Source: Spiroplasma kunkelii CR2-3x (GTDB lineage: Bacteria > Bacillota_I > Bacilli_A > Mycoplasmatales > Mycoplasmataceae). From it: a stretch of DNA of 64,000 nucleotides. Positions 1-64,000 of the stretch are shown piece by piece. The notes under the pieces were generated by a model. The model was not told the DNA's origin and ran no database searches. It was given only the letters and a program-made list of their open reading frames with translations. The stretch lies in assembly GCF_001274875.1 (NCBI RefSeq), contig NZ_CP010899.1, forward strand, positions 620,001 through 684,000. Direction: 5' to 3'. The stretch's first letter is position 1, and every line of letters starts with the position of its first letter. The position numbers and the translations under genes are program-made.

Positions 1-42
1 AACATTTATTTTATTTAAAGTTTTAAACTTTGTTAAACCTTT

Positions 43-60
43 ATTTACATATATGTAAAT
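43..60. promoter_or_regulatory. 18-bp perfect palindrome before ssDNA-binding-like gene
   Basis: Perfect palindrome ATTTACATATATGTAAAT. It lies just before the ribosome-binding site (GAAAGGAA) of the first virus gene and is conserved at the same place in copy B (12630-12647). It could be an operator or the initiation region of the early operon; the role is inferred. Confidence 0.5.
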
Positions 61-78
61 GAAAGGAATTTTTTAGTT

Positions 79-394
79 ATGTTTAAAGTTTATTTAAGTG
101 ATATTAAGTTTAATCAAGTTATTAAAGATAAGTCAAATAAAGAAAATTATTATGATGTATATACATTTTTACGAGTTGAAGGTAAAAAAAATAATTGGTA
201 AAGAATACCAAGATAAATGGGTTGGTAAAGATAGTGAATTTCAAAATAGTTTGCCCGAAATGATTGAAGGTAGTTTTTATAATGTAGAAATTGGTTTTAA
301 CGGTAAAATATCAAAAATATTACCTTATGAAACCGAACAAGATTTTATTAATAAATATTCTAGTAGTTCAGCAATAACAGAAAGCAATAATTAA
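79..394 (+). pseudogene. SpV1-like ssDNA-binding-like protein, frameshifted
   Basis: Copy of the intact 104-aa gene at 12666-12980. It starts MFKVYLSDIKF but carries eight A residues at 184-191 where the intact copy has seven, so the frame breaks after about residue 36. The remainder is preserved and nearly identical. By position (first gene, about 100 aa) and its beta-rich look it may be the counterpart of filamentous-phage ssDNA-binding proteins; this is an inference. Confidence 0.7.
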
Positions 395-395
395 T

Positions 396-533
396 ATGCA
401 ACAACAGTTATGTATAGTTTGTGTTAGTGATACTATTTGAGAAAATGGGTCTCATTATTGTTGAAATTGTGTTAATGAAAATGTTGCTTTAATTAATAAT
501 TATTATTCTATGTTAGATTATGAAAACAGTTAA
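396..533 (+). CDS. Small CxxC...CxxC zinc-ribbon-like virus protein
   Basis: 45 aa with two cysteine pairs (CIVC at residues 6-9 and CWNC at 22-25), a spacing typical of a small zinc ribbon. TGA codes two Trp. The start lies 1 nt after the upstream stop, and copy B has the same gene at 12982-13119. Probably a virus accessory or DNA-contacting protein; the function is unknown. Confidence 0.6.
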
Positions 534-609
534 TTTTAAGAAACAAAAACATAATCAAAAAAAGAAACGTATTTTAAAATTAGGTTTTAGAAAGAGTTCT
601 TATTTTTAA
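520..609 (+). CDS. Tiny basic virus protein (29 aa)
   Basis: Overlaps the end of the zinc-ribbon gene. Very rich in Lys and Arg (FKKQKHNQKKKRILKL), so it may bind nucleic acid. Copy B has a different 38-aa protein (13106-13222) at this position, so this spot in the early operon varies between viruses. No family recognised. Confidence 0.4.
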   Translation: MKTVNFKKQKHNQKKKRILKLGFRKSSYF

Positions 610-619
610 AATTGAATTT

Positions 620-871
620 ATGGCAAAGAATAAAAATAAATTAAATATTAATTGAGACTGAATTATTTTTATAATTTCTTGTTTGTTATTAGTTGTTTGG
701 TTTATATTGTTTTTTGTTTATTTATGATGTTGTTTTTGTGGTTGTGTATTTGGTTATAATATTTGAGCATTTAAACATGGTATTGTTAATGAAAAAATAA
801 AAAAGATATTGATAATTTTAATAAAAATTAGAAAGGAAAAACAAAATGAAGGTAAATATGAATCCTTATAA
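620..871 (+). CDS. Small membrane protein of SpV1-like virus, altered C-terminus
   Basis: The N-terminal ~35 residues (NKLNINWDWIIFI then a hydrophobic helix) match the 38-aa protein at 13224-13340. Here the frame runs on through a Cys-rich segment to about 83 aa because the following sequence differs. Several TGA codons are read as Trp. It overlaps the start of the rep remnant. The extended tail may be non-native. Confidence 0.4.
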
Positions 872-1190
872 TCGTTTAACTGGCGATGTTTATATAGACC
901 ATATATTGATAATAGTAATTTTATTAATCAAAAATACTATGTTAAAAAAGTATATTATGGTCCTTATATTAAAACGATTGTATTACCGTTAGAATGTATT
1001 AATAAATTTGGTAAAGGTAATTTAACTGGTATTAAAAATACTGGTGAAAATGAAACAAAATTATTTAATAGTCGTATTCGCTCGCAAGCAAATTGTATTC
1101 GTAAAGCAATTAACAATTTTAGTGGTTGTAAAAATATGGGTTTTTTAACTTTAACTTATGCTGAAAATGTCCAAGATATTAAAAAAGTGT
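846..1190 (+). pseudogene. SpV1-like Rep, 5' fragment with frameshift
   Basis: Matches the first third of the intact Rep gene at 18499-19506. A T is missing near 890, which breaks the frame, and the homology stops at about 1184 after the residues equivalent to AENVQDIKK. Unrelated virus sequence follows, so this is a recombination breakpoint. The HUH and Tyr motifs are absent. Confidence 0.85.
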
Positions 1191-1275
1191 AGAAACCACA
1201 CACATTTTGTATTTTTGGTTTTTACAGTTTTGGAAAGTAAATTTTTTTAATATTTTTAATTAAGGAGTTGAAATT

Positions 1276-1386
1276 ATGCAAACAAAGCAATATTTTATTT
1301 TGCGGTCGCTAGTGAAAAAGTATGGTAAAGATAATGTTATTAATACTGTTAATAAGATTGCAAAAGATATTGAAATTAAAAAGTAA
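1276..1386 (+). CDS. 36-aa helical protein of a second plectrovirus type
   Basis: Good Shine-Dalgarno (AAGGAG). The sequence starts MQTKQYFILRSLVKKYG. A near-identical copy lies at 27949-28059 and a broken inverted copy at 32064-32105. It precedes a strong hairpin and two membrane-protein genes in both loci, so it belongs to a conserved module. Function unknown. Confidence 0.6.
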   Translation: MQTKQYFILRSLVKKYGKDNVINTVNKIAKDIEIKK

Positions 1387-1389
1387 AAG

Positions 1390-1430
1390 AATAAATTATT
1401 CCGCGTAATTTATTAGCGGAATAATTTATT
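1390..1430. terminator. 15-bp perfect stem-loop in virus intergenic region
   Basis: Arms AATAAATTATTCCGC and GCGGAATAATTTATT are perfectly complementary with an 11-nt loop. The same structure at 28063-28102 has lost one base in the right arm. There is no clear U-tract, so besides a terminator it may be an ssDNA hairpin for complementary-strand initiation or packaging. Confidence 0.5.
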
Positions 1431-1447
1431 CAATAATGTTTTTTAAT

Positions 1448-1478
1448 GGAGCGAAGCGACAACGAGCGGAGCGAGTTT
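1448..1478. repeat. GC-rich direct repeat GAGCG(A/G)AGCGA
   Basis: Two copies of an 11-mer (1449-1459 and 1464-1474) in DNA that is otherwise strongly AT-rich. Conserved at about 28122-28150. The core GCGGAGCGA also occurs in the hairpin after the attachment gene of copy B (about 17710), suggesting a shared protein-binding or packaging signal. Confidence 0.45.
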
Positions 1479-1518
1479 GCAAATTTCAATTTTTTAATTT
1501 TTAGAGAGGAGATGTAAT

Positions 1519-1668
1519 ATGCCAACTTGATTAACGACAATATTTAGTATTCTTATTGTATTGGGGATTTTTCTTTATATTGGTTTAGGAATTTATCAAA
1601 AAATTCGTCAAATTGAACGAAATAAAAAAGATAAAAAAGAAATTGAAAGAAAGGAGGATAAAAAATAA
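1519..1668 (+). CDS. Small single-pass membrane protein
   Basis: 49 aa: a hydrophobic helix from about residue 5 to 25 followed by a highly charged Lys/Arg/Glu tail. The stop overlaps the next ATG (TAATG), so the two are translationally coupled. The homologue at 28191-28313 precedes the same coat-like gene. Likely a minor virion or assembly protein. Confidence 0.55.
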
Positions 1669-1964
1669 TGTTAGGTATGTATTTAACAACAGCAGTTAAT
1701 TTTTTAGCAAATACACCTAAAACTATGACTGAGGGTATGACTGGTATTTGAACTGGATTAACTAGTGCATTATGAAAAGTTAAAGAAGGTATAACAAATA
1801 TTTTACCTGAGATAATGGTTTTCTTAGGTGAAGCGTGAATTATTTTAATTCCGTTTGCTATATTTTGTATTATAAAAATGCATCGTGTATATTCAAGTTC
1901 CAAATTTATATCTCTTGTTAATTTGATGATAACATCATTTAAAATAAATGCAACTATTTTTTAA
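1668..1964 (+). pseudogene. Coat-like protein with 3' end replaced at IS30 junction
   Basis: The first ~68 residues equal the intact 82-aa protein at 28339-28587. From about 1870 the sequence switches and the last ~30 residues come from the IS30-element junction. The intact form has an amphipathic N-terminal part, a hydrophobic helix and a basic end, the layout of filamentous-phage major coat proteins. This copy has lost the proper C-terminus. Confidence 0.6.
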
Positions 1965-3150
1965 AAAATTAAAATATTTTATAAATATAACTTAATTTAA
2001 TCATATTTAAGCACACTAAAAAGGATTTATTAAGTAATTTTAATAAATTTATTTAATATTCTGTAAAAATATTTCTTTTGCACTTATTCAATTTAAACAG
2101 GGCCGTATTTTTTCATTAATTACATTATTAACTACTCAATTTAATCGTTTCTGACTAACTTTATTAAAATCAGTTTTCTTATGAAATCAATGTCTTAATT
2201 CACTATTCATATATTCAATTAAAGGTTTTTGTTGTGGTTTACCAGCATCACAAAAATACACTTGTGTTTCAGCAAATATCTCCATTTCTCTTCATTTATA
2301 AAATTCTCTTCCTCTATCAGTTATTATTCCTTTTATTTTACCCATTAAATTATTATTTATAACCATCTCTTTAAATTTTGATAGAACTTCCATAGCAGTA
2401 TGATTTTCTAATTTTATTGCAAAGTATTTTCTACTTGACTGTTCTACTAAAACTAAACAACTAGATTGATGGTTTTTTCCAACAACAGTATCCATTTCAA
2501 ATCATCCAACATTAGAAAGTTTATTTTCAATGTTTCAAATTGATTTAAAATTAGTTAATTGACCACGATTATCTTTTTTTCCTTTTGTTTTATATTTTTT
2601 ACCCCTATATCGTAAATTTTCTTTTTTTAATCCAAATTCACCTAAACGAACTCATTTATAAAAAGTTTTAACACAGGCAGGAAATTTAACACCAAATTTT
2701 AAAAAATAACGATAAATTAATTCTCTTGGAGAATCATGATATTTATTAAATCTAATTTGAATAAAATTTAATTGTTCTTCTGTAAATTCAGGTAGTTTTT
2801 TAATACATTTTTTTCGCTTTTTATGATAATCTTTATGTGCTTCAACTGCTGTATAATCTTCTATTTTTTTAAATCTCTTAATTTCTCTTTTAACAGTATT
2901 AATATCTCTTCCCGTTTGCCTTGATATTTCAGATAAATTAATTGTTCCATTTTTCTTTTTACAACTATCAGATAAAAATAAATCCTTAAAAAATCTTCGT
3001 TCATCATATTTTACATGTGTATAATCTTTCATATATTGTATCTCCAATCTTTTAAAGTTATTTATACACTATTTTTTAAAAAACTATTGACAATTATTTT
3101 TAAAGTTATAAAATTAAGATGTAACAAGTTTCAAATTTGTATCTCTAAAA
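1892..3150 (-). mobile_element. IS30-family insertion sequence, full-length transposase
   Basis: Contains the transposase at 2049-3032. Both outer edges carry the similar 20-mers AGTTCCAAATTTATATCTCT (1892-1911) and AGTTTCAAATTTGTATCTCT (about 3129-3148), in the same rather than opposite orientation. It separates a plectrovirus coat gene from the tailed-phage terminase region. A shortened inverted copy lies at 31140-31890. SpV1 genomes are known to carry an IS30-type transposase gene. Exact boundaries are uncertain. Confidence 0.7.
2049..3032 (-). CDS. IS30-family transposase
   Basis: 327 aa. The N-terminal part has an HTH-like segment (SEISRQTGRDINTVKREI). The catalytic part contains the DDE signs FEMDTVVGK (first D), ITDRGREF (second D) and PLIEYMNSELRHWF (Glu region). 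TGA is Trp at several conserved positions. ATG at 3032 is preceded by GGAG at proper spacing; an upstream TTG overlaps that site and is less likely. It appears intact and may be active. Confidence 0.85.
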
Positions 3151-3346
3151 ACTTGTTTTACAAAACAAAAGACTTGAAAAAGTCTTTTTTTAATTGTAAA
3201 ATAAACATAATAAAAATAATATTAAGTTCTTTAATACATTTGCTACGTTTTAAGTTCTTGATAAGTTTGCTAAGTTTTTTGTTACTCTTTTATTTAACCA
3301 TATTGTTTAAATAATAGCAATTTTAATATGCAAAAAGGAGTAAAAA
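3151..3346. other. AT-rich leader before phage terminase genes
   Basis: No gene of convincing length. The segment is repeated in inverted form at about 30950-31150. The final part contains the ribosome-binding site (AAAAAGGAG) for the small terminase gene. Confidence 0.4.
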
Positions 3347-3684
3347 ATGGTAACTTTTAAGACTATTTCAGGGAAAACTAAGGACTTTTTGAGGAAAAAA
3401 GGAGACAAATTAAGTAATAAAAGAGCATATTTATACTATTTAAAACTACCATTTAATAATTGAAAAGATGAAATTGATACAAAAACTGCTGATTTTATTG
3501 AAGATATGATAAATAAATTAGAAATAGAGCAAGAATTATCATTATTAAATGACTCCTATGGGGGGGTAAGAAAATTTATTTTGATAAATATGTTAAAGAC
3601 ACAAATATAAATAATGCTAATATTGTTATTCAATTTGATAAAGAAGAATTACCTAAAATAAATGAGGTAATAAAAGATGCTTAA
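3347..3684 (+). CDS. terS: Phage small terminase-like protein with poly-G frameshift site
   Basis: Assigned as small terminase because it is short, charged, and directly overlaps the large terminase start. In the zero frame the protein ends at 3610 (87 aa). A run of seven G at 3560-3566 follows codon Tyr; a -1 shift there gives GGGKKIYFDKYVKD and continues to the stop at 3684, ending IVIQFDKEELPKI. This end overlaps the next ATG by 8 nt, the usual coupled arrangement. A decayed inverted copy (30612-30947) has six G. Either programmed slippage or a mutation explains this; if mutated, the gene is broken. Confidence 0.6.
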
Positions 3685-5137
3685 ACACTTTTTACATTTA
3701 GATGAAATACCAAGATGGTTTTATCAACAAAATATTCCTAATGCACCTTGAAAAGAAATATATAATCCTGCTGATGAATATAATGAAATAGGAAGTCGTT
3801 ATAGTGCTAAAACATTTGCAATTAAAGATAATCCTATTGGTAAGTCTTGTGCAATATCATTATTAGTTAATAAACCAATATTTATTATTGCTGTTATGAA
3901 AATGAATAAAGATATTAGAAATGGAGTATTTAAAAATATTCAAAATACTCTTAATGATATGAATATTAATTATAAAGTTAATTTATCAGAGAATTCTTTT
4001 ACATTAGATAATGGTACTTATATTTTTTGTAAAGGTTTACATTCACAAACTAAAAGAGAAAAATTAAAAGCATTTGCTGACTTAAATAATTATGAATTTG
4101 CGATTGAATGAAGAGAAGAAGCAGATCAATTAACACAAGAAGATATTAGTGAATTATCATTTGCTGTTCGTGGTGCTAAAAGAAAATTTATTATTAATTC
4201 ATCTAATCCTGAATCATTAGGAAGATATATTATTAAATATTGTAATGAAATAATGCCATTTAATGAACAATTAATGCGATTAAAATATGATCAAATAGGT
4301 AAATTTAAAATTAATTATTATGAAAAAGATAAAAAGTTTACTAAAACTATAATTATTCATTATTCTAGTTGAAGACTTAATACTTATTTAAGTAATGATA
4401 TTGTAAGAGATCAATTAGAAATGGAAAGAGGATGACCATCAAGAGCAAGAGTATGAAGTTGAGGATTACCTGGACAAGTACAAGGTGCTGTATTTGCTGA
4501 ATATCTTAAATTTACTAAATTAACTTGAACTTTTGATAAAATCCTTGCTGGTGTTGATTATGCTCAAGCAGATATTCCAAATGCACATAAAACAAGTGCT
4601 AGTTTATGAGTATATAATTCAACTTTAAAAAAAGTACATAAAATAGGTAAATATACTCACTCTAATGCAACTATGGAACATAGAAATGTATTTGAACAAG
4701 CACATGATATAATTCAATTTTATTTATCTAGTTTAAAAAATAGTACTATTTTTATTGAAAATGGTTTAACTATTAATGTTGATTATGGTGGTGGTGGAAA
4801 AGCATTTATTGATGTTCTTAATAAGGAAAAAAGAAAATATAAATATGGCACATTATTAAGATTTGAAGAAGTTGATAAAAGTATATGAAATGTTACTAAT
4901 AGAGTTAATTCATTTCTTGCATTAATGATTACTGATAAAATGACCCATGATTTAATATTGGAAGAAAGTAATAAAGAATATCCAATGATTCAATGAAAAG
5001 AAAAACCAAATGGTGGAAAAGAAGAAATAGTAGATTTATATGATGATGAATTTGATGCTGATTATTATGCATTAAGTGAATATATTAGAGATATTGTTCA
5101 ATCATCAACTAATAGATTAATAAGGGAGTATGTTTAA
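3677..5137 (+). CDS. terL: Phage terminase large subunit
   Basis: 486 aa packaging motor. An atypical Walker A (GSRYSAKT, residues 39-46) is followed by the Walker-B-like WREEADQL (145-152), where Glu couples ATP hydrolysis. The nuclease half begins around GVDYAQAD with a candidate metal ligand D294, and the C-terminus holds DADYYALSEYIRD. Layout and length fit PBSX-like terminases. TGA is Trp throughout. The ATG overlaps the terS end. Fragments of the same gene occur at 30323-30617 and, diverged, at 63730-64000. Confidence 0.85.
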
Positions 5138-5138
5138 T

Positions 5139-5324
5139 ATGTATATATATTTAATTGATATGGATAAAATTATTGGGAAGTATAAAAAGAATGTTCCTAA
5201 AAATAATATTTTTGTTTATAAATATAAAAATGATTATAAAGTTTTAAAAGTAGATAAAGTAGAAAAAGACAGTAAGATATTAATTTGTCATCTTGCTAGA
5301 TTAGGAGTAAATAAAAATGAATAA
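5139..5324 (+). CDS. Small phage protein between terminase and portal
   Basis: 61 aa, charged, no recognised domain (ends HLARLGVNKNE). AAGGGAG at 5122-5128 sits well for ATG 5139; the in-frame ATG at 5130 is too close to it. The stop overlaps the portal start. Probably a small head or connector accessory protein, by position only. Confidence 0.5.
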   Translation: MYIYLIDMDKIIGKYKKNVPKNNIFVYKYKNDYKVLKVDKVEKDSKILICHLARLGVNKNE

Positions 5325-6678
5325 TAATATAAATAATTGATTATCATTTAATAATCGTGATTGAAAAATAAATGTTCCTTTAATTGTTGCACAAAGAAAA
5401 GTAAGAATGGAAATAGGAAGGGGATTACTTTGTGATAGTGAAGATGAAAAAGCATTAATACATTGACAAAATTGATATCATAAAAGAAAAATATATGAAA
5501 AATTAATTAAAATGTCATGAACTAAATCATTATTAGGTGTTGCTGTTATGTTTATATATGAAACTCGTGATGGTGATTTAGATGTTATGTTAGGAACAGC
5601 ATTATTTACTAATTTTGTATCTAAAATTAACGAAGAAGAACAATCAGCAGATATTTGAATATTACCAAATCAAGATGATACTGGTTATATCTTTCATGTT
5701 ATTATTAATGATAAATATATTCAAATTGATTCATATCCTAATGATGAAAATACTCAATCAGGAGTAGTTAGTGGAAAAATAGATAAAAGTTTAAGAATTG
5801 AAAAAAGAACATATATTAATAAATTAGGTCGTTTTCCATTAATTCAAGTTCCTAATTTTATTAAAGCTAATTTACAAGGTCAAGCATCAAGCACAATGTT
5901 AAGTGCTTATCCTGATATTTTTCCTACTATGTGATTAATTGAAGATTTACAAGATAATTTATTTATTAAAAAGAAAACAAGAAGATTTAGTCGTGCCAGA
6001 GGTTTTATTCAAGCAAATAGTGAAGAAATTAATGCTATAAAAAATAATAAAAAATCTTGAAATGATTATGAAAGTGATTTTGTTATTCAAAATGTAAATG
6101 CTAATTATGATGAAAAAAGTGGTAATTCAACTGTTAATTATACTCAAGGACAATATAATTCAAATGATTATAATTTAGATACTGATCATATTTTAAAAAT
6201 TGTATTTCGTGGAATTGGTTTAAGTTGACAAGCAGATGAACAAGGAACTTATACTAATCAAAATCAAACATTAATTATGCAAGCAGAAGATATTGAATCA
6301 CAAGCAGTATGACAAGATTTTTTATTAGATTATTTATATCGTTTATTTGATTGTTGATGAATATTTCATAAATATTGAATTAATGAAAATAATAATTGAG
6401 ATAGAATTGAACGCCCTTACTCATTAAAATTTAAACCAGCAGGAATTATTGATCAAATGCGTTTAGTTGATACAAATAATACAAGATTAGAAAATGGTAC
6501 AATGTCTCGAGCAAAGTATATTCATATTGTTGATAGTATTCCAATGACTTTTGCTAAAAAAGAAGTTGAAAAAATTGATAAAGAAGAAATGGAATATAAT
6601 GATAATTTTGGGTTAGAAAATGATAATGAAGAAAATAAAAATACAGGTGGTATAAAAGATGAATTTAAACAAAAATAA
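5317..6678 (+). CDS. Phage portal-like protein
   Basis: 453 aa. Its position right after terL and its size match portal proteins, the dodecameric ring through which DNA is packed. It has mixed alpha/beta character, many Trp from TGA, and a polar acidic C-terminal tail (EENKNTGGIKDEFKQ). No catalytic motif is expected. I did not recognise a specific Pfam family, so the call rests on synteny and length. It overlaps both neighbours. Confidence 0.6.
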
Positions 6679-9600
6679 TAATAAAGAGTTAATACAAATT
6701 AATAATCAAGTATTATATACTGCAATGCGAATGGCATCTACTGATAGTAAAGTTATTAAGCGTAAAATCCAAGAATTAGATAAATGATTTATTTTCCCTT
6801 TTGTTATTACAAATGGAGTTATTCCATTAACTACAAGTGGATATAAACCAATTAATAGTATTCCCCAAGATTATTCAGATTTTACACTTGCTATTACTGG
6901 TAATGCTACAATTATTGCTCAATGAAAAAATGCTTTTAAATTAAAACAAGTTAATAAAGGGACTGAACAAAAAGATTTTAAAGATGCTGATAATTTTTAT
7001 ACTAAAATTATTAATCCAATGCATTACCCTACTAATCGCGGTGATGTGTATGAAGCATATTTACAAAATAGTACTAGTGGTGCATATTTTTCTTCACAAG
7101 GAACTCCTGATCCTATTTTTCAAGGTATTTCAACTCAACGCCAATATACTTTATTATCAACAGATAAACAATTTGGTCAAAATGATGAATTAAACCTTTA
7201 TGTTGTTTTAAATAAAAATAATGAAAATATTGGTGGAGAAACTATTAATACTTATGAATATAATCAATCTATTCAATGATTATATATTTCTAACATTACA
7301 GATTATTATGATCCTTTTGATAATAAAAAGTTTTTATTTCAAGAAATTACATTTAGTAGTGTTAATGATCATTTATCTAAATCAGGTATGGCAATATGAC
7401 AAAAAATTCAACATGGTGCAATCGGTGAAGGTTATTTTTTCCCAAGAATTATTGATGGAGTTGTTGATTATGACCCAACATTAGCAAAAGATATAGGTGT
7501 TAAATGAATTGATTTAAAAGTACTAGGTTTAACTGCTTTTACTTCTTTAACTGTTATTGGTCGCCCTATTAAAACAGGTCAAATTAATAAAAGAGTATAT
7601 CAACCACGAGATTTATTATTTTCAGATGAATTAAGTGGAATGCCTGATACTTTATTAACTAATTCTAATCCTGCAAATATATTATATAATTTACAAGGAT
7701 TAAAACCAGTTAATCAAACTACTTATGGTGAATGAACTAATATTTTTAATGCATTAGCAGATCCATTAGCAAAGAAAAATGCTGAAGGTGTATTAGGTAG
7801 TGATTTAGAAGCTACTAGAAAAACAAATTCTAATAAAGTTCCTTTTTGAGATAGTGGATTACAATTTAAACCATCTGGAAGTTATGATACTAAACAAATT
7901 CGTAAATTTATTTATCAAGATCCTGAATATAAAAAAGAACCTTTTGGTGTTGCTTCATTTGATTATTCAAAATTAAAATCTTCATCATTTCATGATGTAT
8001 TAAATGCCAATCGTTATACTCATTCATCAGTTTCATTATTACCTTGAGATGTTAATGAATTTACTAAATTTAGTCTTAATAATTTACCTATTGTTGGTAA
8101 AATAATATCATTTTTTGATTTAGGTTTACCAGTTAAATTAATGCGACAAAAAAATACTAAATTAATACCAAAAATAGCACAATTAAATGCTTTTATTGAT
8201 TATTTAAGTTATGAAATTATTCAAAATAGTTTATGAAAAGATAAAAGTGCTGGAAAAGGTAATATTCCTTATGATATGTTTCGTAATGAAACAGAAGATC
8301 AAGTTGGTGGTTTAATTGGAAGTAATTCATTAACATTTGGTTGTATGCTTAAATTAACAGATAAAATTAGAACACATTATTATTCATCAACTGGAACAGA
8401 TTTAGGAAGTAAAGTTTATTCAACTATTGATTTAGGACAAAATAGAATTAATGTTAATAATGGTACTGATGAAATTGTAATATTATCGCAAGATTTTCAA
8501 GCATTAGATAAAGATACTAAATTAACTGATTTAGATACAAAATTAGAATTTAATCCAACTACTGATGGAACATTAGAAAGTTATGTTATTGATTTAATTA
8601 ATTTACAAACTATTGGTAAAACTAATTTTAAAATTACAACATATTCAGAAAATCCATTTACTTTAAATGATAATATTACTGCATTTCAAAATTTTCAAGG
8701 TGAATGACAAACAATGGCTAAATTTATTAAACCAAATGGCAATGTTCAAGCATGAAATAGTGTTATTAAAACAAGTGCTTTAGATTATGATTTACTTGAA
8801 GAAACAACATTCTTTTACCCTCAAGCAGTATTACCACCTGATCCATTTACATATAAACCTTATACTGTTGATATTATTAAAGAATTTTTAACTATGTCAT
8901 TTAATGCGATTGAAAAAGGACAATGTAAAAAAATTACACCACCCTATAATACTGCTCATAATAATTTTTTTGATGAAAATAATAAATATTTTGGATATAG
9001 TGAAATTGAAATTGATTTAAAAAAAATTAGTCCAACAATTACTACTTTAGAACAATTTTTACATGCTTATTCATCAATTCAATTTAATAATCTTAATAAT
9101 ATACAAATTATTTGTGAAGAAGCAAAAAAAGATTATTTTAAAAATAAAGATGTTGAAATTTTAGTTGGTCGTTCTGGTTGTTCAGACCAATTAGGTACTT
9201 TGGGAAGTTTGGGTTTTGTAAAACAAGGACTTAAACAAATAGATAATGTTAATTTTAATGGTAGTTTAATTTATGATCTTGCTAATATAGAAAAAAATAA
9301 AATAAAAACATTATTTACTGGTGAAACTAATGGATTACCAGAAAAAGAATATAGAACTAAATATAAAACTTCTTTGGGAAACGCATTTTTTTATTTATTA
9401 TTACAAATAACTAAATTATCTAATAATGATGACAATAAAATTAAAGAATTATATATACAAGCATGATATACTTCTGATTTTAAATTAAAAATAAGAATAT
9501 CAAAAACTATGATTCCTAAATTTATGGGAGTTGAAGGGTACGGAGATGTTTGATATTGAGGTACAAATGAACACCCAACACCTACTGAATATGATAGTAT

Positions 9601-9688
9601 AGAATTTAATATAAATAATAAAAAACTTTTATGTCTTAAAAATAATAATATTAATCCTATTAGTATTACATTTATTCCATCTAGTTAA
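6659..9688 (+). CDS. Large phage structural protein (1009 aa)
   Basis: One open frame of 1009 aa in code 4, overlapping the portal end by 20 nt. There is no transmembrane segment or signal. The composition is rich in Asn, Thr, Ser and aromatic residues, as in tail or connector proteins. It follows the portal and precedes the scaffold/capsid-like genes, so a tail-knob, collar or head-tail protein is plausible. No family recognised. The downstream intergenic region begins a separate transcription unit. Confidence 0.55.
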
Positions 9689-9698
9689 TTCATTGTGC

Positions 9699-9704
9699 TA
9701 TAAT
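9699..9704 (+). promoter_or_regulatory. Putative -10 box for phage lipoprotein
   Basis: TATAAT 35 nt upstream of the lipoprotein ATG, in the short gap after the structural gene. The -35 region is weak. If used, it would let the lipoprotein be made apart from the late operon. Confidence 0.4.
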
Positions 9705-9738
9705 AATTATGTAATTAAAATAATAAAGAGGTATAAAA

Positions 9739-10263
9739 ATGAAAAGATTATTGAGTATAATAGGTGCAATTAGTTTAGTGGTAGTAAGTGCAACAAATTT
9801 AGTTGCTTGTGATAAAAATAAAACACATAAATATACACCTGAAGAATTAACAAAACTTAAAGCAGAAAATAAAATAGATACAACAGATGAAAATATTAAA
9901 GATAATTTAGAATGAATAGCACCACAAGAAAAACCATTTAATACAGTTGATAATAAATGATATTATGTAATTTGAAAAGCAAAAAATAATTTTTTATTAA
10001 GTAAGTTTAATAATAGTAGAGAAGAAAGAAAAGAAGAAATAATTTTCTATGATAAAAATGATAAACCAAATTTTTTATTAAGATTAGATAATGATATTAA
10101 TTTACTATATGTATATGAAACTTATCAAGGAAAAGAGACTAAATTTCATAATTGAAATAATTTAAATGATTATTTTAAATCAGTTTACCGTTGAAATTTA
10201 GATACACAAGAACCTGATTTAGTTCTTGATAATGATGGTAATATAAAAGTTAAGGATGAATAA
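9739..10263 (+). CDS. Phage-encoded lipoprotein
   Basis: 174 aa. Signal peptide MKRLLSIIGAISLVVVS followed by lipobox LVAC (Cys about residue 24), so it should be lipid-anchored on the outer cell surface. The mature part shares a pattern with the lipoprotein at 49798-50283: NKWYYVIWK, then an NLLYVYE-like strand, then VYRWNLDTQEPDL near the end. It sits between structural genes with its own -10 box and RBS AAGAGG. Possible superinfection-exclusion or host-surface protein; this is an inference. Confidence 0.65.
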
Positions 10264-10264
10264 A

Positions 10265-10510
10265 ATGGCAGTTATTAAGAAATCATTAAATTGTGAAATG
10301 CCTGATTGTAAAAATAAAGTATTAGGAAAATTTAAAAAAGATAAAAATGGTAATTTAGTAAGACAAATGCAAGGTGATTGACCTGTTCAGTTGTGTTCTG
10401 TTCACTTTAAAGAATTTCAAATAAAACTTAAAGAAACAATGGTATATATGGCAAATCAAGATAAAGAATATAAAAATATGCTTGATACTATGATTGTTAA
10501 AAAGAATTAA
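10265..10510 (+). CDS. Small Cys/His protein, possible zinc binding
   Basis: 81 aa beginning 1 nt after the lipoprotein stop. Has CEMPDC (residues 10-15) and CSVH (about 48-51), which could form a four-ligand zinc site; the rest is helical and charged. Cotranscribed with the lipoprotein. No family recognised. Confidence 0.5.
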
Positions 10511-10632
10511 AAAAAGAAATAATTAAATCTCTTTTTATTAATGCTATTAAGCATTTTAAGGCCTAAATTAGCAATGAAATATATTAAGTTTAGTATTTTT
10601 TATATACAAAATATATTTTATTAGTAAATAAT

Positions 10633-10722
10633 ATGATATTATTAACAATAGTTATGATAGTTAATAAAATTATTTCAAAAGAAGAATGTATAAAAATTTA
10701 TGAGAATTATGAAATTAAATAA
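10633..10722 (+). CDS. Very small membrane-type ORF (29 aa)
   Basis: A hydrophobic N-terminus (MILLTIVMIVNKIIS) then a charged end. It stops exactly at the base of the following terminator hairpin. No clear Shine-Dalgarno, so this may not be translated. Confidence 0.25.
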   Translation: MILLTIVMIVNKIISKEECIKIYENYEIK

Positions 10723-10752
10723 AAAAGTCTAGCAAAAATGCTAGACTTTTTT
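10721..10752. terminator. Bidirectional terminator
   Basis: Stem AAAAAGTCTAGCA / TGCTAGACTTTTT with an AAAA loop and U-tract on either strand. It serves the genes converging from both sides. Confidence 0.85.
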
Positions 10753-10976
10753 TATACTAATGTAATTTTTAAATTGTCATTGTATTTTTTGGTTATAAAT
10801 TCAATATCAACAATTTTACATTTATCTAAATCTGGTATATATACTAAATAATTAAGATTATTAAATTTATCTCTTTTAAAATATTCTTTTTTACTAAATT
10901 TATACTGTTTATTATTAAAACAAATAACTAAATTACTTTTCATATTAATTTCCTTTAAAAAATCTAAAAATATCAT
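10752..10976 (-). CDS. Hypothetical 74-aa protein, opposite strand in phage block
   Basis: Soluble, basic; includes CFNNKQYKFSKKEYF. Two possible starts: ATG 10976 (GAGG upstream) and ATG 10943 (AAAGGAA upstream, giving MKSNLVICFNN). Being the only reverse gene in the late block, it resembles an accessory gene inserted between structural genes, but no function is recognised. Confidence 0.5.
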   Translation of the reverse strand: MIFLDFLKEINMKSNLVICFNNKQYKFSKKEYFKRDKFNNLNYLVYIPDLDKCKIVDIEFITKKYNDNLKITLV

Positions 10977-11047
10977 TTATTTTACCTCATTTCATTTATA
11001 TTATAACATTTTTATCTTATTTGTTTAGTAATTATATATAAAAAGTA

Positions 11048-11075
11048 TTGTATTGGTAAAATAATAGTATATAAT
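11048..11075 (+). promoter_or_regulatory. Promoter for scaffold/capsid operon
   Basis: TTGTAT (11048-11053) and TATAAT (11070-11075) with 16-nt spacing. Downstream is a tandem direct repeat, GTTAATCCAACACTTAAA twice at about 11134-11168, within the leader before the scaffold gene. Confidence 0.6.
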
Positions 11076-11185
11076 AAAGGTAATGGTTTAATCTTTTTCC
11101 CAAAAAGAGTCTTAACTATAATTTGTTAAAAGTGTTAATCCAACACTTAAAGTTAATCCAACACTTAAATAAGGAGCGCAAAATA

Positions 11186-11671
11186 ATGGCAAATGTAGAA
11201 AAAATTAAAGAGATTTTAAATATTGATGATGAAAAAGCACAAGCAGTTAATGAATTATTAGATGCTCAAGCAAAACAAATTCGTGAATCAATTAAAAATC
11301 GTGAAGATGTAGTTGAAAAAACAGATTGAGAAACTGTTAATTCTCAACTACAAGAATTAAAAAATAAAAGTAATTTATTAGAAAATGAATTATATTTACA
11401 AAATTTTACAGATAAAGATAAAAAAATTATTAGTTCATTAATTGATAATGAAAAATATAATGACTTATCTAAACAAGAAAGAATAAATAAAATAGCAGAA
11501 GAATATAATATAAATCAAGTTGATGGTACTGTTGATGGTGGATCAGTTATTGATCAAATGTTAAAAAGACAAGAAGAAATTAAATCTAATCGTTTAGAAG
11601 AAATTAAGAAAAATGGTGCTAAAACTGATGAAGATATTATTGAAATTGCTAAAAATTTACAATGAAAATAA
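11186..11671 (+). CDS. Scaffolding-like phage protein
   Basis: 161 aa, almost entirely helical and charged, with long coiled-coil stretches (residues ~25-75) and low aromatic content. It precedes a capsid-like gene by 13 nt. This is the usual place and composition of head scaffolding proteins, which guide capsid assembly and are then removed. RBS AAGGAG. Assignment by context. Confidence 0.55.
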
Positions 11672-11684
11672 GGAGGATTAACCT

Positions 11685-12167
11685 ATGGCAAAAATAGGTG
11701 GAAAATCAAGTGTTGCATTACCTACTCTTTTTCAAATTGGTGGAAATAGTCCAACAGAAAAAGCAATCGGTGATGTTGCAGTTTTACAAATTAAAAAAAT
11801 TTTAGAAGCAGATAGTCAATATATTGATGCAACTGAAATGATGATGATGTCTGCTGAACAAATTTCAATGGCGGGTCCTTTTGAACAAGGACAATATGTT
11901 TTTCCTGAAAGAATGGTTTGAGGAAATGATTATGATACATCTGCGGGTGCTGAACAACAATCCGTAGGAGTAAGAAGAGCAATGGTTTTGATGGATCAAA
12001 TGTTAACTTTTAAATATGATGTTCCTTCATTTGATACTGTTCGTTTTATGGAATCACCTGTGTTAGTATTGATAGTGATTGAAATAAAGATTATTTTTGG
12101 CAAATGGAAGAATATGTTCCATATGATAAAAAAATATTTCGGTTTTTTCATAAAATATCTGATTTAG
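11685..12167 (+). pseudogene. Major capsid-like protein, truncated by virus junction
   Basis: Begins MAKIGGKSSVALPTLFQIGG after a strong RBS (AGGAGG). About 124 residues look native up to DTVRFMESP. At about 12058 the sequence switches into the 3' part of an SpV1-like rep gene read in another frame, adding a chance tail (IVIEIKIIFGKW). A normal major capsid protein would be about 300 aa, so most is missing. Function inferred from the scaffold neighbour. Confidence 0.55.
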
Positions 12168-12270
12168 AAAGATACCGAATACGGAAAAAATATAATAAAT
12201 ACCTTTATTTAGGTAAACAAAGGTACATAAAAAAAAGTACCTTCCAAATGGAAAGCACTATTGTGTAGCA
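12058..12270 (+). pseudogene. SpV1-like Rep, 3' fragment
   Basis: Corresponds to the last ~70 residues of the intact Rep (from GVSIDSDWNKDYFWQMEE on; 19290-19506 in copy B). Together with 846-1190 it implies one rep gene split by the intervening ~11 kb, with the middle lost. Confidence 0.85.
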
Positions 12271-12272
12271 TA

Positions 12273-12285
12273 GTTCTAGCAGGAC
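12273..12285 (+). other. Post-rep hairpin, loop TAGCA
   Basis: GTTC-TAGCA-GGAC just after the rep end. The ten bases TTCTAGCAGG recur in the nearby stem-loop at 12450-12523. Equivalent to 19506-19518 after the intact rep. Candidate Rep-recognised site. Confidence 0.5.
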
Positions 12286-12302
12286 CTATACCACAGTTTC
12301 CA

Positions 12303-12327
12303 TTATATATATATATATATATATATT
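12303..12327. repeat. (TA)n microsatellite
   Basis: An uninterrupted TA tract of about 12 units in the noncoding region between the rep fragment and copy B. A longer one lies at 17831-17872. Confidence 0.85.
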
Positions 12328-12449
12328 CAAGGGATTAAGTTTAATAATTTAATAAATTTAAAAAATTATGGAATTAATATTTTTTATTTTAGTTATATTA
12401 ATTGACATATTTATTTTGTTATGTAAAATTAAATTAGAATATTACATAT

Positions 12450-12523
12450 AACATTTAGTTATATTTAAGTATTCAAACCAATAAAGGTTTTCTAGCAGGG
12501 AACTTTAAATATAAGTAAATGTT
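12450..12523 (+). other. Virus stem-loop O1 (candidate replication origin)
   Basis: Long imperfect inverted repeat, left arm AACATTTAGTTATATTTAAGT and right arm ACTTTAAATATAAGTAAATG. Inside sits the small hairpin AAACC-AATAAA-GGTTT and the motif TTCTAGCAGG. The same architecture occurs at 18385-18470, 19658-19731 and, with diverged sequence, 23645-23722. Confidence 0.6.
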
Positions 12524-12629
12524 TTTATTTTGTATTTATATTTACATTCATTTTGTATTAATTTTTTATTAAATTAGTTTTATTTTTAACATTTATTTTA
12601 TTTAAAGTTTTAAACCTTGTGAAACCTTT

Positions 12630-12647
12630 ATTTACATATATGTAAAT
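12630..12647. promoter_or_regulatory. 18-bp palindrome, copy B
   Basis: Identical to 43-60: ATTTACATATATGTAAAT immediately upstream of the first gene of the early operon. Conserved in both copies, so it is likely a functional operator or promoter element. Confidence 0.5.
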
Positions 12648-12665
12648 GAAAGGAATTTTTTAGTT

Positions 12666-12980
12666 ATGTTTAAAGTTTATTTAAGTGATATTAAGTTTAA
12701 TCAAGTTATTAAAGATAAGTCAAATAAAGAAAATTATTATGATGTATATACATTTTTACGAGTTGAAGGTAAAAAAATAATTGGTAAAGAATACCAAGAT
12801 AAATGGGTTCGTAAAGATAGTGAATTTCAAAATAGTTTGCCCGAAATGATTGAAGGTAGTTTCTATAATGTAGAAATTGGTTTTAACGGTAAAATATCAA
12901 AAATATTGCCTTATGAAACCGAACAAGATTTTATTAACAAATATTCTAGTAATTCATCAATAACAGAAAGCAATACTTAA
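12666..12980 (+). CDS. SpV1-like ssDNA-binding-like protein
   Basis: 104 aa, first gene of copy B, after AAAGGAA. Short beta-rich sequence with alternating aromatics (YYDVYTFLRVEGKKI) and an acidic Ser/Asn tail. Size, position and tail recall filamentous-phage ssDNA-binding proteins, which coat the single-stranded genome, but no signature motif confirms this. Copy A is frameshifted. Confidence 0.55.
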   Translation: MFKVYLSDIKFNQVIKDKSNKENYYDVYTFLRVEGKKIIGKEYQDKWVRKDSEFQNSLPEMIEGSFYNVEIGFNGKISKILPYETEQDFINKYSSNSSITESNT

Positions 12981-12981
12981 T

Positions 12982-13119
12982 ATGCAACAACAGTTATGTA
13001 TAGTTTGTGTTAGTGATACTATTTGAGAAAATGGGTCTCATTATTGTTGGAATTGTGTTAATGAAAATGTTGCTTTAATTAATAATTATTATTCTAGGTT
13101 AGATTATGACAAAAAATAA
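12982..13119 (+). CDS. Small zinc-ribbon-like virus protein
   Basis: 45 aa with CIVC and CWNC pairs as in copy A (396-533); only the last residues differ (RLDYDKK). One nt after the upstream stop, and overlapping the next gene. Possible zinc-binding regulator. Confidence 0.6.
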
Positions 13120-13222
13120 AAATAAATTAATTGCTAAATTAGAGGAATTAATGTTAAGGTCATATCCAGTTTCATCAAATGAAATTAATAATGAACATTG
13201 AGCAATAGTAAAGAAAAATTAA
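13106..13222 (+). CDS. 38-aa protein shared with the accessory region
   Basis: Sequence IAKLEELMLRSYPVSSNEINNEHWAIV. A clear homologue (40 aa, ELMLRGYPVSQNKITDEHW) is at 20925-21047 outside this virus, so the gene moves between elements. Function unknown. Confidence 0.55.
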
Positions 13223-13223
13223 T

Positions 13224-13340
13224 ATGAAAAAGAATAAAAATAAATTAAATATTAATTGAGATTGAATTATTTTTATAGTTTTTTGTTTGTTATTAGTTGT
13301 TTGGTTTATATTGTTTTTTGTTTATGTTGGAGTTTTTTAA
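13224..13340 (+). CDS. 38-aa membrane protein
   Basis: Basic N-terminus (MKKNKNKLNIN) then one hydrophobic helix to the end. Stop overlaps the next ATG (TAATG). Copy A homologue at 620-871. Likely minor membrane or virion protein. Confidence 0.5.
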
Positions 13341-13567
13341 TGAAAAAACAAACTAAATTATATAAACAGCGATTAGAATATTTAGTTAATGTTATACATC
13401 AATGTTTATCTATTAAAATACCATTATTTATGTTAAGAAAAGCAATTAAATTGTATCTTAATCATAATGTTATTGATATTGGTGTTATGGAAGAACAACA
13501 TTTTAAATTATTAGTGGAGCAAGTCAAAAATTATATGTTAAATATAGAAAGTAAAGGTGATAATTAA
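13340..13567 (+). CDS. 75-aa soluble virus protein
   Basis: Helical, basic N-terminus (KKQTKLYKQRLEYLV), no membrane segment. Coupled to both neighbours by TAATG/TAATGA overlaps. No family recognised. Confidence 0.5.
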   Translation: MKKQTKLYKQRLEYLVNVIHQCLSIKIPLFMLRKAIKLYLNHNVIDIGVMEEQHFKLLVEQVKNYMLNIESKGDN

Positions 13568-13758
13568 TGACCGTAACGACTGTTTTTGCAACAATTATTT
13601 TAGTAATTGCAATGTTAATGTTATTAGTTTTTTTAACAGTTAATACAATATTTAGATTTAAAAATAAATATTTAATTTGCCCGCATTGTTCTAAAAAAGT
13701 AGAATTTAAAGAATGGGGAAAACGAAAAATTAAAAAAGCAGATAAGTCTGTTGAATAA
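13567..13758 (+). CDS. Membrane protein with CPHC motif
   Basis: 63 aa: N-terminal hydrophobic helix (TVFATIILVIAMLMLLVFL) then a short cytoplasmic part with CPHC and a basic tail. The single CxxC could bind zinc as a dimer. It is the last gene before the coat-gene leader. Confidence 0.5.
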   Translation: MTVTTVFATIILVIAMLMLLVFLTVNTIFRFKNKYLICPHCSKKVEFKEWGKRKIKKADKSVE

Positions 13759-13776
13759 GTTAATATCAATCAAATA

Positions 13777-13850
13777 CCTTCGCAAGTATAAAAATTGATT
13801 TTAGTTTTTAATGTTAATTACTAAAATCAAGGTTAGAGTATGCGAAGGTT
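13777..13850. other. Long inverted repeat before coat gene
   Basis: ACCTTCGCA pairs with TGCGAAGGT and, nested inside, TTGATTTTAGT pairs with ACTAAAATCAA. A U-run follows, so it may end the early operon. The right arm (AATGTTAATTACTAAAATCA) is also complementary to 14108-14137 after the coat gene, allowing an alternative pairing. Confidence 0.6.
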
Positions 13851-13890
13851 TTATTATTAAATAGAAAGTGTTTTAAGTGAGGTGTTATTG

Positions 13891-14094
13891 ATGAATGTAA
13901 ATTTTTTAGCGGGTGACGCTGATGTTATTAAGCAAATAGGCGATTTTGCTGCTATTCTTGCTGATTGAGCGATTACATTTACTAACTGATTTATTACTTT
14001 TTTAGGGTCACATATGTTATTAATTATTCCGTTAGTTTTAATGTTTGTGGTTTTAGGAATTGAAACAATCAGAAAGTTAATCCACGGTTATTAA
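13891..14094 (+). CDS. Major coat protein candidate of SpV1-like virus
   Basis: 67 aa. Amphipathic N-terminus with acidic residues (MNVNFLAGDADVIKQIG), then a long hydrophobic span (LLIIPLVLMFVVLGI) and a short basic end (RKLIHGY): the classic layout of filamentous-phage major coat proteins, whose basic tail faces the DNA. Strong RBS (GTGAGGTG), own intergenic flanks and relatively GC-rich codons suggest high expression. Assignment by layout, not by homology search. Confidence 0.65.
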
Positions 14095-14107
14095 TATTTA
14101 ATAATAA

Positions 14108-14137
14108 ACTCTAATCTTGATTTTAGTAATTAACATT
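14108..14137. other. Inverted-repeat partner after coat gene
   Basis: CTCTAATCTTGATTTTAGTAA and following bases are complementary to about 13813-13842, so the coat gene is bracketed by pairing sequences. May act as a processing or attenuation structure giving more coat mRNA than downstream mRNA. Confidence 0.5.
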
Positions 14138-14156
14138 TAGGAAAGGAATAAGAAAA

Positions 14157-14315
14157 ATGCGAAGTGTGTGAGATTTATATTATGAATTTATGACAATTAT
14201 TTTTGGAGTTAATCATCCTCCTATTTTAGATATTGTTATATTTGTTGTATTTTTAATACTTGTTTTTGGAATGTTATTTTTAATTTTGAGTTGTATTTTT
14301 AGGTGAATAAAATAA
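14157..14315 (+). CDS. 52-aa membrane protein
   Basis: Single hydrophobic helix (ILDIVIFVVFLILVFGMLFLI) and a short basic end. RBS AGGAAAGGA. Followed by a 1-nt stop/start overlap. A C-terminal remnant of its homologue is at 54371-54440 in copy D. Probable minor coat or export component. Confidence 0.5.
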
Positions 14316-14524
14316 TGGACTGAAATACTTTTTTGCAACGAATATATCAAGGACTTTTGCAGATTTTTTATTTTATTCCAAAAACTAAAATTGATAACTT
14401 TGTTGGTGGTTCTATTGATAATACTACTTATGCAGTGATTATGATAGGTGTTTGATTAGTAGTATTTTTCTTAATTTGATTATCAATATTTATTTTATAT
14501 AAAACAATTAGATTGGTGGTGTAG
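14315..14524 (+). CDS. 69-aa membrane protein
   Basis: N-terminal soluble part with IPKTKIDNF, then a hydrophobic helix and a basic end (YKTIRLVV). Homologue 54160-54363 directly precedes the Zot-like gene in copy D too, so the order is conserved. Probable minor coat protein. Confidence 0.55.
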
Positions 14525-14528
14525 ATAT

Positions 14529-15530
14529 ATGTTTAAAAATTATTTTAATTTATTTAGAAGACAAAAAAATATTAAAGTTTCTTATTGATATGTAAATTGA
14601 TTTATGGCAAATATTTTGTTCTATTTTTTTATTGTTTGTTTTAATTTACAGTTTATATATTTTAGTTCTACATCAGTTATAGATATTATTCTTTTTATTT
14701 TTTTAGTAATTTTTAATATTATTTTCTTTTGGTCTTTTTTTAGTAATCTTTTCCAAACACGGAAATTAATTAAAATTGTTAAAAGTAGTCCAATATCAAT
14801 TATTAATGGTGCTTTGGGTACTGGTAAAACTTTATTGATGACTTATTTATCGCAAATTGCTAAGTTTGATAATGTTTATTCTAATTATTTTATTAATGAT
14901 GAAAAAATTGGAGTTTTAGGTTTAAACCATTTGGATTTTAAAAATAAAAATTATAAGATACCACCAAACGATAGTTTAATTTTATTTGATGAAATATTTT
15001 TATATATGAATGGTGCTAAACCAGAAGAAAATAATAAAAAGTTTAATGGTTTAATTCCATATTTTTTATTATGTCGTCAATTTGATAATAATATTATTTT
15101 TGCTGGACAACGAATTAATCAAAATTGAGTTGAATATAGAGAAATTACTAATATGATTATTGTTCCTATGCAATGTATTAAACCAAGTATATTTTTTCCT
15201 TATTTTAAAATGAAAATAGGTTTTTTTGATGATTTAGATGATTATTTAGTATGAAAAACAGAAACAGTTAAACGAACAGCAAACGGTAAAAGAGTTCGCA
15301 AAAAATCTAATAAAGATATTGGTATTAATTTTGTTAAGATAACAATCCCTTTATCTATTGCAATGCAATATGATAGTAAATATTTAAAATTTGTACGTGA
15401 TTTAAAAAATGATAAAGTACCAAGTTATATTAAACAAAATTGACCTAGTATTGTTAAAAAAGATATTACGCTTAATGAATTAAGAGAGATGGGTATGGAA
15501 CATTTATTAAAAAATTTGGGGGAGTTATAA
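14529..15530 (+). CDS. Zot/pI-like virus assembly ATPase
   Basis: 333 aa. Two hydrophobic helices in the first ~70 residues, then Walker A GALGTGKT (residues 94-101) and Walker B LILFDE (D154, E155). Filamentous-phage pI/Zot proteins form the inner-membrane machine that extrudes virions and passes ssDNA to coat proteins. Unlike many Zot proteins, the membrane part precedes the ATPase. The homologue is 53147-54160. Intact. Confidence 0.8.
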
Positions 15531-15533
15531 ATA

Positions 15534-15953
15534 ATGATTAATTTATTTGCTAATGATGTATGAAATGGTGCTATTAATACCATAGTTGATATTTTTATGA
15601 AAATAATGGACTGAATGTGAACATTAAAATTGCCGGGTACAAATATTCCTTTATTTGTAATTTGAGTAATTGGTGGTGTTATAAATGTTGTTTTATTATT
15701 AGTTAATAGTTCTCGTGGTTTAAGTTCAGTTTCTCGTGCAAGTTTAGAAGCAAGTTCTAGTGTAGCAAGAGGCGTTAAGGGCAGTGTGTCGTTTGTTTTT
15801 CAAACTGGTCGTGGTATGCAAAAACATTTTAAAGACCGTAAACAATTTAAAAATAATCGTAATAAACAACAGTTATCAAGTCTAGCAAAACAAGCAAAAA
15901 CAAGAGAACAAGGTTTTAAAAGAGTACATACAACTCAAAGAATAAAAAAATAA
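15534..15953 (+). CDS. Membrane protein with long basic tail
   Basis: 139 aa. One strong hydrophobic helix (IPLFVIWVIGGVINVVLLLV, about residues 43-62), then a Ser-rich stretch and a very basic cytoplasmic tail ([25 protein letters not shown]). Copy D homologue at 52750-53154 keeps the tail almost unchanged. The tail may contact ssDNA during export. No family recognised. Confidence 0.6.
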
Positions 15954-15968
15954 GTTGGGGGTCTATAT

Positions 15969-16205
15969 ATGATTAAGTTAATATTTTTCTTTGTTATTGG
16001 TTTAACTGTTGGGTTTGGTTTTATTGCTAATATTATTGTTGCAACAGATTTAGGTTTTTCAACTGTTAAACATTATTTGCAGTCTACTAATGATTTTTAT
16101 AAATTAGTGGCACAGTTATTTATTATTGCGACACATCCTATTTTCCAGTTATATATCGCGTTTGGAATTATTATTATGGGTATTAGAATTATTTTTATTG
16201 TTTAG
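15969..16205 (+). CDS. 78-aa two-helix membrane protein
   Basis: Two hydrophobic segments separated by KHYLQSTNDFYK. Conserved just before the attachment gene in copies B, C (24379-24627) and D (52514-52750). Likely a pVI/pVIII-like tip or minor coat partner of the attachment protein. Confidence 0.6.
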   Translation: MIKLIFFFVIGLTVGFGFIANIIVATDLGFSTVKHYLQSTNDFYKLVAQLFIIATHPIFQLYIAFGIIIMGIRIIFIV

Positions 16206-16217
16206 GGGGTTAAAACA

Positions 16218-17621
16218 ATGCGAAAACGATTATTAGATATATTTATTATTTTTTATTTAATATTTGGCTGAATATTTCTTTTTTGTAGTGTTACAACTAT
16301 AAATTATATTAGTTATGTTTGTAAAGTAGAAACAAGAAATAATGATAGTTTTAGTGATTTAACTTATGCAAAAGCAAATGAATATGATTTTCAGTCTACT
16401 TTAATGCTACGACAAGATTATTTTATGCAAGGTTTAGACCCTAGTAATTATGCATTTAGTTTTGGTGTTGAAACTCCTTTTATTCCAAATGTAAGTGCTG
16501 ATAAAAATGATAGTAATTATTGATTTAATAAAATTAAAAATACTGCATGAGATTATTTATTAAGTTGAAATTCAGCCGGTATTTTTAATGGTGCTATGGG
16601 TAGATTAATAATAGATTATAAAACGCCAAATAAATTGTTAGATATTTTTATTTATAAAAACAATATAAAATATGAATTTACTTTTAATTGAGAAATTATA
16701 GAATATTTATTTATGCCGATTATTGCCAATCAAAGTTATAAACATTTTGATATGAATTATTTAGTTTTAAATTTTAATTATAAAGAATTGATTAATATGG
16801 ATATTCTTAAAAAATCTAACAGTAATTATTTTGTTAATGATGTTAAACAAAATTTTTATTCGTTGGATAATTTATTTCAAATTTTAGATTATTTTTATTC
16901 TAATGTTTTAAGAGTTATATTTGATATTTCTAATTTTAGAGAATTTATTTATTTTACATCTCATAATGGTAATTTAGGTTTTGTATTTTTTGTAAAAAAT
17001 GGTTTTTTATTATATCCAAAATCAATGGTTTTTAATATTTTAAGATTTCCTGATACAAATATTTATTATTTAAAACCACAAGTAGAGTTGTATAATGCTT
17101 ATACGATAAATAGTACTAATGATTATTTTTCTTATTATTCAAATTGAAATTATAAGACTGATATTTTACCTTCTAATAATGATAAATGAACTCAATCAAT
17201 AAAATTATTAGATATGACAGATAGAACAAAATATCAAGGTTTTAATGTAATTAGATTTAATACAACTAGATTAACAGAGGATAGGTCTATTTCAATTAAT
17301 GGTTTTAATTTTAGTCTTTATAATGCCACTGATTGAAATAATGAAATTAATAGTGGTGATATTTGAAAAATACCTTATAAAAGTTGTAGTTGATATAATA
17401 TTGCTTGTCATATTCAAAATGCAGCAATTTGGATTGTAAATAATTTGCCTGGTATGAAAGAAATTTATAAATTTGTTAATGGGATAGTACATGTGTTTAG
17501 TAATGTTTCTGAATTGTTTAATAATATTGGTAATTTGTTTGCTTTTGATATTACATTTAAGATTATGTTAAGTTCTATTTTAGTTTTAGCAATGGTTAAT
17601 GGACTTTTACGCTATTTTTAG
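16218..17621 (+). CDS. Virus attachment (pIII-like) protein
   Basis: 467 aa. N-terminal hydrophobic signal/anchor (residues ~7-30), a large extracellular region rich in Asn, Tyr and Phe, and a C-terminal hydrophobic segment (KIMLSSILVLAMVNGLLRYF). Position after the Zot-like and small membrane genes and this end-anchored layout match tip adsorption proteins of filamentous phages. Copies C (broken) and D (735 codons) are homologues; D has extra N-terminal domains. Function inferred. Confidence 0.7.
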
Positions 17622-17654
17622 TAGTAGTAAAAATAATGTTGTTGGTAAAAAAGT

Positions 17655-17692
17655 AAGGTGGTGTGGTGGTTTATCCACGCACCACCTTACTT
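17655..17692. other. Hairpin after attachment gene (GTAAGGTGGTG stem)
   Basis: GTAAGGTGGTG pairs with CACCACCTTAC. In copy C (25648-25685) this hairpin is present in the opposite orientation, at one end of an inverted segment. Confidence 0.65.
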
Positions 17693-17704
17693 AAATAGGG
17701 GTAA

Positions 17705-17738
17705 AAGTCGCGGAGCGACTTAGGGGCGAAGCCCCTTT
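17705..17738. terminator. Twin GC-rich hairpins
   Basis: AAGTCGC-GGA-GCGACTT followed at once by AGGGGC-GAA-GCCCCT. Both have stable trinucleotide loops and end in a T-run. Conserved in copy C (26110-26148). A late-operon terminator or an ssDNA packaging/initiation signal; the paired design favours a structural role in virion DNA. Confidence 0.6.
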
Positions 17739-17829
17739 ACTTGATTAAGTAACACAACAGTCCCAAAGTAAAAATAAGTAAATTTGACAAAATAAAAATA
17801 ATTAAATATAGTTAAATTATGTATATCAA

Positions 17830-17875
<46 letters not shown>

Positions 17876-17890
17876 AAGGAATAATATATT

Positions 17891-18292
17891 ATGAATATAA
17901 AAAAAATATTAAGTTTAATCGGAGCAACAGCGATAACAACAAGCGGAGTAGCACCTTTAATGGCAATGAGTCAAAATAATTCTAAATATGAAATAGAAAA
18001 ATTTAAAAAAGATTATTGTCAATTTTGTGATAGTTTTAATTGTAAAAATAAAATAAAAGAATTAGAAGTTAAATTAGAAAATAAAAGTAAAGAAGAAGAT
18101 TACGACACTGAATTAAAAGAATATTATACTTATATTAATAGTTCAAATATTATGATAAGTCCATTAGAAAATTTTTGTAGTTTAAATGGTTCTTTGGATA
18201 AAAATAAATATAGTAGAATGAAAGAAAAAATAGCAAAATCTCAAATATTCATAGATTTAGTAAATAAATATTCATCTAGAAAATGTTGATAA
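17891..18292 (+). CDS. Secreted virus accessory protein
   Basis: 133 aa with an N-terminal signal (MNIKKILSLIGATAITTSGV) lacking a lipobox Cys. Mature part helical with several cysteines (CQFCDSFNC; others near 98 and 132), which could form disulfides outside the cell. It sits between the attachment gene and rep. The last Trp is TGA followed by TAA. No family recognised. Confidence 0.55.
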
Positions 18293-18384
18293 TTATTATA
18301 AATAATAATTAATTATTTTAAATATAAATAAACCAAGTGAAATATTATAAGAAATTAAATTATAATAAAAAATAAATTAGAATA

Positions 18385-18470
18385 AAAAAACATTTATGAA
18401 AATGTTTAATGTATTCAAACCAATAAAGGTTTTCAGGCAGGGAACTTTAAATATAAGTAAATGTTTTTTT
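18385..18470 (+). other. Virus stem-loop O2 upstream of rep
   Basis: Same design as 12450-12523: outer arms (AAAAAACATTTA / TAAATGTTTTTT), inner AAACC-AATAAA-GGTTT hairpin and motif TTCAGGCAGGGAAC. It ends about 28 nt before the Rep start, so it is both the leader of rep and a candidate origin. Confidence 0.6.
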
Positions 18471-18498
18471 ATTTTTGTTTTAGAAAGGAAAATAAAAA

Positions 18499-19506
18499 AT
18501 GAATGTAAATATAAATCCTTATAATCGTTTAACTGGCGAGGTTTTATATAGACCTTATATTGATAGTAGTAATTTTGTTAATCAAAAATATTATGTTAAA
18601 AAAATATACTATGGTCCTTATATTAAAACGATTGTATTACCGTTAGAATGTATTAATAAATTTGGTAAAGGTAATTTAACTGGTATTAAAAATACTGGTG
18701 AAAATGAAACAAAATTATTTAATAGTCGTATTCGCTCGCAAGCAAATTGTATTCGTAAAGCAATTAACAATTTTAGTGGTTGTAAAAATATGGGTTTTTT
18801 AACTTTAACTTATGCTGAAAATGTCCAAGATATTAAAAAAGCGAATCATCATTTTAGATTATTTATTAGGAGATTAAATTATTATTTTTCTAAATATAAG
18901 AAAAATAAATATAAAGATTTAAAATATCTTGTTGCTTATGAATATCAAAATCGCGGAGCAGTTCACTTTCATATTATATTTAGTGAATATATCCCTAATA
19001 AAGTAGTTAGAAAGTGTTGACCTTATGGATATAATAAAAATTTACCAGTTGAAACCGGTACAAATGAATTTATTAGTAAATATGTTGCTAAATATATTAT
19101 CAAAACCCAAAGTGATAAAAAAATCAAAAATATTTATGACTTAAATATCAAGGCATATCGTTTTAGTGCTAATTGTACCGACCCTATTGTTAAAGTTGGT
19201 GTTATTGAAATGTGCGAAATGGAATTAATTGCTTCATTAAAAGGGACAAAACATAATTTTATGTTTAATAATAAAGATGGTTATTTAATGGGTGTTAGCA
19301 TTGATAGTGATTGAAATAAAGACTATTTTTGACAAATGGAAGAATATGTTCCATATGATAAAAAAATATTTCGGTTTTTTCATAAAATATCTGATTTAGA
19401 TAGATACCGAATACGGAAAAAATATGATAAATACATTAATTTAGGTAAACAAAGGTACATTAAAAAAAGTACCTTCCAAATGGAAAGTACTAGTTGTGCA
19501 GTATAG
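18499..19506 (+). CDS. rep: HUH-type rolling-circle replication initiator
   Basis: 335 aa. Motif VHFHI (H156 and H158) is the metal-binding HUH pair, and ISKYVAKYIIK holds the candidate nicking Tyr residues (Y195 and/or Y199), as in rolling-circle initiators. Upstream TLTYAEN fits motif 1. It would nick one strand at the origin and stay covalently bound. RBS AGAAAGGAA. Intact; fragments of the same gene lie at 846-1190 and 12058-12270, and a second lineage at 23794-24300. Confidence 0.85.
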
Positions 19507-19518
19507 TTCAGGCAGAAC
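19506..19518 (+). other. Post-rep hairpin, loop AGGCA
   Basis: GTTC-AGGCA-GAAC directly at the rep stop. Shares TTCAGGCAG with stem-loops at 18385-18470 and 19658-19731. Candidate Rep-recognised site. Confidence 0.5.
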
Positions 19519-19657
19519 CCATACCACATAATTAATTAAAACAAAAAAAACAAGTTGGGGATGTAAATTTATCAATAAATTTATTTTTTGTTATAAAAAT
19601 ATGTAATAGTTGACATATTTATTTTGTTATATAAAATTAAATTAGAATATTATTTAT

Positions 19658-19731
19658 AACATTTAGTTATATTTAAGTATTCAAACCAATAAAGGTTTTC
19701 AGGCAGGAAACTTTAAATATAAATAAATGTT
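19658..19731 (+). other. Virus stem-loop O3 downstream of rep
   Basis: Arms AACATTTAGTTATATTTAAGT and ACTTTAAATATAAATAAATG, inner AAACC-AATAAA-GGTTT, motif TTCAGGCAGGAAAC. With O1 it marks the two ends of copy B, suggesting the integrated viral DNA is bounded by repeats of this site. Confidence 0.6.
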
Positions 19732-19800
19732 TTTATTTGATAGTCGGAAAAAAGCTTAGGTTTTATAAAAATTATAAATAAAGTAATTAAATACAAATTA

Positions 19801-19831
19801 AAGTAATCGCTTATTAGAGCGATTTTTTTTA
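19801..19831 (+). terminator. Rho-independent terminator
   Basis: AATCGCT-TATTAG-AGCGATT followed by eight T. Closes the virus block. Confidence 0.8.
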
Positions 19832-19994
19832 ATTGCATTATTCATCAGATAGTATCTTTAAAATTAAAAATTAACCTATTTTCTCCATCAATTAGTTAAT
19901 TTTTATAATTTCCTTTCTGTGATTTATTATATTTTTTTGGTTTAACAACTAATAATATCATTTTTAATAAAGGTACTATCTGATGAATAATGCA
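19832..19994. mobile_element. MITE-like element with 23-bp inverted repeats
   Basis: ATTGCATTATTCATCAGATA at the left end is matched by its complement at the right end (TATCTGATGAATAATGCAAT). The whole is about 163 bp, noncoding, AT-rich. No transposase inside. Could be a non-autonomous element or a very long hairpin. Confidence 0.5.
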
Positions 19995-20026
19995 ATACTA
20001 AAACTTAATATTTTGAATGCTTAAAG

Positions 20027-20380
20027 ATGAATAACTCATCTATGGCACGAAGCCTTAAAGAAAGTGTGAAAGCGATTGGATTTACCCATATTTATTTTTT
20101 TAATTCTCAGCGGGGTTAGTCGCCCGCGAAATGTCAGAGCGTGTGTTTTTGCTTGTTTCATAAAAAGAGTGCTGTTAAACCGAAAAAAACAATATCGGAC
20201 ACTAAAAAACAAGAGGGAGGAGCTCCAAAAGGTTATTTTCTTTATATAAAGTTGTGTAGGGATGGATGAAACGTAATTAATAACTGGGTAAATTGTTTGT
20301 TTATTTCCGTGGAGGGGTAAACTCTATAAAAATATTCTACCGCCCCCGCTCACCCACAAAGTGAAGCGGGCGGCGAAGTA
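20027..20380 (+). other. GC-rich island, possible structured RNA or decayed gene
   Basis: Visibly richer in G+C than its flanks. An open frame starts about 20027 (MARSLKESVKAIGFTHIYFF after NNSS), meets TAG near 20116, and continues in frame to about 20323 (CRDGWNVINNWV). The end forms a strong hairpin, CCGCCCCCGCTCAC with GTGAAGCGGGCGG (about 20341-20375). A good AGGGAGGAG lies at about 20214. I cannot decide between a pseudogene and a noncoding RNA. Confidence 0.3.
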
Positions 20381-20471
20381 AGTAAATAATAAAATAAATT
20401 ATTTACTAAATATAAAAATATTAACTAATAAAGGAATATTATGTTTTTTTTACAGAAAGGAAAAAAATTAA

Positions 20472-20720
20472 ATGAAAACATTAAAAGATATGATTAAAGA
20501 TTTAACAGGAGTTACTGTTGAAAAAGAAAAATTAAATCAATATTTAGAAAGTGAAAGATTAGATTTAGAAGGTGCTAATTTAAGCGATGGTAATTTAGAG
20601 GGTGCTAATTTAGAAGATGCTAATTTACAAGGTGCTAATTTAAAAGGTGCTTATTTATGTGGTATTAAAATCACAAAAAAACAATTAGAACAATTAACTA
20701 TTATTGAGGAGGATAAATAA
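20472..20720 (+). CDS. Pentapeptide-repeat protein
   Basis: 82 aa. Residues ~34-62 contain about six A-N-L-x-x units (LEGANLSDGNLEGANLEDAN), the signature of right-handed beta-helix pentapeptide proteins. A C-terminal remnant of a second copy is at 28909-28972 next to the same downstream gene. Strong RBS (AGAAAGGAA). The exact role is unknown; some family members mimic DNA. Confidence 0.75.
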   Translation: MKTLKDMIKDLTGVTVEKEKLNQYLESERLDLEGANLSDGNLEGANLEDANLQGANLKGAYLCGIKITKKQLEQLTIIEEDK

Positions 20721-20941
20721 TGACTATAACAGAATCAATTAAATTTGATAAATTACAAGAAGAAAATGAAGCACTTAAAAAAGAACTTGCTGAATTAAAA
20801 GAACAACAATTATATAAAGAAGATTTTGATGAATATTGTCAATATGTAAATGGTCGAAGAGAAGATACTTTTATTATAAAAGATAAATCTTTATATAAAA
20901 AATTACCTAGTAAGGATGTGGAATATGAAAAAGTTAAATAA
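20720..20941 (+). CDS. Coiled-coil phage accessory protein
   Basis: 73 aa. Residues 8-35 (KFDKLQEENEALKKELAELK) form a strong coiled coil. Coupled by TAATG to the pentapeptide gene. The homologue at 28973-29098 precedes DUF1351/RecT genes, so this belongs to a phage early module. Confidence 0.6.
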   Translation: MTITESIKFDKLQEENEALKKELAELKEQQLYKEDFDEYCQYVNGRREDTFIIKDKSLYKKLPSKDVEYEKVK

Positions 20942-21047
20942 AAAAATTATTAATAAATTAAATGAATTGATGCTTAGAGGTTATCCAGTTTCACAAAATA
21001 AAATTACTGATGAACACTGAACATTAGGTTTACGCAAAAATAATTAA
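20925..21047 (+). CDS. 40-aa protein shared with plectrovirus
   Basis: MKKLNKKIINKLNELMLRGY, homologous to 13106-13222. Overlaps the preceding coiled-coil gene. No domain recognised; its presence in both element types shows gene exchange. Confidence 0.55.
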
Positions 21048-21061
21048 GGAGTATAGATAAA

Positions 21062-21346
21062 ATGACAGAATATAAAAGTTTGTATATTAATAAAACTTGA
21101 GATGAAATAACAACATCGTTTGACTGAGTTAATTATAAACCCACTAATTTCCGTATTTCACATCATAAAAAACATTATGATTTGCAATGTTTAGAATGAG
21201 CCAAAATGTATTTAAATTTATTTAAAGATAAATGAAATTTAATTGTTTCTTATATGGAACATTACAAAATTAACGATATTTTAGATTTAGCTTCCGATGG
21301 GTGAAAAATATTACAATTTGAGAAAAAAATAAATCAAATAAATTAA
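21062..21346 (+). pseudogene. Phage early protein, N-terminal part
   Basis: 94 aa up to the stop (KTWDEITTSFDWVNYK; HHKKHYDLQCLEWAKMYLNLF). After about DLASDGW the reading appears to continue only in another frame into the RuvC-like sequence, so a frameshift or fusion is likely. No firm family. Confidence 0.4.
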
Positions 21347-21537
21347 AATATATTATTGCAATTGACCCCGCTGGAATTGGGCAAACTGGTATTATTATTT
21401 ATAATGTTTTGAAAAAGAAAATAATTAATAATATTACTTTTAATTCTAATTCTGAAGAAGAAGCAATAAATAATATCTATTTAATATTAAATGAGTTTAA
21501 AAATAAAATTTCTAAAATTTTTAATTTTAGATGATAA
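21305..21537 (+). pseudogene. RuvC-like Holliday-junction resolvase fragment
   Basis: KLKYIIAIDPAGIGQTG matches the first catalytic strand of RuvC-like nucleases (Asp in IDPxGxGxTG). It continues IIIYNVLKKKIINNITF and is truncated after about 65 residues. The missing part is seen in the copy at 48157-48453; the start of a third copy is at 30281-30322. No start codon in frame here. Confidence 0.65.
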
Positions 21538-21661
21538 TTTACAATAAATATGATAATCTATAAAATGTATATGGTTTTAAAAATATTAACTATATTTTTA
21601 AATAAATGACTTTAATTAATTATTTTATTAGATTAATTAAACATAGAAAAAGAATAATAAG

Positions 21662-22261
21662 ATGAAAATTACATCAAAAATTAAAGGAGCTTTAAAAGAA
21701 TCTTATCGATCAATTAGAAAATCAATTAAAACAATGTTAACAAAACTTGGTCTTAATAAAAGTCAGGTTCAAGAAGCAACAACACGAACTTTGAATGCAG
21801 TAGAAGTTGAAATAAGTAAATTTTTAAATGAAGAAATGAAAAAAGTTGATTTGTTATCTACACCAAATCCAGAAATTAAAGGTTTAGTAGAACCATTAAA
21901 ACCTGAACAATTAAAAACAAACATTGATTTGTTATCTACACCAAATCCAAAAATTAATGGTTTAGTAGAACCATTAAAACCGGAACAATTAAAAACAAAA
22001 ATTGATTTGTTATCTACACCAAATCCAGAAATTAAAGGTTTAGTAGAACCATTAAAACCACAAGTAAAGAAAACATATGGTAATGATCAAACAGAATCTA
22101 ATAAATATAAAGCTATGCTAACCGAATTAAATAGTTTTTTAGCAGAAGAAAAACAATCATCATTAAAAACAGTAGCAAAAGCACCAGTACCATTACCACG
22201 AACAAAATTTAATCAAAATTTAACAACAGAAACTGAAGAAGATGAATCATATGGTCGATAG
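21662..22261 (+). CDS. Tandem-repeat protein, 26-aa units
   Basis: 199 aa. A basic N-terminus (MKITSKIKGALKESYRSIRK) is shared with 55203-55520, and both end in an acidic E-E-x-SY-x-R tail. In between are three units DLLSTPNPEIKGLVEPLKPE of 26 aa (21848-22081). No signal peptide or membrane helix. The upstream ~120 nt resembles that of 55203. Function unknown; repeat number could change by recombination. Confidence 0.65.
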   Translation: MKITSKIKGALKESYRSIRKSIKTMLTKLGLNKSQVQEATTRTLNAVEVEISKFLNEEMKKVDLLSTPNPEIKGLVEPLKPEQLKTNIDLLSTPNPKINGLVEPLKPEQLKTKIDLLSTPNPEIKGLVEPLKPQVKKTYGNDQTESNKYKAMLTELNSFLAEEKQSSLKTVAKAPVPLPRTKFNQNLTTETEEDESYGR

Positions 22262-22287
22262 TAAAAAACAAGATTTATTTTTTATTA

Positions 22288-22318
22288 AAAATCAATTAAA
22301 AAATTGATTTTTTTTCTT
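22288..22318 (+). terminator. Rho-independent terminator
   Basis: AATCAATT-AAAA-AATTGATT followed by a T-rich tract, about 30 nt after the repeat-protein gene. Confidence 0.75.
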
Positions 22319-22425
22319 TTATAATAGTATTGCTAGAAATGATTAAATATTGTATTATTTATCTAGTATATGACTTTTATTATAAGTAAATAACTTAAAA
22401 AATTATAGAAAGTAATGGAATAAAT

Positions 22426-23412
22426 ATGGCAAATAAAGATGAGAAAAAATTTTACAAAACTTCTTTTTTTATTTGTTCTTCATTTATATTTGGTCCGTTA
22501 GGTGCTTTAATTTCATGATTAATTTTAAAATTTCAAAAAAATAAAAAACTTAAAAATAAACAAAATGAAGAGCAATTGTTAGAAAATTTAGCACTTTTAA
22601 AAAATAACAATCTTGAAAATGATGATAGTAAAGAAAAAATTAATAATCAAAAACTTGTAGAATTTTATAAAAATATTCTTGCTGAATTTGATACTTTATT
22701 TTCAAAGCAAAGTAAAGATATGCCAGACGTTAAAAATAAAAATACACAAACAACAGTTGTCTCAAATCAAATTTTAGAACAATCAAAAACTAATGATTTA
22801 TTAGGAGAAAATATGAAAGTAAAAAATAATTTACGAAAAGTGGAACCAAGATCAGAAAGTGTTACTAAAACTAATGATTTATTAGGAGAAAATATGAAAG
22901 TAAAAAATAATTTACGAAAAGTGGAACCAAGATCAGAAAGTGTTATTAAAACTAATGATTTATTAGGAGAAAATATGAAAGTAAAAAATAATTTACGAAA
23001 AGTGGAACCAAGATCAGAAAGTGTTACTAAAACTAATGATTTATTAGGAGAAAATATGAAAGTAAAAAATAATTTACGAAAAGTGGAACCAAGATCAGAA
23101 AGTGTTATTAAAACTAATGATTTATTAGGAGAAATTATGAGAGTAAAAAATAATTTACGAAAAGTGGAACCAAGATCAGAAAGTGTTACTAAAACTAATG
23201 ATTTATTAGGAGAAATTATGAAAGTAAAAAATAATTTACGAAAAGTGGAACCAAAACCAAGAAGTTTTACAAACAGAATAATTCCCAATCCTACCATTAA
23301 ACCAAACTTATCAAATTGACAAAAAGAACAAATTAAATCAATTAATGAACAATTAAATTCAATAGAACATGAAAATGAAAATAATAAAAATATTGATGAG
23401 AATACAATATAA
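22426..23412 (+). CDS. Membrane-anchored protein with six 27-aa repeats
   Basis: 328 aa. One hydrophobic helix near the start (FFICSSFIFGPLGALISWLI), a charged linker, then six near-identical units KTNDLLGENMKVKNNLRKVE at 22786-23271. Units alternate between ending SVT and SVI, so pairs of 54 aa were duplicated. The tail is Asn/Glu-rich. Likely membrane anchored with an extended repeat region; localisation and role unknown. The complementary strand is also open but is a shadow. Confidence 0.7.
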
Positions 23413-23644
23413 AATAGAAATTAGGTATTTTTTATATATAATTAATAAATTGCTGCCGCAAAAAACTAGTTTGTTTATCATTAAATATAAACTTTACAAA
23501 AAATATGGTATAATAAATTTATTGTATATGATTTTAAAATATTATTTATTAATTAAATTAATTAACTAACATAACTGCACATCATTAAAATAAATATTTC
23601 AAAATTAAAAATAATATATTAAAATAAAAGTAACTTTTAAATAT

Positions 23645-23722
23645 AAACACTTAATCATATTGAAAGGTTCAAACTATTTATAGTTTCCTCGTATGAAACT
23701 TTTAAATGTAATTTAGTGTTTT
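23645..23722 (+). other. Virus stem-loop O4 upstream of second rep lineage
   Basis: Same architecture as O1-O3 but with different bases: outer arms AACACTTAAT / ATTTAGTGTT, inner AAACTA-TTTA-TAGTTT, and GTTTC-CTCGTAT-GAAAC. Structure kept while sequence changed. Confidence 0.6.
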
Positions 23723-23793
23723 TTTTATTTGGAAGGAGTTTATAAAATGAATAATGTTTTTATTCAAGATAATTTAACAAATAAAGGTATAAA

Positions 23794-24300
23794 ATGGGAG
23801 TTAAAAATACTGAAAAAAATGATAAAAAACTATGAAATAATCTTATTCGCACCCAAGGAAATTGTATTCGTAAAGCATATCATAATTTTTCAAATTTAAA
23901 AAATTTAAGTTTTCTGACTTTAACTTATGCAAAAAATGAAACAGATATTAAAAAATGTAAAAATGATTTAAAGTTATTTTTTAATAATATTAATCGTTGA
24001 TGAAACAATCCTATTTGTTCTAAAAATCATAAAGGAATTTTAAAATATATGTATACTTATGAGTATCAAAAACGCGGAACGGTTCATTTTCACAACATAT
24101 TAAACCAAAAAATACCTAATAGTGTTGTATAACAATACTGAAAACATGGTATTAATAAAAATATTAAAATTCGTAGCGGTACAAATGAAGATGTTGTTAA
24201 ATATCTTGCTAAATATATTATTAAAACTGCAAATGATAATAAAAGTCAAAATCACTATGATTTAAACATTAAAGCATATCAGTATAAAAAAATGAGTTAA
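23794..24300 (+). pseudogene. Second-lineage HUH Rep, nonsense mutated and truncated
   Basis: Reads GVKNTEKNDKKLWNNLIRTQ and is homologous to the intact Rep at moderate identity. HUH motif VHFHN and Tyr motif VVKYLAKYIIK are present. An in-frame TAA at 24130-24132 interrupts it and the C-terminal third is missing. Not functional as it stands. Confidence 0.75.
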
Positions 24301-24316
24301 AAACTCATTTAAAAAT

Positions 24317-24346
24317 GTGGTAATCGCCTCGTACAACAATTACTAC
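24317..24346 (+). other. Post-rep hairpin of second lineage
   Basis: GTGGTAAT pairs with ATTACTAC; the loop contains CCTCGTAC, matching CCTCGTAT in stem-loop O4. Counterpart of the post-rep hairpins of copy B. Confidence 0.45.
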
Positions 24347-24378
24347 AAATTAATTAAAATAAAAAAAGGAGTTAAATA

Positions 24379-24627
24379 ATGTTAAAATTAATATTTTTCT
24401 TTGTTATTGGTTTGACTTTTGGGTTTGGTTTTATTGCTAATATTGTTGTGGCAACAAATTTAGGTTTTTCTACTGTTAAACATTATTTGGAGTTTGCTAA
24501 TGATTTTTATAAATTAGTAGCACAGTTATTTATTATTGCTACACATTCTATTTTTCAGTTATATATGACGTTTGGAATTAATATTATGGGTATTATTAAA
24601 GATTATTTTTATTGTTTAGGGTGTTAA
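24379..24627 (+). CDS. Two-helix membrane protein, copy C
   Basis: 82 aa; homologue of 15969-16205 with an altered C-terminus (IIKDYFYCLGC) after a small insertion. RBS AAAAGGAG. Surrounding copy C genes are broken, so it may no longer be used. Confidence 0.5.
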   Translation: MLKLIFFFVIGLTFGFGFIANIVVATNLGFSTVKHYLEFANDFYKLVAQLFIIATHSIFQLYMTFGINIMGIIKDYFYCLGC

Positions 24628-24631
24628 AACA

Positions 24632-25612
24632 ATGCGAAAACAATTATTAGAAATATTTATTATTTTATATTATTAGGGTTAAATGATTTAATTTCAGCTA
24701 TCATTGTAGGTATTGTTTTATATTTATTTTGATACAAACATCGTTATCATATTTTTAATGAAGTTGATGAAAAAGATCAATAATATTTGTAAAGTGAAAA
24801 ACAACAAACAAGGTATTAAACTTAAATAAAATGTTAAATTATTATATACCTTTCTAATAATTATGACAATAGTTTATTTTAATTTTACTTAAATATTGCG
24901 ACAAGATTATTTTATGCAAGGTTTAGATCCTAGTAATTATGCTTTTAGTTTTGGAATTATAACTTCTTTTATTCCAAATGTAAGTGCTGATAAAAATGAT
25001 GATAATTATTGATTTAATAGAATTAAAAATTCTGCTTTAAATTATAGATTAAGTTGAAATTTAAGAAATATTTCTAAGGGTTCTTTGGGTAGATTAATAA
25101 TAGATTATAAAACGCCAAATAAATTGCTAAATATTTTTATTTATAAAAACAATATAAAATATGAATTTACTTTTAATTGAGAAATTATAAAATATTTATT
25201 TATGCCAATTATTGCTAATCAAAATTATAAACATTTTGATATGAATTATTTAGTTTTAAATTTTAATTATAAAGAATTGATTAATATGGATATTCTTAAA
25301 AAATCTAACAGTAATTATTTTATTAATGATGTTAAACAAAATTTTTATTCATTGGATAATTTATTTCAAGTTTTAGATTATTTTTATTCTAATGTTTTAA
25401 TAATTATATTTGATATTTCTAATTTTAGAGAATGTATTTATTTTACATCTGATAATGGTAATTTATGTTTTGTATTTTTTGTAAAAAATGGTTTTTTATT
25501 ATATCCAAAATCAATGGTTTTTAATATTTTAAGATTTCCTGATACAGATATTTATTATTTAAAACTACAAGTGCAGTTGTATAATGTTTATACGTATTTT
25601 ACCTTTTAATAA
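24632..25612 (+). pseudogene. Attachment protein, copy C, broken
   Basis: The first ~12 codons (MRKQLLEIFII) are followed by foreign sequence at 24670-24890. From about 24895 the attachment protein resumes (LRQDYFMQGLDPSNYAFSFG) and matches copy B closely to about 25600, then frames break. The missing 3' part is found inverted at 25642-26098. Confidence 0.8.
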
Positions 25613-25641
25613 TGAAAATGAATTCAATCAATAAAATTATT

Positions 25642-26098
25642 AGATATGTAAGGTGGTGCGTGGATAAACCACCATACCACCTTACTTTTTTACCAATAAC
25701 ATTACATTAAAAGTCCGTTAACCATTGCTAAAACCAATATAGAACTTAACATAATATTAAATGTAATATCAAAAGCAAATAAATTACTAATATTATTAAA
25801 CAATTCAGAAACATTACTAAACACATGTACTATTCCATTAACAAATTTATAAATTTCTTTCATACCAGGCAAATTATTACAATCCAAATTGCCGCATTTT
25901 CAATGTGAATATCTAAATGGTATCAAGCACCTTTTTTATATGGTAATTTTCAAATTTTTCAACCATTAATTTCATTTTGTCAATCTTTAACATTATAAAG
26001 ACTAAAATTAAAACCATTAATTGAAATAGACCTATCCTCTGTTAATCTAGTTGTATTAAATCTAATTACATTAAAACCTTGATATTTTGACCTATCTT
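25642..26098 (-). pseudogene. Inverted 3' end of attachment gene
   Basis: Complement of copy B 17210-17695: includes NGFNFSLYN, NNLPGMKEIYKFVNGIV and the C-terminal hydrophobic helix. It is bounded by the GTAAGGTGGTG hairpin on the left and joins the GC-rich twin hairpins on the right, so a ~450-bp segment has flipped in place. Confidence 0.75.
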
Positions 26099-26109
26099 AC
26101 TTAAAGGGG

Positions 26110-26148
26110 CAAAAGTCGCGGAGCAACTTAGGGGCGAAGCTCCTTTCC
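26110..26148. terminator. Twin GC-rich hairpins, copy C
   Basis: AAGTCGC-GGA-GCAACTT and AGGGGC-GAA-GCTCCT; same arrangement as 17705-17738 with two substitutions. Confidence 0.55.
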
Positions 26149-26241
26149 TTGAATTAGTAGGGATTAATTTAATATAAAACTAATAATAATTAACAAAATA
26201 AAACTAATAATTTATAAATAATAGAAAGGAATATTTACTAT

Positions 26242-26546
26242 ATGAAACTAGATCAACAAACAAAAATGGTTTGATATAAGGCAAAAAAAATGTAATTGTA
26301 AATCAAAATAACAAGATGAAGCTGGTGACCATAAACTTTGCGGAATTTGTAAAAAAAACTATTATATATGGTACTCATGAAAGTGTTGAAAATCAACAGA
26401 ATAGTATTTATAGATAAAATTTAGATCATAAAAAGTCGAAATCATAGAGAGGAAATAATTCTATTGAAAATTTGCAAGCAGTTTATGTAAAATGTAATAG
26501 AAAAAAGGAAGTTCTTAATAATTTTATATGAATTATTTTAAGATAA
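26242..26546 (+). pseudogene. HNH endonuclease remnant
   Basis: Pieces in different frames: LCGICKKNYYIWY, then NLDHKKSKS-stop-RGNNSIENLQAVYVKCNRKK. The D-H...NLQ...C..CN..K arrangement is that of HNH nucleases, but stops and frameshifts make it nonfunctional. HNH genes often sit near phage terminases. Confidence 0.6.
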
Positions 26547-26644
26547 AATAATAAAATTAATATGTTAAGAAAATAATTTATTAAATATCCAATATAGGCG
26601 CTAAATCACCTCCCTAATACCTAATTTTCTCCTTAGTTTTATGA

Positions 26645-26650
26645 TATAAT
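26645..26650 (+). promoter_or_regulatory. -10 box of the 26701 gene
   Basis: TATAAT about 50 nt upstream of the ATG, in a region without viral sequence. Confidence 0.45.
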
Positions 26651-26700
26651 TAAGTAGAAAATGTGTCAATAAGATATGTCACCTAGGAGAAACAAACCAT

Positions 26701-27447
26701 ATGAAAAAAGATATGATTATTTTATCAGTTGAAGACTTCTTAGCATTAGAACCTGATGAAAATATTCGTGAAGTACGACATGATGCAGAATATCAGTTTG
26801 ATTATGAAAGCTGAAAAACAATTCTTTATTCGTCAGGAAAATTAAAATTTATTCTTCGTTATGTTCAAACAATCTTTCAATGAATGAAAGAAGTAACTGA
26901 TTTAACTGGCTTAACAATTAGTATTAGTGCCATTATTGTTGATAAGTTTAATTTCTCATTATTTAAAAATCAACAACATTTATTTAATTGTAGTTTATCA
27001 ACTAATTTTTATTTAATTCCTGAAATAGAATGAGCAGAAAAAATTACAGAAGCACATGCGTCCAATTATGATTTGGTTAAAAATCAATTAATGTATGATC
27101 CATTAGAAATGGAACATTGAAAAGGGGAAGAAGGATTTGGTAAATTTATTAATATGCTATTAATAATTATTCGTAATGGGAAAAAACTTGACCCATTAAT
27201 ATTACCAATCCAGTGAATGATTGAATTTAAAGATAAAAAATTAACGATGTCACGAATTAGAATGCAAATTCAAGCGTTACAAAATCGGACAGCACCAGAT
27301 AAAGAATTTATCCTTGATTCGCGGAAAAAGAATAATAATGTTGAAGACAAAATTGACTTAGAAAAACGGCCATCATTAGAACCAGTTAATAAGAATGATA
27401 GTAATGATATTGCATCATGAAATAAATATTATAAAGAAGATGTTTAA
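26701..27447 (+). CDS. Conserved-looking hypothetical protein (host)
   Basis: 248 aa, soluble. It has alpha/beta character, no signal or membrane helix, and a charged C-terminal third (DSRKKNNNVEDKIDLEKR). AGGAGA precedes the ATG and a strong terminator follows. Codon use (more C/G in third positions) resembles host genes rather than virus. Not recognised. Confidence 0.65.
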
Positions 27448-27462
27448 TACTTTATTAATGTG

Positions 27463-27497
27463 AAAAAAGGGTTAAAGAAAAACTTAACCCTTTTTAT
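27463..27497 (+). terminator. Rho-independent terminator
   Basis: AAAAGGGTTAA pairs with TTAACCCTTTT followed by a T-run, 16 nt after the stop. Confidence 0.85.
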
Positions 27498-27948
27498 ATA
27501 ATTTTATTACTTGCTATTATTTTAATTCTGTCTAAGTTTATATTAAAGAATTTAGTTGTCTTAAGTGTCAATGGTTTTTACACTAAATTAATTTTTAATT
27601 ATTTCAAAATTATGTTAATTTTATTAAAAATATTGGAACAACTTTTAAATTTAAATTTTAAAAATAATTATAAATGAGATAAAGAAAATGGTGTGTGAAT
27701 TGAATTTTTAGATATAACTCCAAATTTAAACTGGGGCAGTGATTAAAACCAGAATAAATTTTAAAATATAGGAGGAAAGTATAAAAAAATATTAATTTTA
27801 AAATTTTTTTTAATTTCTATTTTGTAGTAGTATATCTTCAGTAAGTCTTTTTATTATTTTATCAATTGTAAATTGTAAATGCCAACCGATAAAAAGTTAA
27901 TTATTAATTTAATTAACTTTTTTAAGTTAATTATAGGAGGTTGAAATT
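27498..27948. other. Intergenic, traces only
   Basis: A short gene trace around 27670-27745 (WDKENGVWIEFLDITPNLNW) has no start. A hairpin at about 27893-27922 (AAAAGTTAATTA / TTAATTAACTTTT) with a T-run looks like a terminator. Nothing else supported. Confidence 0.35.
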
Positions 27949-28059
27949 ATGCAAACAAAGCAATATTTTATTTTGCGGTCGCTAGTGAAAAAGTATGGTA
28001 AAGATAATGTTATTAATAATGCTAATAAGATTGCAAAAGATATTGAAATTAAAAAGTAA
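27949..28059 (+). CDS. 36-aa protein of second plectrovirus type, copy 2
   Basis: Same as 1276-1386 except NNAN for NTVN. RBS TAGGAGG. First gene of a conserved three-gene module. Function unknown. Confidence 0.6.
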   Translation: MQTKQYFILRSLVKKYGKDNVINNANKIAKDIEIKK

Positions 28060-28062
28060 AAG

Positions 28063-28102
28063 AATAAATTATTCCGCGTAATTTATTAGCGGATAATTTA
28101 TT
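28063..28102. other. Intergenic hairpin, copy 2
   Basis: As at 1390-1430 but one A is deleted in the right arm (GCGGATAATTTATT), shortening the stem by a bulge. The GC-rich direct repeat follows at 28122-28150. Confidence 0.5.
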
Positions 28103-28190
28103 AAATAGTGTTTTTTAATGGAGCGAAGCGACAACGAGCGGAGCGAGTTTGCAAATTTCAATTTTTTAATTTTTAGAAGGGAGTTATATT

Positions 28191-28313
28191 ATGCCAACTT
28201 GATTAACAATAATATTTAGTATTATTATTTTATTGGGGATTTTTGCTTGAATTGGTTTATTAATTTATCAAAAAATTAAACAAATTCGAGGAAAGAAAAA
28301 AGAAAAAAAATAA
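28191..28313 (+). CDS. Small membrane protein, copy 2
   Basis: 40 aa: hydrophobic helix (TIIFSIIILLGIFAWIGLLI) plus a Lys-rich tail (KQIRGKKKEKK). Shorter tail than copy 1 (1519-1668), which ends at the next start. Confidence 0.55.
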
Positions 28314-28338
28314 ATTGAAAGAAAGGAGGATAAAAATA

Positions 28339-28587
28339 ATGTTAGGTATGTATTTAACAACAGCAGTTAATTTTTTAGCAAATACACCTAAAACTATGAC
28401 TGAGGGTATGACTGGTATTTGAACTGGTTTAACTAGTGCATTATGAAAAGTTAAAGAAGGTATAACAAATATTTTACCTGAGATAATGGTTTTTTTAGGC
28501 GATGCGTGAATTATTTTAATTTTGTTTGCAATTTTTTTGATTATTAAAGTATTAAACTTTTTCCGTGTTATGGTTAAATGATTTTAG
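28339..28587 (+). CDS. Coat-like protein of second plectrovirus type
   Basis: 82 aa, intact. Polar/amphipathic N-terminus ([20 protein letters not shown]), hydrophobic helix (IILILFAIFLIIKVL) and basic C-terminus (RVMVKWF). The layout parallels the 67-aa coat candidate of copy B, though the sequences are different. Strong RBS (AAAGGAGG). Truncated relatives lie at 1668-1964 and 36815-36880. Confidence 0.55.
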
Positions 28588-28653
28588 TATTTATTATTTA
28601 TCATATATTTTAACTGTGGCACACTAGTTTTTATATGTGATTTGATGTAAAAA

Positions 28654-28752
28654 ATGAATTTATTAAATAGAAAAATGAACTTATTATATTTACTATTAAA
28701 GTTATTAATAGTTATTTTCAGTGTGCCAATTTTTATTATTTTATATATTTAA
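28654..28752 (+). CDS. 32-aa hydrophobic ORF
   Basis: MNLLNRKMNLLYLLLKLLIV and then IFSVPIFIILYI. Weak RBS. The phrase encoding FSVPIFI recurs at about 36885 fused to a coat remnant, suggesting it belongs to the virus, but translation is doubtful. Confidence 0.25.
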   Translation: MNLLNRKMNLLYLLLKLLIVIFSVPIFIILYI

Positions 28753-28905
28753 CAATGTTTATTAACAGTGTTTATTAAACATTAAATAAACAATATATTA
28801 GCATTATTTATAACATTGTTTTATAACATTGTTAATAATCAGTGTTTATTACAATAAATAAACATTATATGAACATTATTTATAACATTGTTTATTAAAT
28901 AAATA
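28745..28905. repeat. Dense short repeats around ACATTGTTTAT
   Basis: Several copies of ATTATTTATAACATTGTTT and close variants in both orientations within 160 bp. Could be an iteron-like binding array or a folded leader. Confidence 0.5.
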
Positions 28906-28908
28906 TTT

Positions 28909-28972
28909 TATATGGTATTAAAATCACAGAAGAACAATTAGAACAATTATATATTATTGAGGAGGATGAATA
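28909..28972 (+). pseudogene. 3' remnant of pentapeptide-repeat gene
   Basis: Encodes YGIKITEEQLEQLYIIEEDE, the C-terminus of the 20472-20720 protein, directly before the coiled-coil gene as in the intact locus. The repeat region is lost. Confidence 0.7.
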
Positions 28973-29098
28973 ATGACTATAACAGAATCAATTAAATTTG
29001 ATAAATTACAAGAAGAAAATGATGCACTTGAACAAGAACTTACTGAATTAAAACAAAAACAATTACCTAATAAGGAGAATAAATTAAATAATGAATAA
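28973..29098 (+). CDS. Coiled-coil phage protein, short copy
   Basis: 41 aa; the coiled coil KFDKLQEENDALEQELTELK is kept but the C-terminal part of 20720-20941 is absent. Overlaps the next gene start. Confidence 0.45.
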   Translation: MTITESIKFDKLQEENDALEQELTELKQKQLPNKENKLNNE

Positions 29099-29843
29099 TA
29101 TAGTTCAAAATGTTTCTTTTCCTTTTCTTATTAAAGGTAATGATTTTAAAGAATTAAGTTTAAAAGCATTAAATATTAAAAAATGAATGGATGAAAATGG
29201 GCAAGAATTAGCAGAATTTATTTATCGTCATCGTAATTATTATGCTACAACTGCTTATAAAGATGTGAATTTAAAAGATATTCCTAGTCTTGTAAGTAAA
29301 GTAAATATTGTTTTTAAAGAACTATCAGAAATAATTAAACCATTTAAAGATGATTTAAATCGGATTTGTACTAATACTATTAATTTAGAAAAATGTATTG
29401 AAAATCATAAAATTGAAATTAAAAATAATATTAATCAAGTACGCATTAAAAAACAAAATGAATTATTTAAAGAACAAGAATTAAAAAAACAAGAATTACT
29501 TGAAAAAGCAAATAGTTTAACACCAGATATGGGTCTTGATATAGACCAAATTCAAGATGAACAAGTTCGTGTAATGGAACAAATTGAGCAAATTGATAAA
29601 TCATTAGAACCAAAAGAATTAAAAAAAGTTGGTATTAATTTAATAAAAGAAAAAATATTAATAAAAGATATTGAAGTAATTGGAATTGATAATGATTTTT
29701 TAGAAAATGCAAATAAATTAGAACTAATTAATTTAATTAAGACTTATTTAGTTATTGATGAAAAAATTGTTAAAAATGAAATTAAAGCACAATGAGATAG
29801 TAATGTAAATACTAATACTATTGGTGTGATTATAATGAAATAA
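29091..29843 (+). CDS. DUF1351-like phage protein, probably C-terminally altered
   Basis: 250 aa. Central long helices (KDDLNRICTNTINLEKCIEN then a Lys/Glu coiled coil) and the preceding VNLKDIPSLVSKVNIVFKEL fit DUF1351, found beside recT in Firmicute phages. The last ~15 residues (QWDSNVNTNTIGVIIMK) seem to come from recT sequence in a wrong frame, so a deletion has joined the two genes. Confidence 0.6.
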
Positions 29844-30286
29844 TAATTGGTGCATATGCTTTTGAAAAAGATAAAAATGGAAATTATCAAGGTATTTTAT
29901 TAAGAAAAGCAGATATTGAACGATTAAAAAATAGTAGTCCAAGTGTAAATAGTGAATATTCACCTTGAAATAAATGACCAAAAAAAATGGTTGAAGCAAA
30001 ATTATATCGTAAATTAGCATTAGAAATGGGGATTGATATTTTTGATATTGATTTAGATGAAAAAGAAATTAAAGAAGATGGTAATTTTGAATATATACCT
30101 TTTAATGATATTACTGTCGTCAAAAATAAGGGGCAAATTAGCGATGAACCATTATCAAATAATATAAATTTTACCCCATCTTATCCAGAAATAGCAGACA
30201 CAAATGATAATGTCGTTAAAGAAGATGATATCTCAAATGTAACACCAGTAATTAATAATAACGATGAGGATTGAGCAACTTGATAA
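29815..30286 (+). pseudogene. recT: RecT-family recombinase, C-terminal half
   Basis: GAYAFEKDKNGNYQGILLRK and then YSPWNKWPKKMVEAKLYRKL are hallmark RecT segments (strand-annealing phage recombinase). The N-terminal half is missing and a base appears deleted near 29828. The C-terminal acidic tail is intact, ending in Trp (TGA) and TAA. Confidence 0.75.
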
Positions 30287-30322
30287 AAATAGGTATTGAC
30301 CCATCAGGAACTGGTACTACTC
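30281..30322 (+). pseudogene. RuvC-like gene, first codons only
   Basis: LIKIGIDPSGTGTT is the start of a RuvC-like nuclease (catalytic Asp in GIDPSGTG). At 30323 the sequence switches to an inverted terminase fragment. Confidence 0.65.
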
Positions 30323-30617
30323 ATAAACTAGCACTTGTTTTATGTGCATTTGGACTATCTGCTTGAGCATAATCAACACCAGCAAGGATTTTATCAAAAG
30401 TTCAAGTTAATTTAGTAAATTTAAGATATTCAGCAAATACAGCACCCTGTACTTGTCCAGGTAATCCTCAACTTCATACTCTTGCTCTTGATGGTCATCT
30501 TCTTTCCATTTCTAATTGATCTCTTACAATATCATTACTTAAATAAGTATGCATTAGGAATATTTTGTTGATAAAACCATCTTGGTATTTCATCTAAATG
30601 TAAAAAGTGTTTAAGCA
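30323..30617 (-). pseudogene. Inverted terL fragments
   Basis: 30323-30545 is the complement of terL around residues 235-310 (SWGLPGQVQGAVFAEYLKF). It then jumps to the first ~22 codons of terL (30546-30617). An internal deletion removed ~640 bp. Confidence 0.85.
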
Positions 30618-30947
30618 TCTTTAATTACCTCATTTATTTTAGGTAATTCTTCTTTATCAAATTGAATAACAATATTAGAGTTAGAAACATTTATATCTTT
30701 AACATATTTATCAAAATAAATTTTCTTACCCCCCATAGGAGTCATTTAATAATGATAATTCTTGCTATATTTCTAATTTATTTATCATATCTTCAATAAA
30801 ATCAGCAGCTTTTGCATCAATTTCATCTTTTCAATTATTAAATGGTAGTTTTAAATAGTATAAATATGCTCTTTTATTACTTAATTTGTTGCCTTTTTGT
30901 TGTAAAAATGCTGTAGTTTTGTCGCTAATTGTTCTAAAATTTGCCAT
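30612..30947 (-). pseudogene. Inverted terS copy
   Basis: Starts MANFRTISDKTTAFLQQKG and matches 3347-3684. An extra T creates a stop after NKLEI, and the poly-G run has six G. Nonfunctional. Confidence 0.75.
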
Positions 30948-31139
30948 TTTTTACTCCTTTTTGCATATTAAAATTGCTATTATTTAATAATTATGATTAA
31001 ATAAAAGAGTATTAAAGAAACTTATCAAGAACTAAAAACCTAGCAAAATGTATTAAAAAACTTAATATTATTTTTATTATGTTTATTTTATAATTAAAAA
31101 AATACTTTTTCAAGTCTTTTTTGTAAAACAAGTTTTTAG

Positions 31140-31890
31140 AGATACAAATTTAAAAATTATTATACCTTAATTTTATAACTTTAAAAATAATTGTCAATAG
31201 TTTTGTAAAAATAGTGTATAAATAACTTTAAAAGATTGGAGATTCATAAATGCAAGATTATACACATATTAAATTTGATGAGAGAAAATTTTTTAAGGAT
31301 TTATTTTTATCTGATAGTTGCAAAAAGAAAAATGGAACAATTAATATGTCAGAAATAGCACGACAAATATTAGTAGAACAATCAAGTAGAAAATATTTTG
31401 CAATAAAATTAGAAAATCATACTGCTAATGAAGTTTTTGAAAAGTTTAAAGAATTAGTTAAAGTAAATAATTTAATGAAGAGAATTAGAAATATTCGCTG
31501 AAACACAAGTATATTTTTGTGATGTTGGTAAACTTCGTCAAAAACCTTTAATTGAATATATGAATAGTGAATTAAGACATTGATTTCATAGGGGAACTGA
31601 TTTTAATAAAGTTAGTCAGAAACGATTAAATTGAGTAGTTAATGATGTAATTAATAAAAAAATACGGCCCTGTTTAAATTGAATAACTGCAAAAGAAATA
31701 TTTTTACAGAATATTAAATAAATTTATTAAAATTCTTAATAAATCCTTTTTATTGTGCTTAAATATGGTTAAATTAAGCTATATTTATAAAATATTTTAT
31801 TTTTTTAAAAAAGAGTTGCATTTATTTTAAATGATGTTATCATCAAATTAACAAGAGATATAAATTTGTAACTTGAATATACACGATGCC
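31140..31890 (+). mobile_element. Internally deleted IS30-family element
   Basis: Inverted relative to the full element at 1892-3150 with the same outer sequences. Transposase 31250-31721 begins MQDYTHIKFDERKFFKDLF but jumps from SEIARQ to ILVEQSSRKYFAIKL, losing ~160 residues, and later shifts frame. A dead copy. Confidence 0.8.
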
Positions 31891-31892
31891 TT

Positions 31893-32063
31893 TATATGCA
31901 ATTAAAATTATATTCGCTCAATAATAAAAAGTTGAAAATTTATTTTTAAAATATTTTTTAATTAAATATTTCAACAAAAATTTATCATTATTAATATAAT
32001 AATCATTACACAAATTAATATATGAAAATATTTTTTGTTTTATTTTTTTATAATATTTATTTT
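31893..32063 (-). mobile_element. Fragment of IS3/IS481-like element
   Basis: Nearly identical to 49436-49605, the N-terminal part of the transposase gene (YKKIKQKIFSYINLCNDYYI). Joined abruptly to IS30 sequence on one side and plectrovirus sequence on the other. Confidence 0.8.
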
Positions 32064-32190
32064 TTCACTAACGACCGCAAAATAAAATATTGATTTGTTT
32101 ACATAATTTAAACTCCTTAATTAAAAATATTAAAAAAAATTTACTTTCCAAAACTGTAAAAACCAAAAATACAAAATGTGTGTAATTTCT
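32064..32190 (-). pseudogene. Inverted fragment of the 36-aa virus gene and its leader
   Basis: Complement of about 1190-1315. The second codon is TAA instead of CAA and the fragment ends after ILRSLV. With 1190-1315 it forms the outer ends of a ~30-kb pair of inverted duplications. Confidence 0.75.
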
Positions 32191-32394
32191 ACAATATTTA
32201 TCTAATTATAATAAAATAATAAATAAAATAATAAAATTTTATTTTGATATATATAATCAATATTTTAAAAATTCAATTTATTTTGATTGAATGTATGAAT
32301 GGTTTTTAAAAGATAAATTGCTAATTTATTTTACCTTTCTAAAAAAAATAGGTATAATTTTAATTGAAAGAAATTATTATTGACAATAATTGAA

Positions 32395-32552
32395 CAAAGA
32401 AATAGTGGCTGGTAGAAACTATTGGAATTTTAAAGCGTGATGACAACATGAAGATAAAATTTAATAGATTTTAACAAGTAAGCGCATTAACTAAAAGATA
32501 ATTAAATAGGATGGCACCGCGATTTTTCGTTCCTAAGCAATCTTTTAGTTTT
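32395..32552 (+). promoter_or_regulatory. T-box leader of hisS-aspS
   Basis: AGGATGGCACCGCG near 32509-32522 is the T-box that pairs with the uncharged tRNA acceptor end, and AGTGGCTGG earlier fits stem I. CTAAAAGAT and ATCTTTTAG followed by T6 flank the T-box and can form the switching hairpin. TATAAT at 32353-32358 is the -10. The specifier codon cannot be fixed by eye; His or Asp is expected. Confidence 0.75.
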
Positions 32553-32574
32553 TTATTTAGAAGGGAAGAAAGTT

Positions 32575-33830
32575 ATGAATATGCAAAAACCACGAGGAAC
32601 TGAAGATCTTTATTATGAAAAAGCAAGTGAATTAAGTGCCCTAGAATTAATGTTGCGTAGTCTTGCTATGCAATATAACTATCATGAAATTAGAACTCCA
32701 ATTTTCGAAGCAAAAGATTTATTTGTGCGTTCAGTAGGATCAGAAACCGATATTGTTAGCAAAGAAATGTTTGAGTTATTAGATAAAAAAGAGCGAGCAT
32801 TTGTTTTACGTCCAGAAGGAACCGCACCTGTTATTCGCAGTATTATTGAAGATAAACTATATGGGAAATATGAATTACCATTAAAATTATTTTACCTTGG
32901 GAATATGTTTCGTTATGAACGACCTCAACATGGCCGTTTACGTCAATTTAATCAGTTTGGAGTTGAAGTGGTCGGAGCTAAGAATTATTTATTAGATGTT
33001 GAAGTTATTTTACTTGGTTTTAATTTATTAAAAACACTTGGATTAACAAACTTAACATTAAAACTAAATTATTTAACAATTGGAGCAGCACGAACAAAGT
33101 ATCTTGGTGTCTTAACAACTTTCTTCCAAGAACAAACATTATGTGCTAATTGTCAAATTCGAGTACAAAAGAATCCATTACGAGTATTAGATTGCAAAAT
33201 TGATCATGATAAATTTAGTAATGCGCCAAAGATTTATGATTATGAAACCCCAACAGAAAATGAAGAATTTGTGGCAATTCAAAAGTTGTTAACTAAATTA
33301 GGAATTCCTTTTACCTTAGATGCGCAATTAGTACGAGGATTAGATTATTATACTGGCGTTGTTTTTGAAATTGTGATTGGGGAAGCAGAGCGAGAATTAA
33401 CTTTACTAGGTGGTGGACGGTATGACCAATTAGTACACACCTTTGAACCAAGCTTAGATTATCCAGCTGTAGGCTTTGCTTTAGGATTAGAACGATTGTT
33501 ATTAACTTTAGCTGCGAATGATATTGTCCTAGCTGATGAGGCTTATCTTGATGCTTATTTAATTTGTTTATCTGATAATGCGCGTTATTTTGCTACTTCT
33601 TTGTTGTTATTACTTCGAGCAAGTGGTTTTTGTGTTGATTGTGATTATTTAACACGTAGTGTTAAAGCTCAGTTTAAATCATTAGAGCGTTTGAAAGCAA
33701 AGAATTCTATTATTATTGGTGATGAAGAATTGAAAAAAAACGTTGTAAAAATTAAAAACCAACAAACAGGAAAAGAACAAGAAGTTAAGTTTGACAAGAT
33801 TATTACAGTTTTAAGTAAGGAGAAAAAATA

Positions 33831-33831
<1 letters not shown>
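32575..33831 (+). CDS. hisS: Histidyl-tRNA synthetase
   Basis: 418 aa, normal length. Charges tRNA-His in the cytoplasm. Class II motif 2 is at FRYERPQHGRLRQFNQFG, the HisRS-specific loop at LVRGLDYYTG, and motif 3 at AVGFALGLERL. RBS AAGGGAAGAAAG upstream of ATG 32575. It overlaps aspS by 1 nt (TAATG), the Firmicute-type hisS-aspS operon under the T-box leader. Confidence 0.97.
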
Positions 33832-35564
<1,733 letters not shown>

Positions 35565-36439
35565 TAAATATATAACAATAACTAGCAATATGATTTTTAT
35601 GTAATATTAAAACTATAGCAAAGGTAATATTCTTTATTGTCTTTTTTTATTTTGAGTGAAGAGATTTATTTTGTTTTTGATTATGGATATTTTTATGTAT
35701 AATTAAATTAAGAAAATAACTAGAAAAAGATATTAAATTATTGATTTAAGAAAAAGAAATAAATAATTTATAATTATAAGTGAATGAAGAACATTTAAAG
35801 AAACTAATTTTTTACAGTTTAAAACAATTAAAAAAAACAACTAAACCAAAAATAACATAATATGTTACAAGAAATTATATTAGAACACCAATTTATGGTG
35901 ATGTTTCTGTTAAAACAGCAGATATTCCACATATTAAATTTAAAAAAAGTACAACAAAATTATTAAAAAATTTAAGAAAAGAGAAAGTTTATGCGTGAAA
36001 TTTTGAACTGTGAAGCAGGATGTCATGCTCGAACACAAAAATACGAAATCGGGTTCGATTTTCATTAATACACCTGAACGTTCATTTATATTAGCTTCTT
36101 GTTTTGTTTTTAAAGATAAATTTAAAGAAGACTGATTTTTAATTGGTATAATTCCCCAATTGAGTTTTTGAGCTAGATCTATAAAAGATAATGTAAAAAA
36201 AGAGTCAAATAAAAAATATAAAGGCTATATGTTATTTCATGGTTTAATTGATTTAGAATTATATGATAATGAAATTTTAGTAGCTTATGAAAATAACTTA
36301 ATTAAAATTTTTGATAAATCAATTGAAGAAAAAAATAAAAACTTGAACGTTGAAATAATTTAAAAGCAAAAATTGTTTAAATCATCATCATGTTCCCGCT
36401 ATTGCTAAAGGAGCACAACAAAATCAAGCCGAAGAAGTT
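35565..36439. other. Decayed region with a broken hypothetical gene
   Basis: No intact gene. At 36063-36363 an open stretch without proper start reads INTPERSFILASCFVFKDKF and later KGYMLFHGLIDLELYDNE, ending TAA. An upstream piece (RTPIYGDVSVKTADIPHIKF, about 35885) may be the same gene in another frame. Not recognised. Confidence 0.35.
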
Positions 36440-36673
36440 GTGGGAGTAAATATTCAAACAAACGCTTCTTATGAACAAATGATATACATTAGAGAAATTA
36501 AATTAACTGAATTTATTATTAAGTTAATTAAATATGATAATGCTATTTTAAACAGCAGAACATTCAATATTAAAAATATTGATGAGTTAATTGTTGATGT
36601 TAAATTACAAGTAAATGCCACTTTAAACATACAATTAAAAAATAATGAATTTATTATCAATGCTCTTAATTAA
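36440..36673 (+). CDS. Hypothetical fragment
   Basis: 77 aa from a GTG start, possibly the C-terminal part of the preceding decayed gene (upstream frame HHHVPAIAKGAQQNQAEEVV is open). Contains EIKLTEFIIKLIKYDN and LQVNATLNIQL. No family recognised. Confidence 0.3.
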   Translation: MGVNIQTNASYEQMIYIREIKLTEFIIKLIKYDNAILNSRTFNIKNIDELIVDVKLQVNATLNIQLKNNEFIINALN

Positions 36674-36814
36674 GAGCAAGGAGGACAATAATAATGTTAA
36701 AACCATCATAAAAGATGTTATCACAATTAAACGATGAACCAATTGACTATTCAATTGAATTTTAAATTACAAATTCAGTAAAATACCACAATCCAAGATA
36801 ACAGTACAAGTTAT

Positions 36815-36925
36815 ATAATGTTAAAGAAGATATAACAAATATTTTACCTGAGATAATGGTTTTCTTAGGTGATGATTTTCAGTGTTCCAATTTTTATCAT
36901 TTTATAAAGATTTGTTGCACTTCAT
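36815..36925 (+). pseudogene. Coat-like gene scar
   Basis: VKEDITNILPEIMVFLGD from the 82-aa coat-like protein is joined to the FSVPIFIIL sequence found after that gene at 28720. An internal ~230-bp deletion is evident. Shows that a second-type plectrovirus once sat here too. Confidence 0.65.
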
Positions 36926-37142
36926 TTTACATGTTTCATAAATAAAAAACTTTTTAAAATTAGTAATAACTTTAAAAAGTACTTTTTATTGTGGCAAAAT
37001 TCATAATTTTATAAGATTATTTATTTAATTAAAAATATAATTTTTAAAAAGGTTGAATTTTTTAAAAATTTTGTTATCATTTAGCCATAAGCGGGACATA
37101 ATTTGTTTCTAATTACTTAATTTTATTAAAAACCTAAAAATA
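36926..37142. other. AT-rich intergenic, nothing recognised
   Basis: Contains the complementary pair CTTTTTAAA / TTTAAAAAG around 36950-36982, but no gene. Confidence 0.3.
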
Positions 37143-37611
37143 ATGAATACTACCCAAATTTTAGTTGGGGTAGAAATAAACAAAAATAATGTTCCAACTG
37201 AAATTTATATTTTAGAAAAACAATCAATTTCAAGGCATGATGCACGAACAGTAGACGATTTTGTTCGAGAAAAATTAATTATTAATCATAATTGAGATTA
37301 AAAAAAATCTTGAAAATAGTATTAGTCGGATTTTGGTTACGGGTGAAAAAGGATGAAAAATAGTTGATCGACATTTTACGATAAAACGCTTGTTATCTTC
37401 TGAAAAAATATATTTTTCAAAAAATTTAACTGTTACTAAAAATATTAATGGTGAAGATATAGTTATAAAAAATATGGTTACCTATATGATGAATTATATA
37501 AATGTCTTAATTACGAAAAAACGAATATTAGAGACGAAAGTCCTGGCTGAAATAAATTGGCTGCTACTAATGCATTTGAATGTACTTTGTCATTTTTTAA
37601 ATTTAATTTAG
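37143..37611 (+). pseudogene. Broken hypothetical gene
   Basis: MNTTQILVGVEINKNNVPTE runs 52 codons to TAA at 37301. A following stretch (ILVTGEKGWKIVDRHFTIKR, then KNLTVTKNINGEDIVIKN) is open in other frames to 37611. Looks like one gene with several frameshifts; family not recognised. Confidence 0.35.
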
Positions 37612-37785
37612 TTGATTTAAAAATTAATAAAAAATTGGTATACTTAATCTAACGATAGAACTGGTCTTAAATGTATATGGTTTCCACAAAAAACCAGGAA
37701 AATAAAACTTTTTTTAAAAAATATGTTAAAATATTATAGGAATTATGCTAATAATTACTTATTATAAAAAAGGAGGACAACAAGA

Positions 37786-38001
37786 ATGCCTTGATGAGGA
37801 GGGCTTATTATTGGGATTGGTTGTTTAGTTATTGGTGGGATTTTAGGATTTTTAATTACCAAAAAAATTGTGCAAAAACAATTACGTGATAATCCCCCAA
37901 TTACTGAAAAACAAATTCGGGCAATGTATATGCAAATGGGACGCAAACCGTCCGAAGCAGATATTAAAAAGGTTATGAATTCAATGAAACGTGCAAAATA
38001 A
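37786..38001 (+). CDS. UPF0154 (YneF-like) membrane protein
   Basis: 71 aa. N-terminal hydrophobic helix (GGLIIGIGCLVIGGILGFLI), then RDNPPITEKQIRAMYMQMGR and KPSEADIKKVMNSM, the conserved pattern of the YneF/UPF0154 family. RBS AAAGGAGG. A single-pass protein of unknown function common in Firmicutes and mollicutes. Confidence 0.85.
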
Positions 38002-38156
38002 AATTAGATTTAATATCTTTTGCCAATAATGTAATACTTTGTTTTACCAAATAATTAACATTAGAAATACTTTTGCATAAATTTGCAAAAAATTTACAAT
38101 TTTACTAGTTATTACCAAAAAGAAGAAAACAAATGGCAAAAAAAAGAAAAAAAATA

Positions 38157-38196
38157 AAATCAACATAACATATATTACATATGTTATCTTGATTTA
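38157..38196. terminator. Long stem-loop between yneF-like gene and ulaA remnant
   Basis: AAATCAACATAACATAT pairs with ACATATGTTATCTTGATTT almost fully, but lacks a T-run. A terminator or operator-like element. Confidence 0.45.
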
Positions 38197-38263
38197 AGAT
38201 GTTAGAAGAAACCTTCGTTATTTTAATACTAAAAATATGATAATTAGCAAGGAGGGATAAAAA

Positions 38264-38946
38264 TGTCAAGTTTTTTATCTTTAACAGCTGGCTATTATGT
38301 TTTAAATTTCTTTAAAGAATTTATTTGGTACATTGGCAATTTTAATTGGTTTATTTGCTCTTGTTGGTTGTTTATTACAATGCAAGAAATTAACCGAAAC
38401 AATTTCAGCAACAATTAAAACAACTATCGGGTTTTTAATTATTGGTGGGGGAGCTGGGATTTTAGCTGGTGAAGTTGGTAAATTAGGAAGTGCTTTTAAT
38501 TTATTGTTTGGAATTAATGGGATTATTACTAATAATGATGTTATTCTTGGGTTATTTTTAAATAGTTTACCAAAAATTGTGTTAGCTGGATCATTAATTA
38601 TGATTTGTGAAATGTTATTAAATATTTTATTAGCACGGATTACCACTTATAAATATATTTATTTAACTGGCCATGTCTTATTTTACTTATCAGTAATATT
38701 TGTTAGTGTTTTAAATTTAGCGGGGTTAAATTTAGCTGAAGATTTACCAATTATTGTTATTACCGGTGCATTATTGGTTTGGGTCATACCAGATCATTAT
38801 CATACTTGTTTTTTGCTCCAATTGGAATTGTAATTGCTAAAATAAGTCGTAAACCACTTAAATCAACAGAAGAAATTAAGTTTACAAAAGAATTAAGTTT
38901 CTTACATCATAATACTAATATTGCAATTGCAATAACAATGTCTATC
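38264..38946 (+). pseudogene. ulaA: PTS ascorbate IIC component (UlaA-like), broken
   Basis: Starts MSSFLSLTAGYYVLNFFKEF, then a frameshift near 38321. The main part reads ILIGLFALVGCLLQCKKLTE, TIKTTIGFLIIGGGAGILAG and YIYLTGHVLFYLSV, typical of UlaA/SgaT membrane permeases. Another shift near 38783 precedes FAPIGIVIAKISRKPLKSTE, and the 3' half is missing. Loss of ascorbate uptake by this locus is inferred. Confidence 0.75.
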
Positions 38947-39013
38947 TGAACCCTTTTTTTCACCTTAATTTTATAGTATAATAAATAGGTAAAAAAGTAT
39001 GGGGGTTTTAATA

Positions 39014-40045
39014 ATGGAAAATAATAAAAAAGTAATTGATTATTGAGATGATTATGACCCAAATGAATTTGATCCAGCAAAACGACCAACTTCAATTTTG
39101 CAAAATAAAACGATATTAAATAATAATCAAAATTCTGTTGATAAAATTATTAGATTAACAAATGAATTTGAGACATATTCATATTACAATAATAAATTTA
39201 ATGTTAAACAAAATAATGTTCAAAATGATGTTTTTGATCACAATGATAATTATGATGAATTAGATTATTCTGAATTTCAACCAATAGAAGGGGCAGAAAT
39301 TAACCAAGCAACAGAATTAACTGATTTAGATGAATTAAATTTAAATAATAAGAATCGATTTGTTCCATTTAATGAAAATGATATGGTTACTCCAGCACTT
39401 GATGTTAATCAAATTTATGATCGTTGGCAAAAATCAAAAGCTAATTTAATTACGCATAAATTAGATGTTCTACGAAATCGAGTTCAAGAACCACGGATTG
39501 AAGGACGCCGAAAATATAGTTTTTATGTTCCTAAATCATTAGAAGAATTATTAAATAAACCAGCTCAAGTTGTACTAGACGCCACTCCATGCGTTGGTGG
39601 TGATGAGGTTTATTCTGACCAAAAATATTTTAATAATCCAGTTTTACTTTCAAAAGTACAGGGTAAAAATAATGATAATTTATCCTTATCTAATAGTAAT
39701 GATGGAATACCGCTAATTTCAGATGAAATCTTAGACAATGAATCATTAACAATGAGCAATATCTTAAAAAATGCTAAAATAAATATTAATTCAAGTAAAA
39801 AAGAAGCAATCTTTATTAATGATGAGGATGTGCTAGATCCAAATAATTTAAATTATGAACAACGTTTGCGTTTATTAAAATTAGCATCTGATCCCAATAA
39901 TGAAGAACGAAAAAAATTGTTACAAATGAAATTAAATAATGGTAGTTTATTATCCTTATCAATAGTTAAAGAACGATTACAAAAAGTTAAAACTGGGGAG
40001 ATTGAATTAATTGAGGAAACAACTCTTACAAAAGATAACAATTAG
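39014..40045 (+). CDS. Acidic hypothetical protein
   Basis: 343 aa, soluble, rich in Asp/Asn/Glu with long low-complexity stretches. A more ordered part is around RRKYSFYVPKSLEELLNKPA and LNYEQRLRLLKLASDP. No signal or membrane helix. Good start context (GGGGG about 10 nt upstream). Probably a host cytosolic or cytoskeleton-associated protein, but unrecognised. Confidence 0.6.
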
Positions 40046-40135
40046 AGTAAAAAGAAAAGAAAAAATATTTTTTAACACAATAACCTATTAATGTTTACAC
40101 TTTCAAGTTATAATATATAGTAGAGGATGATTACG

Positions 40136-40924
40136 ATGATATTAGGAAATAGTGAAATAGCCTTTATTTTAATTGGATTTTTTATTGCGATTAATATTAT
40201 TATATTAATTTTTTTAATTTTATCTTACCGAAATATTTTAGTTACAATTCCAAATTTAAATAATGCTCCAAGTCAATCAATGATTTCATTAGAAGTAATT
40301 GATCGCTATTTAACAAAAAAGAAAATTACTGGTTTAAAAGTTGTTCGTAAACAAGGCCAAGTTTTAATTACACATTCTTATAAAAAGAAAACATTTTATA
40401 TTAATGATTTACAATTATTTAATCAGTCTTATTTTTTATCGGGGATGGGATTAGATTATGTTTTAGGGCGAACATTTTTTGCAACCCAATTATATTTAAA
40501 AAATAAACATGTTCAAACAATTCATTTCTTATTATATTTGGCTCCACCATTATTATTGTTATTCTTTATTATTGTCTCATTATTTACAATTATTTTTATT
40601 GTTATTCTAAAAACTAATCCCGCCTTGTTAGATCATAGCAATTTCTTTTACTTTATTAATCGCTATGGAGTTTTAAATTTATTATTAATTTTTATTATTG
40701 CAGCATATTTAATTTTATTAAGTTTTAATGGACATTTTAAGCAAAATTTAGAAAATTGATATGAAACAGAAATGCGACAATTTGTTAAAAAACAGTTTCC
40801 GGAGTTATATGATGATTGAATTATTGCTCGTAGTTATTCACGAAGTATTCAGTTTACATATATTTTTGGTTATAATTTTATTTTTAAAAAAATTTATAAA
40901 TATACAGGACCCTTTGGCCTTTAA
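40136..40924 (+). CDS. Hypothetical membrane protein
   Basis: 262 aa with three hydrophobic helices: one near the N-terminus (FILIGFFIAINIIILIFLIL) and two around residues 142-165 and 187-203. The middle part is cytoplasmic and basic (KKKITGLKVVRKQGQVLITH). The start at 40136 is chosen because GAGG sits 8 nt before it; ATG 40127 overlaps that site. TGA Trp codons near the end extend it to 40924. Confidence 0.6.
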
Positions 40925-40959
40925 TAAGACAAAAGAAATTTTCCAGGACCTTATTTAGT

Positions 40960-41052
40960 ATGCATGATACTGACAAAATTGAAGTGGCTTCAATTGATGA
41001 GTGTTATATTGATGTAACTGATATTTATTTAAAATATTGGATTACCAAATAG
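40960..41052 (+). pseudogene. DinB/UmuC-family polymerase scar
   Basis: DKIEVASIDECYIDVTDIYL matches the catalytic (S)IDEAYLDVT motif of Y-family DNA polymerases. Only ~30 codons remain. Evidence of a lost lesion-bypass polymerase gene at this place. Confidence 0.6.
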
Positions 41053-41169
41053 TATTGGTATTTCATATAAAATAAATCACTAGAAAATTGCTAGTGATAT
41101 AAAAAACAATAGAAATTACGTTAATTCGGCCAGAAGATGTTACTGACTTAACGAAATATATTTAACCAG

Positions 41170-41228
41170 AATAATAAAAAGAAAAGGGGAAGTAAATCTT
41201 TTTTTATTTTCCCCTTTTCTTTTTATTA
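41170..41228. terminator. Strong bidirectional terminator
   Basis: Perfect ~19-bp stem, AATAAAAAGAAAAGGGGAA with TTCCCCTTTTCTTTTTATT. It ends the minus-strand gene that follows. Confidence 0.8.
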
Positions 41229-41698
41229 TTTTTTTCTTTTGAAATTGCTTTAACAACAGCTTTTTCAATTAAAGCTTCAATTTCTGTTGCAGTTAAGATA
41301 ATAGTTGGTTCAACTTTACTAGTACGAGTAAGGGAAGATAAATTATTATTATCTCTTTCACCTACTTCTTGTTGGTTGGTAACTGCAGCACGTAAACGAG
41401 CCATTTTTGCTTTAATATTATTTTCATCAACACCAATCGCTTTTTCATCTTCATTTGTAAATCCTAATTTGTGTTTAATGTTTTCATTATTTTTTTTAGC
41501 ATTTTCTAAAATATATTGAATTGTTCCCTTTTCAACTACTGCTGGTTTAATAGGTTCATTACTAGTTGTAGCTGGATTTAGCATTCGATTCATTTTTACT
41601 TTAATCTTATTTTCAGTTGCTCTTGAAATAGCTTTATTAATATTTTTTGAACATTCATGAATTTTTAAATGAATTGGACAAAATGTTGGTACTCCCAT
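41204..41698 (-). CDS. Hypothetical protein, charged
   Basis: 164 aa, helical. N-terminus contains CPIHLKIHEC, a possible metal site; the C-terminus is very basic (KEKNNKKKRGK). RBS CGGGGAG. No recognised family; shares the divergent promoter region with the photolyase gene. Confidence 0.55.
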   Translation of the reverse strand: MGVPTFCPIHLKIHECSKNINKAISRATENKIKVKMNRMLNPATTSNEPIKPAVVEKGTIQYILENAKKNNENIKHKLGFTNEDEKAIGVDENNIKAKMARLRAAVTNQQEVGERDNNNLSSLTRTSKVEPTIILTATEIEALIEKAVVKAISKEKNNKKKRGK

Positions 41699-41806
41699 TC
41701 TAACTCCCCGTTTCTCTTTAATATCTATATATAATTATAACTTAAATTGGAATAAATGTGTATTAGATTAAATTTAATATTTTTTTATGTGACAGCATAT
41801 TTATAG

Positions 41807-41812
41807 TATAAT
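41807..41812 (+). promoter_or_regulatory. -10 box of photolyase gene
   Basis: TATAAT 34 nt before the ATG. The -35 region (TGTGACA) is only partly consensus. Confidence 0.45.
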
Positions 41813-41845
41813 GATAAAAAATAAATTAGAAAGTGGTTGTAATTA

Positions 41846-43141
41846 ATGAACATTTTTATTTTTCATCGTGATTTTAGAATTGAAGATAATCTTGGTCTTG
41901 CTCAGTTGGCTAATGAAGAAGATAAAATTTATTTATTATTTATTTTTACAAAAGAACAAATAAAAGCAAATAATTATTTTTCACCTCGTAGTTTTCAAGC
42001 AATGGTTCATTGTTTAAAACAATTAAGGAAAAAGGTTCATGTTAATTTTCTAAAAAGTGAAAATGAACAAACCGGAATTAAATTTTTATTAGACCAAGGT
42101 TATAAAATTAATAAAATATATACAAACCGTGATTATACACCATTTGCTCTTAACCGAAGTAAAGCAATGCGTCAGTTATCAAAAGACTATAATTTTATTT
42201 ATCGTGAATTTGATGATTATGTATTAATAGAACCATTAACAATAAAAACTACTCAAAATGGATATTATACTGTTTTTACACCATTTTGAAATAAATTAAA
42301 AGGACATTTTAACGATAATAAGATTGTTACTTATAAGGTTAAATCCTTTTTGCCCCAACAATTAAAAAATCTTGAGATTTTACAAGACATTACAAATGTT
42401 AAATCTAGTGATTTTAATTTACCATTAGTAGCTGAAAAAATTAAAACAGCAATTTTTCAGTTAGATCAAAACTATCATCAAACTCGTGATTTTGTTGATT
42501 TAGAAACTAGTACAGCAAAAATTAGTACTGCTTTAAAATTTGGTGTTATTTCAATTCGACAATGTTATCTTTGAAGCATTGAAAAATTTTGTGTTTTTGA
42601 TAACGCTTTTGCGCGTCAATTAGCATGGCGAGATTTTTATTATCAAGTAACTTATAATGCGCAATTACATCAACAATGATCTTTTAGTGAAAATTGAAAT
42701 AAAAAAATAACAATTGACTGTATAAATAATCCAGAATGATTACAAAAGTGGCAAAATGGTGAAACTGGTTATGATTTTATTGATGCTGGAATGAAAGAGT
42801 TAAAAGAAACAGGGTTATTACATAATCGAGCAAGAATGGTTTGTGCTTCGTTTTTAGTTAAGAATTTACAAATTGATTGACGTAAAGGCGAACAATATTT
42901 TGCTCAACAGTTAATAGATTATGACCCTATTATAAATCAATGCTCATGACAATGAGCAGCAGGGACGGGATTTGATGCTCAACCATTTTTTCGAATTTTT
43001 AATCCTGAGTTACAACAAAAAAAATATGATCCAACAGCAAAATATTGTAATAAGTTTTTAAAAAACCGCCCCACAATTAATAAAATAGTTGATTACAAAA
43101 TGTCTGTTAAAAAAGCGTTAGAAATTTATAAAGGTAAATAA
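41846..43141 (+). CDS. phrB: Deoxyribodipyrimidine photolyase
   Basis: 431 aa. Repairs UV pyrimidine dimers using light and FADH. N-terminal Rossmann domain ([20 protein letters not shown]) and C-terminal FAD domain with [40 protein letters not shown] and the conserved [19 protein letters not shown]. Many Trp, including conserved electron-transfer positions, are TGA. Intact, normal length. Confidence 0.93.
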
Positions 43142-43446
43142 CTAACATTATGGAAAAATGCTAGCAAAGTTCATATTTTTATTTTGGAAAAATATTTTAT
43201 TTTATTAAAAAATAAAAAAATATTGTATTATTTTAATATTAATAGTATACTATGGATAAGGAAAAGTATTTTTCCTAAATCTATAAAGTAAACAGAATAA
43301 TTATATAAAGGATTTATAATTATACTACTATCTCTCCCCTTTATGTTATCTCTTATCTTTTCTTTTTATTAATTAAGTTAACATAAAAAAATAATTTACA
43401 TAAATCCTTATTTCGCCAATATAATTATTTTTGTTACCCAAACAGA
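43142..43446. other. Intergenic after photolyase
   Basis: AT-rich with no gene. No clear terminator directly after the photolyase stop. Confidence 0.35.
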
Positions 43447-43490
43447 AAAAAGCAATCAACCTGCTGGGAAAACGAGTTGATTGCTTTTTA
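43447..43490. terminator. Terminator of the minus-strand membrane-protein cluster
   Basis: AAAAAGCAATCAAC pairs with GTTGATTGCTTTTT. The distal arm overlaps the stop of the 43488 gene. Confidence 0.85.
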
Positions 43491-44009
43491 ATTTGTTAAT
43501 TTAATTTGTTCTAAAAATTCAAATGTTTTTTTCCCAACAATAACTTTTTTTTCAATTTCTCCATCAACTTTATAAATAACTTTATTAAACAAACCATTGA
43601 TATCAATACCAATCACTTGCGATAAGATAATTTCTTCATCTAAAAAGAAAATGGTTTCATCATTTACTTTAATTCATAAACTATTATTAACTAATGTTTG
43701 AATAATTAAATAACTTAAAATTAAGCCATAATTACAAATTGCCATAATTACAAATAAATAAGCAAATGTATTTGAGATATTTGATAAAGTCATTAATAAA
43801 ATATAATCAATAATAATAAAAATATTAAGTGGAATTAAAAGCAGATAGATGGTAATAAAGATAAAAATTATCATTGCTTTTCATTTATATTCTTTAATTG
43901 TATTATTATTTTCTTTTTGTTTTTGATAATGAATAAAAAATAAAGTATGAAAAGTATATAAAGCTAACATTAAGATTAATGAAAAAACTAAAATAATATG
44001 CATTTTCAT
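43488..44009 (-). CDS. Membrane protein with four helices and soluble C-terminus
   Basis: 173 aa. Hydrophobic helices at about residues 3-24, 43-63, 67-90 and 93-110, then a short beta-rich domain (NDETIFFLDEEIILSQVIGI). Last gene of a four-gene minus-strand cluster, beginning 8 nt after the previous stop. Function unknown. Confidence 0.6.
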
Positions 44010-44016
44010 TGTTTAT

Positions 44017-44628
44017 TTAGCCTCCCCTATTTTGTTGTCATATTTTAAAAATTGTCATTGATATTTTAACATCATTTGTAATAAAGCGATAAATTTTTTC
44101 AGTAGTACTAATAAAAAAACCGATTTGATAAAAACCATTAAGATTAAAAATACTTGGTAAAACAAAATTAATATTTTTTAATCAAATAATAAGATTTTGA
44201 TCTTTAGTTTCAAAAACTAAGCGGTAATTTGTAACATAAATGGTTCCATTAATTGTTTTCTTACCATTATTAGTAGTAAGATTTAAATAACCAGCCAAGT
44301 ATTCGATATAATATTGCTCTTTCATTTGTTGAGTTAAGTAGTAGATATTTTGTTGAAGTTCTTTTGGTTTTGTTATTTCATAGCCAATAATTGGTGCTTG
44401 ATAATAACAAATTTCATTTTTTGGCAATTCATATTTAATTTTAATTACGACTAAATTATCATTTAACAATGTTTGATTGTTATCAATCATTTTTTGTAGT
44501 TCATTTTTCTTTTGTTTAAAATTTTTTATTTTTTGTTGCTGGCATAAAGCTAAAATAGCAACAATAATTATCGCAACACCTAAAATAGTACTAAATAAAA
44601 TAATTCCAATTAAATAATTATGATTCAT
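44017..44628 (-). CDS. Membrane-anchored PH/GRAM-like protein, paralogue 1
   Basis: 203 aa. N-terminal helix (LIGIILFSTILGVAIIIVAI), then a domain with YVTNYRLVFETKDQNLIIWL, the strand pattern of PH/GRAM-like domains. The next gene upstream has a similar FITNQRILIINED segment, so the two are likely duplicates. Overlaps it by 11 nt. Confidence 0.55.
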
Positions 44629-45214
44629 ACTTTCGCACCTTATAAATTAGATATGGCGTTTCTAAACCTTTTACAATAATCATAAAACGTTTTTGTTCCG
44701 TATATAAATAAAAGCCTTGATATAGAATATTATTAATTCGAAAAATACTTAATTCAAGATTATTAATTTCACTTAATGGTCAAGTTGTAGTAATGTCTTC
44801 ATTTATAATTAAAATTCTTTGGTTTGTAATAAACATATGACCATTTTGATATGGAATTTGATACATTTCTTTAATTCTTTTACCTTGCCCATAACCAACA
44901 CTAATTCCATTTTCAAATGGAATTGTATATTTGGAATGAGTTTGATTATTTTTTAATTTATGTTGAAGATAAACAGTAACAGGAATATTACTAAATACTT
45001 TTTCACCTGGCTCTAATTTAAATTTAACGTTAATTTCTTGCAAAGTTAATTTTGATAAATTATTATTAATATATTCTTGATTTTCAACTTCTAGTTGTTT
45101 AAAAATTTGAAAAAAAAGTTGTTGTTTTTTTTGATAAAATCATCATAAAAAACCAATAAAAATAAATAATAAACTAAGAAAAAATCCAATTATAATTCAT
45201 CCTAAGATTGTCAT
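44618..45214 (-). CDS. Membrane-anchored PH/GRAM-like protein, paralogue 2
   Basis: 198 aa. N-terminal helix (WIIIGFFLSLLFIFIGFLWW), coiled linker, then KLEPGEKVFSNIPVTVYLQH and MFITNQRILIINED, followed by WPLSEINNLELS. The pattern resembles bacterial PH-like domains. ATG 45214 chosen over 45220 for spacing from AGGAAG. Role unknown. Confidence 0.55.
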
Positions 45215-45227
45215 TTTCATCAACTTC

Positions 45228-46475
45228 CTATTTTAAAATATTAATGCCATTATTAAAATTATTAATAAAAGTTTGGAGCATTAATTCTTCTGCTGAATTT
45301 CGTGGTTGTTCAAACCTATTATAATAATAAATATTAATTAAATCTTTTGTTTTTTGATTTAGTTTATCATAATATTTTTTATTAATTAAAAAATGGGTTC
45401 CTTGATTAATGATAATACTTGATAGATAATTTTGTCATTGTTTTTCATTTTTATTTTTTTCTTCTCATTCAGCAAAGTAAGTATTTAAAATCCGATTATT
45501 TTTATGATAAATAAAATGAATTTCCCCTTTTTTCGCATTATTAACTAATCCTGTGTATAAAATTTTATTTGGTAAAAACGGATTATTCGGTGAATTAATT
45601 GCTTGAAAAGTTATTGGAGTTAATTGTGCTAATATAATATCCTTACAGACAATTGAATGAATTTCTTTTGGCAAAGTTATTTTTTTAACAACATAGCTAT
45701 GTTGTTGATTATCTAAATCATTTAATAAACGTGATAATTCTAATTGATAAACTAACGCTAATTTCATAATTCGGCGAAGTTTAATTGTTAAAATCACTTG
45801 TTCAGCAACACTTAAACTATAATAATAATTAATATATGTTTCATAAACTTCTTGATGATCCACTAAATTATCGTTAATATTCATTAATAATGCTTCTAAC
45901 TGCGGTACAAGCGTTTTGTTTGACTGAAGATATTCATTCAAATGTTTTTGACAAAAAACATTAAAAAAATAAGGTACTTTCTCTGTTGATGTTAAATCTA
46001 AAAAAGATGTTTTAATATTTTTAAAAAAATATTTAGAATGATAACGATTTAAATAATAATGATTTTTACTAATATCAAGCGAATAAAGATTATGCTGACC
46101 AACTTTATTATTACATTCTTGTAAAATACATTTTTGTTTAATACATTTTTTTAAAACTTGTTGATAATGCTTTGTTTCTTGTTCAATATATTGTTCTTTT
46201 AATGTTAAGTCCCCTACTGCTTGTAAAATTGAAATATATTGAGCACGATTTTTAGTTGAATTTAACACCTTCGTTTTGCAACAATTTGCATATTGCTCAT
46301 TACTTAAACAAATACATGCTTCATTATCATCAAAAGTAAAAATTGGTCGATAGTGTTTATGCAAATAATCTAATTGATCATCATCTAAATAATAACTTTT
46401 TAATAAAGCATCAAACATTGCTTGCTCGGAACTTTTAAACGTATCTTCTAACTGCTTTTCTAATCCATTTTGCAT
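45228..46475 (-). CDS. SEC-C motif protein
   Basis: 415 aa, soluble, helical. Residues ~53-70 contain ACICLSNEQYANCCK, a variant of the SEC-C zinc motif (CxCxSxxxYxxCC) found at the SecA C-terminus and in many stand-alone proteins. The rest is unrecognised. First gene of the cluster, followed by the two PH-like membrane proteins, so it may work at the membrane. Confidence 0.65.
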
Positions 46476-46545
46476 GTAAAATAATTCCCCTCTGTTGTTT
46501 ATACTCTATTTTAATTATAAACTTATCTAGTTAATTTTGCTATAA

Positions 46546-46578
46546 AAAAAAGCGTTTTACTAACAGTAAAACGCTTAA
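46546..46578. terminator. Hairpin AAAGCGTTTTAC
   Basis: AAAGCGTTTTAC-TAACA-GTAAAACGCTT with flanking A/T runs; it lies upstream of the SEC-C gene and probably ends a transcript on the minus strand. Confidence 0.65.
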
Positions 46579-46599
46579 AGGCAACATATAGATTTTTTC

Positions 46600-46691
46600 A
46601 ACCAACATTGCAATTAGTTATTATAAAAGTAATATTTTGGACCGTTAAATGATTATACAATTATAAATAGTACTTATTTGCAATGTCGGTT
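46600..46691. other. Long imperfect hairpin, possible ncRNA or MITE
   Basis: AACCAACATTGCAA pairs with TTGCAATGTCGGTT (one mismatch), extended inward by TTAGTTATTATAA with TTATAAATAG. No ORF within. Confidence 0.4.
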
Positions 46692-47046
46692 TCATTTTGT
46701 AGTTTTTTAGAAAGGAAACATATAATTAAAAATATAACTAATCATTAAAATTGGACCATATTAATAACTAATTAGTCTTTATGCAACCTGTTTTAACTAC
46801 ATTATTATTATATTTTATTTGCAAAAATTTTTCAAGTATTTTTTAATTTAAGTTCGAATATTATTTTATGTACCAGTTTAACAATAATTTTAGACTATTT
46901 TTAAAAATAGTTAATCATTAAACCGCTTAATTTAAAAGTATCTTATTTACACATTTATTAAAACACATTTCTTTAAAAAAGGGAATACTAAAATGAGAAT
47001 ATTTTTAAAATATTCTTTTTTCGTAATATTACTGGTTTTTTAACTA
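46692..47046. other. Intergenic
   Basis: No gene. A palindromic terminator-like hairpin AGAATATTTT / AAAATATTCT with a T-run at about 46994-47019 ends the minus-strand phage genes that follow. Confidence 0.45.
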
Positions 47047-47617
47047 CTATCTTACTGCTGTTATTTCTTTTAATACTTTACTAATACTAGTAGTGCGATA
47101 ATTCATTACAGGAATTCCTCCCTTTTTAGGTTCATATAATGAATTATTAGCATTATTATTTCACTTAGCCATTTTTATATTTTCCAATGAAATGTCTTTA
47201 TTTTCAAGTTGTTCATTAAACATTTCTTTAACTAAGTTTAATCCATTAATTTTTGCTACACGTAATGCTAAGCAATTGTGTTTTGATAACTTCAATATCA
47301 TCAGTAATGTCATAAGATTTTAATAAAACATTCTTAAATTCTTCATTATCAGTTAAAAAATTAATAAAATCAATTATTTCAATTTGTTTTAATTGAATTG
47401 TTTGTTGTTCAATTTGTGAAGTTAATTCATTATTTTTTGTTTGTAATTCGGTAATTTGTTGATTACTATTTTCTAAATTACTTGCATTAAATTCTTCAAC
47501 TTCATCAGTATTTTCTAAAATAATTTCAGCAGTTTTAATATCTAAGCTGCCATTTTCATTTTTAATTGGTTCATTATCTTCATTGATAAGAACATATTTT
47601 ACATTTTTTAATGCCAT
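47047..47617 (-). pseudogene. Phage-type coiled-coil protein, frameshifted
   Basis: MALKNVKYVLINEDNEPIKN, then a coiled coil (LENSNQQITELQTKNNELTS). The frame ends early at CSKN; homologous reading resumes as VAKINGLNLVKEMFNEQLEN and continues to NYRTTSISKVLKEITAVR. A 1-nt indel near 47265 explains this. The RBS (GGAGG) overlaps the previous gene end. Possibly a head scaffold or assembly protein. Confidence 0.55.
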
Positions 47618-47629
47618 TGATTTTTCCTC

Positions 47630-48030
47630 CTATTTTTTAATATTCGTATTTGTTCTTTTTCTAATAGCTTTTTGTATAATTTCAAAACTATCTACCCTAA
47701 AAGATAAAAAATAGCGTTTAGTTTTTATATTTAACTGATTAAAAACTGAGCCTTTAATTTTTATTTCATCATCTTTTTTTAATTTCAAAAACTCATTTAA
47801 AATCAATGGATTATATATTGATAATGTTGAATAATTTAATCCCTCTCATTGACATTTAGCAGAGCAAGCATCAACTTCAACACCCCCCCCGCAACCAGTG
47901 CCTTAATTTTAGTTTTAATCGGATTTTCATGTAATCTAACAGTTAATTCTAATTTATTAACTTTTTTATTTTTTAATTTAGGTTTATTAGTTATTGTTTT
48001 TTTATGTAAATTACTTTTTGTTTGTGCCAT
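47630..48030 (-). CDS. Phage protein with poly-G frameshift site
   Basis: Begins MAQTKSNLHKKTITNKPKLK with RBS AAAGGAG. In the zero frame it ends at 47836 (64 aa). The run of eight G (47883-47890 on this strand) allows a -1 shift to GVEVDACSAKCQWEGLNYST, continuing to 47630 and ending right at the next gene's RBS, total about 133 aa. Arithmetic fits exactly one re-read base. Basic N-terminus, beta-rich C-terminus (FLKLKKDDEIKIKGSVFNQL); possible ssDNA-binding or recombination function. Otherwise a simple indel. Confidence 0.55.
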
Positions 48031-48097
48031 TTTTATTAACTCCTTTTGCTAAAAAATATTGTAAATGTTTTCAAGCATCTAATTCATGCTCCGTCAT
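48011..48097 (-). CDS. 28-aa phage peptide
   Basis: MTEHELDAWKHLQYFLAKGV after AAAGGAAAT, overlapping the start of the poly-G gene. The arrangement suggests translational coupling. Weak but plausible. Confidence 0.35.
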
Positions 48098-48156
48098 TTT
48101 AATATTTCCTTTATAAATATAATTTTTCTTAACAACTGGCGATTGTAAAACATAAT

Positions 48157-48453
48157 TTAAGTTAAATAAATATTTACATATAAATATTTACATAAAACTT
48201 TTAAACCACCAATAAATTTAGGAGTAGATAATGGGTTTTTTATTTTTAAACCTTTATGAAGTTGGTAATCTTCAATTATTAAAATAACTTTGCTTAAATA
48301 AGAACAAATTTTATTTTTAAACTCATTTAATATTAAATAGATATTATTTATTGCTTCTTCTTCAGAATTAGAATTAAAAGTAATATTATTAATTATTTTC
48401 TTTTTCAAAACATTATAAATAATAATACCAGTTTTGTAGTATACCACAGACAT
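48157..48453 (-). pseudogene. RuvC-like resolvase, C-terminal part
   Basis: KTGIIIYNVLKKKIINNITF matches 21390-21500, then continues KVILIIEDYQLHKGLKIKNP, where the acidic pair (IIED) fits a RuvC-like catalytic strand. The N-terminal catalytic Asp is missing because the IS at 48454 cuts the gene. Confidence 0.65.
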
Positions 48454-49740
48454 TTTAAAGATTACAAGAAAATAACAAAAATAATAAAAATATTTATTTA
48501 TAATATAAAAATATCATAAAATAAATAAATAAAAAATATAAAATTAAACAAACTAAAAATTAGTTTAAATACAAAACTTAATAATTTAAAATTATTTAAT
48601 TAAACTATTCAAAAAGTTAAATGGTGTCTGAAAATTTAAAGACTTATGAATTCTTTCAAAATTATAAAAATAATAATAATCATTTAATTTATTCTGTAAA
48701 CTAACGACATTTAATATTTTTTCTTCAAATACAAATAATTTAGTATAATTTTGATGAAATCTTTGAATCTTGCCGTTTGACTGTGGAGAACGAACGGGTG
48801 TTGTCTGATGAAAAATATTTTTATCTTTTAAAAATTGAGTAAAATTAGTTTCTTTAACATTATTTTTTTGATTATTCCGATAATTATTAATAAATTCAGA
48901 ACCGTTATCAGTTCTAATCCGTGTTATTTTAACACCAAATATATTTTTAAAATCACTAATTGCTTTTTTAACAGAATCAATAGCATTATCAATACTTAAT
49001 TTATCATAAACATATCCTAATGCTAATCTTGTTTTTTCATCAATAAAATCATAAACATAATACTTTTTATCAACTGGAAATTTACTTGGTACAAAATATT
49101 TAGCGTCCATCTGTAATAAACCTATTTCTTTAACTTCATATCTTGGATGTTGTTTTTTAATTTCTTTAATTTTATTTTTTATTTTTAATCATCTTTCATC
49201 TTTTTTAAGTCAACGAAAAAATGTTTTTAAATTTTTTGGTGCTTTATTTTTTAATTCTTCTCCATGAATCCCTTTTTTTAAATTATAAAACAAAGATAAA
49301 ACACCACCAGCACACTTATTACAATATTCAAAATATAAATTACAAATATTTTGACGAACATCTTTACTATATTGATAATTAATATTATTAGGAATTGTTG
49401 ACTTTAATAACAATTTATTAAAATCATTATTTTTATATGCAATTAAAATTCTATTCGCTCAATAATAAAAAGTTGAAAACTTATTTTTAAAATATTTTTT
49501 AATTAAATCTTTCAACAAAAATTTATCATTATTAATATAATAATCATTACACAAATTAATATATGAAAATATTTTTTGTTTTATTTTTTTATAATATTTA
49601 TTTTTATAATTTTTACTTAAAAAATTTTTAAATTTTGCTTGTAAATCAAACAAATTAAAATTATTAATAATATATTTCATTAATTTACACCTACCATCAA
49701 AAATATATAAAATTAATATTTAATACAAAATAATTAATAT
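48454..49740 (-). mobile_element. IS3/IS481-like insertion sequence
   Basis: Contains one full transposase frame and interrupts the RuvC-like gene at 48454. The other boundary is less clear. A fragment of its 5' part is at 31893-32063. Terminal inverted repeats could not be fixed by eye. Confidence 0.7.
48592..49680 (-). CDS. DDE transposase/integrase-type protein
   Basis: 362 aa in one frame. The basic N-terminal half has helical segments; the core domain has LQMDAKYF (D), RIRTDNGSEF (D) and RSPQSNGKIQRFH (E equivalent in SPQSNGKIQ), then FERIHKSLNFQTPFNFL, typical of rve-type IS3/IS481 transposases. Several TGA Trp. Appears intact. Confidence 0.85.
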
Positions 49741-49750
49741 ATAATTGATA

Positions 49751-49756
49751 TATAAT
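49751..49756 (+). promoter_or_regulatory. -10 box of lipoprotein gene
   Basis: TATAAT 42 nt before the ATG of the lipoprotein; TATAAT also lies close upstream. The gene thus has its own promoter opposite to the virus operon. Confidence 0.45.
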
Positions 49757-49797
49757 AAAATCAATTATATATAAAACAATAAAAAGGAACAATATAT

Positions 49798-50283
49798 ATG
49801 AAAAAATGAATAAATATTTTAGAAACAATCGGATTAACAGCAACAATCACAACAACACTAATCAGCTGTGAAAAATCTGAAAAACCAAATAATAATAAAG
49901 AAGAAAATAAATCAATAACACCAAAACCACAACAACCACCAGAAGGTAGTAATTGAAAATTAATTAATAATAATAATTTAGTAAATGAAATTCAAAATAT
50001 AAATAATAAATGATATTCAGTTATTTTTAATTTTGAATCTTATAAAATTGTTAAATTTTGTAATTCTGATTATGAAACTGATGTTGATTTTAATAATTTA
50101 AGATTAATGAAAGGAAATGATGGAAATTTATATCTATATGAAAAATGAAAATCTCCATTACCTATTGCAGATATTAAATTTTTAGTTTATCGTTGAGATG
50201 GTAAGGGTGAACCACAATTACCAACCATTAACAAAAACACCGGTAAGATTATTGATTGAAAAGAACAAAAAGGAACTAAATAA
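49798..50283 (+). CDS. Lipoprotein carrying a virus attachment-protein domain
   Basis: 161 aa. Signal MKKWINILETIGLTATITTT with lipobox LISC (Cys 24), then a Pro/Lys linker. Residues 52-135 are identical in protein to part of the attachment protein encoded on the other strand (50295-52502); the 251 nt at 49951-50201 and 51703-51953 differ by one silent base. The gene converges with the attachment gene, stops 11 nt apart. Exposed on the cell surface it could occupy the virus receptor and block reinfection, as expressed pIII domains do in filamentous phages; that is inference. Confidence 0.75.
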
Positions 50284-50294
50284 CAGTTCCTTTT

Positions 50295-52502
50295 TTATAT
50301 TAATCGAACAAATTTCATAAAGATAATTAATAAAAAAATATTTGTTATTGTACTATACAATGCAGGATTAAATTTTCATACCTCAAATATTTGACTAAAA
50401 AAACTATATACTGTCTCAAAAACCTTGCCAACACCACTCGCTAACTCGTTAACTTGTTTAACTCCCGGAATAGTATTAACAATCCAAATCACCGCATTTT
50501 TAATATGAGCACCAAAATCTCATCAACCCTCAGGCGTTACATATTGTACTTGTCATTATTGTTTATCCGGAAATAAACCACCACTATTTATCTCTTGTCA
50601 ATTATAAATCCCAAAATTAAAATCATAATAACGATACATATCATTCTCTTTTTGAGATTGTAATTCAAAAACGTTATAACCGATTTTTTGTTCTTCAATT
50701 TTCTTATATTGCAAACCATATTTATTTTGTAAATCACCGCCAAAAACATAACCAGAATTAAATTGAATATTATAATCATTAGAAACCGAAAAATCATAAT
50801 TAAAAACATTACCATAATTATTAATCGTATAAAAACGATTTTTAAATGCTGAATATAATTTAATATCTAATTGTTTATATTTATCCGAAAAATAAAAATA
50901 TCGTGGATAAATTTTAAAACCATTATTTACTAATAAACCATATTTTTTATTATAACCTTGAACATAAGTATTATTTTCTAAATCAAAAATCGTTCGTAAA
51001 TAATTAGTATAAAATTTCTGTGAAATTTTAAACATACTATTTAATAATTTATCAAATTGTAATTTATCGTTAATATTTTCACTCAACAAAATATTATTAA
51101 AATTTTGCAATTTCAACGCAAAAAAGTTAACTAAAACAGTATCATATTGCAAATTATCAATATAACCATTTTCAATAAACGAACTACGATTTTGAAACAC
51201 CGGCACCAACGCACTTGCAAAAAACAACTGTAAAAACTTAGATAAATCAAACTGACCGCTAAATTGTTGATAATATTTTAAATCTTTACTATTTAATGAT
51301 GAATAAATTGAACCATTAAAATTAAAAACTTCACCCGTTCCCGTTCGCATAAAACTAAAATTAAAACTTAAATCATCACTATTAACATTATTTAACTCTA
51401 AACTACCGAAAATAATTGTATTTGCTTCATCAACAGTCAAAATCATCCGATAAATTGCTTTTTTAATATTTTTAACATCTAATTCATCAACCGTTTCAAA
51501 ATCAAAAATTATCCGCTTTGTTCCAACCGTATTCGGATTTTCATAATCCGCACTACCACCTTGTTGAACTCTAATATTTTCTTGCAAAACAGCAGTTAAA
51601 GAATAATTAATAAATTCTTTTACAAAATTTTGTTGATAAGTATTTCAGTCAGTAATTCCACCAGTTTTTTCGTTAATTGTTGGTGTTTCAGGTTCACCAA
51701 TCCCATCTCAACGATAAACTAAAAATTTAATATCTGCAATAGGTAATGGAGATTTTCATTTTTCATATAGATATAAATTTCCATCATTTCCTTTCATTAA
51801 TCTTAAATTATTAAAATCAACATCAGTTTCGTAATCAGAATTACAAAATTTAACAATTTTATAAGATTCAAAATTAAAAATAACTGAATATCATTTATTA
51901 TTTATATTTTGAATTTCATTTACTAAATTATTATTATTAATTAATTTTCAATTATCTTGTTTTAACTTAACTCTTGGATAATGATTTTCTTTATAACGCT
52001 CAACATTGTCGACAATTTTTTTAGACACATCATACATCTTATATTTTACAGCAAAAGCATAAATAAAATCAGTTAAATCATTTAAAAAATTTTCCTTTTT
52101 AACATCATAAAATTTTTCAACCATATATGTATTTTTTCAACTATCTCACATTTGATAAAAACTAAAAAAAGATGAACTTGGTTTATCATAAACAAATCCC
52201 GTTGAATAACTATCTTGTAAAAAATCCAAATACCATTTATCATTAAACAATAATTTTTTTGATGTTTTTAAAGTTGGATTAATAAAATAATTTGTTTCAG
52301 ACCAATTTTCAAAAAAACTACTGCGTAAAAACATTGTATTAATAAAATCAGTTTCATTAATACCTTTATCAGTACTATTCTCTCGTTTAAGCGTATAATG
52401 CTCTCCATTTAAGAGTATAAGCGCCGTTAAAGTAATAAATGGAATAACCAAACCTAAAAAAGTTAAAATAAATATAGCAAATAAAGATAACGATTTTTTC
52501 AT
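50295..52502 (-). pseudogene. Attachment protein, copy D, one nonsense codon
   Basis: 735 codons. Signal/anchor MKKSLSLFAIFILTFLGLVI, large extracellular part, C-terminal anchor after IKNAVIWIVNTIPGVKQVNE. Residues ~184-267 equal the domain of the nearby lipoprotein. An in-frame TAA at 50556-50558 (context KQ-stop-WQVQYV) interrupts the last ~87 codons; a single base change from TGA or CAA could have made it. Longer than copy B (467 aa), so this virus has additional N-terminal domains. Confidence 0.75.
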
Positions 52503-52513
52503 AAATTCAACTC

Positions 52514-52750
52514 CTAACTATACAATGTTTTTGAAACAATAAACCCAACAATATATAAACTCGATATTGTTAACATTAACGGATGACTAAACAAAACTGC
52601 CATTCTACCAAATAATCAAATCAACCAAGTATCAGAATTATATAAATCCATAATAATATTTTTTGCTGATGTAAGTTGATTAATAATAACAGTAATAAAA
52701 CCAGTTCCAAATATAGCGATTGCCGCCACCAATAAAACTAATTTAATCAT
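52514..52750 (-). CDS. Two-helix membrane protein, copy D
   Basis: 78 aa, same place and length as 15969-16205: helix near the N-terminus ([20 protein letters not shown]) and one near the C-terminus. Stop/start overlap with the upstream gene; AGGAG at its end serves the attachment gene. Confidence 0.6.
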
Positions 52751-53154
52751 TATTTATGCATTCTCCTATATCCTTGTTCTCTTGTTTTTGCTTGTTTTGC
52801 TAAACTTGATAATTGTTTTTTATTACGATTAATTTTAAATTGTTTACGCTCTTTAATATGTTTTCGCATACCTTGTTTAGTATCAAAAACACCACGAGCA
52901 GTAGCAGAATAAATATTTGACACCCCCATTTGTACTGTTGAACCTAAATTATTATACTGTGTTGATGTGCCGTGAATTGCATAAATAGATAACTTAATAA
53001 CCATAAAAAAGATTAAAAAATAAGCAATTGACGTATTTGTCATCGGTAACTTTGTATTTCAAATTACATCAAAAATAAACAAAAATATATCAAAAACAAA
53101 ACTAAAAATCTTGTCTCAATTACTATTATTATTTTCAACTAATAAATTAATCAT
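52750..53154 (-). CDS. Membrane protein with basic tail, copy D
   Basis: 134 aa. Hydrophobic helix ([19 protein letters not shown]), then the conserved basic tail ([28 protein letters not shown]). Homologue of 15534-15953; tail more conserved than the rest. Overlaps the Zot-like gene end. Confidence 0.6.
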
Positions 53155-54160
53155 CTTTACTATTTCCTTTCTCTTTTTTAGGTTTTAAATTCTTTTTCAA
53201 AATATCAATATCAAATAACTCCAATCGTTCTTTAACACTTAATTTTGTAATTTCTGACCAATAATATTCTTTTTTATTAACAATTTCATTATTTTTTAAA
53301 TCACGCACAAATTTTAATCATTGACTATCATACTTATTGGCAAATTCAAGCGGAATAATTATTTTAAAAAACCGAATTCCTAATCCAACATCCGACTTAT
53401 GTTTTACTCGTTTACCTTCTGCTGTTCGTTCTACTGATTTTGTTTTTCAAATTTCATAATCTGTTATATCTTGAAAAATTCCAATTCGCATAATAAAGAA
53501 ACGATTAAAAAAATTAAATCCCTTTTTAGCAACAAGTTTTTTCAATGAAATTGGAATAATAATTCCACTTGCTAACTGGCGAATATTATTTCAAATCATA
53601 CCCTCACGCTGAGCACTAAACAACGCACGATTACCAAAATGTCTCGCTAAAACAATTCACGGTATTTTACCACTATGAACTTTTTTCTCATCGTGAGGAC
53701 TAGTTCCATCAATATACAAATAACTTTCATCAAATAAAATAACACTATCATCGGGTGGAACTGGTTTTGTTCCATCGGTAAAATCTAAATTTTTAAATGT
53801 TAAAACTTTTACTTTATCATCTTCCAACGGATAATTACTATAAATTTTATCTGTCAATAATTTCATAGTTTGCAATAAATAATTTAAAAGTAATGTTTTA
53901 CCGGTACCTAACTTTCGAATAATAACTGATAACATATTATCTCAAATAAACTGAACTAAACAAAAAGTATTTAACTGATAAAAAATATTTTTTCATAATC
54001 ATCACACAAAATAAACATATTGTAAAGCAAATAATATTCAAAATACTAAACCAACACAGTACAAAGAAATTATCCAAAATAATAAATCAATTAAACTAAA
54101 TAAAATCATTGAACCACTAATATAACAATAATTTTTAAAGAAAAATATAAACTTTTTCAT
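53147..54160 (-). CDS. Zot/pI-like assembly ATPase, copy D
   Basis: 337 aa. N-terminal membrane helices, then Walker A with KLGTGKT where copy B has ALGTGKT (the first Gly of the P-loop consensus is replaced by Arg in IRKLGTGK), Walker B VILFDESYLY. C-terminal part FKIIIPLEFANKYDSQWLKF matches copy B. Virion extrusion motor. Reads intact. Confidence 0.75.
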
Positions 54161-54363
54161 TATTTAAAATACCTAACTATCTTAAAAACCATTCACAAGA
54201 AAAACCAAGTTAATAACAAAATAACAATTCAAATACCAACCATTAAAGTTAAATATTCATTTTGAGTTAAATTTCACATTGTAATACTTTCAATATTTGT
54301 TTTATCTATAAACAAAAATATATGAATAAAAAACTCTTTTAATTTAATTCAATCATTTTGCAT
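54160..54363 (-). CDS. 67-aa membrane protein, copy D
   Basis: Homologue of 14315-14524: soluble N-terminus, hydrophobic helix (LMVGIWIVILLLTWFFLWMV), basic end. TAATG overlap with the Zot-like gene. Confidence 0.55.
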
Positions 54364-54370
54364 TTTTAAA

Positions 54371-54440
54371 AACTCCACATTTTTTGAATAAGTTTAAAAA
54401 ACATTCCAAAAAACAAAACAATAAATAACACAAACGATAT
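54371..54440 (-). pseudogene. C-terminal scar of 52-aa membrane protein
   Basis: VLFIVLFFGMFFKLIQKMWS corresponds to the end of 14157-14315. Cut at 54440 where unrelated phage sequence begins: the left breakpoint of copy D. Confidence 0.5.
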
Positions 54441-54722
54441 AACATATAAAAACTATGGTTTTTATGATAAAAAAACAAATTTAAGAAGATTTAAAGAAGC
54501 ACTCTTAATTGTCGGAAGAGTAAACAGAAAAACCGCCCTTGCTTCTGTAATCGCTTTAAAAAGTTTAATTTTAGATAATGAAGCAAATGCCGAACTTTAT
54601 TCTATTGCAACCAAACGAGATTAAGCAAAAAGAGTTTACTAAGAAATGCGGCGAATGATTTTTATTAATCCTAACTTAAATAAAATTTTAAAAGTTAAGC
54701 GCGATAAAATGAAGTAGCAATG
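54441..54722 (+). pseudogene. Terminase_1-type large terminase fragment
   Basis: RKTALASVIALKSLILDNEA then AELYSIATKRD-stop-AKRVY-stop-EMRRMIFINPNL. This is the ATPase region of HK97/P22-type large terminases, a different family from 3677-5137. Two TAA stops make it dead, so a second tailed-phage type once inserted here. Confidence 0.65.
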
Positions 54723-54804
54723 ATGGAAAAGCGGGACATTTATGATGTTATGCGAACAGCAACTGCAAAAAGAAAAGATTATTTAATGTTATTAATAACA
54801 ACCA

Positions 54805-54978
54805 ATGGATCTAGTTCAACCCGAAGATTTTCGTATTGTAACAATTGATTCAACAAGAAAGGTTTGAGGTATTTTTCAAAAATCATATGCTGTTTTTTAT
54901 TGAAATGAGCAAAATAAAATTCCTAATGAAGAATCTAATCCTGAATTAAAAAATTTAGAATATGAACATAATAAATAA
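54805..54978 (+). CDS. Small ORF, possible phage remnant
   Basis: 57 aa: MDLVQPEDFRIVTIDSTRKV then WGIFQKSYAVFYWNEQNK and an acidic end. No good RBS. Could be the 3' end of a host or phage gene; unrecognised. Confidence 0.35.
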
Positions 54979-55202
54979 TTAATAAAAATAGTATATAAGA
55001 AAAGGAAAAATTTAAATTTTTCCTTTTCTTATATTAAATTGGTAAAAATAAGTATATTTTTTATTATTAACTTAAAAATATTGCTAATTTAAAATAATTA
55101 TGATAGAGTGAATATTGTAAATGATTTTAAAAATATTAATATTATTTTTAAAATAAATGACTTTAATTAAACTAATTAAATAATAAGAAAGAAAATTTTG
55201 AT

Positions 55203-55520
55203 ATGGGGTTTACATCAGAAATTAAAGAAAGTTTAAAAAAAACTTATAAATCAATCAAAAAAGGAATTAATTCATTTTTAAAGAAACTTGGTTTTAACAA
55301 AAAAGATGCAGCTGAATTTACAGATCATTTGCTTAAAGAAGGCGGAAAAGAAATCGCAAAACGACAAGCAATGACAAAAAAACAAGCCCAAATTCATAAC
55401 CAAGTTCGTGCACAATCTCCAGAAATTAACCAAGAAGTTTTTACAAACTTTATGGATGTTATGAATGAATTACATGAAAAAACAAAAGAAAAAAATGAAG
55501 AACAATCATATGATAGATAA
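55203..55520 (+). CDS. Paralogue of the 26-aa repeat protein, without repeats
   Basis: 105 aa. N-terminal MGFTSEIKESLKKTYKSIKK and C-terminal EEQSYDR align with the two ends of 21662-22261, but the repeat block is absent. The ~130-nt upstream region is also similar (ATGACTTTAATTAA and poly-A/T segments). RBS AAGAAAG. Function unknown. Confidence 0.6.
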   Translation: MGFTSEIKESLKKTYKSIKKGINSFLKKLGFNKKDAAEFTDHLLKEGGKEIAKRQAMTKKQAQIHNQVRAQSPEINQEVFTNFMDVMNELHEKTKEKNEEQSYDR

Positions 55521-55573
55521 TTCATATGATAGATAATTTGAAAAATTATCCATTGTTTACTATAAGTTACCTT

Positions 55574-55606
55574 AACAATCTAGATATAATCTAGATTTTT
55601 TTAATT
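55574..55606. terminator. Terminator
   Basis: AATCTAGAT-ATA-ATCTAGATT followed by T7; shared by the converging genes. Confidence 0.8.
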
Positions 55607-55632
55607 TTTAGACTATATCAAACATCCAGTTC

Positions 55633-56943
55633 TTATTTTTTGTAAATAATATTGTCACGATGTCAATATTTATATTTTTTAGATTTATTAATTTTTGCAG
55701 TTATTACTTTTGCTACAATTCATAAAACACCATCAATATCAAGCAATAAAATTGTTTTCTGACCATTATTCAATTTAACCATCGAATAGCGTTTGTTTTG
55801 TTTGTTTCAAATTAATGATAAAACTTTATAAATGACATGGTCAGTTGCATAAGCAACTAATTGAAAGAATATTAATAAAATTATTAAACTAAACATTAAA
55901 TCAGTTAAGTAATGTGTTCTTGAAAGAATTTGCATAAATGCCATCATTGCAATATTTGCAATAAAAAATCCAAATATGAATCATTTTCAGCAAGTAATCT
56001 TTTGTTTACGTTTTTCATTCATGAAATATAACAAAAAACCATAAACAGGCATTGATGATGAATTCATGTGACCAGATGGAAATGCCTTATTACTTCAGTG
56101 ATGCGTTCCTTCCCCTACTTTTCTTAATAAGAAAGCTCAGTATTCAGCTTTAAAACCTTGAATTTGTCACCAATCTAAATATTCAGCATTAATAACATTA
56201 GTTGGTTTTTTTGTTCAACTATCTGGTAAATGGTCAATAACATATTGATAATCAACATGGACTCAATATGGTCGTCCAAAGAAAATTTTTAAAAGTGGAT
56301 CAAAAGTAATACCAAAAAGCGCAAACACTACAAATATTTTTAAGGCATCAATTCAATAATTATTAGTTAATAAATCATCTCGTTTTGAAAATTTAACTCT
56401 TAAAAATCAAGCAATCCCTCCCATTAATATAACTTCAATACTAATTTGAATTGTCATTGCAACGATTGTGCTTGTTCTATCAAGACCAAATCAATAATCT
56501 CTTCCTTTACCACCAAAAGCAGAAAATGTTAATTGCTGATAAATAATTCAACTAATAATTAAGGTAAATAAAATTATAAATAAAGCATAAACAATAATAA
56601 TGATAATTCCTAAGAATTTAAATTTTGATTTATATTTTATATTTAAACTTTCTAATAAAATCCCTATTCCTGCAAACATAAATGGAACGGTCATTGTATA
56701 AGCTAGTTTATCTCAAAATAAACTTAATCAACTGACAACACCATTATCATTTAAATCACCAATTTCTTTTGCAATTTGGCGGTCTCAAATACTTCCTACA
56801 ATAAAAAGTGTTATAACAACAGTTAAGGCAATAATTTTTAATATTTTAAAAACAAATTTGTTCTTACTATCTTTGTTCATAAATGAAGAACCGTCAACAT
56901 AGAACTTTTGTTTGGTGTCTCTTGTAAAATTTCACATCTTCAT
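55633..56943 (-). CDS. PAP2-family phosphatase, integral membrane
   Basis: 436 aa with several hydrophobic helices. Catalytic signature in order: KIFFGRP, FPSGH, SRTHYLTD, as in type 2 phosphatidic acid phosphatases (substrates lipid phosphates). N-terminal helices add to the usual core, and a ~60-aa soluble C-terminal segment follows. Single gene with terminator. Starts MKMWNF; second in-frame ATG two codons on. Confidence 0.85.
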
Positions 56944-57001
56944 AAAATAATTATATCATAATAAAAAGCAAAAACTTGATAAATAAAAAAATTTTTTTAA
57001 A

Positions 57002-57831
57002 TAAAACATTTTTAACTTGGGGAAGAAATTCTGCTAGTTGTTCTTTTGATAATACTTTGGTAAAAAGATGTTCACAAATCCCATTATCGGTAACTGTCAT
57101 TGTTGTTGTATTAGCAATTTTTTTTTAATTCTAAGACACTATTCCCCATCGCAACAGTATAACCAATAATTTTAGCAAGTTCAAGATCATTATAATTATC
57201 CCCATAAAAAAATTGTTGTGGATCATACCCTTTTAAAGCACATAATTTTTTAAAAGCATGACTCTTATTAATATTTAATGCTTGAATATCAAACAAATCT
57301 TTTTGAGAGAAAACACCATCAGCTGCAGCTTTAAAAAAATGATAAATCGTTTGGACTTGATCTAATTCAGTTGATGAATTAAAAGGGAATAAAATTTTTA
57401 AAACTTCAATTTCCATCATTATCTAATTGGGCATTATACTTTACCATAAAAGCAATCCTACCAGATTCAGGATGACCATAAACCATATTAGCAGTATAAA
57501 CAATATGAACAACATTTGCTGCAATGGCCTTTGTTAACACGGCAAGAGCTAATGCTTGTGGTAAAGATTGTTGATATAATATTTCATTTGTTAAACTGTC
57601 ACGAATTAACGCCCCATTACAGGAAATAATTAGTGTTTTAATTTTTAATTTTGCAAAATATTCTTTTGCCATTAAGTCTAATCGTCCTTAAGCTAAAAAC
57701 AAGTAATAATCACTAGCTAGTTGATATGTTTGTAGTGCTTAATATGTTTCAGGATTAATTATATAACCTTTCCCTGCAATTGTGTCATCTAAATTAGTAA
57801 TTACATAAGGATATTTTTTAACAAGATTCAT
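57002..57831 (-). pseudogene. Cof-type HAD hydrolase, decayed
   Basis: MNLVKKYPYVITNLDDTIAG (motif I with Asn replacing the first Asp), then stops at 57739 and 57690, ISCNGALI, a frameshift near 57420, and NINKSHAFKKLCALKGYDPQ plus FFYGDNYNDLELAKIIGY (motif IV). A poly-A run near 57123 causes another shift. Clearly a Cof/HAD phosphatase gene in decay. Confidence 0.85.
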
Positions 57832-57874
57832 AATCTTTTATTTCCTTTCTACTTATCTACTTTTAATTATAAAA

Positions 57875-58951
57875 CTAAATAAACTGTTTTCGTAGTGTAA
57901 TTTTAATGTTTTGATGGGTTCCAACCATTATTTTTTGACCACTTTGCCCTTTAAAACTAATTCATCCTAAGCCAGCAATAAAGAGCGAATAATTACCTAG
58001 TTCCTTAATTTCGATCATTCGTTCATTTCATTCTTGATAATCTTGTAATCTAACAACAGCAGTTGGTAGATGCTGGGTAAAATAATAATCTTTATTACTT
58101 AATTTGGTACGGTGTAATTTCAAATTGTTATTTTTATAAAAATGAAAACTTGTTTTTAAACCCATCAGATATGAAAAACTAGCTAATTCTTCATAAAAAA
58201 TTGTTTGCTCTGCAGACAATTGAAATGTAATTGGTTTTAATAATTGTTTAGTAAGCATATTTTTATTATTTTCGGCAAGATATGGAAGCAGACTATGCTT
58301 ATTAATAATACCAGGAGTATCATAAACTTTCTGTCTCGTTCCCAAATTAACAACAATTTTATCTAATGTTGTTGCAAGGTTATTCGAAACAGTAATTTTT
58401 TGTTTTTTGTTAATTAACTTAATTAAACTATTTAATAATGTACTTTTTCCTGTATTAGAACTACCAACAAAAACAAGATCATTATCTTGGCGCTTAATAT
58501 ATCGTCATAATTCATCTAAACCATAATTTTTTAAACCACTCACTAAAATAATATCTTCTATTTTTGAAAAAAGCACTGAATTTCGAAAAAGTTCACTAAT
58601 ATAAGTAATAATTTTATTAGCATTAATTAATTTATTTACTAAATCAATTTTATTAATAATTAAAGTTACTTTATTATTTTGTAATAGTTGTTCTAATTCC
58701 AAATTCCGTGTTCCATCCAAATCATAAACATCTAAAACATAAAAATAATGTCAATTCAAATGATAATCTTGCCGTAACTTTGCAAGAAAATCAATTGCTG
58801 TTATATTATAAGTAACTAGTTCATTATAATGAGTTAACCGAAAACAACGATAACAATAATCTTGCGTTAATGTTTCCACATATCCAAGATTGTTTGGGGT
58901 TGTAGTTTGTAAAATAACCCCACAACCAGGGCACTTCTTATAAGATATCAT
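57875..58951 (-). CDS. yqeH: Ribosome-biogenesis GTPase YqeH
   Basis: 358 aa. N-terminal zinc finger (CPGCG and CYRC), then circularly permuted G motifs: G4 NKID, G1 GSSNTGKS, G3 DTPG. The family helps 30S subunit assembly. Overlaps yqeG by 14 nt, a common Firmicute pair. Intact, with Trp as TGA. Confidence 0.93.
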
Positions 58952-59534
58952 AGTCTAATCCATATTCTCCTTCATCAAAGAAACCTTTATGTAAAATATT
59001 TTTTTGAGCTAACCGTTTATAAAGTAAATTTTCTAATAAACGCATTAATCTGTTTGATTCATTAACACCTGTTACTGGGACAACTAAAATGCTTTCCATG
59101 TGGGCTCGATTAGCGAATAAAACATCCGTAATTAATTGATCACCAACCATAATCATTTCATGAGGATTAGTATTAAATTGCCGTGAAATCACACGAAAAT
59201 ATTTTAATAATGGTTTTTTAGCATTTCAATAATAATGTTCAATACCCGCTTTTTGTGCAAACCGTTCAACTCGTTTTCGGGCATTATTTGATACTAACAC
59301 AAAAATCATCCCTAATTCCTTGATCTTTTGAATTAAATTTAAATTATCAGTATTCGGAATACCACGGTAAAATGGGGTTAAAGTATTATCTAAATCACAA
59401 ATAAAGACTTTAATTCCATGTTTTTTTAATGATTCAAGATTAATTTTATTAACATTTTTCACATAAATGGATGGTTTAAAATAATTTAGTAATAAATTGC
59501 GATTCTTTTTTTTACCAAAAATATTCTTTGCCAT
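58938..59534 (-). CDS. yqeG: HAD-family phosphatase YqeG
   Basis: 198 aa. Motif I FICDLDNTL, motif II VLVSNN, motif III Lys in NAKKP, motif IV VGDQLITDV. YqeG-type phosphatases precede yqeH in many Firmicutes; physiological substrate unclear. Intact. Confidence 0.9.
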
Positions 59535-59628
59535 TATTTAAAACCCTCATTTCTTGCTATTATTTAATTATATCAATTTTCAATAAAAAAGATTATTTTT
59601 TTCTATAAATCATAACCTTTTAGCATCT

Positions 59629-61602
59629 TTAATTCATTATAATTTTACTAATAAAATACTTATTATTATGTAATTCAACAGTAATTGTAATAGTTTTATC
59701 ATTAATTTGATATTCAAAAACATTATACATTGGTTGTGCTAGAACAGTAACATCTATTTTAGCAATCGTCTTTTGCATTTCTTGTAAAATAACATTTTGA
59801 CTTTTATTAAAATCAGTAAGATATTTTGTTAAAGTTGTAAAAACACCATTGATTCCTTTGATGTTTTCTAAAATAGAATTTAAATAAAATAAGGGACTAT
59901 TGTCAATAATTATCTTATCTTTAAATCCTAATATTTCTAAAAAACAATCTGGGTTTAATAAGGCATCACGCAAAAGTCATGACTGATTCGTAGTTGGTGT
60001 TAAAAACTGGTCAAATAGATGATAAACATCTTTTGCATCAATAAATACTGGTTCATTTATTGATGCGGTTATTTCTTTACAAACTTCAACAATACTTTTA
60101 TGTTTAATAAAATTAGTTAATTCGTTATTTGGTAATCAATTTTGTAATGGTTCTGTAAAAACCATTTTTAAATTTTTAATTTTTGAAACAGATGAATTTG
60201 GTAATAACATTGTCAAAATATCACCTAAGATATCACCGTGATATAATTCCAAGAATAAATCATTAACCGCATTTTGATTATCAACAATTTTGGTGATAAT
60301 TGGTTTTAAATTTGCTGGTAAGTTTTTTTCAACTAATGAGTTTGTTAAAAAAGTAACCATATCATTTAATGTTTCACCAGCCGCGATTGTATTAATTAAA
60401 TCTCATACTAAATTTCCTGTATAACCTTTTGTTCCAAATAAATCAAGGGGTTGATAAATATTAATGATAACTTTACCAAAAGCGGATAACCCAGCTGGTG
60501 TTAAATCTTCTGTTACTAAAAAGGAAAGATTTTTTCAAAGCATCGGACTAATTTGATGATGTTCAGAACTTTGCAATAAAATGGCCATTAATGTTTGTAA
60601 TCTCTTCCCGGTTGAATCTCCTAATCATTGTGATAAATTCCGCATAATTTGTTGTAAATCTATTTTTGAATCAAGTTGATAAGAAGCCGAGCGAACTCTG
60701 ACAATATCATTTCATGTCACATCTTGATTTGCATCAAATTGTTGTAAATAATTTAGGACAATGCGACTAAACCGAATGACTTCACTAATTGCTGTCAAAT
60801 TATTAATTAGATTAAATTTAAAATTAATTTTTTGTTGCATTATTTCGACAATTGTTGTTCCAAAGGTCTTAAACGCTGTTGTATAGTTGTATGCTGTTGC
60901 TTGTAAATTTGTTTTATTTTTATAGTCAAATCGTCCTGACTTCCCTGTTAATTCATTGACAGCATTAACAAGACCAATCATTCCCGATGTCAAGGATTCT
61001 TGATAAGTCATTCCTTGGTAAATTGAATCATCAAAAGCATTAAGTAAAGAAATTAATGTTTCTTGGTCAAGAATATCACTTGCAAATTTTAAAATTGTTG
61101 GTGATAAGAACTCATTTAATAAATGACCGTTTGCAATTAATGTTAATAAACCATGTAATCCTTTTTTAGTAAAAATATTAAAAATTTGTGAACCTCATTG
61201 AGCAACATTTGAAATCATTTTATTTGCTTGTTCTGGTTTAAAAAAATTGGTTAAGTTTAAATTTGTTTTTAAATCGCTTTTTAAATAAGCATTCCCATAA
61301 TATCGACTAAATAATTCAGAATAGCGATTATATTCTTGAAAGTTTTCTTGTTGGGCTGGTTGTGTTGGTAAGTCTTTTAAATACATTGGTTGAGCAAACT
61401 GATACATTAAATAATTAAAATCATATTTATGTTGATCACTAATGTAAGCCATTTTGGCAACTTGACTATTTAAGGCATCTAAACTTGGTTGATAATGTCT
61501 TAATGGTGGAGCATTACTTTCAGGATTAAGACACCCAATTGTTGGGGCAACTGAAGTTGTTAGTAATGTCAAACTCCCTAAATACGCTAATAACTTTTTC
61601 AT
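59629..61602 (-). CDS. Large lipoprotein
   Basis: 657 aa in one frame (TGA Trp at several points). Signal MKKLLAYLGSLTLLTTSVAP with lipobox TIGC (Cys 24). The mature part is helical, with repeated LL/NxL motifs, no recognised domain. Starts 7 nt after the GDSL gene, so the two form an operon of surface proteins. Confidence 0.75.
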
Positions 61603-61609
61603 GTTAAGT

Positions 61610-62734
61610 TCACTCCTTTACAGTTTGATAATAATGTTCCATTGCTAACTGATGAACTTCTCTTGTTGGATGAACAATGTCAAAAAAGAAATAATCATCA
61701 ACATTAGCATTGAATGGTAATGCTGGATTACGTTGCGCATTTAACTTTTCTTCTTCAATAATTTTCATAAAATCTAAATCTAATCCTGATCTAAAATTAA
61801 CTGTTACATTGCCCTGCGGATGACGCGTTTTAAATTCTGTCATTAAAACAGGTAAATTATCAAATAGTCCTCAATTTCGAATTGCATTATTGTAATAGCT
61901 ATTTGCTAACTCAATCATTTTTGTTACACGAGAATGAAATTCGGTTGCTATATTATTTGCACGTTTTTTTAAATTCTCATCCGAATCTTGGTTATTGTTA
62001 TTATAACGTGGAATTATACTGACATTTGGTGCATCAGAAAATAATATTTTTCGAACCCCATTATTTAATAAGGTAAATAATGCTATTTTAATTCGTTCAA
62101 CACTTTGTTGCATCATTTGTAACTCCACCTGCGGATTTGTTGTATCAATAATTTGAAACAAATCATTGCCTCCTATTTCAAATAAAACTAAGTCTGTAGA
62201 ACGCAATTTGTGCTGGGTAACTAATGCTTGAGCTTGTTTTTCAATTGTAACACGATTTAATAATACCCCTGCTGTTCCTGCAACATCTGCAGCAGTTGCC
62301 CCAGCAATTGCATAATTGCGTCCAAAATCACTATCACGATCATTTGGAATTCCTGGTTTAATTTCATCAAAACCAAGTTTATCATTTAATAAAACAGCTA
62401 CTGTATTTCCATTTGTAAAACTGCCATTTTGATAATTTTCTAAATCACTTGGATCATCAGTTCCAATTTTAATATCTAATTTAAAACTATTTTTTATTAG
62501 TTTTTCAATTCCATGCGAATCACTTAAACTATCCCCTAAAATATAATAATTTGTAAATTGTAAATTACTTTTTGCATCATCAATTGCTTTTGATTTATCA
62601 ATATCTTTTCCAATTAATAATAACGAATCATCAGCATTGAGATGTCAGCCTTGTTCAATCGTACAACTCGTAACCATATTAGTACTCCCTGTTGTTACAT
62701 TCAAAACAGCAAGTAAAGTAAAAAATCTTTTCAT
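61610..62734 (-). CDS. GDSL-type lipase/esterase lipoprotein
   Basis: 374 aa. Signal with lipobox VTSC (Cys about 24). Block I YILGDSLSD contains the nucleophile Ser, block III GGNDL the oxyanion residues, block V DIVHPT the catalytic Asp/His. Likely a surface esterase acting on host or own lipids. RBS AAAGGAG. Operon with the large lipoprotein. Confidence 0.88.
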
Positions 62735-62952
62735 ATTTTTTCTCCTTTATTAATTCTTTTTTCTAATAATAATAATTATAAAAATAATTGGTCCAATGAT
62801 AACTAATAAAAATGGTCACATTAAAATAAAAACAGTGTCCCTACTCTGATATCAATGGGTTATATCAATGGGTTAGTTGTCAACAAATCAATTGGAACCT
62901 ATCTTGTTAATAATAAAGTTTGATTTTTAAATATGCAATTAAAAAATCTTGC

Positions 62953-63461
62953 TTATGCTGCACTAAACATTTGTTTAATCCCACCACTTTTAAACATTCA
63001 TTGAGTGCCAGTATTAACATACCAATACGAATGAAATTTAAATGCAACTGTTTTATCAAATTCAATTAAATCAAGCCCAACATTATATAAATCAATATTT
63101 TCGTGTTTTTTGATGGTTGGTCCCCAGTGATTATAAATCATGTCTAGGCAAACTGTAAATACTTTTGTTTGATTGTTTCATTTTCATCTGGTTTTTCATA
63201 AAAATTTAACGATGATAAAATATCAGCTTCATATGATGTTTTTAAAACAGTATTAGTTAGCGTTTCATAAATTTTAATCTTACTATTTATTACAAACTTT
63301 CCCTGTGGAAATGCTCGTTGAATTTGAGTTTTTAAACTATTAATAAATTTATAAACTATTAATAAATTTAACCCAATTCCTATAATTAAAAAAATACTAA
63401 GAACTACGCTTAAAATTCCTAGTCAAATAAACTTCATTTTCTTTGAAAGATTGTTTAACAT
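62953..63461 (-). pseudogene. Membrane-anchored hypothetical protein, frameshifted
   Basis: MLNNLSKKMKFIWLGILSVV helix, then an extracellular-looking part to FYEKPDENETIKQKY. The frame stops near 63143; the continuing frame reads LDMIYNHWGPTIKKHENIDL and ends SGGIKQMFSAA at 62953. A ~19-bp tandem duplication lies at about 63337-63375. Unrecognised. Confidence 0.5.
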
Positions 63462-63559
63462 TATATTTTTCCCTTCTAATTTATAATTATTTTAAAACTA
63501 TTAAATTATTTTCATTGAACCCAGTTAATTATATTATAACGAAATAATTGCCAAAAAAA

Positions 63560-63647
63560 AAATTCTATTTTGTTAATTTAACTTCTTTATTAAAATAATC
63601 CATTGTAATGCCGACTAAAGCACAGGCATCGTGTACGATGAAGCGGC
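63560..63647 (-). pseudogene. Possible gene tail
   Basis: CRFIVHDACALVGITMDYFN then KEVKLTK and stop. Slightly GC-richer than surroundings. Too short to assign. Confidence 0.25.
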
Positions 63648-63649
63648 AA

Positions 63650-63682
63650 AAAAAGCAACTCTTGTTAGAGTTGTTTTTTATT
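63650..63682. terminator. Terminator
   Basis: AACTCT-TGTT-AGAGTT with A-run before and T-run after; usable in both directions. Confidence 0.75.
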
Positions 63683-63729
63683 TGAAATAAAAAACAACTC
63701 CTAAAAGGGGGTAATGATAATTAAACAAC

Positions 63730-64000
63730 AAAAAAATATGTGATGTTAATGATTGTTATCAGGTAATATCATTCATTACAGAAGAATTTTTATCAAATAA
63801 AGTTTTATGAACTTGTGAAAAACATAAAGGTAATAATTCATTACAATAATCAACAATATACCTTTTTAAACTTTCAAGATTACAAGTATTAATTGTTATT
63901 TTATTTTGATAATCACAAATAGCAAACTCTAAATCACTTAAATCTTTTGTTGAAATTGATCACTTTCTTCTCTTCAATCAATAACTAATTTATATTTATT
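63730..64000 (-). pseudogene. Diverged terL fragment at window edge
   Basis: KYKLVIDWREESDQF, then in another frame KDLSDLEFAICDYQNKITIN and SLKRYIVDYCNELLPL. This aligns with terL 140-210 (FAIEWREEADQLTQEDISEL and SLGRYIIKYCNEIMPF), showing a related but distinct phage. Frameshifted; continues beyond the window. Confidence 0.7.

Follow-up and report, generated by a model that had tools for sequence, protein, structure and literature searches.

The stretch of Spiroplasma kunkelii CR2-3x DNA analysed here (64,000 nucleotides, positions 620,001 to 684,000 of NZ_CP010899.1; hereafter the window, whose numbering is used unless a genome position is indicated) carries on its plus strand a prophage gene in the position of terS, directly upstream of and overlapping terL. 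As it stands, the zero frame of this gene runs from 3347 to 3610 and comprises 87 codons, with TGA read as W, of which the final 14 lie outside the native frame. The frame is lost at a run of seven G at 3560-3566 (+), read as TAT GGG GGG GTA AGA. The native 3' end now lies in the -1 frame (3565-3684, +; GKKIYFDKYV...VIKDA), which continues without further lesion to a TAA at 3682-3684 and overlaps the ATG of terL (3677) as ATGCTTAA. A preliminary description of this DNA had placed the end of the zero frame at 3610 and traced the -1 frame across the start of terL to 3684, and both were borne out by the sequence. We call the gene terS because of where it lies, directly upstream of terL and overlapping it, and because the long form of 112 residues falls within the roughly 110-130 codons typical of TerS. 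Searches of Pfam, PHROGs and PDB sequences gave no significant match that would confirm the TerS family, and the AlphaFold model of the protein, made for two sequences, was too poor for use (pLDDT 42).

The genes downstream are in unequal condition. terL is intact (3677-5137, +; 486 aa, Pfam Terminase_3), and it is open relative to its S. phoeniceum homologue, as are the portal-position gene (5317-6678, +) and the gene for a large prophage protein of 1009 aa (6659-9688, +). The capsid-position gene (11685-12061, +), on the other hand, is cut after about 126 codons; its S. citri homologue encodes more than 430 aa in one frame, and the homology ends at 12061. With the capsid-position gene truncated in this way, the prophage is defective irrespective of terS.

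DNA searches of the genome and the family, together with a plasmid search, yielded ten homologues of the terS-position gene outside the window: two in this genome, two in S. citri (G015), four in S. phoeniceum P40, one in a further species (G025) and one, from the plasmid search, on the S. citri plasmid pSciBLH13-2. All ten read TAT-G[GA]C-GGG-GGN at the tract and align there without indels; the differences in G count among them are substitutions, and a C interrupts the run in every copy. Nine copies have one open frame for 112 residues, and the tenth (phoe_1677k) is broken by a separate indel further upstream. The glycine turn encoded at the tract is invariant in five aligned full-length proteins, reading GGG in the versions from four species; in the DNA alignment one further copy reads DGG. 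Compared with these ten homologues (GGC or GAC followed by G5-G7), the window copy at 3347 is one base short and lacks the C. A -1 shift on it restores YGGGKKIYFDKYV..., which is the ancestral-type protein (YGGGKK...), and the product fits the conserved YGGGKKIY.(E/D)KYV protein with zero gaps. The preliminary description was therefore right to take the -1 frame for the native end of terS, since the homologues encode it in a single frame.

The same comparison speaks against a further claim, that the run is a conserved slippery site which opens a longer protein. Two overlapping frames joined at G7 are what would be seen if programmed -1 frameshifting had evolved so that a single gene yields TerS in two lengths, short and long. 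However, the relatives make the long form only, from one frame in which the run is broken by C (GGC GGG GGN), the last 14 residues of the short form are non-conserved, and no stimulators were found: the predicted RNA fold of 3555-3660 is no better than that of shuffled sequences (z -0.14). Neither the shift site nor the two-frame layout is conserved in the ten homologues, and we rejected programmed frameshifting as extremely improbable. Conserved G runs in related terS genes had been proposed as a check, and the pure run proved not to be conserved, being C-interrupted in all ten outside copies. Intact relatives without a G run and with the long form in one frame had been named as the finding that would count against the claim; this is largely what the homologues present, with a single frame and a run that is interrupted rather than missing. 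Furthermore, GGGGGGG does not qualify as the slippery heptamer suggested earlier, as in TAT GGG GGG GTA neither T_GGG_GGG nor G_GGG_GTA re-pairs fully.

Slippage could also act in a less specialised way, with RNA polymerase or the ribosome slipping on G7 so that some full-length protein is made as an incidental rescue of the lesion rather than by an evolved device, and this would be compatible with the origin of the run that we favour below. After a -1 slip the P-site GGG could re-pair with GGG, the product would equal the ancestral-type protein, and the G7 run of the herpesvirus thymidine kinase gene provides a precedent for low-level rescue (PMC5009743). The viral run has the same length as the one described here, and it illustrates that frameshifting can partly rescue a one-base lesion at such a run; at the spiroplasma locus a shifted product would be hypothetical, and no selection for residual activity is known. 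Moreover, the A-site GTA cannot re-pair in the -1 frame, so that the site departs from the standard X_XXY_YYZ, no Shine-Dalgarno-like element was seen by eye just upstream of the tract, the fold of 3555-3660 mentioned above lends no help, and the prophage is defective anyway. We regard rescue of this kind as unlikely.

In our reading, G7 probably marks where a defective prophage lost one base at an unstable G tract, in a glycine-rich stretch of the gene, and is not a site of programmed frameshifting. The ancestral sequence was probably TAT GGC GGG GGT AAG AAA, from which either loss of the C, or a change of C to G followed by contraction of the resulting G8, would give TAT GGG GGG GTA AGA...; these two routes are indistinguishable from the sequence here. 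The shift ends the protein after 14 wrong residues, and a useful amount of full-length protein would presumably not be made. Replication slippage is the likely cause of the indel. Slippage at G7, as raised in the preliminary description, fits in this capacity, as the cause of a mutation, but as a working expression device it finds no evidence here. The single-frame homologues and the indel at a mononucleotide run place the gene with the homopolymer frameshift pseudogenes of bacteria that lack mismatch repair, in which, as here, a one-base indel sits at such a run, the rest of the gene is open, relatives are single-frame and mutS and mutL are not found. It differs from them in that its uninterrupted run seems to date from the time of the indel or shortly earlier, as the relatives carry the interrupting C. 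One counterpoint to a mutation is that, the cut capsid-position gene aside, the terL, portal-position and 1009-aa genes are open over several kb. For this reason, and because no second lesion interrupts the -1 frame of terS, the change would be recent or the gene end still in use. An apparent frameshift site is in this case explained by its close relatives.

A second, decayed copy of the terS-position gene lies on the minus strand of the window (30614-30947), with an in-frame TAG and a run of G6 (30729-30734) that is one G shorter than that of the G7 copy and likewise without the C; the six G, and the difference in run length between the copies, had been noted correctly in the preliminary description. 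The decayed copy bears on two other explanations of G7. Homopolymer length is a weak point of PacBio sequencing, and the true run might be G8, or the C might be present, in which case the gene would be intact in the cell. The genome of CR2-3x was assembled from PacBio reads only, at ~97x (PMC4616174). However, the C is absent from both window copies, whose lengths differ, and other tracts of the genome (described below) show differences of +2 and +3 from those of relatives, too large to be easily put down to miscalls of one base. A sequencing error is, in our estimate, an alternative to be taken seriously, though quite unlikely.

Alternatively, the tract could be a contingency switch that holds terS on at G8 or G5 and off at G7 or G6. 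It is long enough to slip, its length differs between the copies, and other tracts of the genome vary; as in the poly-G phase-variable genes of Neisseria and Campylobacter, the length of a coding poly-G sets the frame. In contrast to those genes, the relatives do not share an uninterrupted tract, and nothing points to reversible switching here: the run is C-interrupted and indel-free in all ten outside homologues, which speaks against a conserved switch, and an uninterrupted tract conserved with on and off lengths was not found. As the prophage is also truncated, we hold phase variation to be highly improbable.

We compared G tracts across the genome locus by locus and found that they are unstable in S. 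kunkelii. Another gene in terS position, of a different kind and immediately upstream of a second type of terL, has G8 at genome position 847863 (-), compared to G6 in eight homologues, and its frame is broken at this run. In a small multi-copy gene of this genome, possibly a filamentous-phage gene, three copies have G6, one has G9 and stays in frame with one extra Gly, and the window copy has G8 (47883-47890, -) and is broken. In other species, most copies of this gene carry an interrupted GCTGGTGG. A cellular gene, putatively dehydrogenase-like by eye, reads A6-T-G8 at genome position 1327876 (-) compared to A7-T-G5 in three relatives, and is split. The instability would go together with a lack of mismatch repair: MutS and MutL models matched nothing in the S. 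kunkelii genome and found matches in 11 of 14 control genomes, and absence of both proteins has been published across Spiroplasma (PMC8208695). The repeated differences in tract length, including those across copies of one gene, fit absent mismatch repair and are a warning to annotators of split genes; this wider drift is a more useful point than the terS site itself. A search of the literature on poly-G variation in Spiroplasma returned nothing relevant.

Two different terS-position genes of this genome are broken at G runs, at G7 in the window and at G8 at 847863. That glycine turns encoded by G runs near the 3' end of terS act as recurrent mutational off-switches in spiroplasma prophages, with packaging by the residents shut down and restored as the runs drift in length, seems to us very doubtful. 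Homology between the two terS-position proteins is unproven, as a profile comparison aligned their GG turns close together with a probability of only 2%.

Runs such as G7 are uncommon yet recurrent, and not unique. A simulated first-order Markov model predicts 0.17 runs of at least 7 G or C per 64 kb, compared to 2 observed in the window. The whole S. kunkelii genome holds 17 such runs, about 4x the Markov expectation, and related Spiroplasma genomes have similar numbers. The earlier statement that G runs of this length are very rare holds in that they are uncommon, but they recur in these genomes.

Within S. kunkelii there are three further copies of the terS-position gene, including the decayed window copy; at the full-length ones, the adjoining terL has a deletion or is missing. 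No homologues were found in phage records or viral contigs. In S. phoeniceum, three terS copies lie about 20.3 kb apart (G019:C1:1635842-1676866), as if in tandem prophages. The same terS occurs on the 22.3-kb S. citri plasmid NZ_CP047430.1 together with a terL that is fragmented, which suggests a phage-derived plasmid. Finally, S. citri pSCI15 encodes an otherwise different terS-position protein (1422-1826) that has a C-terminal segment (QQP.IVNLQTDIRDIK) in common with the G025 homologue, hinting at a possible exchange of 3' ends.
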